A stretch of 64,000 nucleotides of DNA from Thermanaerothrix daxensis. GTDB taxonomy: Bacteria; Chloroflexota; Anaerolineae; Anaerolineales; Anaerolineaceae. This document shows positions 1-64,000 of this stretch, piece by piece. The stretch lies in contig NZ_LGKO01000003.1 in the NCBI RefSeq assembly GCF_001306145.1, forward strand, positions 1 to 64,000. Direction: 5' to 3'. The position numbers and the translations under genes were made by a program. The stretch's first letter is position 1; each line of letters opens with the position of its first letter. Below the pieces are notes generated by a model. The model made no database searches. It was not told the DNA's origin and saw only the letters and a program-made list of their open reading frames with translations.

Positions 1-1221
1 CCCCCCAAACCACCCACCCCCTCAGAGGCGGCCCCGGCGCCGGATGTAGAGGCCCTACGGCGTGCCAGCCGTCTGCATTCACGCCCCCCTCTGGGGCTCA
101 TCCTGGCTCTGCTGGTGGGGGTTGGACTGGTGGCTTTCTGGTTCTGGCCGGGGAGCCCCCTGCCCGGCTGGGTGGCCGTGCTTTACCCCGCCGCCACGCC
201 AACCCCGGAAGAACCCCCGGCACCTGAAACTGCCCTGCCCATCGCCACCACCGAGGTCGTGCTGACCGAGGAGGTTTTCCCAACCGAGACCCTCCCCGAG
301 ATCACCATTCCGGAGGAGGAGACGCCCACTCCACTGCCCGAAACGCCCATCCCCGAACCCACAGCCGGGCCGCCTCAGATTGCGCTGGGCATGCCAATTC
401 TGGCCATGGATTGGTCCCAACGGGCTAATCTGATTGCGCTGGCCACACAAACCGGGGTCGGGCTGTACGATGCCACCGCGCTTGAGCGGGTACGCTACCT
501 GGAAAACCCGGCCAGCCCACCCCGTCTGGCTTTCTCACCCGATGGGCGCTGGCTGGTTACCAACGGCGCCGCCACGCGCCTGTGGGAAGTCGCCAGTGGT
601 GAGGTGGTGCGGACCTTGAGCAATGCACCGGTGACTGCACTGGCTTTTTCGCCCGATGGGCAGCAAATTGCCCTGGCCGAAGCCGGCGGCCAGGTGCGGG
701 TGTTGGGGCGCGTGGAAGGCAGCCTACCCCCCATCCTCCTCTCCGCGGGCAGTGGCGTTTTTGACCTGGCCTTCTCGCCGGATGGCAACCGTCTGGCGGC
801 AGGGTTGGAAGATGGCCGCACCCTGGTGTGGAACCTGAGCACCCGCACCGTGGTGCTGAGCCGCATCCCGGAAACCGGGCGCACCCTGCGCCTGGCGTTC
901 TCACCTGGCGGCGACCTCCTGGCGGGCGGCAATGAGGACGGCGGTATCTGGCTATGGGATGGCGAGGGTAAAACCGTCCACATCCTACGGGGCCCCAGCG
1001 GCATGCTCTTCGCCCTGACTTTCGCCCCCGATGGCAAGCGCATTGCCGCCAGCGGCGAAGATCCGGCGCTCTACGTGTGGACGATTGGGGATGGGCAATT
1101 GCACCAGCGCCTGGAAGGGCCAACCCGCCCCGTGCACGGCCTGCGTTTCAGCCCCGACGGCAATCAACTGCTCAGCGCCGATGAAGAAGGCGTAGCGCGC
1201 TTCTGGACGCTCACCCCCTGA
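1..1221 (+). CDS. C-terminal part of a membrane-anchored WD40-repeat protein (5' end outside window)
   Basis: The reading frame is open from base 1, so the start lies upstream of the window. The visible part begins with a Pro/Ala-rich linker, then one hydrophobic segment (about residues 31-49 of the visible part), a Thr/Pro/Glu-rich stretch, and about seven WD40 blades with the recurring pattern FSPDG...LW or VW. The arrangement fits a cytoplasmic domain, one transmembrane helix and an external beta-propeller. In Chloroflexota the missing N-terminus of such proteins is often a Ser/Thr kinase or a regulatory domain, but nothing here shows which. An internal GTG at 115 would cut into the transmembrane helix and is unlikely to be the start. 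It converges on the ABC transporter genes with no gap. Confidence 0.85.
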   Translation, partial: PPKPPTPSEAAPAPDVEALRRASRLHSRPPLGLILALLVGVGLVAFWFWPGSPLPGWVAVLYPAATPTPEEPPAPETALPIATTEVVLTEEVFPTETLPEITIPEEETPTPLPETPIPEPTAGPPQIALGMPILAMDWSQRANLIALATQTGVGLYDATALERVRYLENPASPPRLAFSPDGRWLVTNGAATRLWEVASGEVVRTLSNAPVTALAFSPDGQQIALAEAGGQVRVLGRVEGSLPPILLSAGSGVFDLAFSPDGNRLAAGLEDGRTLVWNLSTRTVVLSRIPETGRTLRLAFSPGGDLLAGGNEDGGIWLWDGEGKTVHILRGPSGMLFALTFAPDGKRIAASGEDPALYVWTIGDGQLHQRLEGPTRPVHGLRFSPDGNQLLSADEEGVARFWTLTP

Positions 1222-1974
1222 TCAACCGATGGCCTGGCGCAATTGCCGGGCCAGATGGATGAATTCCATCGTGTAGCGTAGTTCCTCACTGCGCGGACGA
1301 GGTAACGGCACCGGCATATCCAGGCTGACCTGCCCCGGGCGCGGGGTGAAAACCAGCACCCGATCCGCCAGGAGCAGGGCCTCGGAAATGGAGTGGGTGA
1401 CCATGAGCACGGTCTTGCGCTGAGCCTGCCACAGCGCGAGCAGTTCGGCCCCCATGCGCTCTCGCGTCAGGGCATCCAGAGCGCCAAAAGGCTCATCCAG
1501 GAGCAGAAGATCGGGGTCATGGATCAGCGCCCGTGCGATGGCAACGCGCTGTGCCATGCCCCCCGAAAGGTCGCGCGGCCATGCCGACTCAAACCCGTTC
1601 AGCCCCACCCGTTCCACCCAGGCCTGGGCTTGACGGCGCGCTTCATCCGGTGGCACACCCTGCAATTCCAACGGAAGCATGATGTTTTCAAGCACCGTCC
1701 GCCAGGGCATCAGATTGGCCTGCTGAAACACATAACCAATGCGCGGAGTCCGCCCGCCAGCAAAGCGAATTTCCCCCTGGGTAGGCGGCACCAGCCCCGC
1801 CAGGACGCGCAACAAGGTGCTTTTGCCACTCCCCGAAGGCCCCAACAGGCACACAAATTCCTGCGGCCAGACCCGAAACGTCACGTCCTCCAGGGCCTGC
1901 AATTCACCGCTGCCGTTTTCAAAATTTACGCTCAGGTGAATGACATCCAGCGCCGGCGTCGTTTCCACACTCAT
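1222..1974 (-). CDS. ABC transporter ATP-binding protein of the FMN-riboswitch-controlled importer
   Basis: A 250-residue ATPase of the nitrate/sulfonate/taurine (SsuB/TauB/ThiZ) type that would energise import through the neighbouring permease. Visible motifs are Walker A GPSGSGKST (45-53), Q-loop VFQQ near 83, signature LSGGM (136-140), Walker B LLLLDEPFGALD (156-167) and a switch histidine in VTHS. Its ATG overlaps the stop of the binding-protein gene by 4 bases (ATGA), showing translational coupling. It is the last gene of a permease, binding protein, ATPase operon behind an FMN riboswitch, so riboflavin or a related flavin is the likely substrate. The family itself does not distinguish substrates; the assignment rests on the riboswitch. 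Confidence 0.9.
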   Translation of the reverse strand: MSVETTPALDVIHLSVNFENGSGELQALEDVTFRVWPQEFVCLLGPSGSGKSTLLRVLAGLVPPTQGEIRFAGGRTPRIGYVFQQANLMPWRTVLENIMLPLELQGVPPDEARRQAQAWVERVGLNGFESAWPRDLSGGMAQRVAIARALIHDPDLLLLDEPFGALDALTRERMGAELLALWQAQRKTVLMVTHSISEALLLADRVLVFTPRPGQVSLDMPVPLPRPRSEELRYTMEFIHLARQLRQAIG

Positions 1975-3002
1975 GGCTGTTCCCGCGGCAGGTAAGCATT
2001 GGTGTAGGCCTGGGTGACCTCCAAAGGCTGGTTGATCAGGCCCATCTCGCGCAGAACGCGCACCATGTTCTCCCAGGCTTGCGGATCACTATATCCCCAG
2101 GGATTTTGCTGCCAAAGCCCGATCGAAGTTTTAAGCACTTCCATTTGCACCGCACGATCGGCCTGATTCAAATTTTCAACATACTTTTCGCTAATGGCAT
2201 ACGCCGCCGCAGGGTCATTGACCACATCTTGCAAGCCGCGCAGCGTAGCGCGGATCATCCGCCGTACCAGGTCGGGGCTCTCACGCAGGGTGCGCTCATT
2301 GGTGATCAGGCCGTTCGACACCAGAGCCATGTAATCGGCCACGCGCAGCACATCCACGGCATACCCGCGGGCCTGCAACTGAATCGGCTCGTTCGTGATG
2401 TACACCACGGCTGCCTCCACCTGCCCGCTGATCAGCGCTTCTACCTGATTAAAGCCGATGGACTCCAAATGCACGGCCTCCTCGGGCACCCCGCCCGCCG
2501 AAAGCAAAGCCCGCAAGCCAATGTAACTGGCACCATACAGACCAGGAATGCCAATGCGCCGCCCACGCAAATCCGCCGGCGTGCGCAGTCCCAGACCGCT
2601 CGGCGCCGCTACTCCCACCGGGTAATCCCGGTACCAGGCCATCACGTAAACTACCGGCAGGCCCTGCGCCCGCCCTAACAGCACCTGCTCACCGGAGACA
2701 ATTGCAAAGGGCAAGGTATTAGCCCCAACCAGGGCTACGTTGTCCGTCTCCATGCTGTAATCCAAGGTGATTTCCAGACCCTCATCTCGGTGGTAGCCCT
2801 TTTCAATCGCCACATACAGCGGGGCAAACTGAATATTAGGAATGTACCCCACCGGCAGGCGAATGGGAGTGAGCGTAGGGGTGGGCGAGACCGTCAGGGA
2901 AGAGCCACACCCGCCTGAGAGCATCCCTACCAGCGCGAGCGCCAGAACCCCACAGAACCAGGTGCGCAATCTTTTGGGCTTCCATGAAAAAACCATCGCC
3001 AT
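1971..3002 (-). CDS. ribY: NMT1/THI5-like substrate-binding lipoprotein, probable riboflavin-binding RibY
   Basis: A 343-residue secreted lipoprotein: basic N-terminus, hydrophobic core, and lipobox SGGC with the lipidated Cys at about residue 32, followed by a Pro/Thr linker. The mature part starts VGYIPN.QFAPLYVA and contains a typical NMT1/THI5-like periplasmic binding fold with the GIPGLYGASYIGL loop. Members bind pyrimidine precursors, sulfonates, nitrate or, in the RibXY systems described for Chloroflexota, riboflavin. The upstream FMN riboswitch favours the last. The ATG at 3002 and a second in-frame ATG at 2996 are both possible; the GGAG at about 9 bases spacing favours 2996. It sits 19 bases after the permease gene and overlaps the ATPase gene. 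Confidence 0.8.
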   Translation of the reverse strand: MAMVFSWKPKRLRTWFCGVLALALVGMLSGGCGSSLTVSPTPTLTPIRLPVGYIPNIQFAPLYVAIEKGYHRDEGLEITLDYSMETDNVALVGANTLPFAIVSGEQVLLGRAQGLPVVYVMAWYRDYPVGVAAPSGLGLRTPADLRGRRIGIPGLYGASYIGLRALLSAGGVPEEAVHLESIGFNQVEALISGQVEAAVVYITNEPIQLQARGYAVDVLRVADYMALVSNGLITNERTLRESPDLVRRMIRATLRGLQDVVNDPAAAYAISEKYVENLNQADRAVQMEVLKTSIGLWQQNPWGYSDPQAWENMVRVLREMGLINQPLEVTQAYTNAYLPREQP

Positions 3003-3021
3003 TGCTCCATTGAAAGGAATT

Positions 3022-3837
3022 TTAGTGAAAATCGCGTGGACTGCCCTGCCAGCGCAGAAAGCGCCGTTCGGCCAGCATGACCAGTCCGTACAAAGCCAGT
3101 GCCAGGGTCATCAGGGTGAAGGTGGCCACAAAGACCAGCGCCGTATCGTACTGACCGCGTCCCACGTTGATCAGAAAACCCAGCCCGCGGTTAGAGCCAA
3201 CCAGTTCGCCCACCACCGCCCCAATTACCGAAAGCGTCGCCCCAATACGTAGGCCGCCCAGAAAGAGCGGCAGGGCCGCCGGGATCTCCAGGTAGCGCAG
3301 GGTTTGCCAGCGGGTAGCATGCAACGTGTGCATGAGCGCGCGCAGATCGCGCGGCACTGCCCTTACCCCCACAACCGTGTTAACCAGCACCGGGAAGAAC
3401 ACGATGAGGGCGCAGATGAGCACCTTAGAGAGCATGCCCGGGCCAAACCAGATCACCAGCAGGGGTGCGATGGCCACCGTAGGGATGGCCTGGCTGGCAA
3501 CCAGGTAAGGTCCGATCAGGCGCTCCAGTACCGGAGAGCGTGCCAGCAGGTACCCCAGAAACGTGGCCAATACCACTCCGAGCAGCAATCCGATGCCCAC
3601 TTCCTGGAGGGTTGCCAGGGTGTGACGGGCAAGCGACCCATCGGCAATGGCCAGCCCCAGGCGCCGTCCGACCTGCCCTGGCGAGGGCAGAATGAACGGC
3701 GGCAAGTGCGTCAGACGCACAATGCCCTCCCACACCCCCACCGCCAGCAGTAGCGAGAATAACGTCCACACCCCCTGCGCCAGCCAGCGCGGGCGGAACA
3801 TTTTCATCCAGGGGAAAGGTTTCGCCAGTGTTGCCAT
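3022..3837 (-). CDS. ribX: ABC transporter permease, probable riboflavin permease RibX
   Basis: A 271-residue inner-membrane permease with about six transmembrane helices and a BPD_transp_1 coupling region (LHATRWQTLRYLEIPAALP), which docks the ATPase. It belongs to the SsuC/TauC/ThiX type. An in-frame ATG at 3900 would add 21 residues but lies inside the riboswitch terminator hairpin. The ATG at 3837 is preceded by GGGAG at 9 bases and gives a normal N-terminus, so it was chosen. It is the first structural gene behind the FMN riboswitch, which suggests flavin uptake. Nothing in the permease itself identifies the substrate. Confidence 0.85.
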   Translation of the reverse strand: MATLAKPFPWMKMFRPRWLAQGVWTLFSLLLAVGVWEGIVRLTHLPPFILPSPGQVGRRLGLAIADGSLARHTLATLQEVGIGLLLGVVLATFLGYLLARSPVLERLIGPYLVASQAIPTVAIAPLLVIWFGPGMLSKVLICALIVFFPVLVNTVVGVRAVPRDLRALMHTLHATRWQTLRYLEIPAALPLFLGGLRIGATLSVIGAVVGELVGSNRGLGFLINVGRGQYDTALVFVATFTLMTLALALYGLVMLAERRFLRWQGSPRDFH

Positions 3838-3865
3838 GGTCAAAGACTCCCGAAATCGGATAACG

Positions 3866-3898
3866 AAAAAGCCCCGAAGGCACAAACGTCTTCGGGGC
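3866..3898 (-). terminator. Intrinsic terminator, expression platform of the FMN riboswitch
   Basis: On the minus strand a 9-bp stem GCCCCGAAG/CTTCGGGGC with a 10-base loop is followed by TTTTTC. The 3' arm with two extra bases (GCCTTCGGGGC) is identical to the 5' strand of the aptamer P1 helix (4061 to 4051). The terminator 5' arm can therefore pair instead with the aptamer 5' strand, giving an antiterminator when FMN is absent. Confidence 0.85.
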
Positions 3899-3932
3899 AT
3901 CTAAACACAACCCGGCTCAGGGGTTACCTTTA

Positions 3933-4062
3933 CGCCTTCTCCCATCCGGACTATACCGTCGACTCCGGAATTCCACCGGATCCTGCGTCCTGAGACGCTC
4001 GTGGGTTGTCACCACCGATCGGGAATTGGGAGGCAAACCTCCCTCACCCTGCCCCGAAGGCG
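3933..4062 (-). promoter_or_regulatory. FMN riboswitch (RFN element)
   Basis: The minus strand shows the RFN consensus blocks in order: P1 CGCCTTC, GGGGCAGGGTG, AATTCCCGATCGGTGGTGA, ACCCACGAG, GCAGGATCCGGTG, AATTCCGGAGTCGACGGTAT, AGTCCGGATGGGAGAAGGCG. P1 closes with GAAGGCG. It senses FMN and sits directly upstream of the three-gene ABC importer, with an intrinsic terminator in between. The element is about 130 bases long, as usual for the family. Confidence 0.97.
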
Positions 4063-4085
4063 TGTTATGCACTTGTAACGCCCTT

Positions 4086-4114
4086 AGTTTACCCCGGCGA
4101 GGGGAGATTGTCAA
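4086..4114 (-). promoter_or_regulatory. Sigma-70-type promoter of the FMN-riboswitch transcript
   Basis: Minus-strand -35 TTGACA (4114-4109) and -10 TAAACT (4091-4086) are separated by 17 bases. The predicted start is just upstream of the riboswitch P1 helix at 4062. Confidence 0.7.
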
Positions 4115-4148
4115 TCTTTTGTTCGACTTTGCACAAAGCGGCGCCGCC

Positions 4149-5129
4149 TCAGCCGCCGATTTCACTCATCACCCGGTTGGTGGCAACCTCGCCTTCTGCC
4201 AGGCCATGCCCCCAGGGCTTCTCCCAGATGCTCGTCACAATCAACTGACGCATCTCTTCCCAGGTGGCGCCGTTGCGCAGTGGGGTGAGCAAATCCACTT
4301 CCTTTTCCCGCAAGAGGCACAGCCGCAACCGCCCATCTGCGGTCAGGCGGGCACGGGTGCACGAAGCACAGAAGGGCAAGGTGACCGAGGCAATGAAACC
4401 CAGCGTGCCCCGCGCGCCCGGCAGGCGATACAGACGGGCCTCGCCATCCAGTTCGCCACCGTTGAGCGGCTCCACCGCCCCATAAACGGCCTCCAGGCGT
4501 GCCAGCATCTCAGCGGTGGAAACCACCTGAGAACGCTGAAAATCGGTGATCCCGCCCAGGGGCATCATCTCAATAAAGCGCACCTGCCAGTCATGCTCAT
4601 AGGTCAGGCGGGCCAGGTCCACAATATCCACCTCGTTGTAACCTCGCACCACCACCGCATTGATCTTAATGGGGGTCAGGCCAGCTTCTTCCGCCGCCAG
4701 AATGCCTTCCCACACCTGCTGCAAATTGCCCCAGCGGGTGAGCTTGTGATAGCGTACCGGGTCCAGCGTATCCAGGCTGACGTTGACCCGCTGCAATCCG
4801 GCGGCCTTGAGCGGACGCGCCAGTTTATGCAACAACACACCGTTGGTGGTCATGCTCAGCGATTTCACCCCCGGTGTGGCGGCAATTTCCCGCACCAGGT
4901 CCACCACATGCGCGCGCACGGTTGGCTCCCCACCGGTGAGGCGTATCTTATCAAACCCCAGGCTGGCGAAGAGGCGCACCAGAAAGAGGATTTCGTCATC
5001 CTGCAGCATCTCCGCTGGTGGGCGGAAGGTCATATCTTCGGGCATGCAGTACACGCAGCGCAGGTTGCAGTGATCGGTCAGGCTGATCCGCAAATAGTGA
5101 ATACGACGACCAAAACGGTCCAGAGCCAT
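4149..5129 (-). CDS. moaA: GTP 3',8-cyclase MoaA (molybdenum cofactor biosynthesis)
   Basis: A radical-SAM enzyme of 326 residues, the usual length, that converts GTP to (8S)-3',8-cyclo-GTP, the first step of molybdopterin synthesis. The SAM cluster motif CNLRCVYC has Cys at 21, 25 and 28. GGEPT follows at 66-70. The second 4Fe-4S site is Cys 254, 257 and 271. The C-terminus ends in the conserved Gly-Gly needed for activity. The start ATG follows GAGGG, and a perfect -10 TATAAT lies at 5169-5164 on the same strand, though its -35 is poor. No other moa genes are adjacent. The FmdE-like and NifX-like genes at about 22 kb are the only other molybdenum-related hints in the window. Confidence 0.96.
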   Translation of the reverse strand: MALDRFGRRIHYLRISLTDHCNLRCVYCMPEDMTFRPPAEMLQDDEILFLVRLFASLGFDKIRLTGGEPTVRAHVVDLVREIAATPGVKSLSMTTNGVLLHKLARPLKAAGLQRVNVSLDTLDPVRYHKLTRWGNLQQVWEGILAAEEAGLTPIKINAVVVRGYNEVDIVDLARLTYEHDWQVRFIEMMPLGGITDFQRSQVVSTAEMLARLEAVYGAVEPLNGGELDGEARLYRLPGARGTLGFIASVTLPFCASCTRARLTADGRLRLCLLREKEVDLLTPLRNGATWEEMRQLIVTSIWEKPWGHGLAEGEVATNRVMSEIGG

Positions 5130-5405
5130 TTTGGGGTTCCCTCAACTCTACTATCTTGTTCTCATTATACAAAAAAGCCGCCTTGCAAACCACACTTTAG
5201 AGGGGTGATTCTTGCCCCTAATCCAGGATTTTTGCCCACCGCACCCTATACCCGACTAATTTAGTGGCAAATATCAGGATACTTGTAGTCTTTTCGGGTG
5301 ACGCTTGACACTACCCAAAGCCCAGATAGGCGTTCCATAATCAAGATAGAACGCATCCCAGCCAGCCTTGTTGTATTTAACTTCCACACAAACCAGGAGG
5401 AACGG

Positions 5406-5651
5406 ATGCCCCCCAAGGGACGAATTGTCGTTAATGATCTATACTGTAAGGGTTGTGAGTTGTGTGTCGCAGCTTGCCCGCAAGAGGTCATGGGGTTGGA
5501 TATGAGCCGCATCACCACCAAAGGTTATCATCCAGCCACGTTGATCAAAGAGGGATGCACCGGGTGTGGGGTGTGTGCCGTGGTGTGTCCGGAAGCCGCC
5601 ATCACGGTTTACCGCGAAGTCGTTCGTCCGCGCGTAGCGGCAGCGGCCTAG
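5406..5651 (+). CDS. 2-oxoacid:ferredoxin oxidoreductase delta subunit (2x 4Fe-4S)
   Basis: An 81-residue ferredoxin-like subunit with two complete CxxCxxCxxxC motifs (Cys 14, 17, 20, 24 and Cys 51, 54, 57, 61). It passes electrons from the TPP-bound 2-oxoacid to free ferredoxin. The frame is open further upstream, but AGGAGG at 5395-5400 fixes the start at ATG 5406. It is the first gene of a delta-alpha-beta-gamma operon with gaps of about 10 bases. Confidence 0.93.
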   Translation: MPPKGRIVVNDLYCKGCELCVAACPQEVMGLDMSRITTKGYHPATLIKEGCTGCGVCAVVCPEAAITVYREVVRPRVAAAA

Positions 5652-5661
5652 GAGGTGATCC

Positions 5662-6774
5662 ATGGCACGTGAGTTGTGGAAGGGCAATATTGCCATTGCC
5701 GAGGCGGCGGTTCGGGCCGGGTTGGAGGCATACTTCGGCTACCCCATCACCCCTCAAACGGAATTACTGGAGTACCTTTCCATGCGCATGCCCGAACTGG
5801 GACGCGTCTTCGTGCAGGCAGAGAGCGAACTGGGGGCCATCAACATGGTTTACGGCGCTGCCTGCACCGGCGTGCGGGTGATGACTTCCTCCTCCAGCCC
5901 GGGTATCAGCCTGATGATGGAAGGGCTCTCCTACATTGCCGGCACGGAAGTCCCCGTGGTGCTGGTAGATGTGATGCGCGGCGGCCCCGGCCTGGGCAAC
6001 ATCGCTCCGGCCCAGGGCGATTACAATCAAATCGTCCACGGTGGTGGGCACGGCGATTACCGCCCCATCGTCCTGGCGCCTTCGAACATCCAGGAAGCCA
6101 TTGACCTGACCATGCTGGCTTTCGATCTGGCCGAGGCGTATCGCGCCATCGCGGTAGTGCTCCTGGATGGCAGTTTGGGGCAAATGATGGAACCGGCAGA
6201 GATGCCTCCTCTGCGCCCCCTCAAAAGCACCTACCCCGACTGGGCCGTGCGCGGTGCCATTGGGCGCGAGCGGCGCGTGCTTTCTTCGATCTACCTCGAC
6301 CCACCCCTGGAAGAAGAAGCCAACCTGCGCATCCTGCGCCGCTGGCAGCAGGTTGAAGCCAATGAGGTGCGCTACAAGGGCTACTACCTGGAAGATGCGC
6401 GCTTCGTGGTCGTGGGGTTCGGCACGGCCGGGCGAGTGGCGCTCTCCGCAGTGCGGGCCGCGCGCGCTGAGGGCATTCGAGTGGGCTTGCTTCGCCCCAT
6501 CACCGTCAGCCCCTTCCCCAGCCGGGTGCTTCGCGAATTGGCCGACCAGGTCGAGGGCTTCCTGGTCGTTGAGATGAACACCGGCCAGATGCTTGAGGAC
6601 GTCTTGCGGGCGGTGGAAGGACGCGCGCCGGTTGAATTTTTCGCCCGCCTCGGCGGGGTTATGCCCCTGCCCGAAGAAGTCCTGGACGAAATAAAGCGCA
6701 TGGCCTCCACGCCGCTCAGCGTTGACGGCCATCCACGTGAACGCTGGTTACAACGCATGCTTCAGCCTGCTTAG
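5662..6774 (+). CDS. vorB: 2-oxoacid:ferredoxin oxidoreductase alpha subunit (VorB/KorA type)
   Basis: The 370-residue alpha subunit combines the pyrimidine-binding domain of a TPP enzyme (FGYPITPQTE, AESELGAINMVYGAA, MTSSSSPGISLM, MRGGPGLGN) with a C-terminal transketolase-like domain. With the beta, gamma and delta subunits it oxidatively decarboxylates a 2-oxoacid with CoA, reducing ferredoxin. The sequence around GGPGLGNI.P.QGDY and GGGHGDY resembles the branched-chain VorB group (3-methyl-2-oxobutanoate), but 2-oxoglutarate (KorA) cannot be excluded by eye. AGGAGGTGATCC immediately upstream is a nearly perfect ribosome binding site. Confidence 0.9.
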   Translation: MARELWKGNIAIAEAAVRAGLEAYFGYPITPQTELLEYLSMRMPELGRVFVQAESELGAINMVYGAACTGVRVMTSSSSPGISLMMEGLSYIAGTEVPVVLVDVMRGGPGLGNIAPAQGDYNQIVHGGGHGDYRPIVLAPSNIQEAIDLTMLAFDLAEAYRAIAVVLLDGSLGQMMEPAEMPPLRPLKSTYPDWAVRGAIGRERRVLSSIYLDPPLEEEANLRILRRWQQVEANEVRYKGYYLEDARFVVVGFGTAGRVALSAVRAARAEGIRVGLLRPITVSPFPSRVLRELADQVEGFLVVEMNTGQMLEDVLRAVEGRAPVEFFARLGGVMPLPEEVLDEIKRMASTPLSVDGHPRERWLQRMLQPA

Positions 6775-6786
6775 GAGGAACCACGC

Positions 6787-7563
6787 ATGACCCTAGCGGA
6801 TATGGAAACGCTGGTTTACGCACGCCCGGCTTCACTGACCGAGATGCCCACCCACTACTGCCCCGGCTGCACCCATGGGGTGGCTCATCGCCTCATTGCC
6901 GAGGTCATTGACGAGATGAACCTGCGGGAGCGCACCATCGGTGTGGCTTCGGTGGGATGCTCGGTATTTGCCTACAACTACTTTGATTTCGACTGGGTGC
7001 AGGCGCCGCACGGGCGCGCCCCGGCCATGGCCACCGGGATCAAACGCGTCCTGCCGGACCGCCTGGTGATCACTTACCAGGGGGATGGCGACATGGCCTC
7101 CATCGGCATGGGGGAAGTCGTTCATGCGGCAGCGCGGGGCGAGAATATCACGGTCTTTTTCATCAACAACGCCAATTACGGCATGACCGGCGGACAAATG
7201 GCCCCCACCACCCTTCCCGGCCAGAAAACCACCACCTCCCCACACGGGCGGGATGTGGAAACCCAGGGCTACCCGGTCCGCGCCGCCGAACTGATTTCCA
7301 CCCTGGAGGGCGCCAGTTACGTCGTGCGCCGCAGTTTGCACGACCCCAAAAACATCCGCCTGGCCAAGAAAGCCATCCGCCTGGCATTGGAAACCCAGGT
7401 GCGCGGACTGGGCTTTTCCATGGTCGAGTTGCTCTCCATCTGCCCGACTAACTGGGGCATGACGCCGGTGCAGTCGCTGAAATGGTTGGAAGAGCACATG
7501 ATCCCCTACTTCCCACTCGGGGATTACAAGGTCCACCCCGCAGTGGCTGAGATTAAGGTCTAG
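6787..7563 (+). CDS. 2-oxoacid:ferredoxin oxidoreductase beta subunit (TPP-binding)
   Basis: The 258-residue TPP-binding subunit. A CPGC pair near residues 25-28, the [12 protein letters not shown] diphosphate/Mg site and the [11 protein letters not shown] loop are all present. These bind TPP-Mg and position the substrate. Length and motifs match the KorB/VorA family. AGGAGG lies 8 bases before the ATG. The gene sits 12 bases after the alpha subunit and 11 before the gamma subunit, so one transcript is expected. Confidence 0.93.
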
Positions 7564-7574
7564 GGAGGCAAGCC

Positions 7575-8129
7575 ATGCAAACCGAAATCGTCATTGCCGG
7601 TTTTGGCGGTCAGGGGGTACTCTTTGCCGGTCAACTGTTGGCCTACGCCGCCATGGATAACGGTCTGGAAGTGACCTGGATTCCTTCTTACGGCCCAGAA
7701 ATGCGCGGCGGCACGGCCAATTGTACCGTGATCATTTCCGACGAAGAAATCGGCTCCCCCATCGTGCGCAACCCCCAGGTGGCCTTGGTACTCAATCGCC
7801 CCTCCCTGGATAAGTACGAGCCACTGGTCAAGGTGGGAGGCTTGCTGGTAGTCAATGCCTCGCTGGTGGATCGCAGTGTGGGCCGCCGCGACATTCAGGT
7901 GGTGATGGTGCCTGCCAACGAAATTGCCGAGCAATTGGGAGATCGCCGCGTGGCCAACATGGTCATGTTGGGTGCAATGCTGGCCAACCATCCCGTCCTC
8001 AGCGTGGAAGCGGTTGTCAAAGCCATGGAAGCCCACATGCTCTCACGCCACCGCAACCTCTTACCGCTGAACGTGGCGGCGCTCCAAGAGGGTGCCAAGT
8101 TCCTGGCCGGGCAACTTCAATCGGCATGA
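7575..8129 (+). CDS. 2-oxoacid:ferredoxin oxidoreductase gamma subunit
   Basis: A 184-residue gamma (KorC/VorC) subunit of the POR/KOR family. It starts with the typical [19 protein letters not shown] and carries [18 protein letters not shown], the CoA-binding region of the family. It completes the four-subunit enzyme and is the last gene of the operon. A strong hairpin terminator follows 5 bases after the stop. Confidence 0.94.
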
Positions 8130-8133
8130 GCAC

Positions 8134-8160
8134 AAGGCGCGGGGGCTACCCGCGCCTTTT
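8134..8160. terminator. Bidirectional intrinsic terminator between the oxidoreductase operon and comEC
   Basis: A perfect 10-bp stem AAGGCGCGGG/CCCGCGCCTT with a 5-base loop. It is followed by T's on the + strand and by an A/T step on the other, and ends both convergent units. Confidence 0.85.
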
Positions 8161-10433
8161 CATTTGAGATGCGCCAGGCTCAGGGACCGCCCATCGCTGG
8201 TGAGAATGAGGGTCCCGTGCAGGCCGGTTGCCGACCAGCCCGCCGGCAGGGTCTGAACGGGTGACCCCAACAGGATGCCCACCCCCGGCGCATTCAGAGC
8301 GGAAAACTCGGCCGCTGGGCCACGCAAGATCACCCCATCCAGCCCCTCCCCGCGCCGGGCCAGCGCGGCCAGCGTGGCTTGCGGCCAGGTTTCGCCAGCG
8401 ATGAGCACGCGCAGATCCCCGTATCTCACCAGCAGTGGCGTCTGCCCCGCCTCCGAAGGCAAGATTTCCAGGCTCAAATCCGGCGCAAGGAGGATCACCT
8501 GCCCGGCAAGAAGGCGCGGTTGAGCCATACCCCGTCCGCGCGCCTGATCCGCCAGGCGTGTGTGGGTGCGGGTTGCGTCAGGAGCCACTCCCCAGAGGAT
8601 CTGCTCCACCTCATAGCGCTGCAGCGTGAGGATTAATCCCTCTACCGGCGCGGCGCGCGGGCTGGTAATAAGAAGGGCATCCAGCCGCCGTGCCAGCGCC
8701 GGCTGGTAGCGCCCCAACGCAGCATCCAGAGCGTTGGCGGAAGGTGCCCCATCCACCAACAATGTTTGCCCGCCCGGCGCGCGAATGAGGATCGCCTGGC
8801 TCTGGGGCAGGTCGAAGAGCACCAGATGCAACTGCCCATCCGGCCGGAAAAGCGCCAGATTCCAGACCAACCCGGTCATCAACCCCAGCCCACCCAAAAG
8901 GACGCCCCCGCGCACATACGGGCGCAGGTTCATCCGCCGCCAGGCCAACGTCAGCCCCAGGAGCAGAGCATAGTAAAGCCCCACACTGCCCATCTCAAAC
9001 GGCGGCACAGGCAATGAAGCCAGTCCACCCCGGCTAAGGGCCAGCACCAGGCGATTGGAGTAAGCCGCTAGCGGCCACGCCAGGCCGGCCAGCCCCTGCC
9101 CGAGCGCCGGCGCCAGCAAGCCCACCAGCACGCTCAGCCCTCCCAGCACCATCAATGCCGGTTGCGCCGGCAGGATGAGCGGATTGGCGATCAGCAGGCT
9201 GAGGGAAAGGCGTCGAAAGTGCGCCAGCAGCACCGGCAGGGTGGTCAGTTGGGCAGCCAAAGTGACCAGCAGGTACTCTCCCACCCAACCGGCCAGACGC
9301 TGGGCCAGCGGGGAGCGCCAGCGGCGGATCAGGGCACGGGTAAATCCAGCCTGCAGTGGCTCGGCGTAGAGAATCAAACCCAGGGTTGCCATGACCGAAA
9401 GTTGGAAGGAGACCTCCCAGGGCAAGGTGGGGTTAAACAAGCACAACCCGGCAGCACTGAGGGCCAGCGCATTCAAACCGGCAGAAGCACGTCCGACCAT
9501 GCGCCCGCTTAGCGCCAGGCCGCTCATCAGAGCCGCCCGCAACACCGCCGGGTCGCCGCCCACGAGCAACGCATACAACCCCATCCCCAGTAGTGAGAGA
9601 CCGCCAGCAATCTCCAACGGGAAAATTCGCCCCAGCAGGGCCAGCAAACTGCCGCTGAGCAGGGTCATGTTAAAGCCCGAGATCGCAATGATGTGCGCCG
9701 TACCGGTGGTCTGATAAGCCCGTTCCAGATCCGGCGGGAAATCCTCATCCAGGCCCAGCAGAATGCCGGCTACCAGAGCAGCCTCCGGTTGGGGGTAGCA
9801 GCGGTTGACCAGGTCGTAAGCGCGCTGACGCAGGGCTTCCAGCCCGGCCCGCACCGGGTTACCGCGCCAGCCGGGTAGGGCGCGTGCCAGCGGGTAAGCC
9901 ATCTGGCTCAGAATGCCGCGTCGCTCCAGGTAGGCACGGTATGAGAACGCCTCACCCTCATCCGGCGCCTGCAGGGTTCCGTAGAGCCTCAGGCGCTGAC
10001 CGTATTCCCAGGTCTGAAACGGCAGGAGCGTGACCAGCACCCGACCCCGCACCGTCTGCACCGTACCCGGTGGCGCCTCAACCTGCTCGGCGCACACCGT
10101 CAGCAGGGTCACCCGCTCACGCCGATCCGGGGGTGCGCACACCCACCCCTGCAAAGCCACCTTGCCCTGTTCGTGCCAGGCGGTCAGCGCAGCCGACCGT
10201 TCCAGAGCCGCGGTGTGAAGAGCGTAACGCGCTCCCCCCAGCCCCAGCGCCACCACCAGCGCCAGAGGCGGCAGGGGCAGCCAGCCGGGTCGAGGCCACC
10301 GGCGGGCTGGGCGCCAGAAAAGCACCACCGCTCCAACCCCTGCAATCATCACCCAGGCAGGCAGCGGCAGGAGCAGGCATGCCGCCAAACCGATCCCGCT
10401 CAGAAAAGCCAGCGCAAGCCAAAACAGCGGCAC
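8160..10433 (-). CDS. comEC: ComEC/Rec2-type DNA uptake channel protein with degenerate C-terminal hydrolase domain
   Basis: A 757-residue polytopic membrane protein. An N-terminal DUF4131-like region precedes a competence domain with the hallmark HIIAISGFNMTLLSG (usually SGxH, here SGFN) and GGDPAVLRAALMSG. The family forms the inner-membrane channel that takes single-stranded DNA into the cytoplasm during transformation. The C-terminal metallo-beta-lactamase-like domain (about residue 530 on) has lost its metal ligands: where HxHxDH is expected, the sequence reads LLITSPRAAPVEGL (about 585-600). The start overlaps the upstream gene by 34 bases; a later start is possible but would cut the first helix. 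Confidence 0.88.
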   Translation of the reverse strand: MPLFWLALAFLSGIGLAACLLLPLPAWVMIAGVGAVVLFWRPARRWPRPGWLPLPPLALVVALGLGGARYALHTAALERSAALTAWHEQGKVALQGWVCAPPDRRERVTLLTVCAEQVEAPPGTVQTVRGRVLVTLLPFQTWEYGQRLRLYGTLQAPDEGEAFSYRAYLERRGILSQMAYPLARALPGWRGNPVRAGLEALRQRAYDLVNRCYPQPEAALVAGILLGLDEDFPPDLERAYQTTGTAHIIAISGFNMTLLSGSLLALLGRIFPLEIAGGLSLLGMGLYALLVGGDPAVLRAALMSGLALSGRMVGRASAGLNALALSAAGLCLFNPTLPWEVSFQLSVMATLGLILYAEPLQAGFTRALIRRWRSPLAQRLAGWVGEYLLVTLAAQLTTLPVLLAHFRRLSLSLLIANPLILPAQPALMVLGGLSVLVGLLAPALGQGLAGLAWPLAAYSNRLVLALSRGGLASLPVPPFEMGSVGLYYALLLGLTLAWRRMNLRPYVRGGVLLGGLGLMTGLVWNLALFRPDGQLHLVLFDLPQSQAILIRAPGGQTLLVDGAPSANALDAALGRYQPALARRLDALLITSPRAAPVEGLILTLQRYEVEQILWGVAPDATRTHTRLADQARGRGMAQPRLLAGQVILLAPDLSLEILPSEAGQTPLLVRYGDLRVLIAGETWPQATLAALARRGEGLDGVILRGPAAEFSALNAPGVGILLGSPVQTLPAGWSATGLHGTLILTSDGRSLSLAHLK

Positions 10434-11047
10434 AGCGCCCTCACCAGCGCACCGAGGCGGGGGATGAACCCGGGCGTCTGACGGGCGTAAGCCGCATAGG
10501 CCGCGCCGAACTCGGCGTGGAGTTTGGCTTCTTCCAGCCGGGCGCCAAGGAGAAAGTAGAGCGTGGCAGCCATATTAAATGCCAGGAGATTGCAGGTCAT
10601 CTGTGGCATCAGCCACAGTACGAGTAGGGAGCCGGTATAGAGCGGGTGGCGCATCCAGGCGTAGATGTCGTCGGTCACCAGGCGCGGCGGTGAAGTGGGA
10701 TTCTGACCCAGAGCCTGGGGGATGCCCAGAAATGCCATGGCCCCAGTCGCTCGCAAGCCGCGCCAGACCACCCATACTCCCAGTCCCTGCCCGAGTAGCG
10801 CAAGGCCCAGCCAGGGCCAGGTCAGGCGATAAAGGACGTGATCGGGGAGCAGGACCACCAGCGCCAACACCGGAAGCAAAGTGAGCCCACCCACGACCGA
10901 ATAAAGCAGGCGGTAGTAGCGCTGCACCCAGGCGGTGCCTAAAAAGCGCGCCAGAAAGCGCTTAAAAGCGTGAGTAGCGAGAGCGGAATGCAACCCACCG
11001 TAGAGCCCCATTGCCAAGAGAACCCAACCGAAACCGCTCTCGCCCAT
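10400..11047 (-). CDS. NnrU/isoprenylcysteine methyltransferase-like membrane protein
   Basis: A 215-residue protein with about five or six hydrophobic segments and the motif DDIYAWMRHPLYTGSLLVLW. The RHPxY.G pattern is that of the ICMT/PEMT and NnrU families, whose members methylate lipids or prenylated groups using SAM or, for NnrU, have unclear roles in nitrogen-oxide metabolism. The substrate is unknown. GAGGAAACC precedes the ATG. The gene lies between pepF and comEC on the same strand, 11 bases after pepF, and its end overlaps comEC. Confidence 0.7.
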   Translation of the reverse strand: MGESGFGWVLLAMGLYGGLHSALATHAFKRFLARFLGTAWVQRYYRLLYSVVGGLTLLPVLALVVLLPDHVLYRLTWPWLGLALLGQGLGVWVVWRGLRATGAMAFLGIPQALGQNPTSPPRLVTDDIYAWMRHPLYTGSLLVLWLMPQMTCNLLAFNMAATLYFLLGARLEEAKLHAEFGAAYAAYARQTPGFIPRLGALVRALCRCFGLRWLF

Positions 11048-11058
11048 GGTTTCCTCGT

Positions 11059-12840
11059 TCAGGCCGGGAGGGGCAGGGCTTCCAGTTGCGCCACCAGGTC
11101 ACTGAGCACGTCAAACCCACCCTGCCAGAACGCCGCCTGCGAGACATCCACCCCGGCTTCGTTCAGTATCTGAATGGGCGCTTTAGCACCACCCGCCTCA
11201 AGGATGCGCAGGTAGCGTGGGCGGAAGGCCGCCCCTTCACGGCGGTACTGCTGGTAAAGCGAGAGCACCAGCAACTGCCCAAACGCATAAGCATAGACGT
11301 AGAAGGGAGCTTCGTAGAAGTGCGGAATTGAAACCCACTCCCACTGGAATTCCTCGCTCAGGTCCACCGCATCGCCGAACTGCTCGCGCAGATTATCCAT
11401 GTAAGCCGCGGCAATCGCTTCCAGCGAAGCATCCTGGCGAATCATCTCGTGGGCCTGACGCTCAAAGAGGGCAAAGAAGGCCTGCCGCTGAATGGTGCCG
11501 TAGGCATCGTCCATCTGGCGGAAGAGCAGGTCAGCACGCACGGCTTCGTCCTGCTCCTCATTGAGCAGGCGGTCCACCAGCAGCATCTCGCCAAAGGTCG
11601 AAGCCGTCTCGGCCAGGGGTAGGGTGGCATGGAAGGTGAGGACGCTGTGATGCTCGGCCAGCATGGAGTGGATGGCGTGTCCTAATTCATGCGCCAGGGT
11701 TGCCACATCGTGGGCCCGTCCGTTGTAGTTGGTCAGCACCCAGGGGGTCAGACCGGGGACGGCGCTCCAGCAAAACGCCCCCGCACGCTTACCGTGACGG
11801 ATCTCGGAATCGAGGTGGCGCTGCTCGAAAACGCGTTGGGCCAGGCGGGCAATGCGGGGTTCAAAAGCCTCGAACGAATCCAATACCAGCCAGGCCGCCT
11901 GCTCAAAGGGGTAGATTTTATCCGCCTGCGTCACCGGCGCGTAGATATCATAACGACGCAGGTGCTCCACTCCCAACCAGCGCGCCTTGAGGCGGAAGAA
12001 ACGGCGAAAGACCTCAGTGTTGGCCCGGCACACCTCGAGCAGTGTCTCCACCACCTCATCCGGCAAATCGTTCATGCGATTGCGGGCAGAAATGGGGCTG
12101 GAGTGTTTGCGTAAGGTGACCTGCTCGTTGTACCAATCGCGCACCAGTGCCTGGTAAATTTGCGCCAGGAGGGGCGCCTCCTCGCCGTAAACGCGGTAGA
12201 GTTCCTGGTAGGCGGCGGCGCGCAGGTCGGGATTGGCACCGCGCGCGTAGGCCATCAGAGCATCGCGGGTCAGTTCCTTCTCCTCCCCGTCCACGGTCAG
12301 CCTGAACACATAGCGGCTTGTGATGGATTCATAGAGACGCTGCAAGGCACTCTGGCCCGTCACGTTTTTAAGATTGATAATTTTCTCCTCTGGTTCACTA
12401 AGGGTGTGGGGGCGAAAACGACGCAGGGTCTCCAACCAGTAACGCCGATCCCCCGAAACCGCAAGCAGGCGCTCTGCGGCTGGATCGGGAAGCCCCTTCC
12501 ACCACAGTTCAAAGAAGAGAGTGCGGTTGGCCAATTCGGCCAGGAATTGCTCCACCCGTGCCACCAGGGTTTGGGCCACCGGGTTGCGGGTGTCTTCGCT
12601 AAAAAGCAGGTTGGCATACCCGTACAGGCGGGAGGCCAGATCGTGCAATTGCTCAATCCGGGCCAGGATATCTTGGAAGGCGGACTCGGGCATATCCTCC
12701 CGCAGGGTTGGACGCAGTGCCTCCAGCGCAGCCGTTTGCGCCTCCAGTTGTTGGAAAGCGGCTTCCAGTTCAGGGCTCTGCGGGCCGGGGAACAGGTCCT
12801 CCAGCGACCAGCGAGTTTGAGTAAAGAGCGATTCCGTCAT
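11059..12840 (-). CDS. pepF: Oligoendopeptidase F, M3 family zinc peptidase
   Basis: A 593-residue cytoplasmic peptidase that cleaves peptides of roughly 7-17 residues. The zinc site HELGH is at about residue 385, with the downstream glutamate ligand in ETASTFGEM. The N-terminal helical region (about residues 100-190) and overall length match PepF/M3 proteins. The ATG at 12840 has a weak TGAGG site upstream. It is the first gene of a leftward pepF, ICMT-like, comEC run. Confidence 0.94.
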   Translation of the reverse strand: MTESLFTQTRWSLEDLFPGPQSPELEAAFQQLEAQTAALEALRPTLREDMPESAFQDILARIEQLHDLASRLYGYANLLFSEDTRNPVAQTLVARVEQFLAELANRTLFFELWWKGLPDPAAERLLAVSGDRRYWLETLRRFRPHTLSEPEEKIINLKNVTGQSALQRLYESITSRYVFRLTVDGEEKELTRDALMAYARGANPDLRAAAYQELYRVYGEEAPLLAQIYQALVRDWYNEQVTLRKHSSPISARNRMNDLPDEVVETLLEVCRANTEVFRRFFRLKARWLGVEHLRRYDIYAPVTQADKIYPFEQAAWLVLDSFEAFEPRIARLAQRVFEQRHLDSEIRHGKRAGAFCWSAVPGLTPWVLTNYNGRAHDVATLAHELGHAIHSMLAEHHSVLTFHATLPLAETASTFGEMLLVDRLLNEEQDEAVRADLLFRQMDDAYGTIQRQAFFALFERQAHEMIRQDASLEAIAAAYMDNLREQFGDAVDLSEEFQWEWVSIPHFYEAPFYVYAYAFGQLLVLSLYQQYRREGAAFRPRYLRILEAGGAKAPIQILNEAGVDVSQAAFWQGGFDVLSDLVAQLEALPLPA

Positions 12841-12976
12841 AGAAAAACAACCTCAGCCGAAGAGATCAATAACCACTGCCCTTGAAAGCAGTAGTCTTAT
12901 TTTACTCCGGGAATGCGGAGAGGGCGAGAAAGGAAGTCTCTCCAAGATTATTCACCCTTGTCACCTCTCCAACCAT

Positions 12977-13005
12977 TTGACTTTTCCCCCCATCGTGGCT
13001 ATACT
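12977..13005 (+). promoter_or_regulatory. Sigma-70-type promoter of the thiamine operon
   Basis: -35 TTGACT (12977-12982) and -10 TATACT (13000-13005) with 17-base spacing. Transcription would start just before the TPP aptamer. Confidence 0.75.
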
Positions 13006-13015
13006 AGGCATAGAC

Positions 13016-13105
13016 AACGGGGAGCCCGGTGAGGCCGGGCTGAGAGGAGGGCCGTCCAGCCCTCGACCCGCAGAACCTGATCCGGGTAATGCCGGCGGAG
13101 GGACG
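13016..13105 (+). promoter_or_regulatory. TPP riboswitch (THI element)
   Basis: The THI-box consensus is complete: CGGGGAGCCC, then GGGCTGAGAGG, ACCCGCAGAACCTGATCCGG, GTAATGCCGGCGGAGGGA. It senses thiamine pyrophosphate and precedes thiN-thiB-thiP. Bases 13094-13102 (GGCGGAGGG) of the aptamer 3' strand are perfectly complementary to 13136-13144 (CCCTCCGCC) in the following terminator, which gives the antiterminator expected for the ligand-free state. Confidence 0.97.
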
Positions 13106-13132
13106 ATAACCTCAGGTTAACCGCACCTCATC

Positions 13133-13168
13133 CCGCCCTCCGCCCTTGCTGGAGGGCGGTTGTGTTTA
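13133..13168 (+). terminator. Intrinsic terminator, expression platform of the TPP riboswitch
   Basis: A 9-bp stem CCGCCCTCC/GGAGGGCGG (13133-13141 with 13151-13159), then TTGTGTTT. It lies 13 bases before the thiN start. Its 5' arm is shared with the antiterminator pairing to the aptamer. Confidence 0.8.
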
Positions 13169-13181
13169 TGGAGCCAATGCC

Positions 13182-13847
13182 ATGTCTCGCGCCGTGATCT
13201 TTGCCAACGGTCAACTGGAACGCCCCACCGCCATCGCGGCCTGGCTGCAGCCAGAGGATTTTCTGGTCGCTGCCGATGGCGGCCTGGCCCATCTGTTGCG
13301 CCTTGGGCAACTCCCTCACCTCCTCATCGGTGACCTGGACTCGGTCTCTGCGGAGCAACTGGCGCAGATGCAGGCCCGGGGTGTGCGCATTGAGCGTTAC
13401 CCCACCGCAAAGAATGAAACCGACCTCGAACTGGCCTTACAGTGGGTGGTGCGTGCAGGTTATACGGTGATCCGTGTGGTGGCTGCACTGGGTGGGCGCC
13501 TTGATCAGACCCTGGGCAACATCTTCCTGCTCATGCAGCCCGAACTGGCTACCTGCGATGTGCGCCTGGAAGACGGCGTCCAGGAGGTCTTCCTCATTCG
13601 CTCACAGGCCACGCTCGAAGGTCAACCCGGCGAAACGGTTTCGCTTCTGCCACTGGGTGGGCCGGCGCGAGGCATCCACACCCAGGGACTGCGCTACCCC
13701 CTGCACGGGGAAACGCTCTACCCGGAGCACACCCGCGGCATCAGCAACGAACTGGTGACCCCTCAGGCCCACATCCGGCTGGAAAGCGGCCTCCTTCTCT
13801 GCATCCACACCCACCGCCCCCCGCAAATCCTTACTGGAGGTGTGTAA
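13182..13847 (+). CDS. thiN: Thiamine pyrophosphokinase (thiamine diphosphokinase)
   Basis: A 221-residue enzyme that transfers pyrophosphate from ATP to thiamine to make TPP. ADGG (31-34), GDLDS (50-54) and KNETDLELAL (77-86) are the substrate and Mg-binding motifs of the family, and GGRLDQTLGN follows. The frame is open 12 codons upstream, but that would run into the terminator stem; ATG 13182 gives the usual N-terminus. It is the first gene behind the TPP riboswitch, together with a thiamine importer: uptake followed by activation. Confidence 0.94.
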   Translation: MSRAVIFANGQLERPTAIAAWLQPEDFLVAADGGLAHLLRLGQLPHLLIGDLDSVSAEQLAQMQARGVRIERYPTAKNETDLELALQWVVRAGYTVIRVVAALGGRLDQTLGNIFLLMQPELATCDVRLEDGVQEVFLIRSQATLEGQPGETVSLLPLGGPARGIHTQGLRYPLHGETLYPEHTRGISNELVTPQAHIRLESGLLLCIHTHRPPQILTGGV

Positions 13848-13848
13848 G

Positions 13849-14931
13849 ATGAAAAACCCCATGTTGCGTTTACTCGCCTTCTTTCTGGCACTCCTGGTGC
13901 TGGTGGCCTGCGCCCCTGCAACCACCTCCACACCCACCGCTTCACCCACCCCCGCCGCTCCCACAGAACTGCGCCTGATGACCCACGACTCTTTTGCCGC
14001 CAGCGAGGAGGTGATTGCCGAGTTCGAGCGCCAGCACAACGTTAAGTTGGTCATTCTGCCCAGCGGGGATACCGGCGCCATGCTCAGCCAGGCCATTCTA
14101 ACCAAGAGCGCCCCCCTGGCGGATGTCCTTTACGGCGTGGATAATACCTTCCTATCCCGCGCGCTGCAAGAAGATCTCTTTGAGCCTTACACATCCCCAC
14201 TGCTGGCCAACATCCCCGAGGAATTTGTCCTCGATCCGCAACACCGCGTCCTGCCGGTAGATTACGGGGATGTGTGCATCAACTACGATAAGCGCTACTT
14301 TGCCGAACACAATCTGCCCGTTCCTCAATCGCTGGAAGATCTGACCCGACCCGAGTACAAGGGCCTGCTGGTGGTCGAAAATCCAGCCACCTCTTCTCCG
14401 GGACTGGCCTTCCTGATGGCCACCGTGGCCCATTTTGGCGATCCGGGCTACCTGGATTTCTGGAAGCAATTGCGCGAAAACGGGGTGGTCGTGGTCAACG
14501 ATTGGGAAACCGCCTACTACACCAACTTCAGCGGTTCCTCTGGCAAGGGGCCACAACCGATGGTGGTTTCCTACGGCTCCAGCCCCCCGGCCGAGGTGAT
14601 CTTCGCCGAGCAGCCGCTGGAAGATGCCCCCACTGCCTCCATCGTCGCTCCCGACACCTGCTTCCGTCAGATCGAGTTTGTGGGCATCCTCAAAGGGACG
14701 CAGAAGCGAGCCCTGGCCGAAAAGTGGATTGACTACATGCTGGATCGGCGCTTCCAGGAAGACATGCCCCTGCAGATGTTCGTCTTCCCGGTCAACCCCC
14801 AGGCTCAATTGCCCGAGGCGTTTGTGAAATACGCCCAAATCCCCACAAAACCGGCCACGCTTGACCCGGCGCTGATCGCCGAGAAACGCGAAGCCTGGAT
14901 CCAGGCCTGGACGGAAACGGTGCTGCGGTGA
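13849..14931 (+). CDS. thiB: Thiamine ABC transporter substrate-binding lipoprotein (ThiB-like)
   Basis: A 360-residue periplasmic-type binding protein with a lipoprotein signal; the lipidated Cys is residue 21 (LVLVAC), followed by a Thr/Pro-rich linker. The mature protein starts ELRLMTHDSFAASEEVI and has the family pattern DVLYGVDNTFLSRAL, VDYGDVCINYDK and ATSSPGLAFLM of TbpA/ThiB, which binds thiamine or TPP. GGAGG 8 bases upstream fixes ATG 13849, one base after the thiN stop. Control by the TPP riboswitch agrees with a thiamine role. Confidence 0.92.
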   Translation: MKNPMLRLLAFFLALLVLVACAPATTSTPTASPTPAAPTELRLMTHDSFAASEEVIAEFERQHNVKLVILPSGDTGAMLSQAILTKSAPLADVLYGVDNTFLSRALQEDLFEPYTSPLLANIPEEFVLDPQHRVLPVDYGDVCINYDKRYFAEHNLPVPQSLEDLTRPEYKGLLVVENPATSSPGLAFLMATVAHFGDPGYLDFWKQLRENGVVVVNDWETAYYTNFSGSSGKGPQPMVVSYGSSPPAEVIFAEQPLEDAPTASIVAPDTCFRQIEFVGILKGTQKRALAEKWIDYMLDRRFQEDMPLQMFVFPVNPQAQLPEAFVKYAQIPTKPATLDPALIAEKREAWIQAWTETVLR

Positions 14932-16649
14932 GCACAGGTGCGGCTGTCTTACCTGCACGACCCGCCCGAGGTTGGGCCGCCCTCGGGCTTTGGCTGCTGC
15001 CTTTGCTCTTCCTGCTCATCTTTTACTTCACCCCTCTCTTCAGCATTTTACGCCTGGCCGGAGAGGCCCTGCTCCGCGAGGGTCCCTCCCCCAGGCTGTG
15101 GGGGCACCTGGAACGCCCCCTGGTTTTCACCCTCTGGCAGGCCGGCCTTTCCACACTACTTACATTGCTGGTCGGCCTGCCGGGGGCCTATCTCTTCGGG
15201 CGTTTCACTTTCCCCGGTAAGGGCCTCTTGCGCGTGTTGACCACCCTACCTTTCATCCTGCCCACCGTGGTTGTCGCCGCCGGCTTCAATGCGCTCATCG
15301 GACCGCGCGGCTGGCTCAATATCTTGCTGATGCAAGGGCTGGGGCTGAGTGAGCCGCCCATCCGTCTGATGCATTCTCTGGGCGCCATTCTCCTGGCGCA
15401 TGTTTTCTACAACACCACCATTGTCCTGCGCGTGGTCGGCAGTGCCTGGGCACAACTGGACCCGCGCTTGGAACAGGCGGCACGCGTGCTGGGCGCTTCG
15501 CCCTGGCGGGCGCTGTGGGAAATCACCCTGCCCCTGCTGCGCCCGTCCATCCTGGCTGCCGCTTTGCTGGTGTTTCTCTTCGATTTCACCAGTTTCGGCG
15601 TCATCCTGCTCCTGGGCGGCCCTCGCTTCGCCACCCTGGAAGTGGAGATCTACCTTCAGGCTTTGCAGATGCTCAATCTGCCCCTGGCAGGCCTGCTCTC
15701 AATACTGCAATTGGGCTGTACCTTGGTCTTCCTGGGGCTTTATCAGCGGATCGCCGCCCAGGTAAATGTGCCGATCTCCCCCCGCGTCCAGGGCGAGGGC
15801 CTTCACCCGCCCCGCACCCCGGCGGAACGCGCCTTTGTTGGGGTCATGCTCACCATGTTAATCGTGCTCCTGCTCCTGCCCATGGCCGCACTGCCTCTGC
15901 GCTCGGTCGTGCGCCTGGAGGCTGCCCGCGGCGAGCGCGGTGCGGTTACGCCGGGGCTTACCCTGGATTACTATCGCGAACTTTTCATTAACCGCCGCGG
16001 TTCCTACTTCTACGTACCCCCGATCCAGGCGGCGCGTAACTCCTTGCTCTACGCCGGCGCCACCATGAGCCTGGCGCTCAGCCTGGGCGGCTTAACCACC
16101 GCCGCCATGACACGCCTGCGCCGCCCGCCGCGCTGGTTGGACCTTTTGCTCATGCTCCCTCTGGGCACTTCTGCGGTAACGCTGGGGCTGGGCTTCATTG
16201 TGGTCTTCAACCGCCCGCCGCTCATCGCACGCGATTTTCCGCTCATGATCCCGATTGCCCACACGTTGGTGGCCCTGCCCTTTGTTGTGCGCACCCTGCA
16301 GCCGGCGCTGGCCACCATTCCCGCCAACCTGCGCCAGGCCGCTGCCGTCCTGGGAGCATCTCCCTGGCGCGTGTGGTGGGAAGTAGATTTTCCCATTGTC
16401 CTGCGCGCCGTCATTGTGGCAGCAGTCTTCGCCTTTACCACCTCGCTGGGGGAATTCGGCGCCACAATGTTCCTGGTGCGCCCAGAGTATCCCACCGTGC
16501 CGGTTGCCATCTACCGCTTCATCTCGCAACCCGGCGCGCTCAATTACGGCCAGGCGCTGGCCATGTCCACGATTCTCATGGGGTTGTGCGGGCTGGGGGT
16601 GGCTGTAATCGAACGCCTGCGCCTGCCGGGGCTGCCCCAAACCTGGTGA
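14928..16649 (+). CDS. thiP: Thiamine ABC transporter fused permease (ThiP-like)
   Basis: A 573-residue membrane protein made of two tandem permease halves (about 1-280 and 300-573), each with six helices and its own ATPase-coupling loop (LGASPWRALWEITLPLL and LGASPWRVWWEVDFPIV). This is the layout of ThiP and FbpB. It starts at GTG 14928, overlapping the thiB stop by 4 bases. No ThiQ ATPase gene follows; the next locus is the repeat-flanked insert. The ATPase must be supplied from elsewhere if the system works. Confidence 0.92.
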   Translation: MSTGAAVLPARPARGWAALGLWLLPLLFLLIFYFTPLFSILRLAGEALLREGPSPRLWGHLERPLVFTLWQAGLSTLLTLLVGLPGAYLFGRFTFPGKGLLRVLTTLPFILPTVVVAAGFNALIGPRGWLNILLMQGLGLSEPPIRLMHSLGAILLAHVFYNTTIVLRVVGSAWAQLDPRLEQAARVLGASPWRALWEITLPLLRPSILAAALLVFLFDFTSFGVILLLGGPRFATLEVEIYLQALQMLNLPLAGLLSILQLGCTLVFLGLYQRIAAQVNVPISPRVQGEGLHPPRTPAERAFVGVMLTMLIVLLLLPMAALPLRSVVRLEAARGERGAVTPGLTLDYYRELFINRRGSYFYVPPIQAARNSLLYAGATMSLALSLGGLTTAAMTRLRRPPRWLDLLLMLPLGTSAVTLGLGFIVVFNRPPLIARDFPLMIPIAHTLVALPFVVRTLQPALATIPANLRQAAAVLGASPWRVWWEVDFPIVLRAVIVAAVFAFTTSLGEFGATMFLVRPEYPTVPVAIYRFISQPGALNYGQALAMSTILMGLCGLGVAVIERLRLPGLPQTW

Positions 16650-16661
16650 GGTTCATCCCTC

Positions 16662-16694
16662 TCGCACCAGCAGGCTGATGCTCTCAATGTGGTA
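16662..16694. repeat. Left copy of a 33-bp perfect direct repeat (3' end of rlmD-like gene)
   Basis: Identical over 33 bases to 17873-17905. Read on the minus strand it encodes YHIESISLLVR and then continues REG-stop, ending at 16653, only 3 bases from the thiP stop. This looks like the original end of the rlmD-like gene left behind by an insertion. Confidence 0.9.
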
Positions 16695-16793
16695 AACCGT
16701 GATAAACCATAGACACAGAGGATTGAACCGGCACTACTCTGCCCCATTCCTTAGAAGGCTATAATAAAACAAACCTCATTGACCCCAAGGGAC

Positions 16794-17675
16794 ATGAAAT
16801 TTACTAGGCTTTCAACCCCATCCATCTCCACTCTGACGAAAGCGCAAGCGACCCTACTGGTGATGCTAGCAACGCTGGTACTGACAGTATTATTTGCTAG
16901 CATCCCCTTGCCCGGTGGGGATGACTGGGAGGTCTTCCGGGCCGCAGTTCAGCGGACAATTCACAGACAGACCATTTACGGCGTTAAACTGGGGACTTTA
17001 CAGACGAATTATTACTATCCACCCTGGGTTTTAGTACTTCTTCTTATCCCCGGGTTATTACCCTTCAACTGGGGCCTTGCCCTGACCCGTGCGCTGAGTT
17101 TAATCCTGGCCGTCGTGATCGCGTGGCGCTTTCGGACTAGCCTGATTAAACAAATTCTTGCCCTGCTCTCTCCACCCATGTTGTATATCATGCTGCATGG
17201 GCAGGTAGATGTCCTAATTTTAGCCATCATGATCTTTTTGCCCCCCTCCTGGTGGTTGATCGGTAGTATCACCAAACCCCAGGTCACACTGGCTTTTCTA
17301 TTCGGCATCCCGCGAAAAGATTGGCTGCGCGCTGTGTTGATTGCTGCAATGGTTGGTCTTGTATCCTTTCTCATTTTCGGTCCCTGGCCATTGGCGTTGT
17401 TAAACCAACCGAGAGGGATCATTTACTTGGGTCATAACATCTGGGGAGGATTATGGCCTTACAACGTGCCCATTGGACTGGCATTGGTATTCTTCGCCAC
17501 GCAAAAACAGGATCTCCGTTTCATTGTGGCGGCCTCACCCTTCTTCATGCCTTACGCTGCCATGTCAAGTCTGATTGGTCCATGGATCACCCTCAGTAAC
17601 CTGTTGGAAGATTGGCAAGCCGCCGTGGTGCTGATAGCCTGGTGGGCAGCCAGTTTCTACCGTTTTCTCTTCTAA
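16794..17675 (+). CDS. Polytopic membrane protein, GT87/DUF2029-like
   Basis: A 293-residue protein (from ATG 16794; an upstream in-frame TTG at 16779 is an alternative) with eight or more hydrophobic segments. Features such as GDDWEVFRAAV near the first loop, YYYPPWVLVLL, and the alternating helices and short polar loops recall GT-C glycosyltransferases of the GT87/DUF2029 group, which use polyprenyl-linked sugars. It is shorter than typical members (about 400 residues), so it may be a reduced or truncated form. A TATAAT at 16760-16765 is a possible -10. Codon use is less GC-rich than in neighbours. It lies wholly inside the repeat-flanked insert. Confidence 0.6.
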   Translation: MKFTRLSTPSISTLTKAQATLLVMLATLVLTVLFASIPLPGGDDWEVFRAAVQRTIHRQTIYGVKLGTLQTNYYYPPWVLVLLLIPGLLPFNWGLALTRALSLILAVVIAWRFRTSLIKQILALLSPPMLYIMLHGQVDVLILAIMIFLPPSWWLIGSITKPQVTLAFLFGIPRKDWLRAVLIAAMVGLVSFLIFGPWPLALLNQPRGIIYLGHNIWGGLWPYNVPIGLALVFFATQKQDLRFIVAASPFFMPYAAMSSLIGPWITLSNLLEDWQAAVVLIAWWAASFYRFLF

Positions 17676-17869
17676 ACCTGCCTCCTCTAAGGCAATATCT
17701 GCCTTATCCTCTACCTCACTGCCAACACTCTAGCCCACATCCACATGCAACTACAGCGTAGACAAGGTTAGAGCATTAGATGATCCGATAGCCTTGTACC
17801 CTGACCAGCCCTTAACCTTCTCTCCGGGCAAATCCACACACCGCGTCTTACGGCCTTGGAAAGAGGTTT

Positions 17870-19114
17870 TTATCGCACCAGCAGGCTGATGCTCTCAATG
17901 TGGTACGTCTGGGGAAACAGGTCAAACGGCGTCACGTGGCGCAAAGTATAACCCGCCTCCATCAGTCGGCGCAGATCGCGCGCCAGGGTCGCCGGATCGC
18001 AGGACACGTAAGCAATGCAGGTGGGCTCCAGGCGGATGAGTGCCTCCAGTGCTGCCGGCGCCATGCCGGCACGGGGCGGATCCACCACAACGACCTCCGG
18101 CCGCACATCCAACCAGGGCAGGACTTCTTCGGCCGCCCCCTGGTAGAGCGCCACATGGTCAAACTCATCCAGATTAACCGCAAAATCCTCGCAGGCACTG
18201 GGAGAAACCTCCACCCCCAGACAGCGCCCCACCCGTGGCGCCAGGAAAGCCGTGAACAACCCCACTCCGCAGTACACATCTAACAACGTCGTCTGTGGGG
18301 TCAGAGGCAGGTGCTCCAATAAATTCTGCACCATGGCGGCTGCCTGAGCGGTATTCACCTGAAAGAAGGAGGGCGCCGAAACCTTGAAGGGACGCCCCAA
18401 CACCTCCATCACCAGGTAGTCCTCCCCCGCCAGCACAATTGTTCCCGCCGGGCTGAGGTGCACAGCCGAGAGGGGAAAATCCACGCTGAATTCCGGCGCT
18501 TGGGGATCCCGGCTCTCCAGGATCAGCAGCACCTCTTCCCCGCTGCCCACGCGCAGTTCCACCCGCTCCAGGCCGGGAATGGGCTCCAGATCCAGCTGTG
18601 GCCAGACCTGATTCAGCACCGGCTCCGGCAGGTGGCACTCGCGAATGGCCACCACCTCGTGCGAATCGGGGCGATGATAACCCAAACGGCCCTGCCCGTC
18701 TAAATGGAACTGCACCGTATTGCGGTAATTCCAGGCGTTGGGAGAAGGTACCAGGGGGCGCAGCGGCGGCTCGGGGATGCCCGCCAGGCGCTGGAGTTGC
18801 TCACGTAAAATTGCCTCCTTGAGAGCGCACTGCGTGGCGTAATCCATGTGCTGGTAATGGCAGCCTCCGCACTCGCCAAAATGCGGGCAACGCGGCGAAA
18901 TGCGCTGAGCAGAGGGGCGCAGCACCTCCAACAACTCAGCACGGGCAAAAGTGCGCCTGGCTTCCACCAGGCGCACACGCACTCGCTCACCCGGCAGACC
19001 CAACGGTACAAAGACTGCCCGCCCATCCGGCAGACGCCCCAAGCAAGTGCCGCCATAGGCAGGCGAGAGCAGGTCAATCTCGTAAACCGCGTGCCTTAAA
19101 TCATGTTGACCCAA
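17870..19114 (-). CDS. rlmD: 23S rRNA (uracil-5-)-methyltransferase, RlmD/RumA family
   Basis: About 414 residues. An N-terminal TRAM domain (AYGGTCLGRLPDGRAVFV) is followed by the 4Fe-4S cysteines of RumA (CPHFGECGGC) and a SAM methyltransferase domain with DVYCGVGLFTAFLA, VVDPPRAGM and the catalytic YVSCDP. It methylates C5 of a uracil in 23S rRNA; whether U1939 or U747 is not decidable here. The reading frame stays open far upstream through the CBS gene, but that part has no homologous look. TTG 19114, preceded by GGAAG at 7 bases and overlapping the CBS stop, is the best start. Its 3' end was rebuilt by the adjacent insertion. Confidence 0.9.
   Translation of the reverse strand: MGQHDLRHAVYEIDLLSPAYGGTCLGRLPDGRAVFVPLGLPGERVRVRLVEARRTFARAELLEVLRPSAQRISPRCPHFGECGGCHYQHMDYATQCALKEAILREQLQRLAGIPEPPLRPLVPSPNAWNYRNTVQFHLDGQGRLGYHRPDSHEVVAIRECHLPEPVLNQVWPQLDLEPIPGLERVELRVGSGEEVLLILESRDPQAPEFSVDFPLSAVHLSPAGTIVLAGEDYLVMEVLGRPFKVSAPSFFQVNTAQAAAMVQNLLEHLPLTPQTTLLDVYCGVGLFTAFLAPRVGRCLGVEVSPSACEDFAVNLDEFDHVALYQGAAEEVLPWLDVRPEVVVVDPPRAGMAPAALEALIRLEPTCIAYVSCDPATLARDLRRLMEAGYTLRHVTPFDLFPQTYHIESISLLVR
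17873..17905. repeat. Right copy of the 33-bp direct repeat, forming the last 11 codons of rlmD
   Basis: Perfect match to 16662-16694 in the same orientation. On the minus strand these bases are the final 11 sense codons of the rlmD-like gene, directly followed by TAA. Confidence 0.9.
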
Positions 19115-19530
19115 ATGTAATCTTCCAGGCTCTTGATTTCGGCGTCCTTCTCCACCAGTAAACGCTTGACCACATCCCCTATGGAGATAATCCCGATCAG
19201 TTGATCGTTTTCCAGCACCGGCAAATGGCGGAAACGGTGCTGGGTCATCAGCACCATGCAGTCTTCCACGGTTTGGTCGGGGGTGACGTAATAGACCGGC
19301 GAGACCATGATCTCGCGCACCGGGGTTTGCATGGTGATCTGCCCACCGATGGCCTTGCGGGCAAAATCGCGCTCGGAAAAGATGCCCACAATCTTGCCCC
19401 CCTCCACAACCACCACTGCCCCAATGCGCTTCTCGGCCATCAATTTCAGCGCTTCCAAGACGCTCGATGAGGGCGTCACATACCACACCTGACACGATTT
19501 GTCTTCAAGTAACTGACGGACAATGCCCAT
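19096..19530 (-). CDS. CBS-domain pair protein (first of tandem paralogues)
   Basis: A 144-residue protein consisting of two CBS domains: VWYVTPSSSVLEALKLMAEKR with GGKIVGIFSERDFARKA, and VYYVTPDQTVEDCMVLMTQHRFRHLPV with DQLIGIISIGDVVK. Pairs of CBS domains bind adenosyl ligands and sense energy or redox state. Its partner is unknown. ATG 19530 gives the conserved start MGIVRQLL; upstream in-frame sequence is a shadow of the neighbouring gene. It overlaps rlmD and lies 11 bases after the second CBS gene. Confidence 0.9.
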   Translation of the reverse strand: MGIVRQLLEDKSCQVWYVTPSSSVLEALKLMAEKRIGAVVVVEGGKIVGIFSERDFARKAIGGQITMQTPVREIMVSPVYYVTPDQTVEDCMVLMTQHRFRHLPVLENDQLIGIISIGDVVKRLLVEKDAEIKSLEDYIWVNMI

Positions 19531-19541
19531 GACCTTTATCC

Positions 19542-19985
19542 CTAAATGGTGTGCGTTCGTCCGCGAATGTAATTCTCCAGGCTCTGGATGGTGATTTCTT
19601 TCTCTTCCAGCAACTGCTTGACCACATCGCCAATCGAGATGACTCCCACCAGTTGGTCCCCTTCCAGCACCGGCAGATGACGAATGTGCTTGGCGGTCAT
19701 CAGCGCCATGCACTCCTCCACCGTCTGCTGAGGGCTGACGTAATAGACCGAACGGGTCATGAAATTTTTGACCGGCTCATCCAGCAAGAGGGACTCACGG
19801 CTGGCGGCATAGCGAGCGTAATCCCGCTCCGAAAAGATGCCGACGATCTTGCCCTCTTCCAGCACCAGCACGGCGCCGATGTTCTTCTCAGCCATGAGTT
19901 TCAGGGTGTTGCGTAGCGGCGTGTCGGGGGTCACCGACCAGACCTCTCGACCTTTCATATCAAGCAGATTCTTGACAATGGCCAT
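19542..19985 (-). CDS. CBS-domain pair protein (second of tandem paralogues)
   Basis: A 147-residue protein with two CBS domains, closely similar to the downstream gene (shared LMAEK.IGAV, KIVGIFSERD.AR, TVE.CM.LMT and GD.VK.LL.EK). GAGGAG at 7 bases selects ATG 19985 over GTG 20000. A third relative is at 42293-42739. The two tandem copies and rlmD form a leftward operon with a good promoter at 20036-20063. Function is unknown; a soluble nucleotide sensor is the family expectation. Confidence 0.9.
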   Translation of the reverse strand: MAIVKNLLDMKGREVWSVTPDTPLRNTLKLMAEKNIGAVLVLEEGKIVGIFSERDYARYAASRESLLLDEPVKNFMTRSVYYVSPQQTVEECMALMTAKHIRHLPVLEGDQLVGVISIGDVVKQLLEEKEITIQSLENYIRGRTHTI

Positions 19986-20035
19986 CGCTGGGCTCCTCAC
20001 GCAGACATTGGAGTGGGAGAAAGTGCTTTACATTG

Positions 20036-20063
20036 ATTATCAACAAAAGCGAGGCTTTGTCAA
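20036..20063 (-). promoter_or_regulatory. Promoter of the CBS-CBS-rlmD operon
   Basis: Minus-strand -35 TTGACA (20063-20058) and -10 GATAAT (20041-20036), with 16 bases between. Confidence 0.65.
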
Positions 20064-20101
20064 GTTTTATGGCGAACCAACTCAAATTTGTCTTCTTTCT
20101 C

Positions 20102-21346
20102 TTATTCGAGCCCATCCAGCGCTTGCCGCAGGTCGGCGATCAGGTCATCCGCATCTTCCAGGCCCAACGAGAGACGCACCAGGTTATCGCGGATACCGAG
20201 GCGGCGGCGCTCTTCAGGCGGCACATCGTAGTACGACATCAGTGCGGGCTGAATGACCAAACTTTCGGTGCCCCCAAGCGAAGGGGAAATATAGGGGATT
20301 TGCAGACGATCAATAAAGCGGGCCGTGCGCCAGAGATCCCCCCGCACAGTGAACGAGACCACCCCACCGAAACCGCGCATCTGGGCCTGTGCGACGGCGT
20401 AGTCGGGGTGCGATGGCAGACCCGGATACCACACCTGCTCCACCTCCGGATGCTCGGCCAGGAACTCGGCCACGCGCTGGCCGTTCTGGTTGTGGCGCTC
20501 CACCCGCAGACTAAGCGTCTTCAGACCGCGCAGCAGCAGGTAGGCATTGTGCGGGTCGGGTGTGGCCCCGAGAATATTGTGCAGCTCCCGCACCGGAGTC
20601 ACCCACTCAGCCCGACCAGCCACAAACCCCGCCAGCAGGTCATTGTGCCCTCCCAGGTACTTGGTGGCTGAGTGAATGACCAGGTCCACGCCCCATTCCA
20701 GCGGGCGCAGGTTAAAGGGGGTGGCAAAGGTGCTATCCACCACACTGATCAGGTGATGGCGGCGGGCAATCGTGGCAAAGCGCTCGACATCCAGGACGCG
20801 CAGATAAGGGTTGGTGGGCGTTTCAGAGAGCAGCAGGCGGGTAGTTGGGCGAATGGCGGTTTCCAGCGCCTCATAATCCCCCAGCGGTACCACTGTGGTC
20901 TCAATCCCAAAGCGGGGCAAGACCTCCAGGCAGAACTGGCGCGTGCGGCGATAACAATCATCCGTCATGATCACATGATCGCCTTGACGTAGCAGCGCCA
21001 GCAGCGTCGTCGTGACCGCTGCCATGCCCGAGGCAAACTGAATTGCCGCTTCGGCGCCCTCCAGAGCCGCCAGACGGGCCTCGCAGGCGGCCACCGTGGG
21101 ATTGCCGTAGCGCCCGTATTCCAAGCGGTCGGTGGGCAGGCCGCGGGTGTGGGCTTCCTGATAGGCAACCACCTCCTCACTGTTGCGGAAGGTGTAGGTG
21201 GCCGTTTGCACCAGCGGCTCAATCAACGCGTGGTAGGGCTTACAGCGTTCGCTCCCGGCGTGGATGGCGCGGGTGGAGTCGCCCCATTCGGCAGCTTGGG
21301 CCGCCAGAGCCGGCAGGGTCGTGGTGGGAGTAGGGGTTTGGGTCAT
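20102..21346 (-). CDS. Cys/Met metabolism PLP-dependent enzyme (cystathionine gamma-synthase/lyase family)
   Basis: A 414-residue fold-type I PLP enzyme. ASGMAA binds the cofactor phosphate, VVDSTFATP holds the PLP-stacking Asp region, and SATKYLGGHND contains the Schiff-base Lys. Members make cystathionine from O-acyl-homoserine, cleave cystathionine, or make or degrade methionine; these cannot be separated by eye. The N-terminus has a short Thr/Pro-rich extension. GGAGGTGA lies just before the ATG. A 240-base leader upstream holds a Met-rich small ORF, a competing pairing and a terminator, which would fit a methionine-biosynthetic role. Confidence 0.92.
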   Translation of the reverse strand: MTQTPTPTTTLPALAAQAAEWGDSTRAIHAGSERCKPYHALIEPLVQTATYTFRNSEEVVAYQEAHTRGLPTDRLEYGRYGNPTVAACEARLAALEGAEAAIQFASGMAAVTTTLLALLRQGDHVIMTDDCYRRTRQFCLEVLPRFGIETTVVPLGDYEALETAIRPTTRLLLSETPTNPYLRVLDVERFATIARRHHLISVVDSTFATPFNLRPLEWGVDLVIHSATKYLGGHNDLLAGFVAGRAEWVTPVRELHNILGATPDPHNAYLLLRGLKTLSLRVERHNQNGQRVAEFLAEHPEVEQVWYPGLPSHPDYAVAQAQMRGFGGVVSFTVRGDLWRTARFIDRLQIPYISPSLGGTESLVIQPALMSYYDVPPEERRRLGIRDNLVRLSLGLEDADDLIADLRQALDGLE

Positions 21347-21375
21347 GGGATCACCTCCAGGGGTAGAGTAAGGAT

Positions 21376-21411
21376 AAACAAAACGGGCTGCCCACTTTGG
21401 CAGGCAGCCCG
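21376..21411 (-). terminator. Intrinsic terminator in the leader of the transsulfuration gene
   Basis: Minus-strand stem CGGGCTGCC (21411-21403)/GGCAGCCCG (21392-21384) with a 10-base loop, followed by TTTTGTTTA. It lies 37 bases before the structural gene. Its 5' arm region GCTGCCTGCC (21408-21399) is also fully complementary to 21481-21472 inside the small ORF. Confidence 0.85.
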
Positions 21412-21446
21412 CTGGTTGACTCCACTTGCGTTTCAGGGATAAGGAT

Positions 21447-21569
21447 TCAGATCACTTTTCCCTCCGCAAGCGCTGCCTGCCGGGAAAAGCGGCGCATGAC
21501 CATCGCCATCATCATGCCCATGGCGATAAGAAGAACGGCAGATGCAGCACTTGCGAATTGGATACTCAT
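21447..21569 (-). CDS. 40-residue Met-rich peptide, candidate attenuation leader peptide
   Basis: The ORF starts at ATG 21569, 28 bases after a strong promoter. It has one hydrophobic stretch, and six of residues 17-25 are methionine (MGMMMAMVM), followed by RRFSRQAALAEGKVI-stop. The Met cluster ends seven codons before a 10-base element (21481-21472) able to disrupt the downstream terminator. This is the geometry of an amino-acid leader peptide and the downstream gene belongs to Cys/Met metabolism. The alternative is a small single-span membrane protein with its own terminator, since Met-rich helices also occur there. An AGAGG 14 bases upstream is a rather distant ribosome site. Confidence 0.6.
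   Translation of the reverse strand: MSIQFASAASAVLLIAMGMMMAMVMRRFSRQAALAEGKVI
21472..21481 (-). promoter_or_regulatory. Candidate antiterminator arm
   Basis: Minus-strand GGCAGGCAGC, exact complement of GCTGCCTGCC at 21408-21399 in the terminator 5' arm. Pairing gives 10 bp and excludes the terminator. It sits within the small ORF just downstream of the Met cluster. Confidence 0.6.
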
Positions 21570-21596
21570 AGTCGTAATCGCGACCTCTTGCGCCTG

Positions 21597-21624
21597 ATTA
21601 TAGGCAGAATGTGGAAAAAGTCAA
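21597..21624 (-). promoter_or_regulatory. Strong sigma-70-type promoter of the leader and transsulfuration gene
   Basis: Minus-strand -35 TTGACT (21624-21619) and -10 TATAAT (21602-21597), spacing 16. It gives a leader of about 240 bases before the structural gene. Confidence 0.8.
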
Positions 21625-21747
21625 TACTTTTGTGCCTAAAATCGGACACAATTTCAGATAAGAAGTCAAAAGCCGTCAGAGATCCCTGGGAAAAAGCAGA
21701 TTGTTGTCTAAGCGCCCCTTCGAACCTCCGACGTCTTTTCTCAAATC

Positions 21748-22146
21748 TCAGTGTAGTTTCTCGACTCGGTTCAAAAGCGTCCCTTTCAGGTAAGCCTGCA
21801 CGGCTTCATCAATACTGGCAATCTCTGTGATGATCGGCTGGATACCCTTTGAACGCAAATATTCATACGCACCCATACCCATTCCACGCGCCAGCAAGAC
21901 CTGGCAGTCGGAGATAGCCTCGACCATGCGGGCATGTCGCGACTGCGCGGCGGGATCAAAACCATGGCCACGTGGGTCCTCACCTTCTGTGTGAGTTTCC
22001 CCACTAAATTGGGTGTGACCCATTTTGTCACGCTTTTCACGGGCAATTATGGCATCATTTTCAACCGTCACCACAACATAAAAAGGCGCCCGGCCAAAAT
22101 GCTGACTGATGGTAACCCCATCTTCCGAAACCGCTGCAATTTTCAT
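21748..22146 (-). CDS. NifX/NifB-type dinitrogenase cofactor-like protein
   Basis: A 132-residue single-domain protein of the NifX/NafY (Nitro_FeMo-Co) family: MKIAAVSEDGVTISQHFGRAPFYVVV at the N-terminus and ARGMGMGAYEYLRSKGIQPIIT near the C-terminus. The family binds Fe-Mo or other metal-sulfur clusters or their precursors; many members lie outside nitrogen-fixation loci. No nif genes are visible here, so a general metal-cluster carrier is more likely. The middle is rich in His, Glu and Asp. AGGAGGT before ATG 22146 fixes the start. It is the last gene of a leftward run with the FmdE-like and TSUP genes. Confidence 0.85.
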   Translation of the reverse strand: MKIAAVSEDGVTISQHFGRAPFYVVVTVENDAIIAREKRDKMGHTQFSGETHTEGEDPRGHGFDPAAQSRHARMVEAISDCQVLLARGMGMGAYEYLRSKGIQPIITEIASIDEAVQAYLKGTLLNRVEKLH

Positions 22147-22177
22147 GGGTTGACCTCCTGACTCGGTTTGCTTTCGG

Positions 22178-22798
22178 CTACCGTTCGATTTTGACAACTT
22201 TTTCATATCCGGAACAGGGAATGCACACCGGCTGACCCTCCTTAATGCGCACGTAACGGTCGAACACGTACTCGCCACACACACTGCACTTGGTCTTGTT
22301 GAACGAGCCTTTGACCGGGGTATAAGTGAAATCGGGCTTTGATTCAACCTTGAAAATGGCCTCATCGGGCTGGTCATAGACCCACTGAAGCACTTCCCGG
22401 CGCACGTCCAACGGAATCTGAGAAGGCTCAATGCCCTTCTTGCGATAGACAAAGAATTCAAACCTGCCCATGGCATCAATAAACTCAGGTAGTAGCGAGT
22501 AACGAACAGCCCCCTTATTTGGATGATAGAATGTTGCTGCCAATTTGCCGTAGAAAGTCTTGGCCATCAACAACTTACCGTAGGTAGCCCCAGTAGCAAT
22601 TTGCATCCCATCCATCATACACGTCTGAGGATGGCCTTCGCCTAGTTCAGGGAAGACAAAAAATCCATGATCGCGTTCCTTTTCAATCCCCAGGTATACA
22701 AGCGCAAGTTTACCCATGCGGTAGCCAATAGGCATAAATGGACACTCGTGGCCATGAAATTCAAAAGCCCATTCGGGGGGAATAAAAGGTGTTGTCAT
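22178..22798 (-). CDS. FmdE-like protein with C-terminal zinc finger
   Basis: A 206-residue protein. The N-terminal FmdE domain has FHGHECPFMPIGYRMG and GEGHPQTCMMDGMQIATGAT, with the conserved Cys/His cluster; the C-terminus has a CxxC...CxxC zinc ribbon (CSVCGEYV...CIPCSGY). The name comes from the molybdenum formylmethanofuran dehydrogenase operon of methanogens, but bacterial members have no settled function and often lie near molybdopterin enzymes. Here it sits between a TSUP permease (26 bases upstream) and the NifX-like gene (31 bases downstream), suggesting metal-sulfur handling. Confidence 0.85.
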   Translation of the reverse strand: MTTPFIPPEWAFEFHGHECPFMPIGYRMGKLALVYLGIEKERDHGFFVFPELGEGHPQTCMMDGMQIATGATYGKLLMAKTFYGKLAATFYHPNKGAVRYSLLPEFIDAMGRFEFFVYRKKGIEPSQIPLDVRREVLQWVYDQPDEAIFKVESKPDFTYTPVKGSFNKTKCSVCGEYVFDRYVRIKEGQPVCIPCSGYEKVVKIER

Positions 22799-22824
22799 TA
22801 TCTCTCCTTTTCGTGGTTAGAATA

Positions 22825-23580
22825 TCAGCCAATCAAATCCAAAAACATCTTGATCGCAATACCCCATAAAAGCACTCCGATAATCTTCTTAAGATAGGCA
22901 CTGGAAACCTTTGTTTTCATCAACTGAGAACCCAACACAGAACCAGCAACCGACATGATGGCCATGCCCCCCACAAACCACGGATCCAGACCGGTTATGG
23001 TAGCATGACCGAGGAATCCAGATAACGAGGAGAACACCACCACCAGAGATGTCGTCCCCGCAGCCACCTTGGCATCCAATCCCAGCCAGTTGAGCACCGG
23101 CAGAATGAAGTTACCTCCCCCCACACCCAGTAAGCCGCCGAGAAAGCCAGCCAAACCACCCACACCCGCTCCATAGGCCACCTCCAGTGGACGGCCCAAG
23201 GGCTTTTCCTGCTGCTTGGTTTTATAAAAAAGCATCATGAATCCCGCAAAAAACAGAAAAGCGGCAAACAATCCTAACAACAATGTTTTGTTGACCGTTG
23301 CAGACAATCTGGCTCCCAGGGGCGACAGGATGACCGCCGTGAGCAGCACCGGCAATCCCAGTCGCCAGTTAATCAGCCTGCCACGCCAATAGTTCATGGC
23401 TGCAAACAGTAAACTAACCACATTAAGCAGCAAGGCCGTGGAGGTGGCTTTAGCCAGGGGCACTCCCAAGTAATAAAAAAGAGGGACAAACAGAAAGGCA
23501 GCCCCCAAACCAGCCATACTCAACAGGCCCGAAAACGCAAAAACCAGGAGGGCACTAAGCAAATAGGTGGTAGCGGGCAT
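22825..23580 (-). CDS. TSUP (TauE/SafE) family anion permease
   Basis: A 251-residue membrane protein with about eight helices and the two TSUP repeats; the second starts GVGGLAGFLGGLLGVGGGNFILP. Members export sulfite or sulfonates or import thiosulfate. ATG 23580 gives the usual N-terminus; in-frame sequence further upstream is polar and AT-rich. It is probably the first gene of the TSUP, FmdE-like, NifX-like run and is divergent from a second TSUP gene at 24198. Confidence 0.88.
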   Translation of the reverse strand: MPATTYLLSALLVFAFSGLLSMAGLGAAFLFVPLFYYLGVPLAKATSTALLLNVVSLLFAAMNYWRGRLINWRLGLPVLLTAVILSPLGARLSATVNKTLLLGLFAAFLFFAGFMMLFYKTKQQEKPLGRPLEVAYGAGVGGLAGFLGGLLGVGGGNFILPVLNWLGLDAKVAAGTTSLVVVFSSLSGFLGHATITGLDPWFVGGMAIMSVAGSVLGSQLMKTKVSSAYLKKIIGVLLWGIAIKMFLDLIG

Positions 23581-24197
23581 CAAGGGTCCGTCCTTATTAG
23601 ATATCCCAAGAAAATTCTCCTTAACCACATTTGAATTATTGAATGTTATTCTATTTCCTCGATAAATAGCCGTCAATAGTGACAATCGTCACCCATTTAC
23701 CTGCTCATATTTGAAAGTTTAGACGGCAATGAGCCCACCTGAAATGCACCTCTTGAGCGGCAACCCGCCCATAACCCTGACGAGCAAGAGTCATGACCGG
23801 TCCTCTATGATCCAACGGTCGGTTTTCCGGGTGGAATTGGGTGATACATGACATTCTTTCCTTTCACATTATGACATATCTCACTTACAAATTGGGTGAC
23901 TTCGATAAAAAATAATATTCAATAATTTGAATATAAAAACGAGATTTGCCTTTGTTTTCATGAATGATATACCCACCCGGCTTAACCCTTTACCCTCTTG
24001 TTGGTCAGCATAAAAACGAGGACTGACATGCGAAAATGTTGTCATCAGTGGAGATCACCACTTTGCCAGTGTATAAAAGGGCGTGGTTCCGGGGTTAAAC
24101 GCCCGCCTCCAACATGTCGAACTCCGATTTCGTAATCGTGTCCTCAGTTTAACCAAAGAGTGAAGTTTCGGAGTTCACAAATCATCGGAGGTGCGAA
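23581..24197. promoter_or_regulatory. 617-base AT-rich divergent intergenic region between two TSUP genes
   Basis: No convincing gene was seen. It holds an inverted repeat GTGAC-AATC-GTCAC (23679-23692), about 100 bases upstream of the leftward TSUP start. This is the shape of a dimeric regulator site, possibly of the CRP/FNR type. Two GAACTCCG/CGGAGTTC arms (24119-24126 and 24169-24176) lie before the rightward TSUP. Promoters for both directions must lie here, but none stands out. Confidence 0.4.
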
Positions 24198-25127
24198 ATG
24201 GTAGTCAAGACAATATCTCGAGAGCGCAAACAAATCACTCGCGAACAAATCCCCATCCTCATCTTCTTACTCATTATCGCCGCGCTGGCAGTATGGGCAA
24301 TCACAACAGGCACTGGTGCGGCACCAGGGGTGGCACCGATGGACCTGGCGGAAGGCACGATCCTCATTGTGGTCGGCTTTCTCGCAGGTTTACTGGGCGG
24401 CTTGATTGGAACGGGCGGTTGCAGTGTAATGCTGCCTATCATCCACTTTTGGATGGGCTATCCCGCCACAATCGCCGTCGGTACGACACTCTTTGCCGTG
24501 ATCTTCACGGCGTTATCAGGCGGTTATGGACATCTTCTCCGTCGGAATGTGGACGTGCGCGCTTTTCTGCGGCTTGGTGGCGGCGGCATTGCTGGCGTGT
24601 TGCTCGGCTCGTGGCTGTTCACATTGCTCTCAAGTCAGGCAAAACTTCTGGGCCTGATCCTGGGACTGATCTTCCTTTGGCCGGCTTTTCGGATGATTTA
24701 CGAAGGCGTGGTACAGCGCACGATGCCCAAACGTGAAGGCTCGGTGATCCAAGGATCGGGTTGGAGAATGGCTGTGTTCGGCTGCATCGTCGGCATAGCA
24801 ACCGGTATTGCAGGCGTCGGCGGCGGCTATGCGCTGGTACCCGGGCTGATCTATCTGTTTGGCGCACCGGTGTACATCACCATGGGCACATCACTGGCAA
24901 CAATGATCCCACTCGCGGCAGTGGGCGGCGTGATCAAGCTGATACAAGGGTTCGTTGACCTTCCGACAGGCCTGCTCCTCGCCGCGGGTACCATTGTCGG
25001 CGCACAGGTTGGCGCGGCAATCATCAAGAGGTTCAAGCCTGCGACATTGAAACTGATCTTTGGAGTGTATTTCCTCTACGTCTCGATCAAGTTTGTCACC
25101 GCGTTCTTTGGCATCCAAATCTGGTGA
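24198..25127 (+). CDS. TSUP (TauE/SafE) family anion permease, second copy
   Basis: A 309-residue permease with a longer N-terminus than the divergent neighbour. TSUP repeat motifs are clear: VVGFLAGLLGGLIGTGGCSVMLP in the first half and GIATGIAGVGGGYALVPG in the second. GGAGGTGCGAA precedes ATG 24198. The predicted role is transport of a small sulfur anion such as sulfite, sulfoacetate or thiosulfate; the substrate is not readable. The two TSUP genes are distant paralogues rather than a recent duplication. Confidence 0.88.
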   Translation: MVVKTISRERKQITREQIPILIFLLIIAALAVWAITTGTGAAPGVAPMDLAEGTILIVVGFLAGLLGGLIGTGGCSVMLPIIHFWMGYPATIAVGTTLFAVIFTALSGGYGHLLRRNVDVRAFLRLGGGGIAGVLLGSWLFTLLSSQAKLLGLILGLIFLWPAFRMIYEGVVQRTMPKREGSVIQGSGWRMAVFGCIVGIATGIAGVGGGYALVPGLIYLFGAPVYITMGTSLATMIPLAAVGGVIKLIQGFVDLPTGLLLAAGTIVGAQVGAAIIKRFKPATLKLIFGVYFLYVSIKFVTAFFGIQIW

Positions 25128-25134
25128 TGAGAAC

Positions 25135-25165
25135 GGCTCATCCGCGTCTCAGGCGCAGATGAGCC
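25135..25165 (+). terminator. Hairpin terminator after the second TSUP gene
   Basis: GGCTCATC (25135-25142)/GATGAGCC (25158-25165), followed by AATTCGTATTTTG. Confidence 0.6.
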
Positions 25166-25196
25166 AATTCGTATTTTGATGGGTTCAGATATTATG

Positions 25197-25235
25197 CAAC
25201 ACAGAACCCCGTCCTCCCAACGGGGTTCTGTGTTG
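25197..25235. terminator. Long bidirectional hairpin between convergent genes
   Basis: A perfect 15-bp stem CAACACAGAACCCCG/CGGGGTTCTGTGTTG with a 9-base loop, 9 bases before the stop of the leftward transporter gene. Confidence 0.75.
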
Positions 25236-25244
25236 GCGTGCGAA

Positions 25245-26609
25245 TTAGATAACACCCAGGCCATTTAACAGCACGATCAGGATGAGTACTGGGGCGATGT
25301 AGCGCACAATAAAGAGAAACAGACGCACAATACCTTCATTTTTCAATTTGCCTTCATTGGAAAGCGCCGCTTTCACCTGCTTACCGCCCCAGACCCAACC
25401 GACGAAGATGCAGATGAACAGCCCGCCTACCGGCAGCAAAATGTTAGAGGAAATGAAATCAAAAAGATCGAACATGGTCTTACCGAATAGTGTGAAGTTT
25501 GCCAGGGTGCTGTTGGAAAGCGCGGCGGTTGAACCGACAAGCGCCAGCAATCCCACGGTGAGTAGGGTGGCCTGGATGCGCGTCATGTTGAACTGCCCCT
25601 GTAGATATGCCACTGGCACTTCTAACAGCGAGAGCATGGCGCCGGTGGCGGCGATGCTGGTCAAGATGAAAAACAGCACCAGCATCAGGTGGCCCAGCGG
25701 CATGGATGCAAACACAGTAGGAATGGTAATGAACAACAGAGAGGGTCCTGCGTCGGGCTGGAAACCGTAGGCAAATACCGCCGGGAAGATAGCAATGCCC
25801 GCCAGGATGGAAACGCTGAGATCCGCCAGCATGACCCGCGTAGCGGTCATGGGAATATCTTGATCATCGCGGAAGTAACTGCCGTAAGTGATCATGGTGC
25901 CCATACCAATGGAGAGTTTGAAGAACGCCAGCCCCATGGCAATCAACAGGGCATCTTTGGTCAGTTTGGTGAAATCGGGTTTGAATAGAAATTCCAGGCC
26001 TTGCACGGCACCCGGCAGGGTTAAACTGCGAACGCAAACAATGATGAGCAGACCAAACAGAATCGGCATCAGGCGTTTGGTCGTGGCTTCAATGCCTTTT
26101 GAAACGCCGCGCACGATGATAAAGGCGACCCAGGCTAAAACAATCCACTGCCAAACCAGGGACCACAGTGGGCTGGTAATGAGTGAGGTGAATGCAGCCG
26201 TGGTCAGGGCAGAATTAGTGGTCAGGATGTTGCCACTAATGGCTTTGAGAATATAGGCAAACACCCAGCCGGCCACTTCGGTGTAGAACGCCATGATCAA
26301 GAACGATGCCAGGGCACCCGCCGCCCCGACCAGCCACCAGGGCCGTCCTTGGGGGGCCAATTTACGCAAAGTGGTGATGGCATCAGCCCGGGCTTTTCGC
26401 CCCAACATTTGCTCAGAGATCATTACCGGCAACCCCACCAGTACAGTGCTCAACAGGTACACAATCAAGAACGCTGCGCCACCGTTGGCGCCAGTTAGAT
26501 AGGGGAACTTCCAAATGTTTCCCAACCCCACGGCGGAACCCAGGGTTGCAAACAGCACCCCCAGGCTGGTGGTGAATGCGTCGCGTTTGGCATTGCTTTC
26601 ACCAGGCAT
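25245..26609 (-). CDS. Sodium-dependent transporter, NSS/SNF family
   Basis: A 454-residue LeuT-fold Na+ symporter. The signature SAVGLGNIWKFPYLTGANGGA lies in helix 1, and about 11-12 helices follow. Bacterial members take up amino acids such as Leu, Trp or Tyr; the substrate is not evident. ATG 26609 follows GGGAGGG; an upstream in-frame start would add a 12-residue tail. A -10 TATAAT at 26759-26754 and a long leader precede it. It stands alone between two convergent or co-directional units. Confidence 0.93.
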   Translation of the reverse strand: MPGESNAKRDAFTTSLGVLFATLGSAVGLGNIWKFPYLTGANGGAAFLIVYLLSTVLVGLPVMISEQMLGRKARADAITTLRKLAPQGRPWWLVGAAGALASFLIMAFYTEVAGWVFAYILKAISGNILTTNSALTTAAFTSLITSPLWSLVWQWIVLAWVAFIIVRGVSKGIEATTKRLMPILFGLLIIVCVRSLTLPGAVQGLEFLFKPDFTKLTKDALLIAMGLAFFKLSIGMGTMITYGSYFRDDQDIPMTATRVMLADLSVSILAGIAIFPAVFAYGFQPDAGPSLLFITIPTVFASMPLGHLMLVLFFILTSIAATGAMLSLLEVPVAYLQGQFNMTRIQATLLTVGLLALVGSTAALSNSTLANFTLFGKTMFDLFDFISSNILLPVGGLFICIFVGWVWGGKQVKAALSNEGKLKNEGIVRLFLFIVRYIAPVLILIVLLNGLGVI

Positions 26610-26822
26610 AATAAGGCAATTCCCTCCCAAGAAGAATTTGTCCACTGTGCAACGGGTGACGGCGGCATAAAGAAACGCCAGGCAGAAAATCCCCGGCGTT
26701 TGAAAAGGCTGAACAACCTGCTTCTACAGCAAAACCGCCTTCAAACCCGCCGAATTATACCGCTGTGCCCGTCATGTTTCCAGGGCGCAGGCACCATGCA
26801 GAACAGGTTTTTTTAATTTTTT

Positions 26823-29564
26823 TTATGCTTGAGCCGTCCTGCGGCGCTGTATGGCTTTGTAAACCTCCACCACCCACAGCACAATCGAAGCCAGCACCCC
26901 CATGACCAGCCACTGCGTGAGGGGAATGGAAGATAACCGCAGCAGCGACTGCAACAAAGGCACCTCGGTTGCCACAACGTGCAGTCCCAGTGCCACCACC
27001 ATGCCGATTGCCAGAACCGGGTTGCGTCGCCACGGCACCCGAAAAGCCGATTCCTCCTCGGAACGGCAATTGAGCACATGGTAAAACTGCATCAGCACCA
27101 GCAGAGTCAGCAACAGGGCGCGCTTGGTTTCAATATCCACATCCTGCCGGATGAGCCAGATCCAAGCAACAAAACATCCCAGGGCCATGGTCAGCCCACT
27201 GATCAATACCAATTCGATCATCTTGCGGTTGAAAATTCCCTCTTTGGGATCGCGCGGCTTCTGCTTCATCACCCCAGGCTCGCCCCCCTCAAAAGCCAGG
27301 GCCACATCCTGAATGCCGTTGGTTACCATGTTCAACCACAAAATCTGCACCGCCACCAGCGGCAGTGGCAGATTGAGCACAATCGCGGTCCCCAGAAGGA
27401 CCAACTCTGCCAGGCCAGTGGAAATGAGCAGGAGCGTCACCTTCCGCACGTTGGCGTAGGCATAACGGCCCTCCTCGATGCCAGCCACAATGGAAGCGAA
27501 GTTATCGTCCGTGATGATAAGAGTGGCCGTGTCTTTGGCAATGTCTGTGCCCGAGCCCATGGCCACTCCAATATTGGCTTTTTTGAGCGCCGGTGCATCG
27601 TTCACTCCATCCCCGGTGACCGCCACAAATTCACCCAGGCGGATGAAGCCATCCACGATTTGTAATTTTTGCTCAGGCGTCACACGGGCAAATACCGTCT
27701 TATGACGAATCGTCTCATAAAATTCCGGTACTTCAGGCGTGCCGATCTCCGCTAACTCCTGGCCGGTAATGACCTCTTCCTGGGTTTCTGCAATGCCCAA
27801 TTCCCGGGCAATGGCCAGCGCCGTTGCCGGGTGATCGCCGGTAATCATTACCACCTTGACACCTGCCCGATGCGCAGTCTCTACGGCCTCTTTGGCCTCG
27901 GGGCGAAGCGGATCAATGAAGCAAAGCAAAGCCTCGAATACCATGCCTTGTAAATCGGCTTCGCTCAGCGCGTGCGCATCGCCGGGGCCCAGATCCTTAC
28001 CCGCCAAGGCCAGCACCCGGTAGCCCTCTCTGGCTTTACGCATGGCCATTTCTGCCAGAGCCTCTGCTGCCAGCGGTTGCTCACCCTCCAACGAACGGGC
28101 GCGCTCACAAAATCCCAACACCGTTTCTACCGCTCCTTTTACCACCAGGCGCCGCCCAGAGGGGGTGGCGTAAAGCACAGCCGAGTAGCGCTTTTCGGAT
28201 TCAAAGGGAATTTCAGCCAGTTTGGGATGCTCTCGGCGCACATCCTGATTGGAAAGCCCCAGTTTTGCCGCCAGGGCCAGCAACGCCACATCCATGGAAT
28301 CCCCTGAATATTTCCAATGCCCATCCTCACGCACAAAGGTGGCCTCATTGCACAAGATGGCGTCCACCGCCATGGCACGCAAACGCACCGCGTAAGCCTC
28401 GCTCAAAGGCTCACCCGTCCTCAGCCTTGCTTCACCTTCATCGTTGTACCCCTGACCACTGATGAGGATTTCGCTTCCCTCGGGAAGCACAATCTCCTTG
28501 ACCGTTTGCTGATTCACGGTGAGCGTCCCCGTCTTGTCGCTGGCGATCAGCGTACAACTTCCCAGGCTTTCCACCGCCGCCAGTTTGCGCACAATGACAT
28601 GACGCTTGGCCATCCGCCGCGTGGCCAGCGAGAGCGCCACCGTCATGGCAACCGGCAACCCCTCTGGAATGGCCGAGACCGCCATCGCCACCACCAGGAT
28701 GAACACCTCATTCAGGGGTTCACCGCGAGAAAATGAGATTACCCCCAGCAAGCCGGCAAACCCCAGCACGATGAGGCTGATCTGACGCGCAAAGCGTTCC
28801 ATGCGGATGACCAGTGGGGCTTTGGCGCCTTCTTCCTCCTTGATCACCCGCGCAATCTTACCTACTTCCGTGTACGCTCCGGTGGCCACCACCACCCCCA
28901 GTCCCCGCCCGGTGAGCACGGTGGAACCTGCATACGCCATGTTCACCCGCTCGCTAAGCGGCGTCTCTGCGGGGATGGGCTCAGCGCGCTTCACCACCCC
29001 CTGAGACTCGCCGGTCAGAAAGGCCTCATCCAGGGTCAGGTTATTGACCTGGAGCAGGCGCATATCCGCGGGCACACGATCGCCCGATTCGAGCACCAGT
29101 ACATCTCCGGGCACCACCTCTTCACTATCTATCCACAACTGATGCCCGGCACGCCGCGCCCGCGCTCTGACTTTGATCATCGTTTGCAGGGCGTGTGCGC
29201 TCTGCTCAGCCTGCCACTCCTGCACCGTGCCGATTACGGCGTTAATCAAGACCACCGCGAAAATGAAAACCGCATCTTTGTAGTCCTGCATTAAGAGCGC
29301 AATCACCCCCGCGACAAGCAGAATGTAAATAAGAGGGCTGGCAAATTGATGCAGAAAGACCTGCAACAAAGTGGGGGGCTTGCGCTCGGGCAGTTCGTTG
29401 CGTCCAAACTCGCGCAGGCGCTCGGCCGCCTCCCCGGGGGTTAACCCATCCAGGCGGGTTTGCAACTTGCGTAAGAGCGTTTTTTCATCCAGCGCATGCC
29501 AGGGAATCACACGTCCGGAGGGTTCACGGAACTGTATGCCCGAAGTGACTGTGTCCTTGCTCAT
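26823..29564 (-). CDS. Cation-transporting P-type ATPase, P2 (Ca2+-type)
   Basis: A 913-residue P-type ATPase. It has an N-terminal cation ATPase domain, TGES (actuator), helix-4 motif AIPEGLP (near 303), phosphorylation site DKTGTLT (near 342), MITGDHPATA, the hinge GDGVNDAPALKKA (near 650) and a C-terminal six-helix bundle. PEGLP and the overall layout fit P2A/P2B Ca2+ pumps or bacterial relatives that also move Mn2+ or Na+. AAGGAGGATGAA before the ATG is a strong ribosome site. A promoter lies at 29602-29630. Confidence 0.94.
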   Translation of the reverse strand: MSKDTVTSGIQFREPSGRVIPWHALDEKTLLRKLQTRLDGLTPGEAAERLREFGRNELPERKPPTLLQVFLHQFASPLIYILLVAGVIALLMQDYKDAVFIFAVVLINAVIGTVQEWQAEQSAHALQTMIKVRARARRAGHQLWIDSEEVVPGDVLVLESGDRVPADMRLLQVNNLTLDEAFLTGESQGVVKRAEPIPAETPLSERVNMAYAGSTVLTGRGLGVVVATGAYTEVGKIARVIKEEEGAKAPLVIRMERFARQISLIVLGFAGLLGVISFSRGEPLNEVFILVVAMAVSAIPEGLPVAMTVALSLATRRMAKRHVIVRKLAAVESLGSCTLIASDKTGTLTVNQQTVKEIVLPEGSEILISGQGYNDEGEARLRTGEPLSEAYAVRLRAMAVDAILCNEATFVREDGHWKYSGDSMDVALLALAAKLGLSNQDVRREHPKLAEIPFESEKRYSAVLYATPSGRRLVVKGAVETVLGFCERARSLEGEQPLAAEALAEMAMRKAREGYRVLALAGKDLGPGDAHALSEADLQGMVFEALLCFIDPLRPEAKEAVETAHRAGVKVVMITGDHPATALAIARELGIAETQEEVITGQELAEIGTPEVPEFYETIRHKTVFARVTPEQKLQIVDGFIRLGEFVAVTGDGVNDAPALKKANIGVAMGSGTDIAKDTATLIITDDNFASIVAGIEEGRYAYANVRKVTLLLISTGLAELVLLGTAIVLNLPLPLVAVQILWLNMVTNGIQDVALAFEGGEPGVMKQKPRDPKEGIFNRKMIELVLISGLTMALGCFVAWIWLIRQDVDIETKRALLLTLLVLMQFYHVLNCRSEEESAFRVPWRRNPVLAIGMVVALGLHVVATEVPLLQSLLRLSSIPLTQWLVMGVLASIVLWVVEVYKAIQRRRTAQA

Positions 29565-29601
29565 TTCATCCTCCTTTCCACAACCCTGCCCCCTGAGAGA
29601 T

Positions 29602-29630
29602 ATTATACAAAATACTCAAGGCCCTGGAAA
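29602..29630 (-). promoter_or_regulatory. Promoter of the P-type ATPase gene
   Basis: Minus-strand -10 TATAAT (29607-29602) and a fair -35 TTTCCA (29630-29625), spacing 17. The -35 overlaps the preceding hairpin. Confidence 0.55.
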
Positions 29631-29642
29631 AACCCCAGGGCC
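29620..29642 (-). terminator. Hairpin after the PTS operon
   Basis: Minus-strand 8-bp stem GGCCCTGG/CCAGGGCC with a T-rich loop, followed by TTGAGTATTTTG. It probably ends the upstream PTS operon. Confidence 0.6.
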
Positions 29643-29729
29643 CTTCGTGTCCAATCATTCCGCAAACGACCTCGCTTATGTCAGGATTCCCGCCCGCTCC
29701 CCCACTGAGAACCCCGGCCACCGGGTTTA

Positions 29730-30158
29730 TCACCCATTGAGCATGGCCAGTACGTCATCTGGCGTTTCAGCCGCAAGCAGGCGCGCAACTACCTCAGGTT
29801 GCCCCAGAAATTCGGCCAGGTGGCGCAGGGTTTCCAGGTGAGTACCCGCATCGGGCGCACAAAAAGCGATCACCACATGAACGGGGTCATTATCCGGGTT
29901 GCCAAATGCCACCGGCTGGGCCAGGGTGACCAGGGAAAAGCCCTCGCGCAGCGCGCCCTCTTCCGGTCGGGCATGGGGAATGGCCACTCCCGGCATGATG
30001 ACGATATAGGGTCCCAATTCGCGCACCATGCGCAGCATACCCTCAATGTAACGCGGTTCGGCCGCCCCGGCTGCAACCAGTAATTGACCCGCCGCGCGCA
30101 CGGCCTCTTCCCAATCCGCCGCCGGGACGCGCAGGGCAATTGTTTCACGGGTCAGCAT
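29730..30158 (-). CDS. PTS sugar transporter subunit IIA (mannitol/fructose/ascorbate type)
   Basis: A 142-residue EIIA-2 domain protein. The phosphorylated histidine is residue 62 in MPGVAIPHARPEEG. It receives phosphate from HPr and passes it to the IIB subunit. ATG 30158, 11 bases after the SIS gene, was preferred over an in-frame start inside that gene. It is the last gene of the PTS operon. HPr and enzyme I are not in the window. Confidence 0.9.
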   Translation of the reverse strand: MLTRETIALRVPAADWEEAVRAAGQLLVAAGAAEPRYIEGMLRMVRELGPYIVIMPGVAIPHARPEEGALREGFSLVTLAQPVAFGNPDNDPVHVVIAFCAPDAGTHLETLRHLAEFLGQPEVVARLLAAETPDDVLAMLNG

Positions 30159-30169
30159 AACCCACCCCC

Positions 30170-30922
30170 CTAGAAGGGTTTGCGCCGGCTGGGGAACTTT
30201 GCCAGCCACTGCTGATTGTAGCGATCCCCCTCAGGCAAGTTGGCCGACATCCACACTGGCGGGGGAGTGCCCTGCGTATGGTACCAGCGGGCTGCCACCT
30301 CAGCCACCAGCGCCTGTAAAATGGCCGCCCCCACCACGGTAGAAAGCGGAGCCACGCGAGGCAGCCCCGGTGCAATCTCCACCGCCGCATCGCCGGGGGG
30401 AATGTGGGTATCAATCACCAGATCGGCAATCTCAAACACCCGCTTGCCGCTGGAGTGGCGGCTGGCCTGGTTGCGCGATTGCGTCAGGGAGGTGATGGCA
30501 ACCACGGTCAGCCCCTTCTCCTTACCGTACAGCGCCACCTCGACCGGCCCCGGGTTGATCCCAGATTGGGAAAACACAATCAGCACCTCACCCGGGCGCA
30601 GGTCATAACCTTCCATCAAGGTGCGGGCATAGCCCTCCAGGCGTTCCAGCGCCGTGGTGCGCGAAGGCGGATTGGCCATCAATGTATAACCAATATCCAG
30701 GATGGGGTTGACCGGCACCAGCCCGCCCGCGCGGTAACTGATCTCTTCGGCCAGCAAATGTGCATGACCAGCGCCAAAAATATGGAGCACCCCCCCCTGA
30801 GCCAGTGAGGTCGTGATCCGTTCAGCCACCTGGCTCATCGTGGTGGCCTCCGCCCGGCGCACAGTTTCCAGCGTTTGGAAGACGACCTCGAAATAGCGCT
30901 CCATTCCCGATGCTGCGTCCAT
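30170..30922 (-). CDS. SIS-domain sugar-phosphate isomerase/etherase-like protein
   Basis: About 250 residues with one SIS domain: GVLHIFGAGHAHLLAEEISYRAGGLVPVNPIL binds the phosphosugar, then LIVFSQSGINPGPVEVA and VVAITS. It belongs to the sugar isomerase-domain group also called UPF0309. AAGGAGG places the start at ATG 30922 rather than the TTG two codons earlier. Encoded between the IIC and IIA genes, it probably acts on the phosphorylated sugar delivered by the PTS. Confidence 0.85.
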   Translation of the reverse strand: MDAASGMERYFEVVFQTLETVRRAEATTMSQVAERITTSLAQGGVLHIFGAGHAHLLAEEISYRAGGLVPVNPILDIGYTLMANPPSRTTALERLEGYARTLMEGYDLRPGEVLIVFSQSGINPGPVEVALYGKEKGLTVVAITSLTQSRNQASRHSSGKRVFEIADLVIDTHIPPGDAAVEIAPGLPRVAPLSTVVGAAILQALVAEVAARWYHTQGTPPPVWMSANLPEGDRYNQQWLAKFPSRRKPF

Positions 30923-30953
30923 GAGCAAGAACCCTCCTTGTGTGAACAGGATA

Positions 30954-30981
30954 GGCGGTCGGGGGGTTTCGCCCGACCGCC
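30954..30981 (-). other. Intercistronic hairpin between ulaA-like and SIS genes
   Basis: A perfect 10-bp stem GGCGGTCGGG/CCCGACCGCC with an 8-base loop and no T-run. It is more likely a processing or stabilising structure than a full terminator. Confidence 0.6.
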
Positions 30982-30999
30982 CATAAATGGACCTACCTG

Positions 31000-32295
31000 C
31001 TAGCCGCCGAAGAGCGGCAGGATCAGCGAGAGCAGTGGCTTGAAGACCCAGATGATGATGTACCAGTCGGGGTCGGCCAGCTGAGCCAGTTGCGGCGCGG
31101 TGGTGCTCAACATGGGCATGGTAATGGCCTGACCAATGGCCAGGAACAGACCATTGATCGCGCCACCCAGGATGGCCCCGCGCACACCACCGGTAGAATT
31201 ACCAAACACACCGCAGGTACCGCCGGGGAAGAAGAGCATGATCATCGGCGGGACGATCACGGCCCACCCCAGTGCGCCGAAGATCACCATGAGGACGATG
31301 AAGACCACAAAGGCGGAGAGGAAGCCAAAGAGCACTGCCGTGGGAGCATAGTCGAACACAATGGGGCAGTCCAACGCCGGCTTGGCATTGGGAACAATAC
31401 GCAGGGCAATACCGCGGAAAGCGGGGATGATCTCACCCAGCACCATGCGCACACCCACCAGCAGGACGGTGATACCCACCGCAAAGATCAACCCCTGCAG
31501 GATGGCGTAAACAATGTAGTTCAACGAACCTGCCTTGTCGGCCACCGCCGCCGGGCCGGCTACCAGTGCCGCAATGATCACCACCACGGCAATCACCACC
31601 CCGGTAGCCACCGTCACATCGCGGAAGAAGGTCAGCCACTTGGGCAGGCTCAACTTCTCGGTGCTGTCTTCCGGCCTGCCCACGTACTTGCCCAACACTG
31701 CAGAGAGGAAGGCACCACTGGACGAGGTGTGACCCAGCGCCAGATCATCGGTGCCGGTCACCTTGCGCATCCAGGGTTGGATATAAGCCGGCTGGAAGGT
31801 CCAGTACAGCGCAATGATGACTGAGCCAACCGCCACCATGGTGAACATGGAGATGTTGGGGTTGATCTCCAGCATAACCGCCACCAGCACCAACGCAATC
31901 CAGAACATCAAGTGGCCGGTCAGGTAGATGTATTTGAACTTGGTGAACCGCGCCAGCAAAACATGAATGATGAACCCGAACGCCATGATCAGGCTGGCCG
32001 CGCCACCGTAGGTGGCGATCAGGTTGTCCAGGCCCATGCCACCCAATTCCACCTGCGGTAAACCGAAGGCGCTTTGAAGAATGGGGGTGAAATTATTCAG
32101 CGCTTCAACCACAATGCCCGCCCCGCGCGACATGATCAGGAACCCCACTGCCGTCTTGATTGTCCCGGTGACCACATCGCTGAAGGGCTTCTTTTGCACC
32201 AGCAAGCCAACCATGGCGATCAAACCCACCAGGATAGCGGGCTGGCTAAAAATGTTATCGGCAATGAATTGAGCAATTTTGATCAGAGTATCCAT
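31000..32295 (-). CDS. ulaA: PTS ascorbate-type subunit IIC (UlaA/SgaT family)
   Basis: A 431-residue membrane permease of the PTS-Asc (SgaT_UlaA) superfamily, with ten or more helices and family landmarks AVGFLIMSRGAGIVVEALNNF near the N-terminus and FFPGGTCGVFGNSTGG near the C-terminus. It imports and phosphorylates a sugar or sugar acid together with the IIB and IIA proteins. Ascorbate is the textbook substrate, but the family includes other specificities and no ascorbate catabolic genes are here. GGGAGGAAG precedes the ATG. Confidence 0.9.
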   Translation of the reverse strand: MDTLIKIAQFIADNIFSQPAILVGLIAMVGLLVQKKPFSDVVTGTIKTAVGFLIMSRGAGIVVEALNNFTPILQSAFGLPQVELGGMGLDNLIATYGGAASLIMAFGFIIHVLLARFTKFKYIYLTGHLMFWIALVLVAVMLEINPNISMFTMVAVGSVIIALYWTFQPAYIQPWMRKVTGTDDLALGHTSSSGAFLSAVLGKYVGRPEDSTEKLSLPKWLTFFRDVTVATGVVIAVVVIIAALVAGPAAVADKAGSLNYIVYAILQGLIFAVGITVLLVGVRMVLGEIIPAFRGIALRIVPNAKPALDCPIVFDYAPTAVLFGFLSAFVVFIVLMVIFGALGWAVIVPPMIMLFFPGGTCGVFGNSTGGVRGAILGGAINGLFLAIGQAITMPMLSTTAPQLAQLADPDWYIIIWVFKPLLSLILPLFGG

Positions 32296-32447
32296 AGGAA
32301 ATCTTCCTCCCGAAGGGCATACGTATGAGATGATCGAATCTGCAAAGGCCGATTACTTTTATAAACCGACGAGCAAGCCGCAAGATGGGTCTCTCACCTT
32401 ATGACAATAAAACCACCTCCTTTCTGTTCTTTGCGGGCTCCCCCCGT

Positions 32448-32732
32448 TCAGATCAGCCCCTTCTCCTTCAGGAACTCGGTCAGCACGGTGCGGATTTCCT
32501 CTTTATTGACGAACGACTTAATCGCCCGCACTGGTGCGTGCCCCCCCGAGCAAACCGGCACCAGCGCTGGCGAGGTGAGGATAAGATCCACCCGTGCCCC
32601 GCGTGCCTGCGTGGCATCCGAGGCCTGGACCTGGGCTTCAACGCCCAGTTCTTTGAGCACATCCTCGGTGTACATGCGTAAGAGCAGACTGCTTCCCATG
32701 CCGACGCCGCAGACGGTCAGAATTGTGAGCAT
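32448..32732 (-). CDS. ulaB: PTS lactose/ascorbate-type subunit IIB (UlaB-like)
   Basis: A 94-residue IIB protein. The phosphorylated cysteine is residue 8 in TVCGVGMGSSLLLRM, a typical P-loop. It takes phosphate from IIA and gives it to the sugar in IIC. AAGGAGG lies before ATG 32732, 24 bases after the regulator gene. A 150-base gap to the IIC gene contains a good AAAGGAGGTGG with no usable ORF behind it. Confidence 0.92.
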   Translation of the reverse strand: MLTILTVCGVGMGSSLLLRMYTEDVLKELGVEAQVQASDATQARGARVDLILTSPALVPVCSGGHAPVRAIKSFVNKEEIRTVLTEFLKEKGLI

Positions 32733-32756
32733 GATAGGCCTCCTTAAGATCAGGGT

Positions 32757-33482
32757 TTATGCCCGAAGATGGGCGTAGAACTTATAGCGATCCCCACGAT
32801 ACACCGATTCCACATATTCAAGCACAACATCCTGAACATTGCGGGTGACCCGCTCCATACGCAGCACCGCCGCCGGGGGATGCAATTCCAGCAGACGAGC
32901 CTCTTCCACGTTGGCCAATGCCGCCTCCACCACCTGAAGGGCCGAGGTGGGAACCAGGCCGTACTCCTCCCGTAATACCGCATAAAGCGAGACCTGGGAG
33001 AAATCATGCTTCAGTAAATCGGGGCACAGATTTTGGGAGAGATAGGCTGTTTCAATGGCAATCGGCTTTTCGTTCGCCAGGCGCAGGCGCTTAAGTAAAA
33101 TCACGCCGCTGTGAGGTGGAACTTCCAGTTTGCCCGCCACATAGGGTGCCGCCGGGATAACGGTGGCCTCCAACACACGGCTGGAAGCCCGCAGATTGGC
33201 GCGCTGCATCTGCTCGGAAAACCCGGTCAAGGCATGGTCCTGCTCAAAGAGCACCTCGCTCACGTAAGTGCCTTTACCGGCCGCGGTGTACAGCACCCCT
33301 TCCTTGACCAGCAGTTGCAGGGCCTGGCGAACCGTCATGCGGCTGATCCCGTACTGCTCGCTCAGTTCGCGCTCTGAAGGCAAGCGATCATGCGGGTGCA
33401 ACTCCCCACGGCGGATCTGCCGCACGAGCAACTCTTTCAACTGAATATAGAGGGGGATGGGACTGTTGGCGTTAAGTTCCAT
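32757..33482 (-). CDS. GntR/HutC-family transcriptional regulator with UTRA domain
   Basis: A 241-residue regulator: an N-terminal winged helix (IPLYIQLKELLVRQI, LPSERELSEQYGISRMTVRQAL) and a C-terminal UTRA ligand domain. HutC-type regulators bind sugar phosphates or similar effectors. It is the first gene of the PTS operon, so it probably responds to the transported sugar phosphate and controls its own operon. ATG 33482 lacks a clear ribosome site; a TTG 9 bases upstream is the alternative. An inverted repeat overlaps its promoter. Confidence 0.93.
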   Translation of the reverse strand: MELNANSPIPLYIQLKELLVRQIRRGELHPHDRLPSERELSEQYGISRMTVRQALQLLVKEGVLYTAAGKGTYVSEVLFEQDHALTGFSEQMQRANLRASSRVLEATVIPAAPYVAGKLEVPPHSGVILLKRLRLANEKPIAIETAYLSQNLCPDLLKHDFSQVSLYAVLREEYGLVPTSALQVVEAALANVEEARLLELHPPAAVLRMERVTRNVQDVVLEYVESVYRGDRYKFYAHLRA

Positions 33483-33494
33483 ACTGGTCAAGTC

Positions 33495-33514
33495 TGGTCT
33501 ATACCACTATAGAC
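33495..33514. promoter_or_regulatory. Candidate GntR operator
   Basis: A perfect inverted repeat GTCTATA-CCAC-TATAGAC (33497-33514), overlapped by TGGTCTATACCA (33495-33506). The latter is one base from the TGGTCTAGACCA palindrome known for NagR/DasR-type HutC regulators. It covers the end of the -10 and the start region of the PTS operon promoter, so binding should repress. Confidence 0.7.
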
Positions 33515-33541
33515 TATACAAAAATTTTATTTCCGTGTCAA
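33513..33541 (-). promoter_or_regulatory. Promoter of the GntR-PTS operon
   Basis: Minus-strand -35 TTGACA (33541-33536) and -10 TATAGT (33518-33513), spacing 17. Confidence 0.8.
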
Positions 33542-33690
33542 ATTTTTTTAAGGTTAAGAAAGTTTCGGGGGCATTCACCCCAAAATCCCCCTTAGCCCCG
33601 GTTGCATTTGCCCCTTGGCTTGGGGTAACATTTATATATCAATCAAATACAGTCGCTTATCCAAACCGCGCTTTATTCTGGAGGTGTGCC

Positions 33691-34377
33691 ATGAGTGTTA
33701 CCCTCACCTGGTATGGACATGCTACATTGGGGCTAAAGATCGGAGACTACGACGTCCTGGTTGATCCGTTCTTCAGCGGGAACCCTGCCGCCAGCACCAG
33801 CGCCAACAAAGTACCGGCTCAGTTCATCCTGATCAGCCACGGCCATGGCGACCACATCGGCGATACAGTGAGCATCGCCAAACGCACCGGTGCGTTGGTC
33901 ATCAGCAACTTCGAGATTTGCAACTGGTTGGCGACAAAGGGCGTCAAGACCCACGCCCAACACATCGGGGGCGGGCATCGTCATCCCTTCGGCTATGTGA
34001 AACTCACCCAGGCGCTCCACGGCTCTGCCCTGCCCGATGGCTCCTACGGTGGCAACCCAGCCGGCTTTCTGATCACCACCAACGAGGGCAAGAAGATCTA
34101 CATCGCGGGCGACACCGGTCTATTCGGCGACATGCGCCTGATTGGCGAGGAGGGCATTGACCTGGCGGTCCTGCCTATTGGCGATAACTACACCATGGGG
34201 CCTGAGGACGCGCTACGCGCGGTTAAGTTGCTCCAGCCCAGGCATGTCATCCCCATTCACTATGACACCTTCAACCTGATCGCGCAGGATGCCCGCGCCT
34301 GGGCCGCACGGGTAGAGCAGGAAACCCCCGCCAAAGTCCATCTGCTGCGCCCCGGTGAGTCGTTCACCCTACCCTAG
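33691..34377 (+). CDS. UPF0173-type metallo-beta-lactamase-fold hydrolase
   Basis: A 228-residue metal-dependent hydrolase of the UPF0173 (UlaG-like) family. The di-metal motif HGHGDH has ligands His50, His52, Asp54 and His55; further ligands are in GGHRH, AGDTG and IPIHYDT. The substrate is unknown; the distant relative UlaG is an ascorbate-6-phosphate lactonase. It lies divergent from a UlaA-type PTS operon, so a link is conceivable but weak because UPF0173 proteins are widespread. GGAGGTG before ATG 33691 sets the start. Confidence 0.9.
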   Translation: MSVTLTWYGHATLGLKIGDYDVLVDPFFSGNPAASTSANKVPAQFILISHGHGDHIGDTVSIAKRTGALVISNFEICNWLATKGVKTHAQHIGGGHRHPFGYVKLTQALHGSALPDGSYGGNPAGFLITTNEGKKIYIAGDTGLFGDMRLIGEEGIDLAVLPIGDNYTMGPEDALRAVKLLQPRHVIPIHYDTFNLIAQDARAWAARVEQETPAKVHLLRPGESFTLP

Positions 34378-35864
34378 TGCCCGGTAAGATTGTAGAAGTT
34401 GTACACGGCCTGGCTCAGATTGGCGATGAGCAGGTTGGCCGGGTCAAACAGCAACTGGACCGGGTGATATAGAAAGATCACCAGCACGTAGTTGCCACCC
34501 GGCGTGTACACAATCCCGGCATCGCTAATGGTGTGAATCAGCCCATCGCGCGGGTCGGTCACCCACCCGTGCTTGTGGGCAATTTGCGTTCCTTCCGGCA
34601 GGCCAGCTTCGATAAGCACGGCAATGCGGTTGCGTGCCAGGTAGTTGATCATCAGACGGCATTCGCTTTGCGTGATGGCGCCCGGAAAGGCCACGGCAAA
34701 GGTGCCCCCGCCGGTCTGGGCGCATTGGTAGATATCGCCCAGCAGGGTGCCGGCATCCATGGCCGTGGTCTGGTTATAAGGATCCGGATCGGTAGAGACA
34801 TCTGTGCGCTGGTTGGCGGGGGTTTGGAAGCGACGCAGCAAAGGCGCGCCGGGGTAGAAGAAACCGGCCAGGAAGGTGTTCTCCAGGCCCAACGTCCGGA
34901 TATCTTCGGTGACCATGAGCGGCCCCAGGTTTTTATCCATCACCTGCTCCATCAGGCGATCGGCCGGGTCATTTTCCGAGAATTCAATCATGGCTTCCAT
35001 CAGACTGGTGATCTCGGCCGGCAGGGGCTCTTCGAGGCGCCGGAACACCGAAACCATGATCGGAATTTTCATCGTGCTGGCGGCCGTGAATGCAATCCCC
35101 GGCGGTACTCTCTGCCCATACGCATAAGCCAGGTCCAGTTCTTGCCCGTTCTGCAGATCAAGCAGATAAATTTCGGCCACGCCGTCAAAATTGTTGGTGC
35201 TTAAGACCTGGCGCAGCATCACCTCCAGGTTCTGCAGGGAGGGGCGCGGCGGCGCGGTTTGGGCAAACACCACATTGACGGTGCGGCGAGTGGGACTGCG
35301 CAAGGCCGCATCCACCAGGGTTAACGTACGTTCCACGTCCATGACCGTCCCCGGCTTCCCCGGATTAAAGGTGGTGGTGCCGGGGATGGGTTCTGCCGGC
35401 GTAGGGGGCTGATCATAGCGCAGCGCCACCTCGCTTTCCAGGAAAGCGCGCAGACGTGCCTGTGAATAGGTGGCGCGTAACGGCACCTCCACCGCCCCGG
35501 GACGGCGATTCCACAAAAAGTCCCAGAACGCTTGCCAGAAGGACTGCTGCGTCAGGCGCTGTTGTTCGGCCGCCGCCAGCATCCCCTCCAGATCCAGGCG
35601 AAAATCTACCTGAGAGGGACGCAACTGAATGATGGCATCCCCGTAGCGCAGTTCAACCGGCAGGCCGTAGACCTGAGTGAGGCGCTGAGCGGCCTGCTGA
35701 CGGTCTAACCCGCCCACCGGCACGCCGGCAATGCGCGTTCCCGCCGGGAACGTCTCCCGTAAGCGGCTAAAGCGCACCAGTTGAATGACCGTCAGGAGCA
35801 CGGCCAGCAGGATCAGGATGACCGAAACCCAACGCAGGATGATGGGACTATTGCTTCTTCGCAA
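34374..35864 (-). CDS. Membrane-anchored class A beta-lactamase-like serine hydrolase
   Basis: A 496-residue protein with one N-terminal transmembrane helix (about 10-30), a helical/beta stalk of about 200 residues resembling the putative peptidoglycan-binding domain next to VanW-like and L,D-transpeptidase proteins (FPAGTRIAGVPVGGLDRQQAAQRL), then a serine hydrolase domain. The active-site STMK (near 265), SEND in place of SDN, and HKHG in place of KTG are present. It may be a penicillin-interactive or cell-wall enzyme rather than a true beta-lactamase. A TTG start at 35864 with TAGGAGG at 8 bases fits. It overlaps the convergent hydrolase gene by 4 bases. Confidence 0.82.
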   Translation of the reverse strand: MRRSNSPIILRWVSVILILLAVLLTVIQLVRFSRLRETFPAGTRIAGVPVGGLDRQQAAQRLTQVYGLPVELRYGDAIIQLRPSQVDFRLDLEGMLAAAEQQRLTQQSFWQAFWDFLWNRRPGAVEVPLRATYSQARLRAFLESEVALRYDQPPTPAEPIPGTTTFNPGKPGTVMDVERTLTLVDAALRSPTRRTVNVVFAQTAPPRPSLQNLEVMLRQVLSTNNFDGVAEIYLLDLQNGQELDLAYAYGQRVPPGIAFTAASTMKIPIMVSVFRRLEEPLPAEITSLMEAMIEFSENDPADRLMEQVMDKNLGPLMVTEDIRTLGLENTFLAGFFYPGAPLLRRFQTPANQRTDVSTDPDPYNQTTAMDAGTLLGDIYQCAQTGGGTFAVAFPGAITQSECRLMINYLARNRIAVLIEAGLPEGTQIAHKHGWVTDPRDGLIHTISDAGIVYTPGGNYVLVIFLYHPVQLLFDPANLLIANLSQAVYNFYNLTGH

Positions 35865-35913
35865 TGCAGGCGCCTCCTAAATTACAGCCGCGGGTATTTT
35901 ACCACCGGAGATT

Positions 35914-36903
35914 TCACGGCGTGATCCCGCGCTGATACAACAGCCACAGCCCGGCCAGATACACCACCCCAATCAGCAGCGCATCGGCCTCCAGCATTCC
36001 CCAACGACGCTCCAGCCGGATCAGATTACCCACCAGCGCCAATGTCGTCAGGATCAACCCCAGCAACCCAACCAGGACAAAGGCCGGGTCAATAACCACC
36101 AGAAAGCGCCCCGGCGTGTAGAAGAAATCCGCCAGCCCTAGCGCAAACATGTTAAACAGGTTACTACCAAAAAGATTGCCAATGGCCATGTCATCAGCAC
36201 CTAATTGAGCCGCAGAGACGGTGGTCACCAATTCGGGCAGGGAGGTGACCAGGGCCACCAGTGTGGTCCCGATAAACGTAGTCCCCAACCCGGTAATTTC
36301 AGCGATTTCGGCACTGCTGCGCACCAGCCAGGGCGTCACATACATCAGCGCCGCGGTGGCCAATCCAAAGCCGAACAAGGCCACTCCCAGGCTGGGTGTG
36401 CCGGGAGGAATGATCTCCTCCTCCATGCTCACCCCGGCCATGTGCTGGTGGCGTTGCAGCAGGCGCACGGCCAGCAGGTAGGCTAGGATGATGAGCAGGC
36501 TATCGCCACCTACCCAGCCAATCTGCCAGGGAATGTCCGCCATGATGAAAAGGACCGCCATACCGATCATCAGCACGGCCAGACTGCCCGAAAGAGCATG
36601 TTTGAGCGCTGCCGTGCGCAGGATGCGCCGCCGGCGGAAGACCAGGTCCAGCACAGCCAGCAGGGCCATGTTAAACATATTGCTGCCCAGAAGATTGCCC
36701 GCCGCCAGGTTGGCCTGCCCCTGGGCAATGGCATTGACGGTGGTCAACACCTCAGGCAGGGAGGTGGCCGCCGCGATCAGGATGGCCCCCACAAAAAGCC
36801 GCCCCAATCCAGTGCGTAAGGCAATCACATCCCCATATTCGGCCAGGCGCACCGCTGCCAAAACGATCACGCCCGAACTGACCAGGAAAATCAGCCAGAC
36901 CAT
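35914..36903 (-). CDS. CaCA-family sodium/calcium exchanger
   Basis: A 329-residue membrane antiporter with the two inverted alpha repeats of the CaCA family: ATSLPEVLTTVNAIAQGQANLAAGNLLGSNMFNM-like in the first half and TSLPELVTTVSAA...AIGNLFGSNLFNM in the second. It exchanges Ca2+ (or another cation) for Na+ or H+. GAGGG precedes the ATG. The PII-like gene lies 2 bases upstream, so they are certainly co-transcribed. Confidence 0.9.
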   Translation of the reverse strand: MVWLIFLVSSGVIVLAAVRLAEYGDVIALRTGLGRLFVGAILIAAATSLPEVLTTVNAIAQGQANLAAGNLLGSNMFNMALLAVLDLVFRRRRILRTAALKHALSGSLAVLMIGMAVLFIMADIPWQIGWVGGDSLLIILAYLLAVRLLQRHQHMAGVSMEEEIIPPGTPSLGVALFGFGLATAALMYVTPWLVRSSAEIAEITGLGTTFIGTTLVALVTSLPELVTTVSAAQLGADDMAIGNLFGSNLFNMFALGLADFFYTPGRFLVVIDPAFVLVGLLGLILTTLALVGNLIRLERRWGMLEADALLIGVVYLAGLWLLYQRGITP

Positions 36904-36905
36904 GG

Positions 36906-37259
36906 CTAACCCTCATCCGCCAACCGTAAAGGGACCCCCTTAGCCAGAGCCAGAGGCCAGGCCGCGAAAACGCCGGTATCGGGCTGATCCAGGTCGCCAA
37001 TCAGGGCCTCAGCCTCTTCGAGGCAGCGCCGGGCCATCACTTCATCCGGCACAATGGCCAGCAGAGTGTAATTGCCTAAAACCTCACGGCCCCCGCTCTG
37101 CCCATACAGGTAACGCAGGGCCAAAGGGCGCTTGCGACTACGGCGCGCCCAGCCCGTGCTTTCCACAATGGTGACCCCACTGACCCCGGCTTGCTCCCAG
37201 CGCGTCAACAAGGGATCTACAAAACGTTCGTCATCCACCACCATCAGCACCAGGTACAT
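36906..37259 (-). CDS. Small PII-like protein co-transcribed with the CaCA exchanger
   Basis: A 117-residue protein with an alternating beta-alpha pattern starting YLVLMVVDDERFVDPLLTRWEQAGVSGVTIVESTG, which looks like the ferredoxin-like fold of PII/GlnB relatives; PDTGVFAAWPL near the C-terminus recalls the PII GDGKIFV segment. I recognise the fold pattern but not a named family. Start ATG 37259 follows AAAGGATG; an in-frame start 14 codons upstream gives an unusual tail. Tight coupling to the exchanger suggests it gates or senses ion transport. Confidence 0.65.
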   Translation of the reverse strand: MYLVLMVVDDERFVDPLLTRWEQAGVSGVTIVESTGWARRSRKRPLALRYLYGQSGGREVLGNYTLLAIVPDEVMARRCLEEAEALIGDLDQPDTGVFAAWPLALAKGVPLRLADEG

Positions 37260-37367
37260 GCCTGCGCATCCTTTCGTAACAAAAAATATCGCATAGAACA
37301 TCGCTCCCTGATTTTACCATTGCTGCATCCCCACACAGGTCTCTATGCTGAGCCCATTGGATAGAAT

Positions 37368-37424
37368 GAAACAAGTGTTGCATATTTCCATGCCGGGTGT
37401 TATAATTCATGCAACATTTGTTTC
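37368..37424 (+). promoter_or_regulatory. Promoter flanked by long inverted repeats (ChrB-N/MFS operon)
   Basis: -35 TTGCAT (37378-37383) and a perfect -10 TATAAT (37401-37406), spacing 17. A 16-base arm GAAACAAGTGTTGCAT (37368-37383) is repeated inverted as ATGCAACATTTGTTTC (37409-37424) with a single mismatch. The arms cover the -35 and the start site. Each arm also contains CAA-N3-TTG, so each may be a dimer site. Confidence 0.8.
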
Positions 37425-37439
37425 AACGAGGGTATTCCG

Positions 37440-38021
37440 GTGCAGTGGTTGCTTTTCTTGCCCCAACTTCCGGCCACCCCTTCCAGCCTGCGGGTCATGG
37501 TCTGGCGTAAGATGCGCCAAATTGGCGCCCTGGGTTTGCAGAACGGCGTGTGGGTGCTGCCCGAGCGCGAGGATCTCTGGCAACAGCTGAATGATCTGCA
37601 GGGCTCCATTCGCCAGCAAGGCGGCGAGGCTTTTGTGTTCCGCGCCCAGGCCCATCCCCCTGAAGCGGAAGCACTCATCCGCGAGCGTTTTTGCGCCGAC
37701 CGCGACGAGGAGTACCAAGAATTTTTGGGGCGCTGCCAGGATTTTCTGGCCGAAATCGCCAAAGAGACCCGGCAAGAAAAATTCACCTTTGCCGAGATGG
37801 AAGAAATCGAAGAAGACCTGCAAAAAATGGAGCATTGGCTGAACAAGATACGCGCGCGTGATTTCTTCGGCGCCACCCAAGCAGAGCCTGCCAGCCGCGC
37901 CCTGGAAGCCTGTCAACAGGCCTTTGCCACCTTTGTCAGTCAGGTTTATCGCCGCCAGGGGCTGGAACCCCCGGCGGTTTCCTCATCCCAATCCTTTGAT
38001 ACTGGAGATGCTGCCCCATGA
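37440..38021 (+). CDS. ChrB N-terminal-domain-like protein
   Basis: A 193-residue soluble protein. Its start, WLLFLPQLPATPSSLRVMVWRKM, followed by GALGLQNGVWVLPE, matches the N-terminal domain of chromate-resistance protein ChrB, a regulator. The C-terminal half is an acidic, helical region (DEEYQEFLGRCQDFLAEIAKE) without the ChrB C-terminal domain. GTG 37440 follows GAGGG; the predicted mRNA leader is only about 27 bases. The gene overlaps the MFS gene by 4 bases. It probably regulates or assists this transporter; chromate itself is not proven. Confidence 0.8.
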   Translation: MQWLLFLPQLPATPSSLRVMVWRKMRQIGALGLQNGVWVLPEREDLWQQLNDLQGSIRQQGGEAFVFRAQAHPPEAEALIRERFCADRDEEYQEFLGRCQDFLAEIAKETRQEKFTFAEMEEIEEDLQKMEHWLNKIRARDFFGATQAEPASRALEACQQAFATFVSQVYRRQGLEPPAVSSSQSFDTGDAAP

Positions 38022-39235
38022 AACCCACTTCATCTTCACCGATTGCTCAAAGTGAATCGCAACGCCAACGCCTCGCCTGGCAATTGATCCTCATTCTGGG
38101 CATTGTCAGCGCCTTAGGAGATGTGACCTATGAAACTGCGCGCGGTGTTGCCGGCCCTTATTTGCTCTTCCTGGGGGCCAGCGCCGCGGCAGTGGGCATG
38201 GTTTCCGGGCTGGGTGAATTCCTCGGTTATGCCCTGCGCCTGGTCAGCGGCTACCTGGCCGATCGTACCCGGGCCTATTGGGCCGCCACCTTCATCGGCT
38301 ACGGCCTGATTTTGTGTATCCCTCTGCTGGCCTTTGTAAACCGCTGGGAATTGGCCGCGGCACTGCTCATTTTGGAGCGCATCGGCAAGGCCATTCGCTC
38401 CCCGGCGCGCGATACCATCCTTTCCCACGCTACTGCCCAAACCGGGCGCGGACGGGGCTTTGCCCTGCATGAGTTTATAGACCAGATTGGCGGCGTAGCC
38501 GGGCCACTGCTCTTCGGGTTGGTCTTTGCCGTGCGTCAATCCTACCGCGATGGGTTCAACCTGCTATGGATCCCGGCCATCTTGATGCTGATCACCCTGG
38601 CGCTGGCCCGCCTGCGGGTGCCCACCCCTGAACTCCTTGAAAAGGAAGGCCGCGCTGCCGATTTAACCAGCACGCGCCTGCCCCGTGCATTTACCTTCTA
38701 CGCCCTGTTTACTCTGTTTAGTGTGGCAGGATTTGCCACTTTCGCCGTGCTGGCTTACCACTGGAATGCCATTGGCCTGTTTCCCCCCGACCGAATTGCC
38801 TTCCTTTACGCTCTGACCATGGGCGTAGATGCCGTTGCAGCGCTGGGAATCGGCCGCATCTACGACCGCATTGGCCTGAAGGGAATGCTGCTGATTCCAC
38901 TGCTGACCCTGCCGATCCCCTTCCTGGGTTTTTCACACAGCATCTCGCTGGCGCTGATCAGTGTGGTGCTGTGGGGGGTGGTGATGTCGGCGCATGAGAC
39001 GGTCATGCGGGCAGCCATCGCCGATATGATCGGTAAAGCCCGGCGTGCCTCGGCTTATGGCATTTTCAACACGCTTTACGGGGCCGCCTGGTTCATCAGC
39101 GGGACGGCCATGGGCCTGCTCTATGAACGGTCGTTGTCGGGACTCTTCATCTTTGTAGTCGGGGTCGAAGTCCTGGCTCTGGTGGCGTTCGGGGCGCTAC
39201 AACGCTCCTACCCCTCGGCAGTTTCAACCGCCTGA
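38018..39235 (+). CDS. MFS transporter co-transcribed with ChrB-N-like gene
   Basis: A 405-residue major facilitator with 12 predicted helices. LADRTRAYWAA in loop 2-3 is the family motif A region, and ERIGKAIRSPARDTILSHAT is a strongly conserved stretch of this subgroup. No ChrA-type CHR domain is present, so if the system handles chromate or another oxyanion it uses an MFS carrier instead. It starts inside the stop of the preceding gene (ATGA). Confidence 0.88.
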   Translation: MKPTSSSPIAQSESQRQRLAWQLILILGIVSALGDVTYETARGVAGPYLLFLGASAAAVGMVSGLGEFLGYALRLVSGYLADRTRAYWAATFIGYGLILCIPLLAFVNRWELAAALLILERIGKAIRSPARDTILSHATAQTGRGRGFALHEFIDQIGGVAGPLLFGLVFAVRQSYRDGFNLLWIPAILMLITLALARLRVPTPELLEKEGRAADLTSTRLPRAFTFYALFTLFSVAGFATFAVLAYHWNAIGLFPPDRIAFLYALTMGVDAVAALGIGRIYDRIGLKGMLLIPLLTLPIPFLGFSHSISLALISVVLWGVVMSAHETVMRAAIADMIGKARRASAYGIFNTLYGAAWFISGTAMGLLYERSLSGLFIFVVGVEVLALVAFGALQRSYPSAVSTA

Positions 39236-39304
39236 GCGCAGGCGGCCAGCTCAACCCCCTCGGCCGAATCGCGCTGCGCAGGAATTTGAACCCCCGGCGC
39301 ACCT

Positions 39305-39340
39305 TAAGGGCAGGGCAAGTCATGACTTGTCCTGCCCTTA
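39305..39340. terminator. 36-base palindromic terminator between convergent genes
   Basis: TAAGGGCAGGGCAAGTC / GACTTGTCCTGCCCTTA, a 17-bp stem with one G-T pair and a 2-base centre. It separates the MFS gene from the convergent HerA-like gene. Confidence 0.75.
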
Positions 39341-39391
39341 CCTAGCAGGATTGCCACTCAACGCCAAGCGCGCCGCGGGCAGGGAGGCTCC

Positions 39392-41908
39392 TTATTGTGC
39401 CACAGCAGGGACCTCCAACGTTTGCCCCTGCGTCTGCACCACATACACGGGGACCCATGCCAGCCCGCTAATCTCAAGGAAGATGTCCTTGCGCTGTGGG
39501 TTCAGCGTGATTTCAGTGATCTCCGCCGCCGCGCGCGCCCAGCGCTCCCGTGCCTCGCGAATCGCGGCTTCTTTCTGCCGGTTGAGGTCATCGTACTCAT
39601 CCTTCAGAGCATCCAGCGCCTTCTCGGCGGCTTCCAGCTCGGCTTTGGCTTTTGCGGTCATGCGCCCTTTGGAGAGGGCGCTGGAGATGCTGCGCTTGCG
39701 CCCGCCGAACAGCCCCATCAGCAATTCTGCCCCCGTACCCAGTTCTTCCAGGCGGCGGCGCCCCACTTCATCCTCATATTTTTTGACAATGACTTGCTGG
39801 CGCTCCACCCGGCGTGCAAGTGCATCCAGTTTGGTTTCAAACTGGCGCTCAATTTTCGCCACTTCGTCTTTCAGCGCCTGCTGGGCTGCCTCCTCGCAGC
39901 GGGCACGGAAGGTGGTTTCCGTGTCTTCCGGTTTGCCGTACAGATTTAACGCCTTATTGACCAGCAAGCGCAGGCCGCTCCGCCGGTAGACCCAATCCAG
40001 GAAATCCTTCTGCGCCGCGGTAATGGTCCGGGCATTGGTAAATGCCGCCGGGAGGGGATAAAAGCGGGCCTCAGGCAACGGCTGGGGATCCAGTTTGCGA
40101 GGATCGAAGGGCTCGCGCTGGCACTCTTCCCAGGCAATGCGTGCGCTGTGCGGCTCATCCACCAGGCAGGTCACCCGCTGGGCAACATCAACGCCAGCGC
40201 GCCGATCCAGGTAGCGCACCTCGGCCTGAAAGAGTAGCGCCGGGCGGTAGATCAACCCTTCCGGTTTTTCCGATCCGCTCAAGGTCGCCCCCAGGCTGGC
40301 AAGCGCCTGACTCAGGCTTAACTCGGGAGGCAGGAAAAATGCCGCCACCCCCGCAGGTGGGGCCGGAGGCGTGCGCGTCAGCGGTGGCGGCGCGGTGGGA
40401 CTGGCCGAAGGGGCTGCCGGTGCCACAGTGGAGACCGCAGCCCCCGCTCCAACCGGGACACGCGATGCTTCCGGCGGAGCGGTGGTCGTGATCGGCAGCG
40501 CGGGTCCTTCGGGCGCCGCGCCCAGCGCTTTCAACCCGCTCAGTTGGGCCCGGGTAAGCGGGCCCGCCAGGTAGTTCAAACACCAGCGGGTGGAGAAGAT
40601 TTGGACCCCTCCGCGCTGGTGCACATTGTGGAGCAAGAAAGTACGCGGCTTGAGGGCCGAGATCATGCGCCCGTACTCCGCGCGATTCACCCCGCCCTCA
40701 ATGGATTGCAAACCGTCTAGCAGGCGTTCTTTGTCCTGCTCGGTTTGCAGTCGTCCGATGAACCACGTCCCGGCATTGGACAGGCCCTTGTAATCCACAT
40801 CTACCGGGTTCTGCGTGGCCAGCAGAAGCCCCAGGCCAAAAGCGCGTGCCTGCTTGAGCAGCCGTAAAAGCACCGGGCGTGAGGGCGGGTTGGCGACGGG
40901 CGGTAAATACCCGTAAATTTCGTCGAACGCCAGCAGGGCACGCAAGCCACTGCTTCCCCGCTGGGTACGCATCCACGATTCGACGTTCGCCAACAGCAGG
41001 GTGACGAAGAACATGCGCTCGGCTTCGCTGAGGTGTGCCAGGTAGAAAATGCTCATCCGCGGACGCCCTTCGGGGGTGTAGAGAAAGGCCTGCGGGTCCA
41101 TGGATTGCCCGCGCACCCATGCCTGGAAGGAGGGCGAAGCCAAAAAGTTGTTTAGCAAAACCGCCAGTTCAAAGCGATCTTTCGGCGGGAAGAAGCGATC
41201 TACCGGGAACGCCCCCAACCGCTCAAAAGGCGGGGTCTGCACTTGGAAGATCAGTTCACTCAGGTCCAGCGCAGCCCCCTTGCTCCAGGCCGTTTCGATC
41301 AGGTTGGCAAGCAAAATATGCTCGCGCGAGCGCAGCGGATCGAGATCCTTCAAGCCCACCAGCCCCAACAGGGCGGTCACCGTTGCCGAAATGCGCTCGC
41401 GCAGTATTTCCCCGTGCTCTTCCCAATTCAAACCGGCCGGCGGGGCGAAGGACGAGAGCAGGTTGACCGGTTCGGCGGCGGTTGAGCCGGGTGAATAGAG
41501 CACGTAATCCACAGCCTGCTGAAGCGCCAGCAAATGATCGCGCCCCAGCCCCCAACTGCTCAGGCCGTTCCGCCATTTTTCCGCTGTTTTGGCGGCCATG
41601 TCGGCCGCGCTCATGTTCTCGCGGCGCGCGCTTTCGGGGTCAATCCACGGCTCAAAATCCTCCGGCTTGAGGTCGGGAAAGTGCAGAAACAAATTGGTTA
41701 AATCGCCCTTGGGGTCAATCACGATGGAAGGAATGCCGTGCAGGGCTGCCTCTTCCAGAATACCGATCAGCAAGCCGGTCTTGCCCGAGCCGGTCATGCC
41801 GACAATCACCCCGTGGGTGGTCAAATCATCAGGATCATACAGCACTGGCTGGGCCTGGGCGGGGTCCTCCACCACCGTGCGCCCGAGGAAAAACGGAGAT
41901 GATTTCAT
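39392..41908 (-). CDS. HerA/VirB4-like P-loop ATPase with C-terminal coiled coil
   Basis: An 838-residue protein. The N-terminal AAA-like core has Walker A GMTGSGKTG (near residue 37), VIDPKGDLTNL, Walker B LLAFDEIYG, a sensor LLATQNPVD and an arginine-finger region. A Pro/Ala/Thr-rich linker (about 470-530) follows, then an alpha/beta domain and a long coiled coil (about 690-800, EAAEKALDALKDEYDDLNRQKEA). It resembles DUF853/HerA-type DNA or protein translocases. No NurA nuclease is adjacent. ATG 41908 with AGGAGAG was chosen over a start 20 codons upstream. The cellular role is unknown. Confidence 0.82.
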   Translation of the reverse strand: MKSSPFFLGRTVVEDPAQAQPVLYDPDDLTTHGVIVGMTGSGKTGLLIGILEEAALHGIPSIVIDPKGDLTNLFLHFPDLKPEDFEPWIDPESARRENMSAADMAAKTAEKWRNGLSSWGLGRDHLLALQQAVDYVLYSPGSTAAEPVNLLSSFAPPAGLNWEEHGEILRERISATVTALLGLVGLKDLDPLRSREHILLANLIETAWSKGAALDLSELIFQVQTPPFERLGAFPVDRFFPPKDRFELAVLLNNFLASPSFQAWVRGQSMDPQAFLYTPEGRPRMSIFYLAHLSEAERMFFVTLLLANVESWMRTQRGSSGLRALLAFDEIYGYLPPVANPPSRPVLLRLLKQARAFGLGLLLATQNPVDVDYKGLSNAGTWFIGRLQTEQDKERLLDGLQSIEGGVNRAEYGRMISALKPRTFLLHNVHQRGGVQIFSTRWCLNYLAGPLTRAQLSGLKALGAAPEGPALPITTTAPPEASRVPVGAGAAVSTVAPAAPSASPTAPPPLTRTPPAPPAGVAAFFLPPELSLSQALASLGATLSGSEKPEGLIYRPALLFQAEVRYLDRRAGVDVAQRVTCLVDEPHSARIAWEECQREPFDPRKLDPQPLPEARFYPLPAAFTNARTITAAQKDFLDWVYRRSGLRLLVNKALNLYGKPEDTETTFRARCEEAAQQALKDEVAKIERQFETKLDALARRVERQQVIVKKYEDEVGRRRLEELGTGAELLMGLFGGRKRSISSALSKGRMTAKAKAELEAAEKALDALKDEYDDLNRQKEAAIREARERWARAAAEITEITLNPQRKDIFLEISGLAWVPVYVVQTQGQTLEVPAVAQ

Positions 41909-42292
41909 GGGCTCTCCTAACCAAACAGGTTCTGGAATGATGATAAAGCATCTCCGGCTTTCACGCAATCGCTTGCCAACAGGAAATATGGAGATGGTCC
42001 CCCAAAATGCCCTCCGACCGCAGACATCTACCAGGGTGAGGACAATCTACTCCACACCGACCCGCCCCACTTTTCGACCTGCTACGCCCCCCAGAGCCCC
42101 CAGCGGCACGATACCCCCTCGCGATAAGGGGGCAGCCCCTGAAGGCCCCCTCACAAACGGACCACGGCAACAGGCCCTTTACCCCGCCAGTTGGCGGGTT
42201 GCTCAGAAAGGCCAGCGCCGTGCGCCGCGGCTGTGCTCCTCAATGCGCGGGCGCGCGCCGGCGAACCCAGGCACGTCCACCGAGCCGGCAAC
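41909..42292. other. 384-base intergenic region
   Basis: GC-rich sequence between the HerA-like and third CBS genes, both leftward. Open frames here show no coding look and no homologous motif. No strong promoter or hairpin stands out. Confidence 0.5.
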
Positions 42293-42739
42293 CTAGAGTC
42301 CGCCCTGGCCGCCCTCTTTGAGGCGGTCTTCCAGCGTGCTGATGATCCGGCGCTGGCGGCTGATGATATCTTTGACCACATCTCCGATGGAGATGATGCC
42401 CAGCAGGCGCTCTCCCTCCATGACCGGCAGATAGCGCGTGCGTTTATAGGTCATCAATTCCATGCATTCTTCCACCGTCTGATCGGGATGCACCGGGTAG
42501 AGCTCGGTGGTCATGATCTCACGCACCAGCGTGTCTTTGGAGGCTTTGCCATGCAGAATCACCTTGCGCGCGTAATCACGCTCAGAAATGATGCCGACCA
42601 GGCGATCACCCTCCATGACGGCCAGAGCGCCCACATCCTTGTTTGCCATCATGCGCAGGGCCTCATAGACGGTTGCATCCGGGCCGATGGACCACACGTA
42701 ATCCCCTTTGACTTGAAGAATATGCCGCACTGTGTTCAT
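42293..42739 (-). CDS. CBS-domain pair protein (third paralogue)
   Basis: A 148-residue protein with two CBS domains (VYEALRMMANKDVGALAVMEGDRLVGIISERDYARK and TVEECMELMTYKRTRYLPVMEGERLLGIISIGDVVK) and a Gly-rich C-terminal tail. It is homologous to the tandem CBS genes at 19.1-20.0 kb. CAGGAGG at 9 bases fixes ATG 42739. It is apparently monocistronic with a promoter at 42972-43000. Confidence 0.9.
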   Translation of the reverse strand: MNTVRHILQVKGDYVWSIGPDATVYEALRMMANKDVGALAVMEGDRLVGIISERDYARKVILHGKASKDTLVREIMTTELYPVHPDQTVEECMELMTYKRTRYLPVMEGERLLGIISIGDVVKDIISRQRRIISTLEDRLKEGGQGGL

Positions 42740-42971
42740 CAAGGTAGCCTCCTGGAATTGAGTGGGATGGTGAGAGACGAACGCACAAGAGGATATTTTT
42801 GAACCCAATACCCGCCGCTTTGGGCCGATTAACTCTGCGGCGGACCCGAACGCCATTAGGGTGTTGGCGCAGATTCCTGCGCTACTCTCATCATATCACA
42901 AAGCCGCCGTGACCGCATTGGCGATGGGTCCTGGGTTGCACCGCTTTGCAGGTTATTTCTTTTGTAGATAA

Positions 42972-43000
42972 ATCCTATCAAATTTACCCGTTCAAGTCAA
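42972..43000 (-). promoter_or_regulatory. Possible promoter of the third CBS gene
   Basis: Minus-strand -35 TTGACT (43000-42995) and -10 TAGGAT (42977-42972), spacing 17. It implies a leader of about 220 bases in which I see no other gene. The 42740-43095 interval holds only this and the inverted repeat at 43017-43071. Confidence 0.45.
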
Positions 43001-43016
43001 CCCCCAGACCCCAGGC

Positions 43017-43071
43017 AGCCCCTGCCGCTTGCGGCCCTGGAAGCAAAGAGCCCCCACCAGCGGCAGGGGCT
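43017..43071 (-). terminator. 12-bp inverted repeat after the surface-protein gene
   Basis: AGCCCCTGCCGC/GCGGCAGGGGCT with a 31-base loop, 24 bases beyond the surface-protein stop. There is no T-run, so the terminator role is uncertain. Confidence 0.5.
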
Positions 43072-43095
43072 CAAAAGGGCGTTATCCCAGAGGGG

Positions 43096-44049
43096 TTAGC
43101 GCCGGACTTCCACGCGCCGCGCCGCGCTCTGAGTGAGCAGACCCAGACCCAGCAGGGCCATTCCGAGGAAGGTCAGGAAAGACGCAATCGGCGGTGTGGA
43201 TTGGGTTTGGTCGGCGCCGGTCACCGGGATGAGCAGGCCGGGTTGCCCGCTCGAAGGCGCAGGAGGCGGCGGTAAGGTGGGAGCGACGGAGGGTTGTGGA
43301 GTAGCCGTGGGATCCTGGCCCGTGGGCGGGACGATGGCCGTCTCGGTGCTTACAGGGGGTTCCTCGGTGATCACCGGCGTCTCAGTGGTAGGCACCACCG
43401 TCTCTGAAGGGGCGGGGGTGGAGGTATCTCCCGGTGGCAACACAGTGGCTTCGGTGGGGGTCGTCGGAACAGGTGTCTCGGTTGTCGGCTCGGGCGCCTC
43501 GGTCGTGGGTGAGGGCGTCACCGTCGTCGGCTCGGGCGTCTCGGTCGTGGGTGGGGGCGTCACCGTCGTCGGCTCGGGCGTCACCGTTGTGGGTGAGGGC
43601 GATGCCTGGGTCGGAGGGGTGCAGTAGGTGCCGGCATAACTCCCCGGATTGTGCAGAGTCACGGTCTGGCCGTTGACGCTGACCGAGGCCGCTGTCACAT
43701 TGTAATAACCGGGCGCCCGATAACTGTAATAATGCCACACATTACCGTTTCGAGACCCCGGCGACACGGTGACCGTATGAGTGGACGTGCCATCGTTGTA
43801 CGTAAAGGTCAAATTGCCAGGAGTTACCCCCTTCGGAACGTTTAACAACACAAAGTGGATCTCCACCCGTCCGTCCACGCATTTGATGTGGGAAAGGTTG
43901 AGTTGAAGATCCTGATCTTTTTGTGGCCCCTGGGCACCGACGGGGGTTGCCAGCAGGCTGAGCCCCAGCCCGGCCAACAGGGCCACCACTCCGAAGAAAT
44001 AAAGGATACGGGAGAGGAGACGATAAGGTAAAACTGGTTGTTGGTTCAT
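43096..44049 (-). CDS. Secreted surface protein with Thr/Pro repeats and IPVTG-type C-terminal anchor
   Basis: About 317 residues: a signal peptide (cleavage likely after ATPVGAQ), a compact N-terminal domain of about 125 residues with two Cys, a long Thr/Pro/Glu repeat region built of TTVTPEP/TTETPEP units, then LLIPVTGADQ, a hydrophobic helix and RRVEVRR. The tail has the layout of a cell-surface sorting signal (motif, helix, basic tail), with IPVTG in place of LPxTG. No sortase is in the window. ATG 44049 gives a proper signal peptide; an in-frame start 36 codons upstream does not. It is preceded by a 390-base structured leader. Confidence 0.8.
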   Translation of the reverse strand: MNQQPVLPYRLLSRILYFFGVVALLAGLGLSLLATPVGAQGPQKDQDLQLNLSHIKCVDGRVEIHFVLLNVPKGVTPGNLTFTYNDGTSTHTVTVSPGSRNGNVWHYYSYRAPGYYNVTAASVSVNGQTVTLHNPGSYAGTYCTPPTQASPSPTTVTPEPTTVTPPPTTETPEPTTVTPSPTTEAPEPTTETPVPTTPTEATVLPPGDTSTPAPSETVVPTTETPVITEEPPVSTETAIVPPTGQDPTATPQPSVAPTLPPPPAPSSGQPGLLIPVTGADQTQSTPPIASFLTFLGMALLGLGLLTQSAARRVEVRR

Positions 44050-44159
44050 AGCGAAACCCTTTCTAAGGCAGTAGATAAAGCCGTTGCCGTGGAACTCCCC
44101 ACACCCGGCACAACATGCTCCACGCCGCTTGGCGCAGAGGCCCCGCCGGGGTAACAACT

Positions 44160-44430
44160 GGCCGGTTTCGCTATTGGCTCGGCGCAGGCCCTCTCGGCAA
44201 CAAACCGATAAGCGACCAAAAAACAGACCTGCGCGTCATCGCCGCCAATTGAAGATCATCTCCTTGCACGGCGGAAAAAACACAAACCGGCCTTGGATGG
44301 TAAGGCCGGTTTCGTCACTGGCTCCCCGGGGGGGTGGCCCAGACCTTTCGGGGTCTGGGCGGGCGACCATCACGCACCGCACCCGGCTCAACGCCGCCTG
44401 CAAGGAAGAACATCCACAACAGTGATTAGA
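44160..44430 (-). promoter_or_regulatory. Structured leader with two similar motifs, candidate riboswitch or attenuator
   Basis: Read on the minus strand, GAGCCAGTGACGAAACCGGCC (44324-44304) recurs as a close copy (44180-44160), with 18 of 21 bases identical and 144 bases between them. Each copy is preceded by GGTCGC and a hairpin; the first has a perfect 9-bp stem with a CCGAAA loop (44360-44337). The end of the first motif is the 5' arm of an intrinsic terminator. I could not match it to a known riboswitch class. Confidence 0.55.
44275..44312 (-). terminator. Intrinsic terminator inside the surface-protein leader
   Basis: A perfect 11-bp stem AAACCGGCCTT/AAGGCCGGTTT with a 7-base loop, then GTGTTTTTT. 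It lies between the promoter at 44444-44471 and the surface-protein start at 44049, so expression needs read-through. Confidence 0.85.
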
Positions 44431-44443
44431 CTTTTGTAATTTC

Positions 44444-44471
44444 ATTATAACGGCAAGCCACGAAAAGTCAA
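44444..44471 (-). promoter_or_regulatory. Promoter of the surface-protein leader
   Basis: Minus-strand -35 TTGACT (44471-44466) and perfect -10 TATAAT (44449-44444), spacing 16. Confidence 0.8.
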
Positions 44472-44524
44472 GAGGGCCGGTTAGATTCTTGGTATTTTAT
44501 AAGTTTTTTAGAAAAAGGAGTAAC

Positions 44525-45091
44525 TCACGGCCCCCCTACATTAACGACGCCTAAAGACTGCTTCTTCCCCTCTTGCACGTTTATTATCAAAGGAGGCGAA
44601 TTAACTTCCGGAGATTGCAGCGCCACCAGCCAATCATAATAAGCCTCTACTACCAGAATGTAATTTCCTGGGGGCAAATTATTGATGGAAAACCGTCCTT
44701 CTTCATCAGAACGCGAGACGATATCTCCCTTTTCTGGTTCAGGTCCGACGAATATGCGGGGAAAATCCCCACCAGTAATAGGTTTTAAATAAAAGAGGGT
44801 GTCCTTTAATACCATGTGGCTGGTAAAAGAAACCAGAACCCCGCTAATTGACCCTTTTCCGGGAAGTGGGTCTGGCGCAGTACCCGATAGAGCCGGGCTA
44901 ACCGTCTCGGTGGTTATTGAGGCGTTGCCCGGAACCGGATAGGTTGTTAAATTACCCAATTTTTCTGGTACAGGATAGTCCCCCAAGACCTCTGTAGGAA
45001 CGCTGGTGGTAACCGGAGAAGATACCGAATTGCATGAATTGAAAAACAAAAGAATCAGCAATGCAAGCAAAACCCGAAACTCTTTTTTCAT
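44525..45091 (-). CDS. Lipoprotein with a carboxypeptidase-regulatory-like beta domain
   Basis: A 188-residue protein with a lipoprotein signal (Cys 20 in LLFFNSC), a Thr/Pro-rich linker, and a C-terminal domain whose pattern GSISGVLVSF...SDEEGRFSINNLPPGNYILVVEAY is that of CarboxypepD_reg/Cna-B-type beta sandwiches, usually spacer or adhesion domains. GC content drops here compared with the genes at 20-44 kb. The function is otherwise unknown. Confidence 0.7.
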   Translation of the reverse strand: MKKEFRVLLALLILLFFNSCNSVSSPVTTSVPTEVLGDYPVPEKLGNLTTYPVPGNASITTETVSPALSGTAPDPLPGKGSISGVLVSFTSHMVLKDTLFYLKPITGGDFPRIFVGPEPEKGDIVSRSDEEGRFSINNLPPGNYILVVEAYYDWLVALQSPEVNSPPLIINVQEGKKQSLGVVNVGGP

Positions 45092-45210
45092 AACAGCCCA
45101 CTTTCTTTTTTACAACCCTCTCAACCCAATGCCTTATTTAAGGTATCTGGGTTGATATTACTCAACCCAGATACTCTATCCCACAAAGAGCTCTAAGGAA
45201 AACGCGTCAT

Positions 45211-46668
45211 TTAGGGTAACGTAAAGGCATCATGAGCCATAAGTTTATCTCCAATAGGTGGATCTTGATAGTTGGTTAGCTGGACAAAACCAACAATTGG
45301 GCGGCCAGGTTGCCCATCATCTGGCTCAACCACCAAAGTACCATACCACCCATCTGGGATCTCCGACACTTCGCTAAAACGAAGGTTTTGTATCAAATTT
45401 CCCCCTGCAGGAATCGTTCTACGGAGCACAATGGGCGTTTGGCTGCCCGGGTAGGTAGGTGAGGGAGTATAGGTCAACTTCACCCTTGCCTCATTGAGGG
45501 GATCAAGATTCTGAATGGTGGCCACCGTGGAGAATCCATTAGGCTGACGCTTGGACATAAGGGGAATGACCACCTTGGTATCCCTGCTGTCCGTTCGGAA
45601 CGCCTCATAAGCTGCTACCCCTTCGGTGATATTAGGGCGACGCATCTGGGCAATAACCACTACATTCTTGGGAGAAATTACCCGACAAGCCCCCGACCAA
45701 TTACCCGGAATATTCAGGTCTTGAACCGGATTGAAGTAATAAGCAGCTCCATCGGTAACCTGTTCTGAATTTGAAATCGAAAAACTTGCTGGGGTTGAAA
45801 TCGAAGATTTGCAATCCATTCTAATCTCCCCCACCCCTATAGTTGAGCCGCTCACGTTTTGAATAGATACCGTCACACTAAGCCCATTAGCGAGGCGGGA
45901 GGCGAACAATGGAACAGCCCACTCCGTGTAGGCCAACTCCTGAGGGAAGGCGCTGAAAGTTAAAAGCCCATTCGCTCCAGCAAACCGATTAGAAACCGCT
46001 ACTGCTTTTTTACCATCACGCACATTAATAACGGCGGTACCAGTCCATCCATTGGGAAGTCCACTCTCTTCTGTGGCATCCCAGTAATAACTGCTACCCT
46101 GCTTAATAATAATCCCTGACTTAGTGTAGTCCGAGTAGCCACTCTGAGCAACAAACTGAATATCAACCATGATATCCCCAGTTTGCTCTATGTTCTGTAT
46201 CACAATTTGAGAATTAACCGTCCCGCTGGCAGTGGCCCGGTTTTTAGACACTAACGGGACAAAAAGCCTAGAGCTCCCGCTCACAAAGCCACTATATGCT
46301 CCTGAAGTTGCGGTTTGATTTCGTGCTAATATCTGCACCACAGCCCCTAAAGGTTGGCTCGATTGAATAACGGCTGCCCCCCTTCCAGGGCTCATTGTAG
46401 TATCGAAGTATTGGGCAACAATTCTCTGGCCAAAGTTACCCGGAATAGTAAAACTGGTGCTATCGGGACTGGCCTGCCAGGTAGTACCGTCATCCTTGTA
46501 GTATTGTACATTCACAACAGCATTGTCTTTCCCCATATTTACCAAGGTATAGTTTGTAGAAAGGCTCTTAGGAGTAGCGGCGGATCGGGGAGCAGCAAGG
46601 ACAACCACTGAACTTATTAGCACTAAAATTAAAGCAACTGTCACGGCTCGTGCAAATAGACGTTTCAT
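45211..46668 (-). CDS. Secreted beta-rich repeat protein
   Basis: A 485-residue protein with a signal peptide ending near VVVLAAP. The mature part consists of about three or four related segments of some 120 residues, each with a PL.SKR..NG.ST...IQN core (FVPLVSKNR..., AVPLFASRLANGLSV..., VIPLMSKRQPNGFST...). This suggests tandem beta-sandwich domains, as in S-layer or adhesion proteins. I do not recognise a named family. GGAGG at 8 bases sets ATG 46668; a more distal in-frame start is less likely. It lies next to the exopolysaccharide genes and shares their lower GC. Confidence 0.7.
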   Translation of the reverse strand: MKRLFARAVTVALILVLISSVVVLAAPRSAATPKSLSTNYTLVNMGKDNAVVNVQYYKDDGTTWQASPDSTSFTIPGNFGQRIVAQYFDTTMSPGRGAAVIQSSQPLGAVVQILARNQTATSGAYSGFVSGSSRLFVPLVSKNRATASGTVNSQIVIQNIEQTGDIMVDIQFVAQSGYSDYTKSGIIIKQGSSYYWDATEESGLPNGWTGTAVINVRDGKKAVAVSNRFAGANGLLTFSAFPQELAYTEWAVPLFASRLANGLSVTVSIQNVSGSTIGVGEIRMDCKSSISTPASFSISNSEQVTDGAAYYFNPVQDLNIPGNWSGACRVISPKNVVVIAQMRRPNITEGVAAYEAFRTDSRDTKVVIPLMSKRQPNGFSTVATIQNLDPLNEARVKLTYTPSPTYPGSQTPIVLRRTIPAGGNLIQNLRFSEVSEIPDGWYGTLVVEPDDGQPGRPIVGFVQLTNYQDPPIGDKLMAHDAFTLP

Positions 46669-46862
46669 TCTGTTTTCCTCCAAATCGAAAGATCTATTCA
46701 TAAGTCTATATTTGTTCCCGAGTAAAATCAATAATACTTTCGGATTACCGGGTACAGGTAAAATAGATCTTCAAGAATCTTCGTAAGAAAAAACATTTAG
46801 CCTCCCGAAACCTACAGGAATATGCTAAATGCGGCTCTTAAAAGCATCCTCTTAGGTGAATC

Positions 46863-46892
46863 TTGACGCACTTTTTTTCTAAGGAGTATACT
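46863..46892 (+). promoter_or_regulatory. Promoter of the exopolysaccharide-type operon
   Basis: -35 TTGACG (46863-46868) and -10 TATACT (46887-46892), spacing 18. It lies 46 bases before the 47-residue gene. Confidence 0.65.
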
Positions 46893-46937
46893 ATCTTGCG
46901 CTTGCATCTTAAACCAACCTTTTTAGGAGACCATAAT

Positions 46938-47081
46938 ATGTACGTAGATCCGGGGACGGGAAGCGTTCTTTTGCAAATCATCCTGGGCGCCATTTTGGGC
47001 GGTGGGGTGGCTATTAAGTTGCTGTGGAAGAGAATCTCGGCTCTGTTTGGTAAAAAAGAACCTCATGACCCTCAGCCCTGA
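46938..47081 (+). CDS. 47-residue single-span membrane protein
   Basis: MYVDPGTGSVLLQIILGAILGGGVAI is followed by a basic tail with KLLWKRI. AGGAG sits 8 bases before ATG 46938. I recall similar small proteins starting with YVDPGTGS next to methyltransferase and sulfatase-like genes in polysaccharide loci, so it is likely real and co-functional. The downstream gene overlaps its end by 17 bases. Confidence 0.7.
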   Translation: MYVDPGTGSVLLQIILGAILGGGVAIKLLWKRISALFGKKEPHDPQP

Positions 47082-48480
47082 GCCTGGATCCGGCCAGGTA
47101 CAACACACGGCTTCTTTTCGTGACCCGAGCGGATATATTTTTCGTCGCAGGGGGCAATTGTTTCGCCAGATCAATGCCGTTTATCGCCGCGACTACGATC
47201 TCTTGATGGCTTCCGGGTTATATCAGCGGTTAGTAGAAAGAGGTTGGCTAATCCCCCATCAAGAAGTGCAAGAGGATCCTTTAGAGCCCTCTAGTTGTTA
47301 TCGGGTGATTCAGCCGGAAGAAATTCCTTTCATTTCCTATCCTTATGAATGGTGTTTCTCACAACTTAAAGATGCTGCCCTGCTTACCCTCTCCATTCAA
47401 CGGGAGGCCTTGCAGGCAGGTATGATGCTCAAGGATGCCAGCGCCTATAATATTCAGTTCCACAAAGGCAAGCCCATTCTTATCGACACGTTGAGTTTCA
47501 CCGCTTATGAAGAGGGTATGCCGTGGGTAGCATATCGGCAATTCTGCCAGCACTTTCTTGCCCCTCTGGCGTTGATGAGTCGGGTGGATTTGCGTTTGGG
47601 ACGGCTTCTGATGGTCCATATGGATGGTCTTCCCCTCGATCTGGCGAGTCGGCTTTTGCCAGGCTCCACCCGTTTCAATTTTGGTCTGCTAACCCACGTT
47701 CACCTGCACGCCCGCGCTCAGCAGGTGGCGTTTACCGCGACTCCGGCTCCCAACAACCCCCGTTATCCTGGCAAGCGTTTAAGCAAGGCAGGGTTAATAG
47801 GGTTGATCGAGAGCCTGGGGGCAACGGTGCGTGGCTTGAACGCACCCATTCGAAAAACAGGCTGGGTGGAGTATTATCACCATACCAATTACACGAACAC
47901 GACCTTTGAAAGCAAAAAGCGTTACGTTCAGGAAACAGTACAACGCCTGGCTCCCCGCCTCGTATGGGATCTGGGGGCCAATACGGGGGTCTTTAGCCGG
48001 GTGGCAGCGGGTTCCAGCAATGCATTGGTGATTTCAGCAGATTATGATCCCGAAGCGGTCGAAGTGAATTATCAGCAGGTCAAGCGAGAACACGATTCCT
48101 CTTTGCTTCCGTTAGTGATTGACCTCACCAATCCCTCACCTGCTATCGGATGGGACAATACCGAGCGCGAATCTTTTTACCAACGCGGCCCCGCTGATTT
48201 GGTGTTGGCTCTAGCCCTGGTGCACCATCTTGCGATTGGGAACAATGTACCATTGGAGCGCCTTGCGGCCACTTTTGCCCGATTAGGCAGGTATTTGCTG
48301 GTGGAATTCGTTCCCAAAGAGGATTCGCAAGTTCAGAAATTGCTTCAGTCTCGGGAAGATATTTTCCCCGATTACCATCTAGAGGGGTTTAAAAGAGCGT
48401 TTGCCCGTCATTTTCAGTTAGAAAAAGAGATGCCCATTGAAGGTAGCGCCCGTACGTTATTGCTTTATCGCAAGGTGTGA
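47065..48480 (+). CDS. Class I SAM-dependent methyltransferase, NoeA-like
   Basis: A 471-residue protein. The N-terminal half (about 1-290) contains FRDPSGYIFRRRGQLFRQIN and KDASAYNIQFHKGKPILIDTLSF, features of NoeA/NodU-type proteins with a kinase-like look. The C-terminal half has a SAM domain (WDLGANTGVFSRVAA, then DLVLALALVHHLAI). It probably methylates a sugar or lipid-linked glycan. Start ATG 47065 lies within the previous gene; the ribosome site is weak, which suggests coupling. Confidence 0.8.
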   Translation: MTLSPEPGSGQVQHTASFRDPSGYIFRRRGQLFRQINAVYRRDYDLLMASGLYQRLVERGWLIPHQEVQEDPLEPSSCYRVIQPEEIPFISYPYEWCFSQLKDAALLTLSIQREALQAGMMLKDASAYNIQFHKGKPILIDTLSFTAYEEGMPWVAYRQFCQHFLAPLALMSRVDLRLGRLLMVHMDGLPLDLASRLLPGSTRFNFGLLTHVHLHARAQQVAFTATPAPNNPRYPGKRLSKAGLIGLIESLGATVRGLNAPIRKTGWVEYYHHTNYTNTTFESKKRYVQETVQRLAPRLVWDLGANTGVFSRVAAGSSNALVISADYDPEAVEVNYQQVKREHDSSLLPLVIDLTNPSPAIGWDNTERESFYQRGPADLVLALALVHHLAIGNNVPLERLAATFARLGRYLLVEFVPKEDSQVQKLLQSREDIFPDYHLEGFKRAFARHFQLEKEMPIEGSARTLLLYRKV

Positions 48481-48486
48481 GAATCT

Positions 48487-50394
48487 ATGCTCAGAAAACT
48501 CTCCCCATTTTCATCTGAAGAGCCAGCATGGTCTGGCTTATTCCTGCTCACATTTACCGCTTCAATTGTGTACACCTTTTCGGAGTGGTTGTTTATCATC
48601 ACGAAACCCTCTTCGATCGCCATTTTGCCGCTTTTGCAAAAAGTGCGCATTTTTTTGTTGAGTCTTGGGGTCGTTAGTACGATTGGGTTTGCACTTCTGG
48701 CATTCATAGGGCTGCTCTGGCTTATTCTTAAGTGGAGATGGTTAAAACCCATCGCTACGCTTCTCCCCGCAGGAATTCTAAGTGGCACCACACTCCTGTT
48801 GGTGGATAACTTCACTTACACCCTCTTTCATTGGGGAATTGCCACCTCAAGCGGCTGGACCCGTGCGATGTATATGTTGGCTTTTCTGGGGATGCTGTAC
48901 GGGTGGACGCGTAAGGTAAATGCCTGGTTGATTTCGGAAGAAAAACGCCGGCATAATCATTACTTCCGATTCGCACCCATTGCGCTGACGGGTTTGGTGA
49001 TTCTTTTGCTGGCGCTGACATATGTGCCGCCCCATGCGGTACGTCCTCTCAACGCCAACCCGGATGCGCCGACAACCAAAAAGTTGCCCCATATTCTCCT
49101 CATCACAGCGGACGGTTTGAACGCCAATCATCTCTCAGTATACGGCTACCAGCGCGATACCACCCCAAATCTGCGTCAACTGGCCGAGCGATCTCTGGTA
49201 GCCGAGAATGCTTACTCAAACTGTGCTTATACGGCGGGGAGTGTTGTCTCCATATTGACCGGCAAGTATCCGACGACAACGCGGGTGATTTACCGTCCCG
49301 ATAAACTTAGGGATAAAGATGCTTTCGAACACCTGCCGTATATCCTGAAGAGTTATGGTTATTTCGGTGTTCAATACTCCTGGCCACACCACGTCGATGC
49401 ATATGCGCTCAATTTCCAATCCGGATTTGACATTGCCAATGGAGTGATCTTTGCGCAAAGCCCTGTGTTAACCAATCTTCAGAAATACTTGGATGAAGAT
49501 AGCGCAGACTATATGTATGAGATCCTCAACCGCATCGTTGATCGCCTGCGCCATATTTTCTTTCTCAAGGATATGACGGATTATCGCCTTCTTGTACCTA
49601 CCAACCCAGAAGTTTTTAGTCTGGAAGATCGAGACAAGCTAGAAAAGGCGATCGAAATATTGATTACCTCCGATAAACCAGTCTTTGCCCATATTCATTG
49701 GATGGGTACGCATGGGCCTAAATTTCATCCTGGGACCCAGATCTTTTCACAAGGGAAAAACATAAACGATCAAGAGGCATGGGATCCCGATTTCTACGAT
49801 GACGCAATTCTGGAATTCGACCAAGCGATGGGACGCCTACTTGATACTCTCGAAACCCATGGTTTGGCAGATCAAACTGTTTTGATAGTTGCTAGCGATC
49901 ACGGTCAGCAATGGAAAGCCACAACACGCCTACCGTGGATCATCCATTTTCCTCAAGACGCTTACCGGCGACGCATCCAGGACGAGGTACAAAGTCTGGA
50001 CATTGCTCCTACTTTACTGGATTACCTGGGTATTCCTCAACCCATGTGGATGGAGGGTGCCTCCGTCTTGCGTGTCGATCCCGGTCCTCGGCCTATTTTT
50101 AGCACTGGCATAGGTGATGAAGTGAAGGTGGACAGCAAGACTCGTCAACTGATACCCGAAACCATCAAGCCACCATTTTACAATATTGATTATATCTCAG
50201 TCGTCTCCTGCAATTGGTGGTACCGACTGAAGTTGAATTCTCGCGTTTGGGAGAGCGGTCAAATCGAGGACAGCACAGCAACCTGTACCCCCCTACCTCC
50301 TGAACAGGTATTTACTCTTATTGTTGAACACTTAAAAGAACGGGGTTTTGATACCTCTGGTCTTGGAAGTTTTGACGATATTCAACACCCCTGA
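48487..50394 (+). CDS. Membrane-bound sulfatase/phosphoglycerol-transferase-like hydrolase
   Basis: A 635-residue protein: five N-terminal helices (about 15-190) and a C-terminal alkaline-phosphatase-superfamily domain. Metal and nucleophile motifs are ILLITADGLNANHLSVYGY, CAYTAGSVVSILTGKYP and IVASDHGQQW. There is no CxPxR sulfatase signature, so the nucleophile is probably Thr or Ser, as in LtaS or EptA-type phospho-substituent transferases. It may add or remove a charged group on a surface glycan. It lies 6 bases after the methyltransferase gene. Confidence 0.82.
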   Translation: MLRKLSPFSSEEPAWSGLFLLTFTASIVYTFSEWLFIITKPSSIAILPLLQKVRIFLLSLGVVSTIGFALLAFIGLLWLILKWRWLKPIATLLPAGILSGTTLLLVDNFTYTLFHWGIATSSGWTRAMYMLAFLGMLYGWTRKVNAWLISEEKRRHNHYFRFAPIALTGLVILLLALTYVPPHAVRPLNANPDAPTTKKLPHILLITADGLNANHLSVYGYQRDTTPNLRQLAERSLVAENAYSNCAYTAGSVVSILTGKYPTTTRVIYRPDKLRDKDAFEHLPYILKSYGYFGVQYSWPHHVDAYALNFQSGFDIANGVIFAQSPVLTNLQKYLDEDSADYMYEILNRIVDRLRHIFFLKDMTDYRLLVPTNPEVFSLEDRDKLEKAIEILITSDKPVFAHIHWMGTHGPKFHPGTQIFSQGKNINDQEAWDPDFYDDAILEFDQAMGRLLDTLETHGLADQTVLIVASDHGQQWKATTRLPWIIHFPQDAYRRRIQDEVQSLDIAPTLLDYLGIPQPMWMEGASVLRVDPGPRPIFSTGIGDEVKVDSKTRQLIPETIKPPFYNIDYISVVSCNWWYRLKLNSRVWESGQIEDSTATCTPLPPEQVFTLIVEHLKERGFDTSGLGSFDDIQHP

Positions 50395-50561
50395 GTAGGG
50401 CATGCCTTCGAGGACTCTGAAGAATTGGGTGATATAACTGATTGACTGTCGGTCCGGGGTAGGTAAGACGGATTAGAAAGAGACCCCTTCCAAGAACCTT
50501 CGCCCTACAAACACTGGACTTAAAACCCTCGGAATTTCACTGTTATGAAAAGAGAGAAAAA

Positions 50562-51287
50562 ATGAAAATCTCCCAGCGGAATTTCTATGAACGGCTCTAC
50601 AATCAAAAGGAACCACCTAACCCTGCGCGCGATATATACAACCAGCTTCGTATTCAAACTATCAAAGATCTTCTCAGTAATTCCCAGGGGCCTTTTTTGA
50701 TTGTGGGTTGCGGAAGCGGAAAAGATCTAGAAGTCGTTGCACCTGACCAAAAAGTTTTCGCCTTTGATCTTGCATATAATGCGATAAAACAAATCGAAGC
50801 AGAGCGAGGAAATTTATTTGTTGCAGATCTTCTCCACATTCCTTTCCCAAGCGATTTCTTCCCGACCGTGGTATGCTCAGAAGTCTTAGAACACGTTCCG
50901 AACGTACGCCTTGCAGTTCGCGAAATTTACCGTGTAATGAAAAAGAATGGCGTGCTCATAGTAAGCTCTCCCAACTGGTTGAGTTGGTTTGGCCTAGCTC
51001 GATGGATTGGAGAGAGGTTACTCAATCGTCCCTTCCACTCTTCGGGCCAACCATATGATGACTGGAAAACCACATGGAAATACAAGAAAGAGTTATCTCC
51101 GGAGTTCAAGGCCGAGATGGTAAGGGGAGTTTGGTTTTTACCACCGATGCATTATCGGGGAAAAGGACTCCCAGCGCATCTTACTCGTTATCTTTACAAA
51201 TTAGTTTCCCCAATTGAGAAAATACTGAGCCGAGTGCTACCCCATTTCGCCCATCTTATAATACTGAAAGCGCGCCCTCAGAAGTGA
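50562..51287 (+). CDS. Class I SAM-dependent methyltransferase (Methyltransf_11 type)
   Basis: A 241-residue enzyme with FLIVGCGSGKDLEV (SAM site), FAFDLAYNAI, VVCSEVLEHVPNVRLAVREIYRVMKKNGVL and a C-terminal basic region. It probably modifies a polysaccharide or lipid intermediate. A 167-base gap without features separates it from the sulfatase-like gene. Codon use is AT-richer than in the flanking chromosome. Confidence 0.85.
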   Translation: MKISQRNFYERLYNQKEPPNPARDIYNQLRIQTIKDLLSNSQGPFLIVGCGSGKDLEVVAPDQKVFAFDLAYNAIKQIEAERGNLFVADLLHIPFPSDFFPTVVCSEVLEHVPNVRLAVREIYRVMKKNGVLIVSSPNWLSWFGLARWIGERLLNRPFHSSGQPYDDWKTTWKYKKELSPEFKAEMVRGVWFLPPMHYRGKGLPAHLTRYLYKLVSPIEKILSRVLPHFAHLIILKARPQK

Positions 51288-51288
51288 A

Positions 51289-52203
51289 CTATTCTGTTAT
51301 TCGCAAGCCACCGGTAATCATCCCTCCAATAGCCCACACCAATTCAGAAAACATCATCGTTAGCCGGATTATAACAGCCATTAAGTTTGCTTGTGCTTGA
51401 GTTACGCTAAAGATTGTGCTAATACCTTTGGACAACAATAAATCTCTTGGACCAAGACCTGCAGGAAAGATCCATACCATAAACCCCCCCAACCAAGAAA
51501 GACTAAAAATTGTAGAGGTTTCCAGGATTGAGCGCATACCAAGAGGATACGAACCATAAAAATTCAAATATAAAATTGTGATCATTCCGTAAATAAGCCA
51601 ATTACTCCATAATGCAGTTGTGGCCATTAACCATCCTTTCATACTAATAGTGAGTCCATAAAAAGGGTTTTTAAATACACCCATGAAAGGAATCCGAGAT
51701 ATTTTCTTAAGAATAAACCAGGACCCTAGTAGCACAAATAGCAAGATACTTGCAGGTGTCCACCACAATCTAAGCGGAAGAAGTGAGAATAAGTAAACTG
51801 AAAGCATAACCATACATGACTCTATCCCGATAACGACTTCAATTATCGAACCCCAGTGAGTTAATTGATATTCGACACCAAAACTCTTGTTAAGCCAAGT
51901 AGCCCGGCTTAGGTACCCCCAAACAGTACCGGGTATGTATCGAGGCAGAAAGTTTAATACATACCCTTTTATTGCGTCCTTCAGGGTAATGTTGACCCCT
52001 ATTCCTCTCATAATGATTAACCATGCAAATATTTGACAAAAAATAGCCCACGTACTTAATCCTACAGAAGCAATCAACAATTTAGGCTGCAGAAGAATGT
52101 CCATGCCAGACACAGTGTTAATGCCATCATACATCTGGTAGAGAAGCACACTTAGCCCTATAAACAGCCCTAAGATTCTTAAGCGGTCTCGTAGTCTGCC
52201 CAT
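51289..52203 (-). CDS. Lysylphosphatidylglycerol synthase TM-region (UPF0104) family membrane protein
   Basis: A 304-residue protein with about eight helices. FLPRYIPGTVWGYLSRATWL and FPAGLGPRDLLLS near the end are family landmarks of the MprF-like flippase region found in glycan-assembly loci. It may help translocate a lipid-linked sugar. It converges on the methyltransferase gene with a 1-base gap and follows the glycosyltransferase gene by 21 bases. Confidence 0.8.
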   Translation of the reverse strand: MGRLRDRLRILGLFIGLSVLLYQMYDGINTVSGMDILLQPKLLIASVGLSTWAIFCQIFAWLIIMRGIGVNITLKDAIKGYVLNFLPRYIPGTVWGYLSRATWLNKSFGVEYQLTHWGSIIEVVIGIESCMVMLSVYLFSLLPLRLWWTPASILLFVLLGSWFILKKISRIPFMGVFKNPFYGLTISMKGWLMATTALWSNWLIYGMITILYLNFYGSYPLGMRSILETSTIFSLSWLGGFMVWIFPAGLGPRDLLLSKGISTIFSVTQAQANLMAVIIRLTMMFSELVWAIGGMITGGLRITE

Positions 52204-52224
52204 GGGTTTGTAAAGCTTTCCTTA

Positions 52225-53385
52225 TCAGCGAAAATGGCTTGCGCGGTAAACATGGAGTATCTTCATGGCCACTTTATTCCAATCATAGTGCTCCAGCGCC
52301 TTTCTTCTTGCGTTCTCTCCAATTTTCTTTAAGTCTTGTTCTAACAACTGGCAAATCGCTCTCACTAATCCGTCAACATCCCCCGGTTCAAATAATAGGC
52401 CTACATCAGGTGTAATAACTTCAGGTATTCCTCCCTCCCTTGAAGCCACACATGGCGTGCCTGAAGCCAATGCTTCGAGTAAAACTACACCCAAACCCTC
52501 AGATCGCGAAGGTAAAACAAAGATTTTGGCTCTTCTCATCCGTTTTGCAACTTCCTCACGGCTCAATGGGCCAAGAAACTCAACCTTTCTCTCCAATCCA
52601 AGGGTATGTACGAGAGTCTCTAACTCATGCCGGTAAGTTCCCTCTCCTGCAATTACAAGTCTATAATCCCATTTTGCCTCTAAATTGGCAAAAGCACGTA
52701 TTAAGATGTCCACGCCCTTTAGGTAGGTAAGAGATCCCACATACAGAATCTCATTTTCCCTAAAATCACTTTCAGGGGGATGAAAGAACGAAACATCCAC
52801 CCCATCGGGGATAACATAAATTTTCTCGCCGGGCAGATTCATCCTTTTCATATGATTTGCTAAGGCATCGCTAACCGCAATGATGTTCCTTGTTTTCGGA
52901 CTAGAGAGAACAATTCTGGTCATTTCTCGGATTAATTTCGATTTTGTGGCCTGAAAAACATCACTACCATGAACGGTTACAACAAAAGGTTTACGATGCC
53001 ACCAATAAGTGAGCCATGTTATCATGCCCGAGAGTGTCCAGTTAGCATGAACAATATCGGCATCGGCAGCATATCGCATAACAGCTAAAGCATGGGTAAC
53101 CAAGAAGGGAATAATGGCTAATCTAGTCCATGGGTTTGTTCGCCACGCCTGAGGCAATCCGGCACTTTCTCTAGCCAAGATCTCCCATGGCTCAGGCAAG
53201 TAGCGAGGGCGAATTACCTCAATACCATCCATCCACTCATGTGTACTTGCTCCAGGGGTGTGCATGGCGATTACTCTCACATCCCACCCTTGCCCCTTGA
53301 TTGCCTTGGCGGCTTCAAACACAAAATTCCCTCTGCCATCTCCAAGCCATCGAGGAAAGGCTGTTGTAACAATCAGAACCTTCAC
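52225..53385 (-). CDS. Glycosyltransferase family 4
   Basis: A 386-residue GT-B enzyme: KVLIVTTAFPRWLGDGRGNFVFEAAKAI at the start, DIVHANWTLSGM and TVHGSDVF in the N-terminal domain, and the EX7E region (EGLGVVLLEALASGTPCVAS) plus GGIPEVI in the nucleotide-sugar domain. It retains stereochemistry; the sugar is unknown. GTG 53385 after AAGGAGAG is the likely start, because the in-frame upstream part (49 codons) overlaps the neighbouring methyltransferase. The GC content changes sharply at this gene's start. Confidence 0.9.
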   Translation of the reverse strand: MKVLIVTTAFPRWLGDGRGNFVFEAAKAIKGQGWDVRVIAMHTPGASTHEWMDGIEVIRPRYLPEPWEILARESAGLPQAWRTNPWTRLAIIPFLVTHALAVMRYAADADIVHANWTLSGMITWLTYWWHRKPFVVTVHGSDVFQATKSKLIREMTRIVLSSPKTRNIIAVSDALANHMKRMNLPGEKIYVIPDGVDVSFFHPPESDFRENEILYVGSLTYLKGVDILIRAFANLEAKWDYRLVIAGEGTYRHELETLVHTLGLERKVEFLGPLSREEVAKRMRRAKIFVLPSRSEGLGVVLLEALASGTPCVASREGGIPEVITPDVGLLFEPGDVDGLVRAICQLLEQDLKKIGENARRKALEHYDWNKVAMKILHVYRASHFR

Positions 53386-53410
53386 AACAACTCTCCTTAA
53401 GACATTCCCC

Positions 53411-54253
53411 TCACTTCTCGGCCAGGAGGCCGAAGGCGCGGGGGGCAGGGGTAAGGCGCTGGAAGCCGGCCTGGCGCAGGCGTTCGCGCACCCGCGCCGT
53501 GACCGCACGGCCGCTCTTGCTCTCCGGATCACCGATGTAGTGAAACATCCGCCCGCGCGGACGCAGCACCCGCATCACCTCGCGGTAAAACTCCAGCGTG
53601 TAAAGTTCGCCCGCCAGCGCAAAGGTGGGCGGGTCGTGAATCACGCACGAGAACACTCCACTCGCCAGCGCCGGCAGTAACTCAGCGCCATCGCCGATCA
53701 GCACCTGAATGCGCGGGTCGGTAAACAGCGGCTGCGACCAGGGGTTTTGACGCGCCAGCGCCACCACCGCCGGGTCCAGTTCAATCGTCAGCACACGCTC
53801 GGCCGTGCGCGCCGCCGCAATGGCCGTGTAGCCCAGCCCCATGCACGTATCCAGCACCCACCCGCGCGGGTTCGCCACGCGCACCTTGCTCAGCGTATCC
53901 TGCCAGGGATCCGTGCCCTTGATGCGGTGCATCGGGATGCCCGAAATAAGCAGGGTGGGTGCCGTGGGCGTGGGGTAAAGGCTGTAAGCCCGCCCGGTAC
54001 GGGATGAGAACGCCTGAATGCGCACCAGGTCCTTCCCCTCCAGGCGGTAGCACCCGCTCAAATCCTCCGCCACCCGTGCCACCGCCGCCCAGTCCAGGTG
54101 CTCGCCGGTGGGCAGTTCCACCCCCTCCGCGCCCAAACGCACCTCTGCCTCGGTACGCCCCAGGTCCAGCGAGGTGCGTAGAACCGCCACTTGCCCGCGC
54201 GCCGCCAGCCACGCCGCCGCCTGATAGTGCGAGAGAACCACCGAACCGCTCAT
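53411..54253 (-). CDS. SAM-dependent methyltransferase-domain protein (spermine-synthase-like)
   Basis: A 280-residue protein. Its C-terminal Rossmann domain has [25 protein letters not shown] and a motif [33 protein letters not shown]. It begins with a beta-rich N-terminal domain of about 120 residues. This combination occurs in conserved prokaryotic proteins of unknown substrate. It has high GC like the rest of the backbone, and lies 2 bases after the lipoprotein gene in a leftward operon. Confidence 0.8.
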
Positions 54254-54255
54254 GC

Positions 54256-55275
54256 TTACGGCGCCACCGTGATCAGCCAGGAATTGAGGGCCACCGTCCC
54301 CGGAATGCGCGTGTCGCTCTCCTGCCGCAGGGTCAGGCGCACCTCGGTCGGCCCGCTCACCGTGTACGGCACATAGGCCTCAAAGGGCACATGACTCAAA
54401 TCGCCGTAGGGCATGCCGGGGGTCACCTCGGCGGAGCCCACCACCTGCCCATCCGGCGCGATCAATTCGATCAGGACCGGCTTACCGGTCAGGGGACGCA
54501 CCACCCCACGCACCACCAGCACACCGCCGCGCACCGTCTCGCCCTCGCGCGGCGAACGCACCAGGAAAGGCTCCACATCCACGCGCACCGGCTCCAACAC
54601 GTTGCGCCCCAGTTGCTGCAGCACCACCTCGCTTGAGCACAAGTAGATCGTGCGTCCGAAGCGGTCCAGCGTGTAGATCACCAACCGTGCCACCTCTGCC
54701 GGCGTCGCGATCTCAAAGGGAATCTCCGGGGCAATGTAGAAGCGCCGATCGCGGTAGGCACGAAAATCCAACGCCTGGCGCACCAGGTAGCGCCCGTCCT
54801 CTCCAATCAGGTCCACGTAGACATACCCATCCTCGCCGGGGCTGATGAGCGCTTCCACCTGAATGGGCGAGACCAGTTTCGAATAGGGACCCGGGCGGTT
54901 AATGCGCATCGCCGGTGGGGGTGGCGTAGGGGTCGGGGTGATGGTCGGCGTGCGCGTCACATAACGCCAGCGCGTGGGCGAAGGGCGCCAGCCCGGCGGG
55001 TAAGTGGGGCTGGGGGTGAACGTGGGCTCGGGGGTGTCAGTAGGTGGCAGTGGAGTCGCCGTGAGGCTGGGGGTAGCGCTGGGCAGCGCGGCAAAGGGCA
55101 GGGTCACCGCCGTCTCCGGCCCGGCGGTTGTTGTCTCCCCCGCCATGGGGGTTGCGGGGGGCGAAGAGGGCGTAGGCAGCAAGCCAGAAGATGGAGAAAC
55201 TGCCTGGCAGGCCAGCAGGCCCCCCAGGCCCCAGCCCAGCAGCAATGCCCATACCCCATGATGCCGTTTGAGCAT
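54256..55275 (-). CDS. Lipoprotein with Thr/Pro linker and Ig-like domains
   Basis: A 339-residue lipoprotein: lipobox LLAC with Cys at about 23, a Thr/Pro-rich stretch of about 90 residues ([14 protein letters not shown]), then two beta-sandwich modules; the second contains [19 protein letters not shown] and [21 protein letters not shown], a Gmad2/Ig-like look. Its function is unknown, possibly cell-surface binding. The frame was confirmed by conserved domain content rather than any known homologue. Confidence 0.7.
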
Positions 55276-55292
55276 GTCCGTCGTCCCTCTTT

Positions 55293-56171
55293 TTACGCTC
55301 CCGATCCCCGCAGGGCCGGCATCACCTCTTGGGCAAATCGGCGCAGGGCGCGTTCGCGCTCGGCCTGGGTCTCCGCCTGGAAGGTGATCACCACACCCGT
55401 CGCACCGGCTTCCCGGAAGGCGCGCAGTTGCCCGATGATTGCCTCTGCATCGCCACCTAGGTAGCCCTCTGCCGCCGGCGGCTGATCGAACATCAGGCGC
55501 GTGCGCACCACCACATCAAACGGACGACCTCCCAACAGAGGACGCACCTGCTCCAGCGCCGTAGCCAACGCCTGCGGTGAGAGCGCATTGGGGTGCCAGC
55601 CATCTCCCAACAGCACAGCGCGGCGCAGCGCGCGCGGCGAATCGCCAGCCACCCACAAGCGCGGCCCCCCGCTTTGCACCGGCGGGGGCGAGAAAACCAC
55701 CTGCTCAAAGCGATAAAACGGCCCCTGGTAAGAAATCACCCGTCCACCCCGCCACAGAGTGCGCAGCACCTTGATGGCATCGTCCATGCGTGTGCCGCGG
55801 TTGTGAAACTCATACCCCAGATTAGCATACTCGCCCGCCGACCAGCCCACCGCCACGGCCAGGTTCACCCGCCCCCCCGAGAGCACATCCAACGTGGCAA
55901 TTTGCTTAGCCACCTCCAGGGGATTGCGCTGAGGCAACACCAGGGCCGAAACTCCCAGCCCAATGCGGCGGGTACTGCCCGCAAGGTAGGCCAGCGTGGT
56001 AATCGCCTCAAAAATGTGCCCAAAACGCTCGGCATCGGCCTTGGGCAGAGCCAGGTGATCGGGCACCCATACGTGATCAAAACCCAGTCCTTCGGCGGCC
56101 AGAGCCGTATCCAGGATGCTCAGGCGCGTGGCTTGCGCGCCGTAAGAGGGTAAAGCCACCCCAAATTCCAC
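55293..56171 (-). CDS. LLM-class flavin-dependent oxidoreductase (F420-dependent type)
   Basis: A 292-residue bacterial-luciferase-like TIM barrel: MEFGVALPSYG, GFDHVWVPDHLALP, GLGVSALVLPQRNPLEVAKQIATLDVLSGGR and WVAGDSPRALRRA. Such proteins use F420 or FMN; the pattern with LPQRNP fits the F420-dependent subgroup. The substrate is unknown. It is the first gene of a leftward unit with the lipoprotein and methyltransferase genes, 17 bases upstream of the former. Confidence 0.85.
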   Translation of the reverse strand: MEFGVALPSYGAQATRLSILDTALAAEGLGFDHVWVPDHLALPKADAERFGHIFEAITTLAYLAGSTRRIGLGVSALVLPQRNPLEVAKQIATLDVLSGGRVNLAVAVGWSAGEYANLGYEFHNRGTRMDDAIKVLRTLWRGGRVISYQGPFYRFEQVVFSPPPVQSGGPRLWVAGDSPRALRRAVLLGDGWHPNALSPQALATALEQVRPLLGGRPFDVVVRTRLMFDQPPAAEGYLGGDAEAIIGQLRAFREAGATGVVITFQAETQAERERALRRFAQEVMPALRGSGA

Positions 56172-56423
56172 GCCCTACCTCCTTGCCCCAAAGATTCACG
56201 ACCATGCCGTATCTGGCTCGATTATAGCACGGCCTCACCCCCCTCTGCATCACCCCCTGATGCGGTTCTCTCAAAGCCATTCCCCCTGCGATTATGATGA
56301 TATAATGAGATCAACTTCACAGGTGCGGAGGGTGAACCCCGGCATTCCTCTTGCACCGCACTGCGCTACATCCACACTGCTTGACCTCCCACCACACCAC
56401 CCCGCAGGTTTGACGCTAACCCG

Positions 56424-59400
56424 GTGAGCTCCTGGCATTTTTCTCCGCTTTCCCTCTTCCTCCTGCTCGCAACAGGCGCAGCACTACTATTAGGGTGGCT
56501 GGCCTGGTCGCGGCGCCCCGCCCGGGGTGCCGCCGCCCTGAGTGCCCTCTTTATGGGGCTGGCGCTGTGGATGGGTCTCTACAGCCTAGAACTGGCCAGC
56601 CCGTCGGAGTCCCTCGCCGTTGCCCTGAACCACCTGGGCTTCATCGGTGTCGGCGTGGTCCCCGCAGGGTGGTTGCTTTTTGCACTGGCCTACACCGAAC
56701 GCCTGCCCCGCCGCCCGGGGCGCCTGCTGGCGGCCCTGGCCATCGAACCTTTGCTGGTCCAACTGGCCCTGTGGACAAATGCTTCGCACCATGCTTTTTA
56801 CATCCGCCTGGAATGGACGCTGTGGAACGGCCTGCCCATCCTCCAGCGCGCCTACGGCCCCCTGTTTTGGCTGCACACAGTCTATTCTTACGGGTTGCTC
56901 TTGGTCGGCACGGTTTGGCTCCTTTTCACCCTCATTCACCACTCCGCCTTCTACCGCGCCCAAGCCCCCTTCTTCCTGATCGCCATCGGCCTGCCCTGGC
57001 TGGTCAACCTCCTGCGCCTCAGTAATCTTCTGCTTCCCGTCTTACCCCTCGACCCAACCCCCATTGCCCTGCTCTTCTGCGGTGCCATCTTGCTCTTTGG
57101 ACTTTACCGCACCTCTCCAAGCGCCCTCACCCCCCTGGCGCGCGAGAAGGTGATCGAGGTCATGGATGAGGGCTTGCTGGTGCTGGACTCCACCGGACGC
57201 ATCCTGGATCTCAACCCTGCCGCCTGCCGCATGCTCCAAGTAGAAGCCCAAGCGGTCGTTGGGCAGTCGGTTGGCGAGGCGCTGCACCCCTGGCCGCAAT
57301 TGGTCATGTGGATGCAATCCGTCTCCTCAGAATCCGCCAGTCTGGAGATTCAACCCCGTCCGGGCTGCTGGGCCGAAATCCACCACATCCCCATTCGCAC
57401 CCCGGGTGGACACCGGGTTGGGGCGCTACTGCGCCTGCACAACATCACCCAACGCAAGGCAATCGAACAGGCCTTGCAGGAGAGCGAAGCGCGCTACCGC
57501 CGCTTGATCGAAGCCTCTCCTGAGACCATCTTCCTGCTCAATCCCGAGGGATGCTTCACCTGGGTCAACCGTCAAGCCGTGCATCTTTTCAGCGTGGGAG
57601 ACGAGCAGGCACTCCTGGGCCGCCACTGGTCCGAATTTGCCGCGCCAGAAGAGGCCCCCTACCTGACAGCCGTCCTTGATGCCGTCACCCGGGAAGGAGA
57701 TGTCAAAAATCTGGAATACACCGGTCAAGATGCCGAGGGGCGGCGCTTTTTTGCGCAGGCTACCCTCACGGCTTTGCGCTTTGGCCGTAACGGCGAAGAA
57801 CGCCTGGAAATTCTGGGGCTGGTGCGCGACATCACCGCGTTTAAAACAGCGCAAGAGGAACTGGCATTCGTAGCGCAGGAGGAGCGCCGCCAGCGCGAAC
57901 TGGCCCAGGCCCTGCGCCAGGCTGCGCTCACCGTCACCGCCAGCCTGGACTTCAGCGAGGTCCTCGACCGGCTTTTGGAACAGGTCGCCCAGGTCATCCC
58001 CTACGATTCGGGGAGTGTCATCCTCTTTCGCGAAGACGGCAAAGCCTACGTGGCGAACATGCGCGGCTACGAGCAGTTCGGCCCGGAGGTCGCCCAGGCA
58101 GTGCGCAATTTCGTCTTCAACCTGGAATGGGGGCAAAACTTCGTCTGGATGAGCCTGAACAAACAACCCCTGATCATTCCCGACGCAAGCCGTGACCCCA
58201 ATTGGATTGTACTGAAGGAGACCAGCTACATCCGCTCGTGGGTGGGAGCACCCATCATCGCCCATGGCGAGGTGATCGGCTTTTTCTCGCTGGAAAAAAC
58301 CCAGCCCGACTTTTACCGGCCCGAACACGCTGAGATGCTGATGATCTTCGCCAGCCACGCCGGGATTGCGTTGCAGAACGCACGCCTGTTTGCCGAAGCC
58401 CAGCGCCGCGCGTTGGAAGCCGAAACCCTGCGCGAGGCCACGGCAGCCGTCACAGCCGCCCTTGATCTGGACCAAGTACTGGATCTGATCATTGCCAATC
58501 TGCGCCGGGTCATCCCTTACGACAGTTGCGCCGTCTTCCTGCTGGAAAAGGGTTACGTCCGCCTGGTTCGCGGCTCGGGCTTCGCCCATCCTGAAAAGTT
58601 AATCGGCCACCGCTTCCCGGCCGGCAACCCCCTGGTGGAAGAAGCCTTCCGCACCGGTCGGCCAGTGGTGCTCTACGATGCTCAACAAGACCCGCGCTTT
58701 CAACGCTGGGGTGAGGTAGAAAAGATCCGCGGCTGGATCGGGTTGCCCATGCTGGCGCACGGTCAGCCCATTGGCTACCTGACCATAGATAGTTACACCC
58801 CCGGCGCCTACACCGAGGAGCACGCCCGCCTGGCTCAGGCGTTTGCCAACCAGGCAGCCATTGCCCTCGAAAACGCGCGCCTCTTCGAGCAGGTGCAGCA
58901 AGCCGCCACCACCGATGCCCTGACCGGGCTGGCCAACCGGCGCCACTTCTTCGACCTGGCCCAGCGCGAATTTGCCCGCGCTCGCCGCTACGGCTCCACC
59001 CTCTCCCTCTTCATCCTAGATGTGGATAATCTCAAAGAGGTTAACGACAGCGGAGGACACCTGATGGGCGACCGTCTGCTCCAGATGGTGGGACAGAAAA
59101 TGCGCCAGCAGTTGCGCCAGCCCGATATTGCTGCGCGCTACGGCGGGGATGAATTCATCGTCCTGCTACCCGAAACGCCTCTGGATAAAGCCATCCGGGT
59201 GGCCGAACGCCTGCGCCAGAGCCTGGCTGAGGAAATAATCCGCAACGGCGAACAGGCCTTCCCCATTGCCACGAGCATCGGTGTGGCCGAGATGGATGCC
59301 ACCTGTCTTTCCCTGGATGATCTGATTGAACGGGCTGACCGCGCCCTGTACTGGGCCAAAACCCAGGGCAAGGGACGCATAGCCCTCTGGCTGAACGGCG

Positions 59401-59447
59401 CCCCCGCCCTGCCCCCCTGGATCAGAACCCACGGGGCTGCCACCTAA
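56424..59447 (+). CDS. Diguanylate cyclase with 7TM, PAS, PAS, GAF, GAF and GGDEF domains
   Basis: A 1007-residue sensor enzyme making c-di-GMP. An N-terminal seven-helix module (about 1-230, HisKA_7TM type) is followed by two PAS domains (about 240-350 and 360-480), two GAF domains (about 505-660 and 670-820) and a GGDEF domain. The active site GGDEF is near residue 906. RQPD five residues earlier is a canonical inhibitory I-site, so product feedback is expected. The start GTG 56424 has no strong ribosome site. It was the only c-di-GMP enzyme seen in the window. Confidence 0.92.
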
Positions 59448-60211
59448 TCCAGGGGAATTTCCGCCACTGAGTTGAAAATCCGGTGGGGGCGGTAAGGGAA
59501 CTTCTCCACATCTTCTAACCGCGTCACACCGCTCAGCACCAGAATGGTCTGCAGGCCGGTTTGGGTGCCGGCCAGAATATCCGTGTCCATGCGGTCGCCG
59601 ATCATAACCGTATCTTCCGAATGCACCCCCAGGTAATTCAACGCCGAGCGCATCATGAAGGGATTGGGCTTACCAATAAAGAATGGAGAACGCCTGGTAG
59701 CGCGCTCGATCAGCGCCGCCATTGCCCCGCAGGCCGGCACAATGCCGCCCTCCCCCGGCCCGGTGGGATCGGGATTGGTAGCAATAAAGCGCGCCCCAGC
59801 CAGTACCAGGCGCACTGCTTTGGTAATGTGTTCTAAGTGGTAAGAATGGGTTTCCCCCAAAATGACGTAATCGGGATCAATATCCGTCTGAATATAGCCC
59901 ACTTCATGCAGAGCAACTTGTAGACCGCTTTCCCCAATCACAAAGGCTTTGCCCTGAGGCTTCTGCGAAGCCACAAAGCGGGCGGTGGCCATCGCAGAAG
60001 TAAAAATCTGGTCTTTGGTGATTTCCAAACCTAGGTGCTGCAGGCGATGGGCCAGATCTGCCGGGGTGTACATGGAATTATTGGTCAGGACCAAAAACGG
60101 GAGACCTTTTTTGCGCAGGCGCGCAATAAATTGATCTGCACCGGGAATCATGGCTGATCCACTGATGAGCACACCATCCATATCAATCAAAAATGCCTTA
60201 GCGGTTGGCAT
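59444..60211 (-). CDS. HAD-IIA family phosphatase (NagD-like)
   Basis: A 255-residue HAD-superfamily hydrolase: motif I DMDGVL, motif II LTNNS, motif III Lys in [10 protein letters not shown] and motif [10 protein letters not shown]. The C2a cap between motifs II and III places it with NagD/AraL-type sugar or nucleotide phosphatases. The substrate is unknown. It overlaps the convergent cyclase gene by 4 bases. Confidence 0.92.
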
Positions 60212-60401
60212 AATGTCCCTCCCAAAACAAGAATGTAATAAAGCCAGATATAAAAATTATAGCCGAAAGTCCGTTCTTCACCTTTCCCCTCAAAGTAGCA
60301 GGTACAAGCCCCTCATACCACCAACTGAAAGGCAGATGTAAACTCCACAGCAGTTGAAAGCGCCTATACTGCTAATGGGTCATTGATCTGGCGGAGAGCG
60401 C

Positions 60402-61082
60402 ATGCGAATTTCGCACCGGCATTCTCAATCCCTGGAAACATATTGGCTTGCCCTGGTGGGAGGGCTAATGCTCCTGGGGCTGGCCCTGTTCTGGGCATTC
60501 CCGCCTTGGCGCTTTGAACCGCCCACCCGGATTCTCCCGCTCGCCCTACGGGCCGATTTACGGGCAGATTACAGCGCCGAACGGCGGGTGGCGGCCGTGC
60601 CCGCCGTCTCGCTCAGCCTGATCCGCCAGGCCATCCAGGATCGCCAGTCTGATGGTTCACCGGAGGCCGCACTGCGCCTACTGGAGACCCCGATTCCCAC
60701 CCCTACCCCCACCGGACCTAACCGCCTGGTCACACCTACATCCCCCATCACCCCACCTGCCCAGGTCCCCGCCCGCTCCTCGCCCACTCCAACTCTGACG
60801 AACACCCCCACGGCCACCCCAACGCTGGTGCTCACGACCACGCCCACCGCCTCAGCCACCTCGGAGGATCGCCCAACCCACACCCCTAAACCCACCCATA
60901 CCCCTAAAGCAACGATTACCCAAACCCCAGCGCCCACCCAGACACCACTGCCAACGGCCACTGCCGCTCCGCCCACCCCCACGACACGCCCACCCACCGC
61001 CACCCAACCCGCTTACCCCCCTCCGGCCACACCCACACCGCCTTCCCCCGGGCCAACTTCGCCCCCTTACCCTGCCCCCTGA
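60402..61082 (+). CDS. Membrane-anchored Thr/Pro-rich protein
   Basis: A 226-residue protein: one hydrophobic helix (about 15-35), a short region of about 60 residues, and then a C-terminal half of TPTP/TPKPTHTP low-complexity sequence ending at a stop. There is no recognisable domain. The Thr/Pro tail is a likely extracellular stalk. The frame is credible because the N-terminal helix and the composition agree with similar linkers in neighbouring lipoproteins. Confidence 0.6.
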   Translation: MRISHRHSQSLETYWLALVGGLMLLGLALFWAFPPWRFEPPTRILPLALRADLRADYSAERRVAAVPAVSLSLIRQAIQDRQSDGSPEAALRLLETPIPTPTPTGPNRLVTPTSPITPPAQVPARSSPTPTLTNTPTATPTLVLTTTPTASATSEDRPTHTPKPTHTPKATITQTPAPTQTPLPTATAAPPTPTTRPPTATQPAYPPPATPTPPSPGPTSPPYPAP

Positions 61083-61089
61083 CCCCCGC

Positions 61090-61680
61090 TCACGTGCGGC
61101 GGCAAAGCAACACGCCCCGATCCAGCGGCAGTACCAGCGCGTCCACCCGCGGATCAGCCAGGGCATGCTCCACAAAAGGACGGAGTACCTCGCGATGGCT
61201 GATCACATTATCGGCAATCAGCCAACCCCCACGCACCATTCGCGGGACCACCGCCTCGTAACACGCCCGATAAATCTCCTTTTCCGCATCCAGAAAACAG
61301 AACGCGATCTCCTCCAGGTGAGGGAGATACGCCAGCGCATCCCCCTCAACCAGGCTCACGACCTCCTCCACCCCGCTGACCCGAAAGGTCTCGCGAGCCA
61401 GAAGCACCTTCTCCGGCGCCACCTCAAACGTGATCACCCGTTGCCGGGTCACCTCGGCGGCCAGCGCAATCCACAGCGTGGAATACCCCCCGCCGGTACC
61501 AATTTCGACCCAGGTGCCTGCCGGTGCTGACGCAGCCATTAGCGCCAGCAGGCGCCCGGTCTGCGGAGCCACCTGGCGCAGGCGCTGAGATGCGGGCAAA
61601 CCAGCCGCGCGTTCGCGGGCATCCCGCGCTTCCAATTCCTGCATTCGAGCCAGCATTTCGGGGCGAATAGCATAAAACAC
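61090..61680 (-). CDS. Class I SAM-dependent O-methyltransferase
   Basis: A 196-residue methyltransferase related to catechol O-methyltransferases: [17 protein letters not shown] (SAM site), [21 protein letters not shown] (metal-coordinating Asp) and [10 protein letters not shown]. The substrate is not inferable. GTG 61680 with GGAGG at 9 bases was chosen over TTG 61686, which would sit too close to it. Confidence 0.88.
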
Positions 61681-61829
61681 GACCAATCACCTCCAGTTAG
61701 GCTTCATTTTAGCCCACCCTGCGCAAACTCGCAAACTCTATCGTCCTCCCCCGCTCACCCGCAGGGGCGGGGGTATAATCGAGGCGATTATCGCCTTTTC
61801 ATCCCATCCCGTTCTCCTCGAGGCTTGCA

Positions 61830-63494
61830 ATGCGCATTCTTCGTCAAGGTTGGCTTTTCATCGGCTTACTTCTGCTGGCAGCGTGTCAGGCCGCTCCCAT
61901 GGCAGACCCCGTCGCAGCCCCAACTGCCACCTTCACCCCCTTTCTTCCCCTCCCCTCGGCCTCACCCAGCCCCTCACCGCGCCCGGCGCTCACCCTCTGG
62001 CTGGATCCGGCTCTCCCCGCTGCCCTGCGTGCCCAGGTCAGCCTTCCGCCGGCGTGGGAATTTGCTTCCCATCCCGAATCGGCCACCCTGCGCCTGATGC
62101 TAGCGCAAAGCGAAGCGCCACTGGGGTATTGGGTCTATGCGTTGGTAGGACGTTTCCCCACCCTGCGCGATGCCCTCAGCGCCGCCGAATTACGTCAGTT
62201 ATGGCAGGGAGATGCCAACGAGGGTGGCCCCCTGTGGATGGATGAAGACACATTGAACACTCTGAGCGCTGCCTGGGGAGCCCCTGCACCCAAAGCCGTG
62301 CAGGTGGTCAACCCCGAGCAGTTAACGGAAACGCTGTGGGCCCACCCCGAAGCCCTGGGCATTGTGCCCTTTGAGCGTCTGGAGCCGCGCCTTAAGGTGT
62401 TGGCCGTAGAAGAGCAGTCCCCCATCCACAAAGATTTTGACCCGGCCCGCTACCCCCTGGCCGTGCCCTACGCCTTGCTGGGGGAAGCGGAGGCTCAGAC
62501 CGCCTTCCGGCAAGCGGCTCAACACGCCGACCTGACTGCCCCCATCCCCACCGGCAACCGCGACCCCAACTGCCTGACCGCGGTGGCTGTAACCGGGGTG
62601 ACCGCCATTGTACGCGCCACCGCCTGGACGCTGGACCTGCGCGGTACCGATTACGCCATCGAAGAAATTGCTCCCTGGCTGCGCGAAGCCGACATCACCC
62701 ACATCAACAACGAAGTGGCTTTTCGTGAAGACTGTCCCCATACCAACGACGGCCTGAACGCTCAAGGGGTGATCGTTTTCCCCTGCAGTCACAGCCGCTA
62801 CCTGGCTGTTCTGGACGCCCTGGGGACGGATGTCGTAGAAATGACCGGGGATCACTTCATTGATGCCCGCCCCGAGGACGTCCTCTACACCCTGGAGCAG
62901 TACCACCAGCGCGGCTGGCAGACCTACGGCGGCGGCGCTACCCTGGAAGAGGGTCGCCAACCCGCCCTGTTCGAACACAACGGCAACCGCATTGCTTTCA
63001 TTGGATGCAACGCCAAAGGTCCCGGCTACGCCCAGGCCTCTGCTACCCAACCCGGCGCCGTCTTGTGCGATTTTGACCGCCTGACCGCCGATATCGCCGC
63101 CCTGCGCGCACAAGGTTACCTGCCCATCGTCACCTTCTCCCACATCGAATACGAAACCTTCACCGCCAATCCCCTGGCCGTGCAGGATTTCCAGCGCGTT
63201 GCTCAGGCCGGGGCGGTTATCGTCTCGGGCAGCCAGGGACATTTGCCCCAGGCCATGGAGTTTTACGGCGGCTCTTTCTTGCATTACGGTCTGGGCAACC
63301 TGCTTTTCGACCAATGGAGCCTGGGAGCGCCCTTCGACCAGGCTTTCATTGATCGGCACATCTTTTACGCCGGACACTACGTGAGCACCGAACTGCTGAC
63401 CCTGCGCTTTGTGGATTTTGCCCGCTCGCGCCCGATGACCCCCGCAGAGCGCCGTGATCTGCTTCAAACCGTGTTCAGCGCCAGCGGCTGGTGA
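61830..63494 (+). CDS. Lipoprotein with PBP-like N-terminal and CapA-type C-terminal domains
   Basis: A 554-residue secreted lipoprotein (Cys 20 in LLAAC). Residues about 50-215 resemble a short phosphate-binding-type PBP segment (FPTLRDALSAAELRQLWQGD). Residues about 240-554 form a CapA/PgsA-type metallophosphatase-like domain: HINNEVAF, EMTGDHFIDA, FSHIEYE and GSQGHLPQAMEFY. CapA proteins act in poly-gamma-glutamate capsule handling; the role outside firmicutes is uncertain. The ATG at 61830 gives a normal signal. Confidence 0.82.
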   Translation: MRILRQGWLFIGLLLLAACQAAPMADPVAAPTATFTPFLPLPSASPSPSPRPALTLWLDPALPAALRAQVSLPPAWEFASHPESATLRLMLAQSEAPLGYWVYALVGRFPTLRDALSAAELRQLWQGDANEGGPLWMDEDTLNTLSAAWGAPAPKAVQVVNPEQLTETLWAHPEALGIVPFERLEPRLKVLAVEEQSPIHKDFDPARYPLAVPYALLGEAEAQTAFRQAAQHADLTAPIPTGNRDPNCLTAVAVTGVTAIVRATAWTLDLRGTDYAIEEIAPWLREADITHINNEVAFREDCPHTNDGLNAQGVIVFPCSHSRYLAVLDALGTDVVEMTGDHFIDARPEDVLYTLEQYHQRGWQTYGGGATLEEGRQPALFEHNGNRIAFIGCNAKGPGYAQASATQPGAVLCDFDRLTADIAALRAQGYLPIVTFSHIEYETFTANPLAVQDFQRVAQAGAVIVSGSQGHLPQAMEFYGGSFLHYGLGNLLFDQWSLGAPFDQAFIDRHIFYAGHYVSTELLTLRFVDFARSRPMTPAERRDLLQTVFSASGW

Positions 63495-63509
63495 CGAGGG
63501 TCACCCTCT

Positions 63510-64000
63510 CTATTCTCCCACTTCCTTGCGCAGAATGTCTGCAGTCAGGTTCATCAGGCGAATCACCTCACGCAGGACGGCCTCTTTCTGCTCCACCTGC
63601 AGGCGCAGATGGCGGACCTCTTGTTCCAGGGCCTGTAAGCGCCGTGCTTGCTCACAATGCTCCCGCCAGTAGGTAAGGCCTATCCCGCGCCACAGGACCG
63701 GTTCGTCAGCCGCCGTGGGCAGGGCATCCAGATCCAGCGCCCAACCCTCGCGCCGACCCAAATCGGCCAGGTCCGCGCGCAGTTCGTCCCAATCGGCGGG
63801 GGCCGAGAAACGCATTTGCGGGAAGATCAAACGCAGGCGCTCTATCAGATCATCTACCGTGGTATCCTGCCAATCTGCGTAACGCGCCATTAAACGGTGG
63901 AGAAAGAAATAAGTGCCCTCCATGCCGAGCAAGGCCGTTTTCAGCATGGCCGATGACGCCAGGCTGATGTAAGCCCGGGGCGGGCTTCCCGCGGCCTCGG
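63510..64000 (-). CDS. Unrecognised protein with C-terminal coiled coil (5' end outside window)
   Basis: The frame has an ATG at 63947 but stays open, in sequence that looks coding, to the window edge (…PRAYISLASSA before it), so the start is probably outside. The visible part is helical, with acidic and basic residues mixed, and ends in a coiled coil of about 50 residues (RRLQALEQEVRHLRLQVEQKE). I recognise no family. Confidence 0.55.
   Translation of the reverse strand, partial: EAAGSPPRAYISLASSAMLKTALLGMEGTYFFLHRLMARYADWQDTTVDDLIERLRLIFPQMRFSAPADWDELRADLADLGRREGWALDLDALPTAADEPVLWRGIGLTYWREHCEQARRLQALEQEVRHLRLQVEQKEAVLREVIRLMNLTADILRKEVGE

Follow-up and report, generated by a model that had tools for sequence, protein, structure and literature searches.

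The minus strand of the window (the whole stretch analysed here, the first 64,000 nt of Thermanaerothrix daxensis contig NZ_LGKO01000003.1) carries, in this order, a promoter, a 40-codon Met-rich open reading frame (ORF), an antiterminator, a terminator and a gene for a plant-type cystathionine gamma-synthase (CGS). A first-pass annotation made from the letters alone had described a strong promoter at this place, which we find as TTGACT-16-TATAAT at 21624..21597 (-), matching 11 of 12 consensus bases. The 40-codon ORF that it reported is present at 21569..21447 (-), where it translates as MSIQFASAASAVLLIAMGMMMAMVMRRFSRQAALAEGKVI and has six Met within residues 17-25 (MGMMMAMVM), and we confirmed the exact 10-base complementarity claimed between the ORF and the terminator 5' arm region, with GGCAGGCAGC at 21481..21472 inside the leader ORF and GCTGCCTGCC at 21408..21399 in the terminator. 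The terminator itself (21413..21382, -) has a 14-pair stem followed by a T-rich tail, and the gene said to lie beyond it, for a Cys/Met-metabolism PLP enzyme, matches PF01053 and starts at 21346 (-). One element was absent from that annotation: the 5' part of the ORF (21555..21536) pairs with antiterminator segment 2 (21482..21465), so that the set of 1:2, 2:3 and 3:4 helices is complete. The features are as follows.

21619..21624, minus strand: -35 hexamer TTGACT of the leader promoter (from the sequence)
21597..21602, minus strand: -10 hexamer TATAAT of the leader promoter (from the sequence)
21447..21569, minus strand: leader ORF, 40 codons and stop, six internal Met codons (ORF; equivalent position at 18 other CGS loci)
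21536..21555, minus strand: segment 1, forming a protector helix with segment 2 (leader folding; swap test 0/50,000)
21495..21521, minus strand: Met control-codon cluster, MGMMMAMVM (ORF translation; leader alignment)
21465..21482, minus strand: segment 2, antiterminator half (starts 15 nt past the cluster's final Met codon, counted from its first base)
21400..21413, minus strand: segment 3, terminator 5' arm and alternative partner of segment 2 (terminator search; swap test)
21382..21395, minus strand: segment 4, terminator 3' arm (terminator search; shuffles)
21372..21381, minus strand: T-rich terminator tail (terminator search)
20102..21346, minus strand: putatively regulated gene, plant-type CGS, a Cys/Met-metabolism PLP enzyme, PF01053 (domain and structure matches)

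The window and a further 42.5 kb of its own genome (106 kb in total) contain 1511 short ORFs of 15-70 aa on the two strands, and this leader alone among them has at least four Met in ten residues. A 10-base complement to the terminator 5' arm was reached by 2 of 5000 base-shuffled ORFs, the terminator scored above all 60 of its 60 shuffles, and the 221-nt leader folded with z = -4.0, none of 200 shuffles being equally stable. No Rfam family matched at its gathering score at the position of the leader, and no T-box did so in the window, at the Met-leader CGS loci or at ten methionyl-tRNA synthetase (MetRS) loci. Elsewhere in the window, FMN, TPP and c-di-GMP-II-GAG riboswitches matched above their gathering scores at 3930-4065 (-), 13008-13120 (+) and 44151-44255 (-), respectively. 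On the strand of the CGS gene, two adjoining CBS-domain proteins are encoded downstream of it (19096-20000, -), and a dinitrogenase-cofactor-type protein (PF02579) and an FmdE-type protein (PF02663) upstream of the leader (21751-22798, -).

None of the NCBIfam models listed reaches its curated cut-off with the product of the CGS gene. Of the solved structures, the tobacco enzyme 1i41/1qgn, deposited under the name cystathionine gamma-synthase, matches it best (409.7 bits vs 336.9 for the next best). The T. daxensis genome gave no match to MetA (12 of the 41 genomes searched have one), only short weak matches to MetX (a model whose cut-off was reached by none of the 41 genomes) and a match above cut-off to homoserine kinase. 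This combination fits a plant-type CGS that may be fed by O-phosphohomoserine, as in plants; one Met-leader relative (G013) does have MetA.

Leader peptides ahead of CGS relatives

We looked for CGS relatives in 41 genomes, 35 of which had a match to the enzyme family, and across the class, where 179 of 396 genomes matched at E <= 1e-100 and where 30 and 77 loci among the matches listed were examined, other listed rows being left aside; they were also sought in named genome contigs, keeping the best 80 of 592. A filter of at least 48% identity and 350 bits was passed by 122 of 138 loci. We read 199 CGS upstream regions, among which eight pairs are identical over the last 150 nt, and a Met leader stands in 16 of them, representing 15 distinct leaders (L003 and L059 come from one organism, Bellilinea caldifistulae). 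The 96-aa frame of L158 and the 45-aa frame of L201, each with 3 Met in 10 residues, were not scored as leaders.

A profile built from the 15 leader peptides was searched against 400 genomes of the order and matched 22 of them at E <= 0.01. The 15 matches at E < 1e-4 are all located ahead of CGS: 11 of them are members of the profile, and four new ones (L248, L249, L250 and L252) share the layout of the T. daxensis leader. The first-pass annotation had held that relatives keeping the small ORF without its terminator or target gene would count against its reading, and none was found among these 15. Weaker profile matches were inspected at 14 and 19 loci, where L259, ahead of a MetRS gene, alone was convincing. 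Searches of 396 genomes of the class and 400 of the phylum gave no new target, a weak negative given that the profile misses diverged leaders.

In total, 18 further CGS leaders of the Met type were found in Chloroflexota, which brings their number to 19. All 19 have a Met cluster, with 3-7 Met per 9 residues, and in an alignment of 15 leader peptides the Met columns alone are conserved, the other residues drifting. A promoter-like pair, found with a pattern of our own used without a shuffled control, precedes 18 of the 19. In these 18 the ATG lies 6-29 nt past the -10 box, and the shortness of this distance in 12 of them (6-11 nt) suggests that several leaders may be nearly leaderless, with almost no 5' UTR.

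Alternative helices and the position of the ribosome

A terminator begins 19-46 nt past the leader stop codon at all 19 CGS leaders, and in 18 of them it beats 60 of 60 dinucleotide shuffles; the terminator of L011, whose stem was set by hand and whose loop is longer than the scorer permits, has a score that was reached by 19 of 60 shuffles. Counted from the first base of the cluster's final Met codon, the start of segment 2 lies at 13-24 nt in all 19 leaders, the search having covered distances of 12-52 nt. When the search ran right from the last Met, segment 2 began at 13-22 nt in 13 of 15 leaders, and the best 2:3 duplex began 5 nt (L003) and 3 nt (L074) past that codon. The leading edge of a ribosome with the last Met codon in its A site fits a gap of 13-24 nt.

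Pairing was assessed by swap tests, in which the partners of segments within a leader were compared by permutation with partners from other leaders. These tests were chosen because related leaders resemble one another, and they replaced single-leader duplex energies because the latter are weak in GC-rich sequence: 2:3 energies set against shuffles had given p < 0.05 in 5 of 15 leaders and 0.05 in one more, and the L042 energy was worse than its own shuffle mean. For the 2:3 helix, swapped partners did as well as the leaders' own in 2 of 50,000 permutations of 12 CGS representatives and in 0 of 50,000 of all 19 leaders; an earlier version had given 1 of 20,000 (14 loci) and 4 of 20,000 (10 representatives). 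For the 1:2 helix the count was 0 of 50,000 for the 12 representatives and 0 for all 19, and the 1:3 control gave 27,231 of 50,000 and 12,249, respectively. Some dependence among the representatives remains, L008 and L070, for example, belonging to one well-supported group. The swap tests thus bring out matched differences between the arms, where the first-pass annotation had proposed to look for compensatory changes in relatives; the rest of the alignment check that it proposed came out in support, with Met cluster, terminator and both pairings kept and other codons drifting.

We also folded the leaders with the ribosome-covered region masked. A ribosome halted at the final Met lets 2:3 pair in all 19 while arm 4 is still to be transcribed, and with the ribosome at the stop codon segment 2 is covered in 17 of 19 and the 3:4 terminator forms in 19 of 19. 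Folding without a ribosome leaves 1:2 the winner in 9 leaders, 2:3 in 9 and neither in 1. Once arm 4 is present, the equilibrium favours 3:4 over 2:3 in 15 of 19 leaders, that of T. daxensis among them, and does so even if the ribosome sits at the last Met; antitermination must therefore be kinetic, taking place during transcription. Classical attenuators likewise act during transcription.

Comparison between loci thus establishes the parts, their order and spacing and the 1:2 and 2:3 pairings at the level of sequence, and the resemblance to trp, his and leu attenuators proposed for this locus gains support from the 19 CGS leaders together. We consider it very likely that the region is a ribosome-mediated transcription attenuator with methionine control codons, placed before CGS, and that it probably permits transcription to read through when Met-tRNA is scarce. 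From this architecture we infer that the leader is translated, that ribosomes stall on it, and that the response depends on methionine and has the direction given in the following scheme. Transcription and translation of the leader would be coupled. With plentiful Met-tRNA, the ribosome would pass the Met cluster, reach the stop codon and cover segment 2, whereupon segments 3 and 4 would pair, the terminator would form and CGS would stay untranscribed. With scarce Met-tRNA, it would stall in the Met cluster with its leading edge just short of segment 2, so that 2:3 could pair while segment 4 has yet to be transcribed, and RNA polymerase would continue into CGS. If no ribosome were present, 1:2 could pair and termination would be favoured.

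SAM-I riboswitches at CGS and Met leaders at MetRS

The position of the Met leader before CGS is often held by a SAM-I riboswitch (RF00162). Scans with cmscan and Rfam detected SAM-I in 5 of 16 and 17 of 20 CGS loci tested; at its gathering score, the 19 Met-leader CGS loci (9 and 10, in two cmscan runs) and the place of the leader in the window were all without a match. Our first SAM-I pattern was too strict, as the 17 of 20 came from loci that it had left without either element. A looser motif recovered all 21 cmscan-positive loci in the set and gave no match in the 15 Met leaders or in 199 base-shuffled regions, and with it the 199 CGS upstream regions divide into 133 with the SAM-I motif, 16 with a Met leader, 50 with neither and 0 scored as having both; the 45-aa frame of L201, with its 3 Met, lies in a region that also bears the SAM-I motif. 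Many loci with neither element come from other phyla, judging by record titles, or lie at contig ends, and close CGS orthologues lacking both the leader and the motif also exist, such as L031 (68.8% identical) and L009. L081 and L113 are likewise CGS orthologues with no Met leader or SAM-I motif.

A CGS tree of 77 rows, built by a quick method, requires 4 changes of the Met-leader state, 3 of them imposed by well-supported branches, and a single Met-leader clade is rejected (p-AU 5.6e-5); the long branches of L014, L074 and L011 leave some placements unsure. The number of changes and the rejected clade make repeated replacement probable, and this comparison of orthologues therefore brings out an exchange in which Met leader and SAM-I riboswitch probably replaced each other at CGS more than once. 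The T. daxensis genome also has SAM-I riboswitches of its own, at L139 (about 5659-5776) and L140 (about 5573-5698). Behind them lie a metH-like gene, whose downstream neighbour has a metF-like part, and a metK-like gene; we assigned these names by reading the translations. With SAM-I at these genes and a Met leader at CGS, the cell seems to divide its control between SAM sensing, for the metH-like and metK-like genes, and Met-codon attenuation, for CGS.

A second target came from the weak profile match L259, which lies 86 nt upstream of a MetRS gene (TIGR00398, above cut-off). In the related family f8, MetRS is present in 18 of 21 genomes and a Met-rich leader precedes it in 17 of the 18. Beyond f8, 30 loci among the matches listed from 61 relatives yielded one clear Met leader (L281) and one weak one of 19 aa (L284), which was kept though weak; L288, where a frame of 91 aa containing a run of Met precedes MetRS, was set aside. 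The upstream region of the MetRS gene of T. daxensis itself, when read, had no Met leader. The leaders retained are given in one line.

L263-L276, L278-L281 and, weakly, L284, upstream of MetRS: Met-rich MetRS leaders (ORF and terminator-like hairpin)

All 19 MetRS leaders examined, including all 17 of f8, have a terminator-like hairpin (scored without a shuffled control), which ends 31-71 nt before the gene, or 133-301 nt before it in L270, L276 and L278. Segment 2 lies 12-39 nt past the last Met in these 19 leaders. The 1:2 swap test was significant (173 of 50,000 for 12 representatives and 22 for all 19) and the 2:3 test was not (2692 of 50,000 and 3409), because its arms hardly vary; the 1:3 control gave no signal (43,671 and 48,389 of 50,000, respectively). 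Since the target here is the synthetase, the sensed signal points to Met-tRNA charging rather than SAM.

Three other explanations were weighed against attenuation at Met codons. We regard it as very unlikely that the leader acts by nascent-peptide arrest, the peptide itself sensing SAM or methionine in the exit tunnel in the manner of the MTO1 region of plant CGS1. The idea draws on the SAM-induced translation arrest described for plant CGS1 in the relevant passages of PMC8137854, and on the fact that the closest solved relative of the T. daxensis enzyme is a plant-type CGS; the leaders, however, have no conserved peptide motif beyond Met, the spacing from Met cluster to antiterminator suits stalls in decoding at Met codons, and MetRS as second target indicates Met-tRNA. 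Still less credible is an ordinary constitutive terminator, or a leader responsive to general translation speed, in which the Met codons would be incidental: single-leader pairing energies often fall inside the shuffled range and 3:4 prevails thermodynamically in 15 of 19 leaders, as such a reading would have it, yet Met is the sole residue with conserved columns in the 15 leaders aligned, SAM-I riboswitches substitute at the same gene, and the MetRS leaders are equally enriched in Met. The alternative that the first-pass annotation itself had raised, a small Met-rich membrane peptide ending at its own terminator and unrelated to control of the next gene, is the least probable, and we rejected it, because for all the hydrophobic character around the Met cluster and the fact that intrinsic terminators also end genes, the Met columns alone are conserved and non-Met residues drift over 15 leaders, the ORF is constrained as RNA by the 1:2 and 2:3 pairings that are kept, all 15 order-wide matches at E < 1e-4 (11 of them profile members) lie upstream of CGS, and the distance between Met cluster and segment 2 matches a ribosome footprint.

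Relation to known systems and to methionine control

The leader-peptide attenuators of the Proteobacteria (trp, his, leu, thr and phe) are the classical type. The proposed Met attenuator resembles them in its control-codon ORF, its mutually exclusive 1:2, 2:3 and 3:4 helices and its intrinsic terminator, as well as in having a target that makes or charges the sensed amino acid. It differs in its phylum, Chloroflexota, in a control amino acid, methionine, that is also the initiating one, and in that 12 of 18 CGS leaders have their ATG 6-11 nt past the -10 box and so probably almost no 5' UTR. Leader-peptide systems are discussed in passages of PMC2965389 and PMC1262725. The former, a survey of premature terminators, reports that the same gene may change its sensing system, for instance when a leader peptide replaces a T-box, and the relevant part of the latter, on Actinobacteria, reports that no conserved RNA structures were seen before methionine operons.

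The first-pass annotation had stated that no Met-codon leader of this kind was known in Chloroflexota, which stands in so far as our search of open-licence papers found none in that phylum, though one may be described in other papers; for other phyla, proposals do exist. The sections of PMC3847290 on Campylobacter jejuni MetL, which in 2013 put it forward as an attenuator, describe an ORF of 20 aa that precedes metBA and contains three Met codons, and whose RNA ends shortly past the leader stop codon, and a passage of PMC11955535 reports its start site by Ribo-seq and suggests a further Met-rich mini-ORF, CJsORF19, before a D-methionine transporter gene. Compared by description, MetL and the present leaders are alike as short Met-codon ORFs before methionine genes and as proposed attenuators; MetL has other target genes, is reported in those sections only from C. 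jejuni, C. coli and C. doylei, and comes there with no alternative-helix analysis that we saw. A weaker proposal, in the relevant text of PMC8079986, is the putative methionine-dependent leader metL before metNIQ in Streptomyces lividans, which differs in that it contains two internal Met codons, has a transporter as target and, as its authors state, lacks a typical Rho-independent terminator. The SAM-I riboswitch occupies the same position before CGS orthologues and differs in being a SAM aptamer with no leader ORF. The MTO1 region of plant CGS1, as described in part of PMC8137854, is alike in that ribosome arrest controls the same type of enzyme, and unlike in that the arrest answers SAM, lowers expression through mRNA degradation and lies within the coding region. 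The mechanism is thus of the classical trp/his type, and a methionine version has already been proposed in other phyla; what is apparently new is the phylum, the two targets (CGS and MetRS), the evidence for three helices and the exchange with SAM-I.

A wider reading, which we put forward tentatively as possible though short of probable, is that the Anaerolineae have a Met-tRNA-sensing regulon comprising CGS and MetRS, and that attenuators and SAM-I riboswitches were swapped several times at one gene, switching its enzyme between charged-tRNA and SAM sensing. As methionine is also the initiating amino acid, the response might then have two phases: mild Met shortage would stall ribosomes and open the gene, and severe shortage would stop initiation, let 1:2 form and close it.

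The regulators usually named for methionine control of genes in bacteria are SAM riboswitches, T-boxes and repressors. The leaders described here would extend leader-peptide attenuation to Chloroflexota and to methionyl-tRNA synthetase, and they would provide a clean test case of a switch whose control amino acid also starts translation. With one orthologous gene under either a SAM riboswitch or a putative Met-codon attenuator, the sensing of charged tRNA and the sensing of SAM may be compared at a single enzyme.
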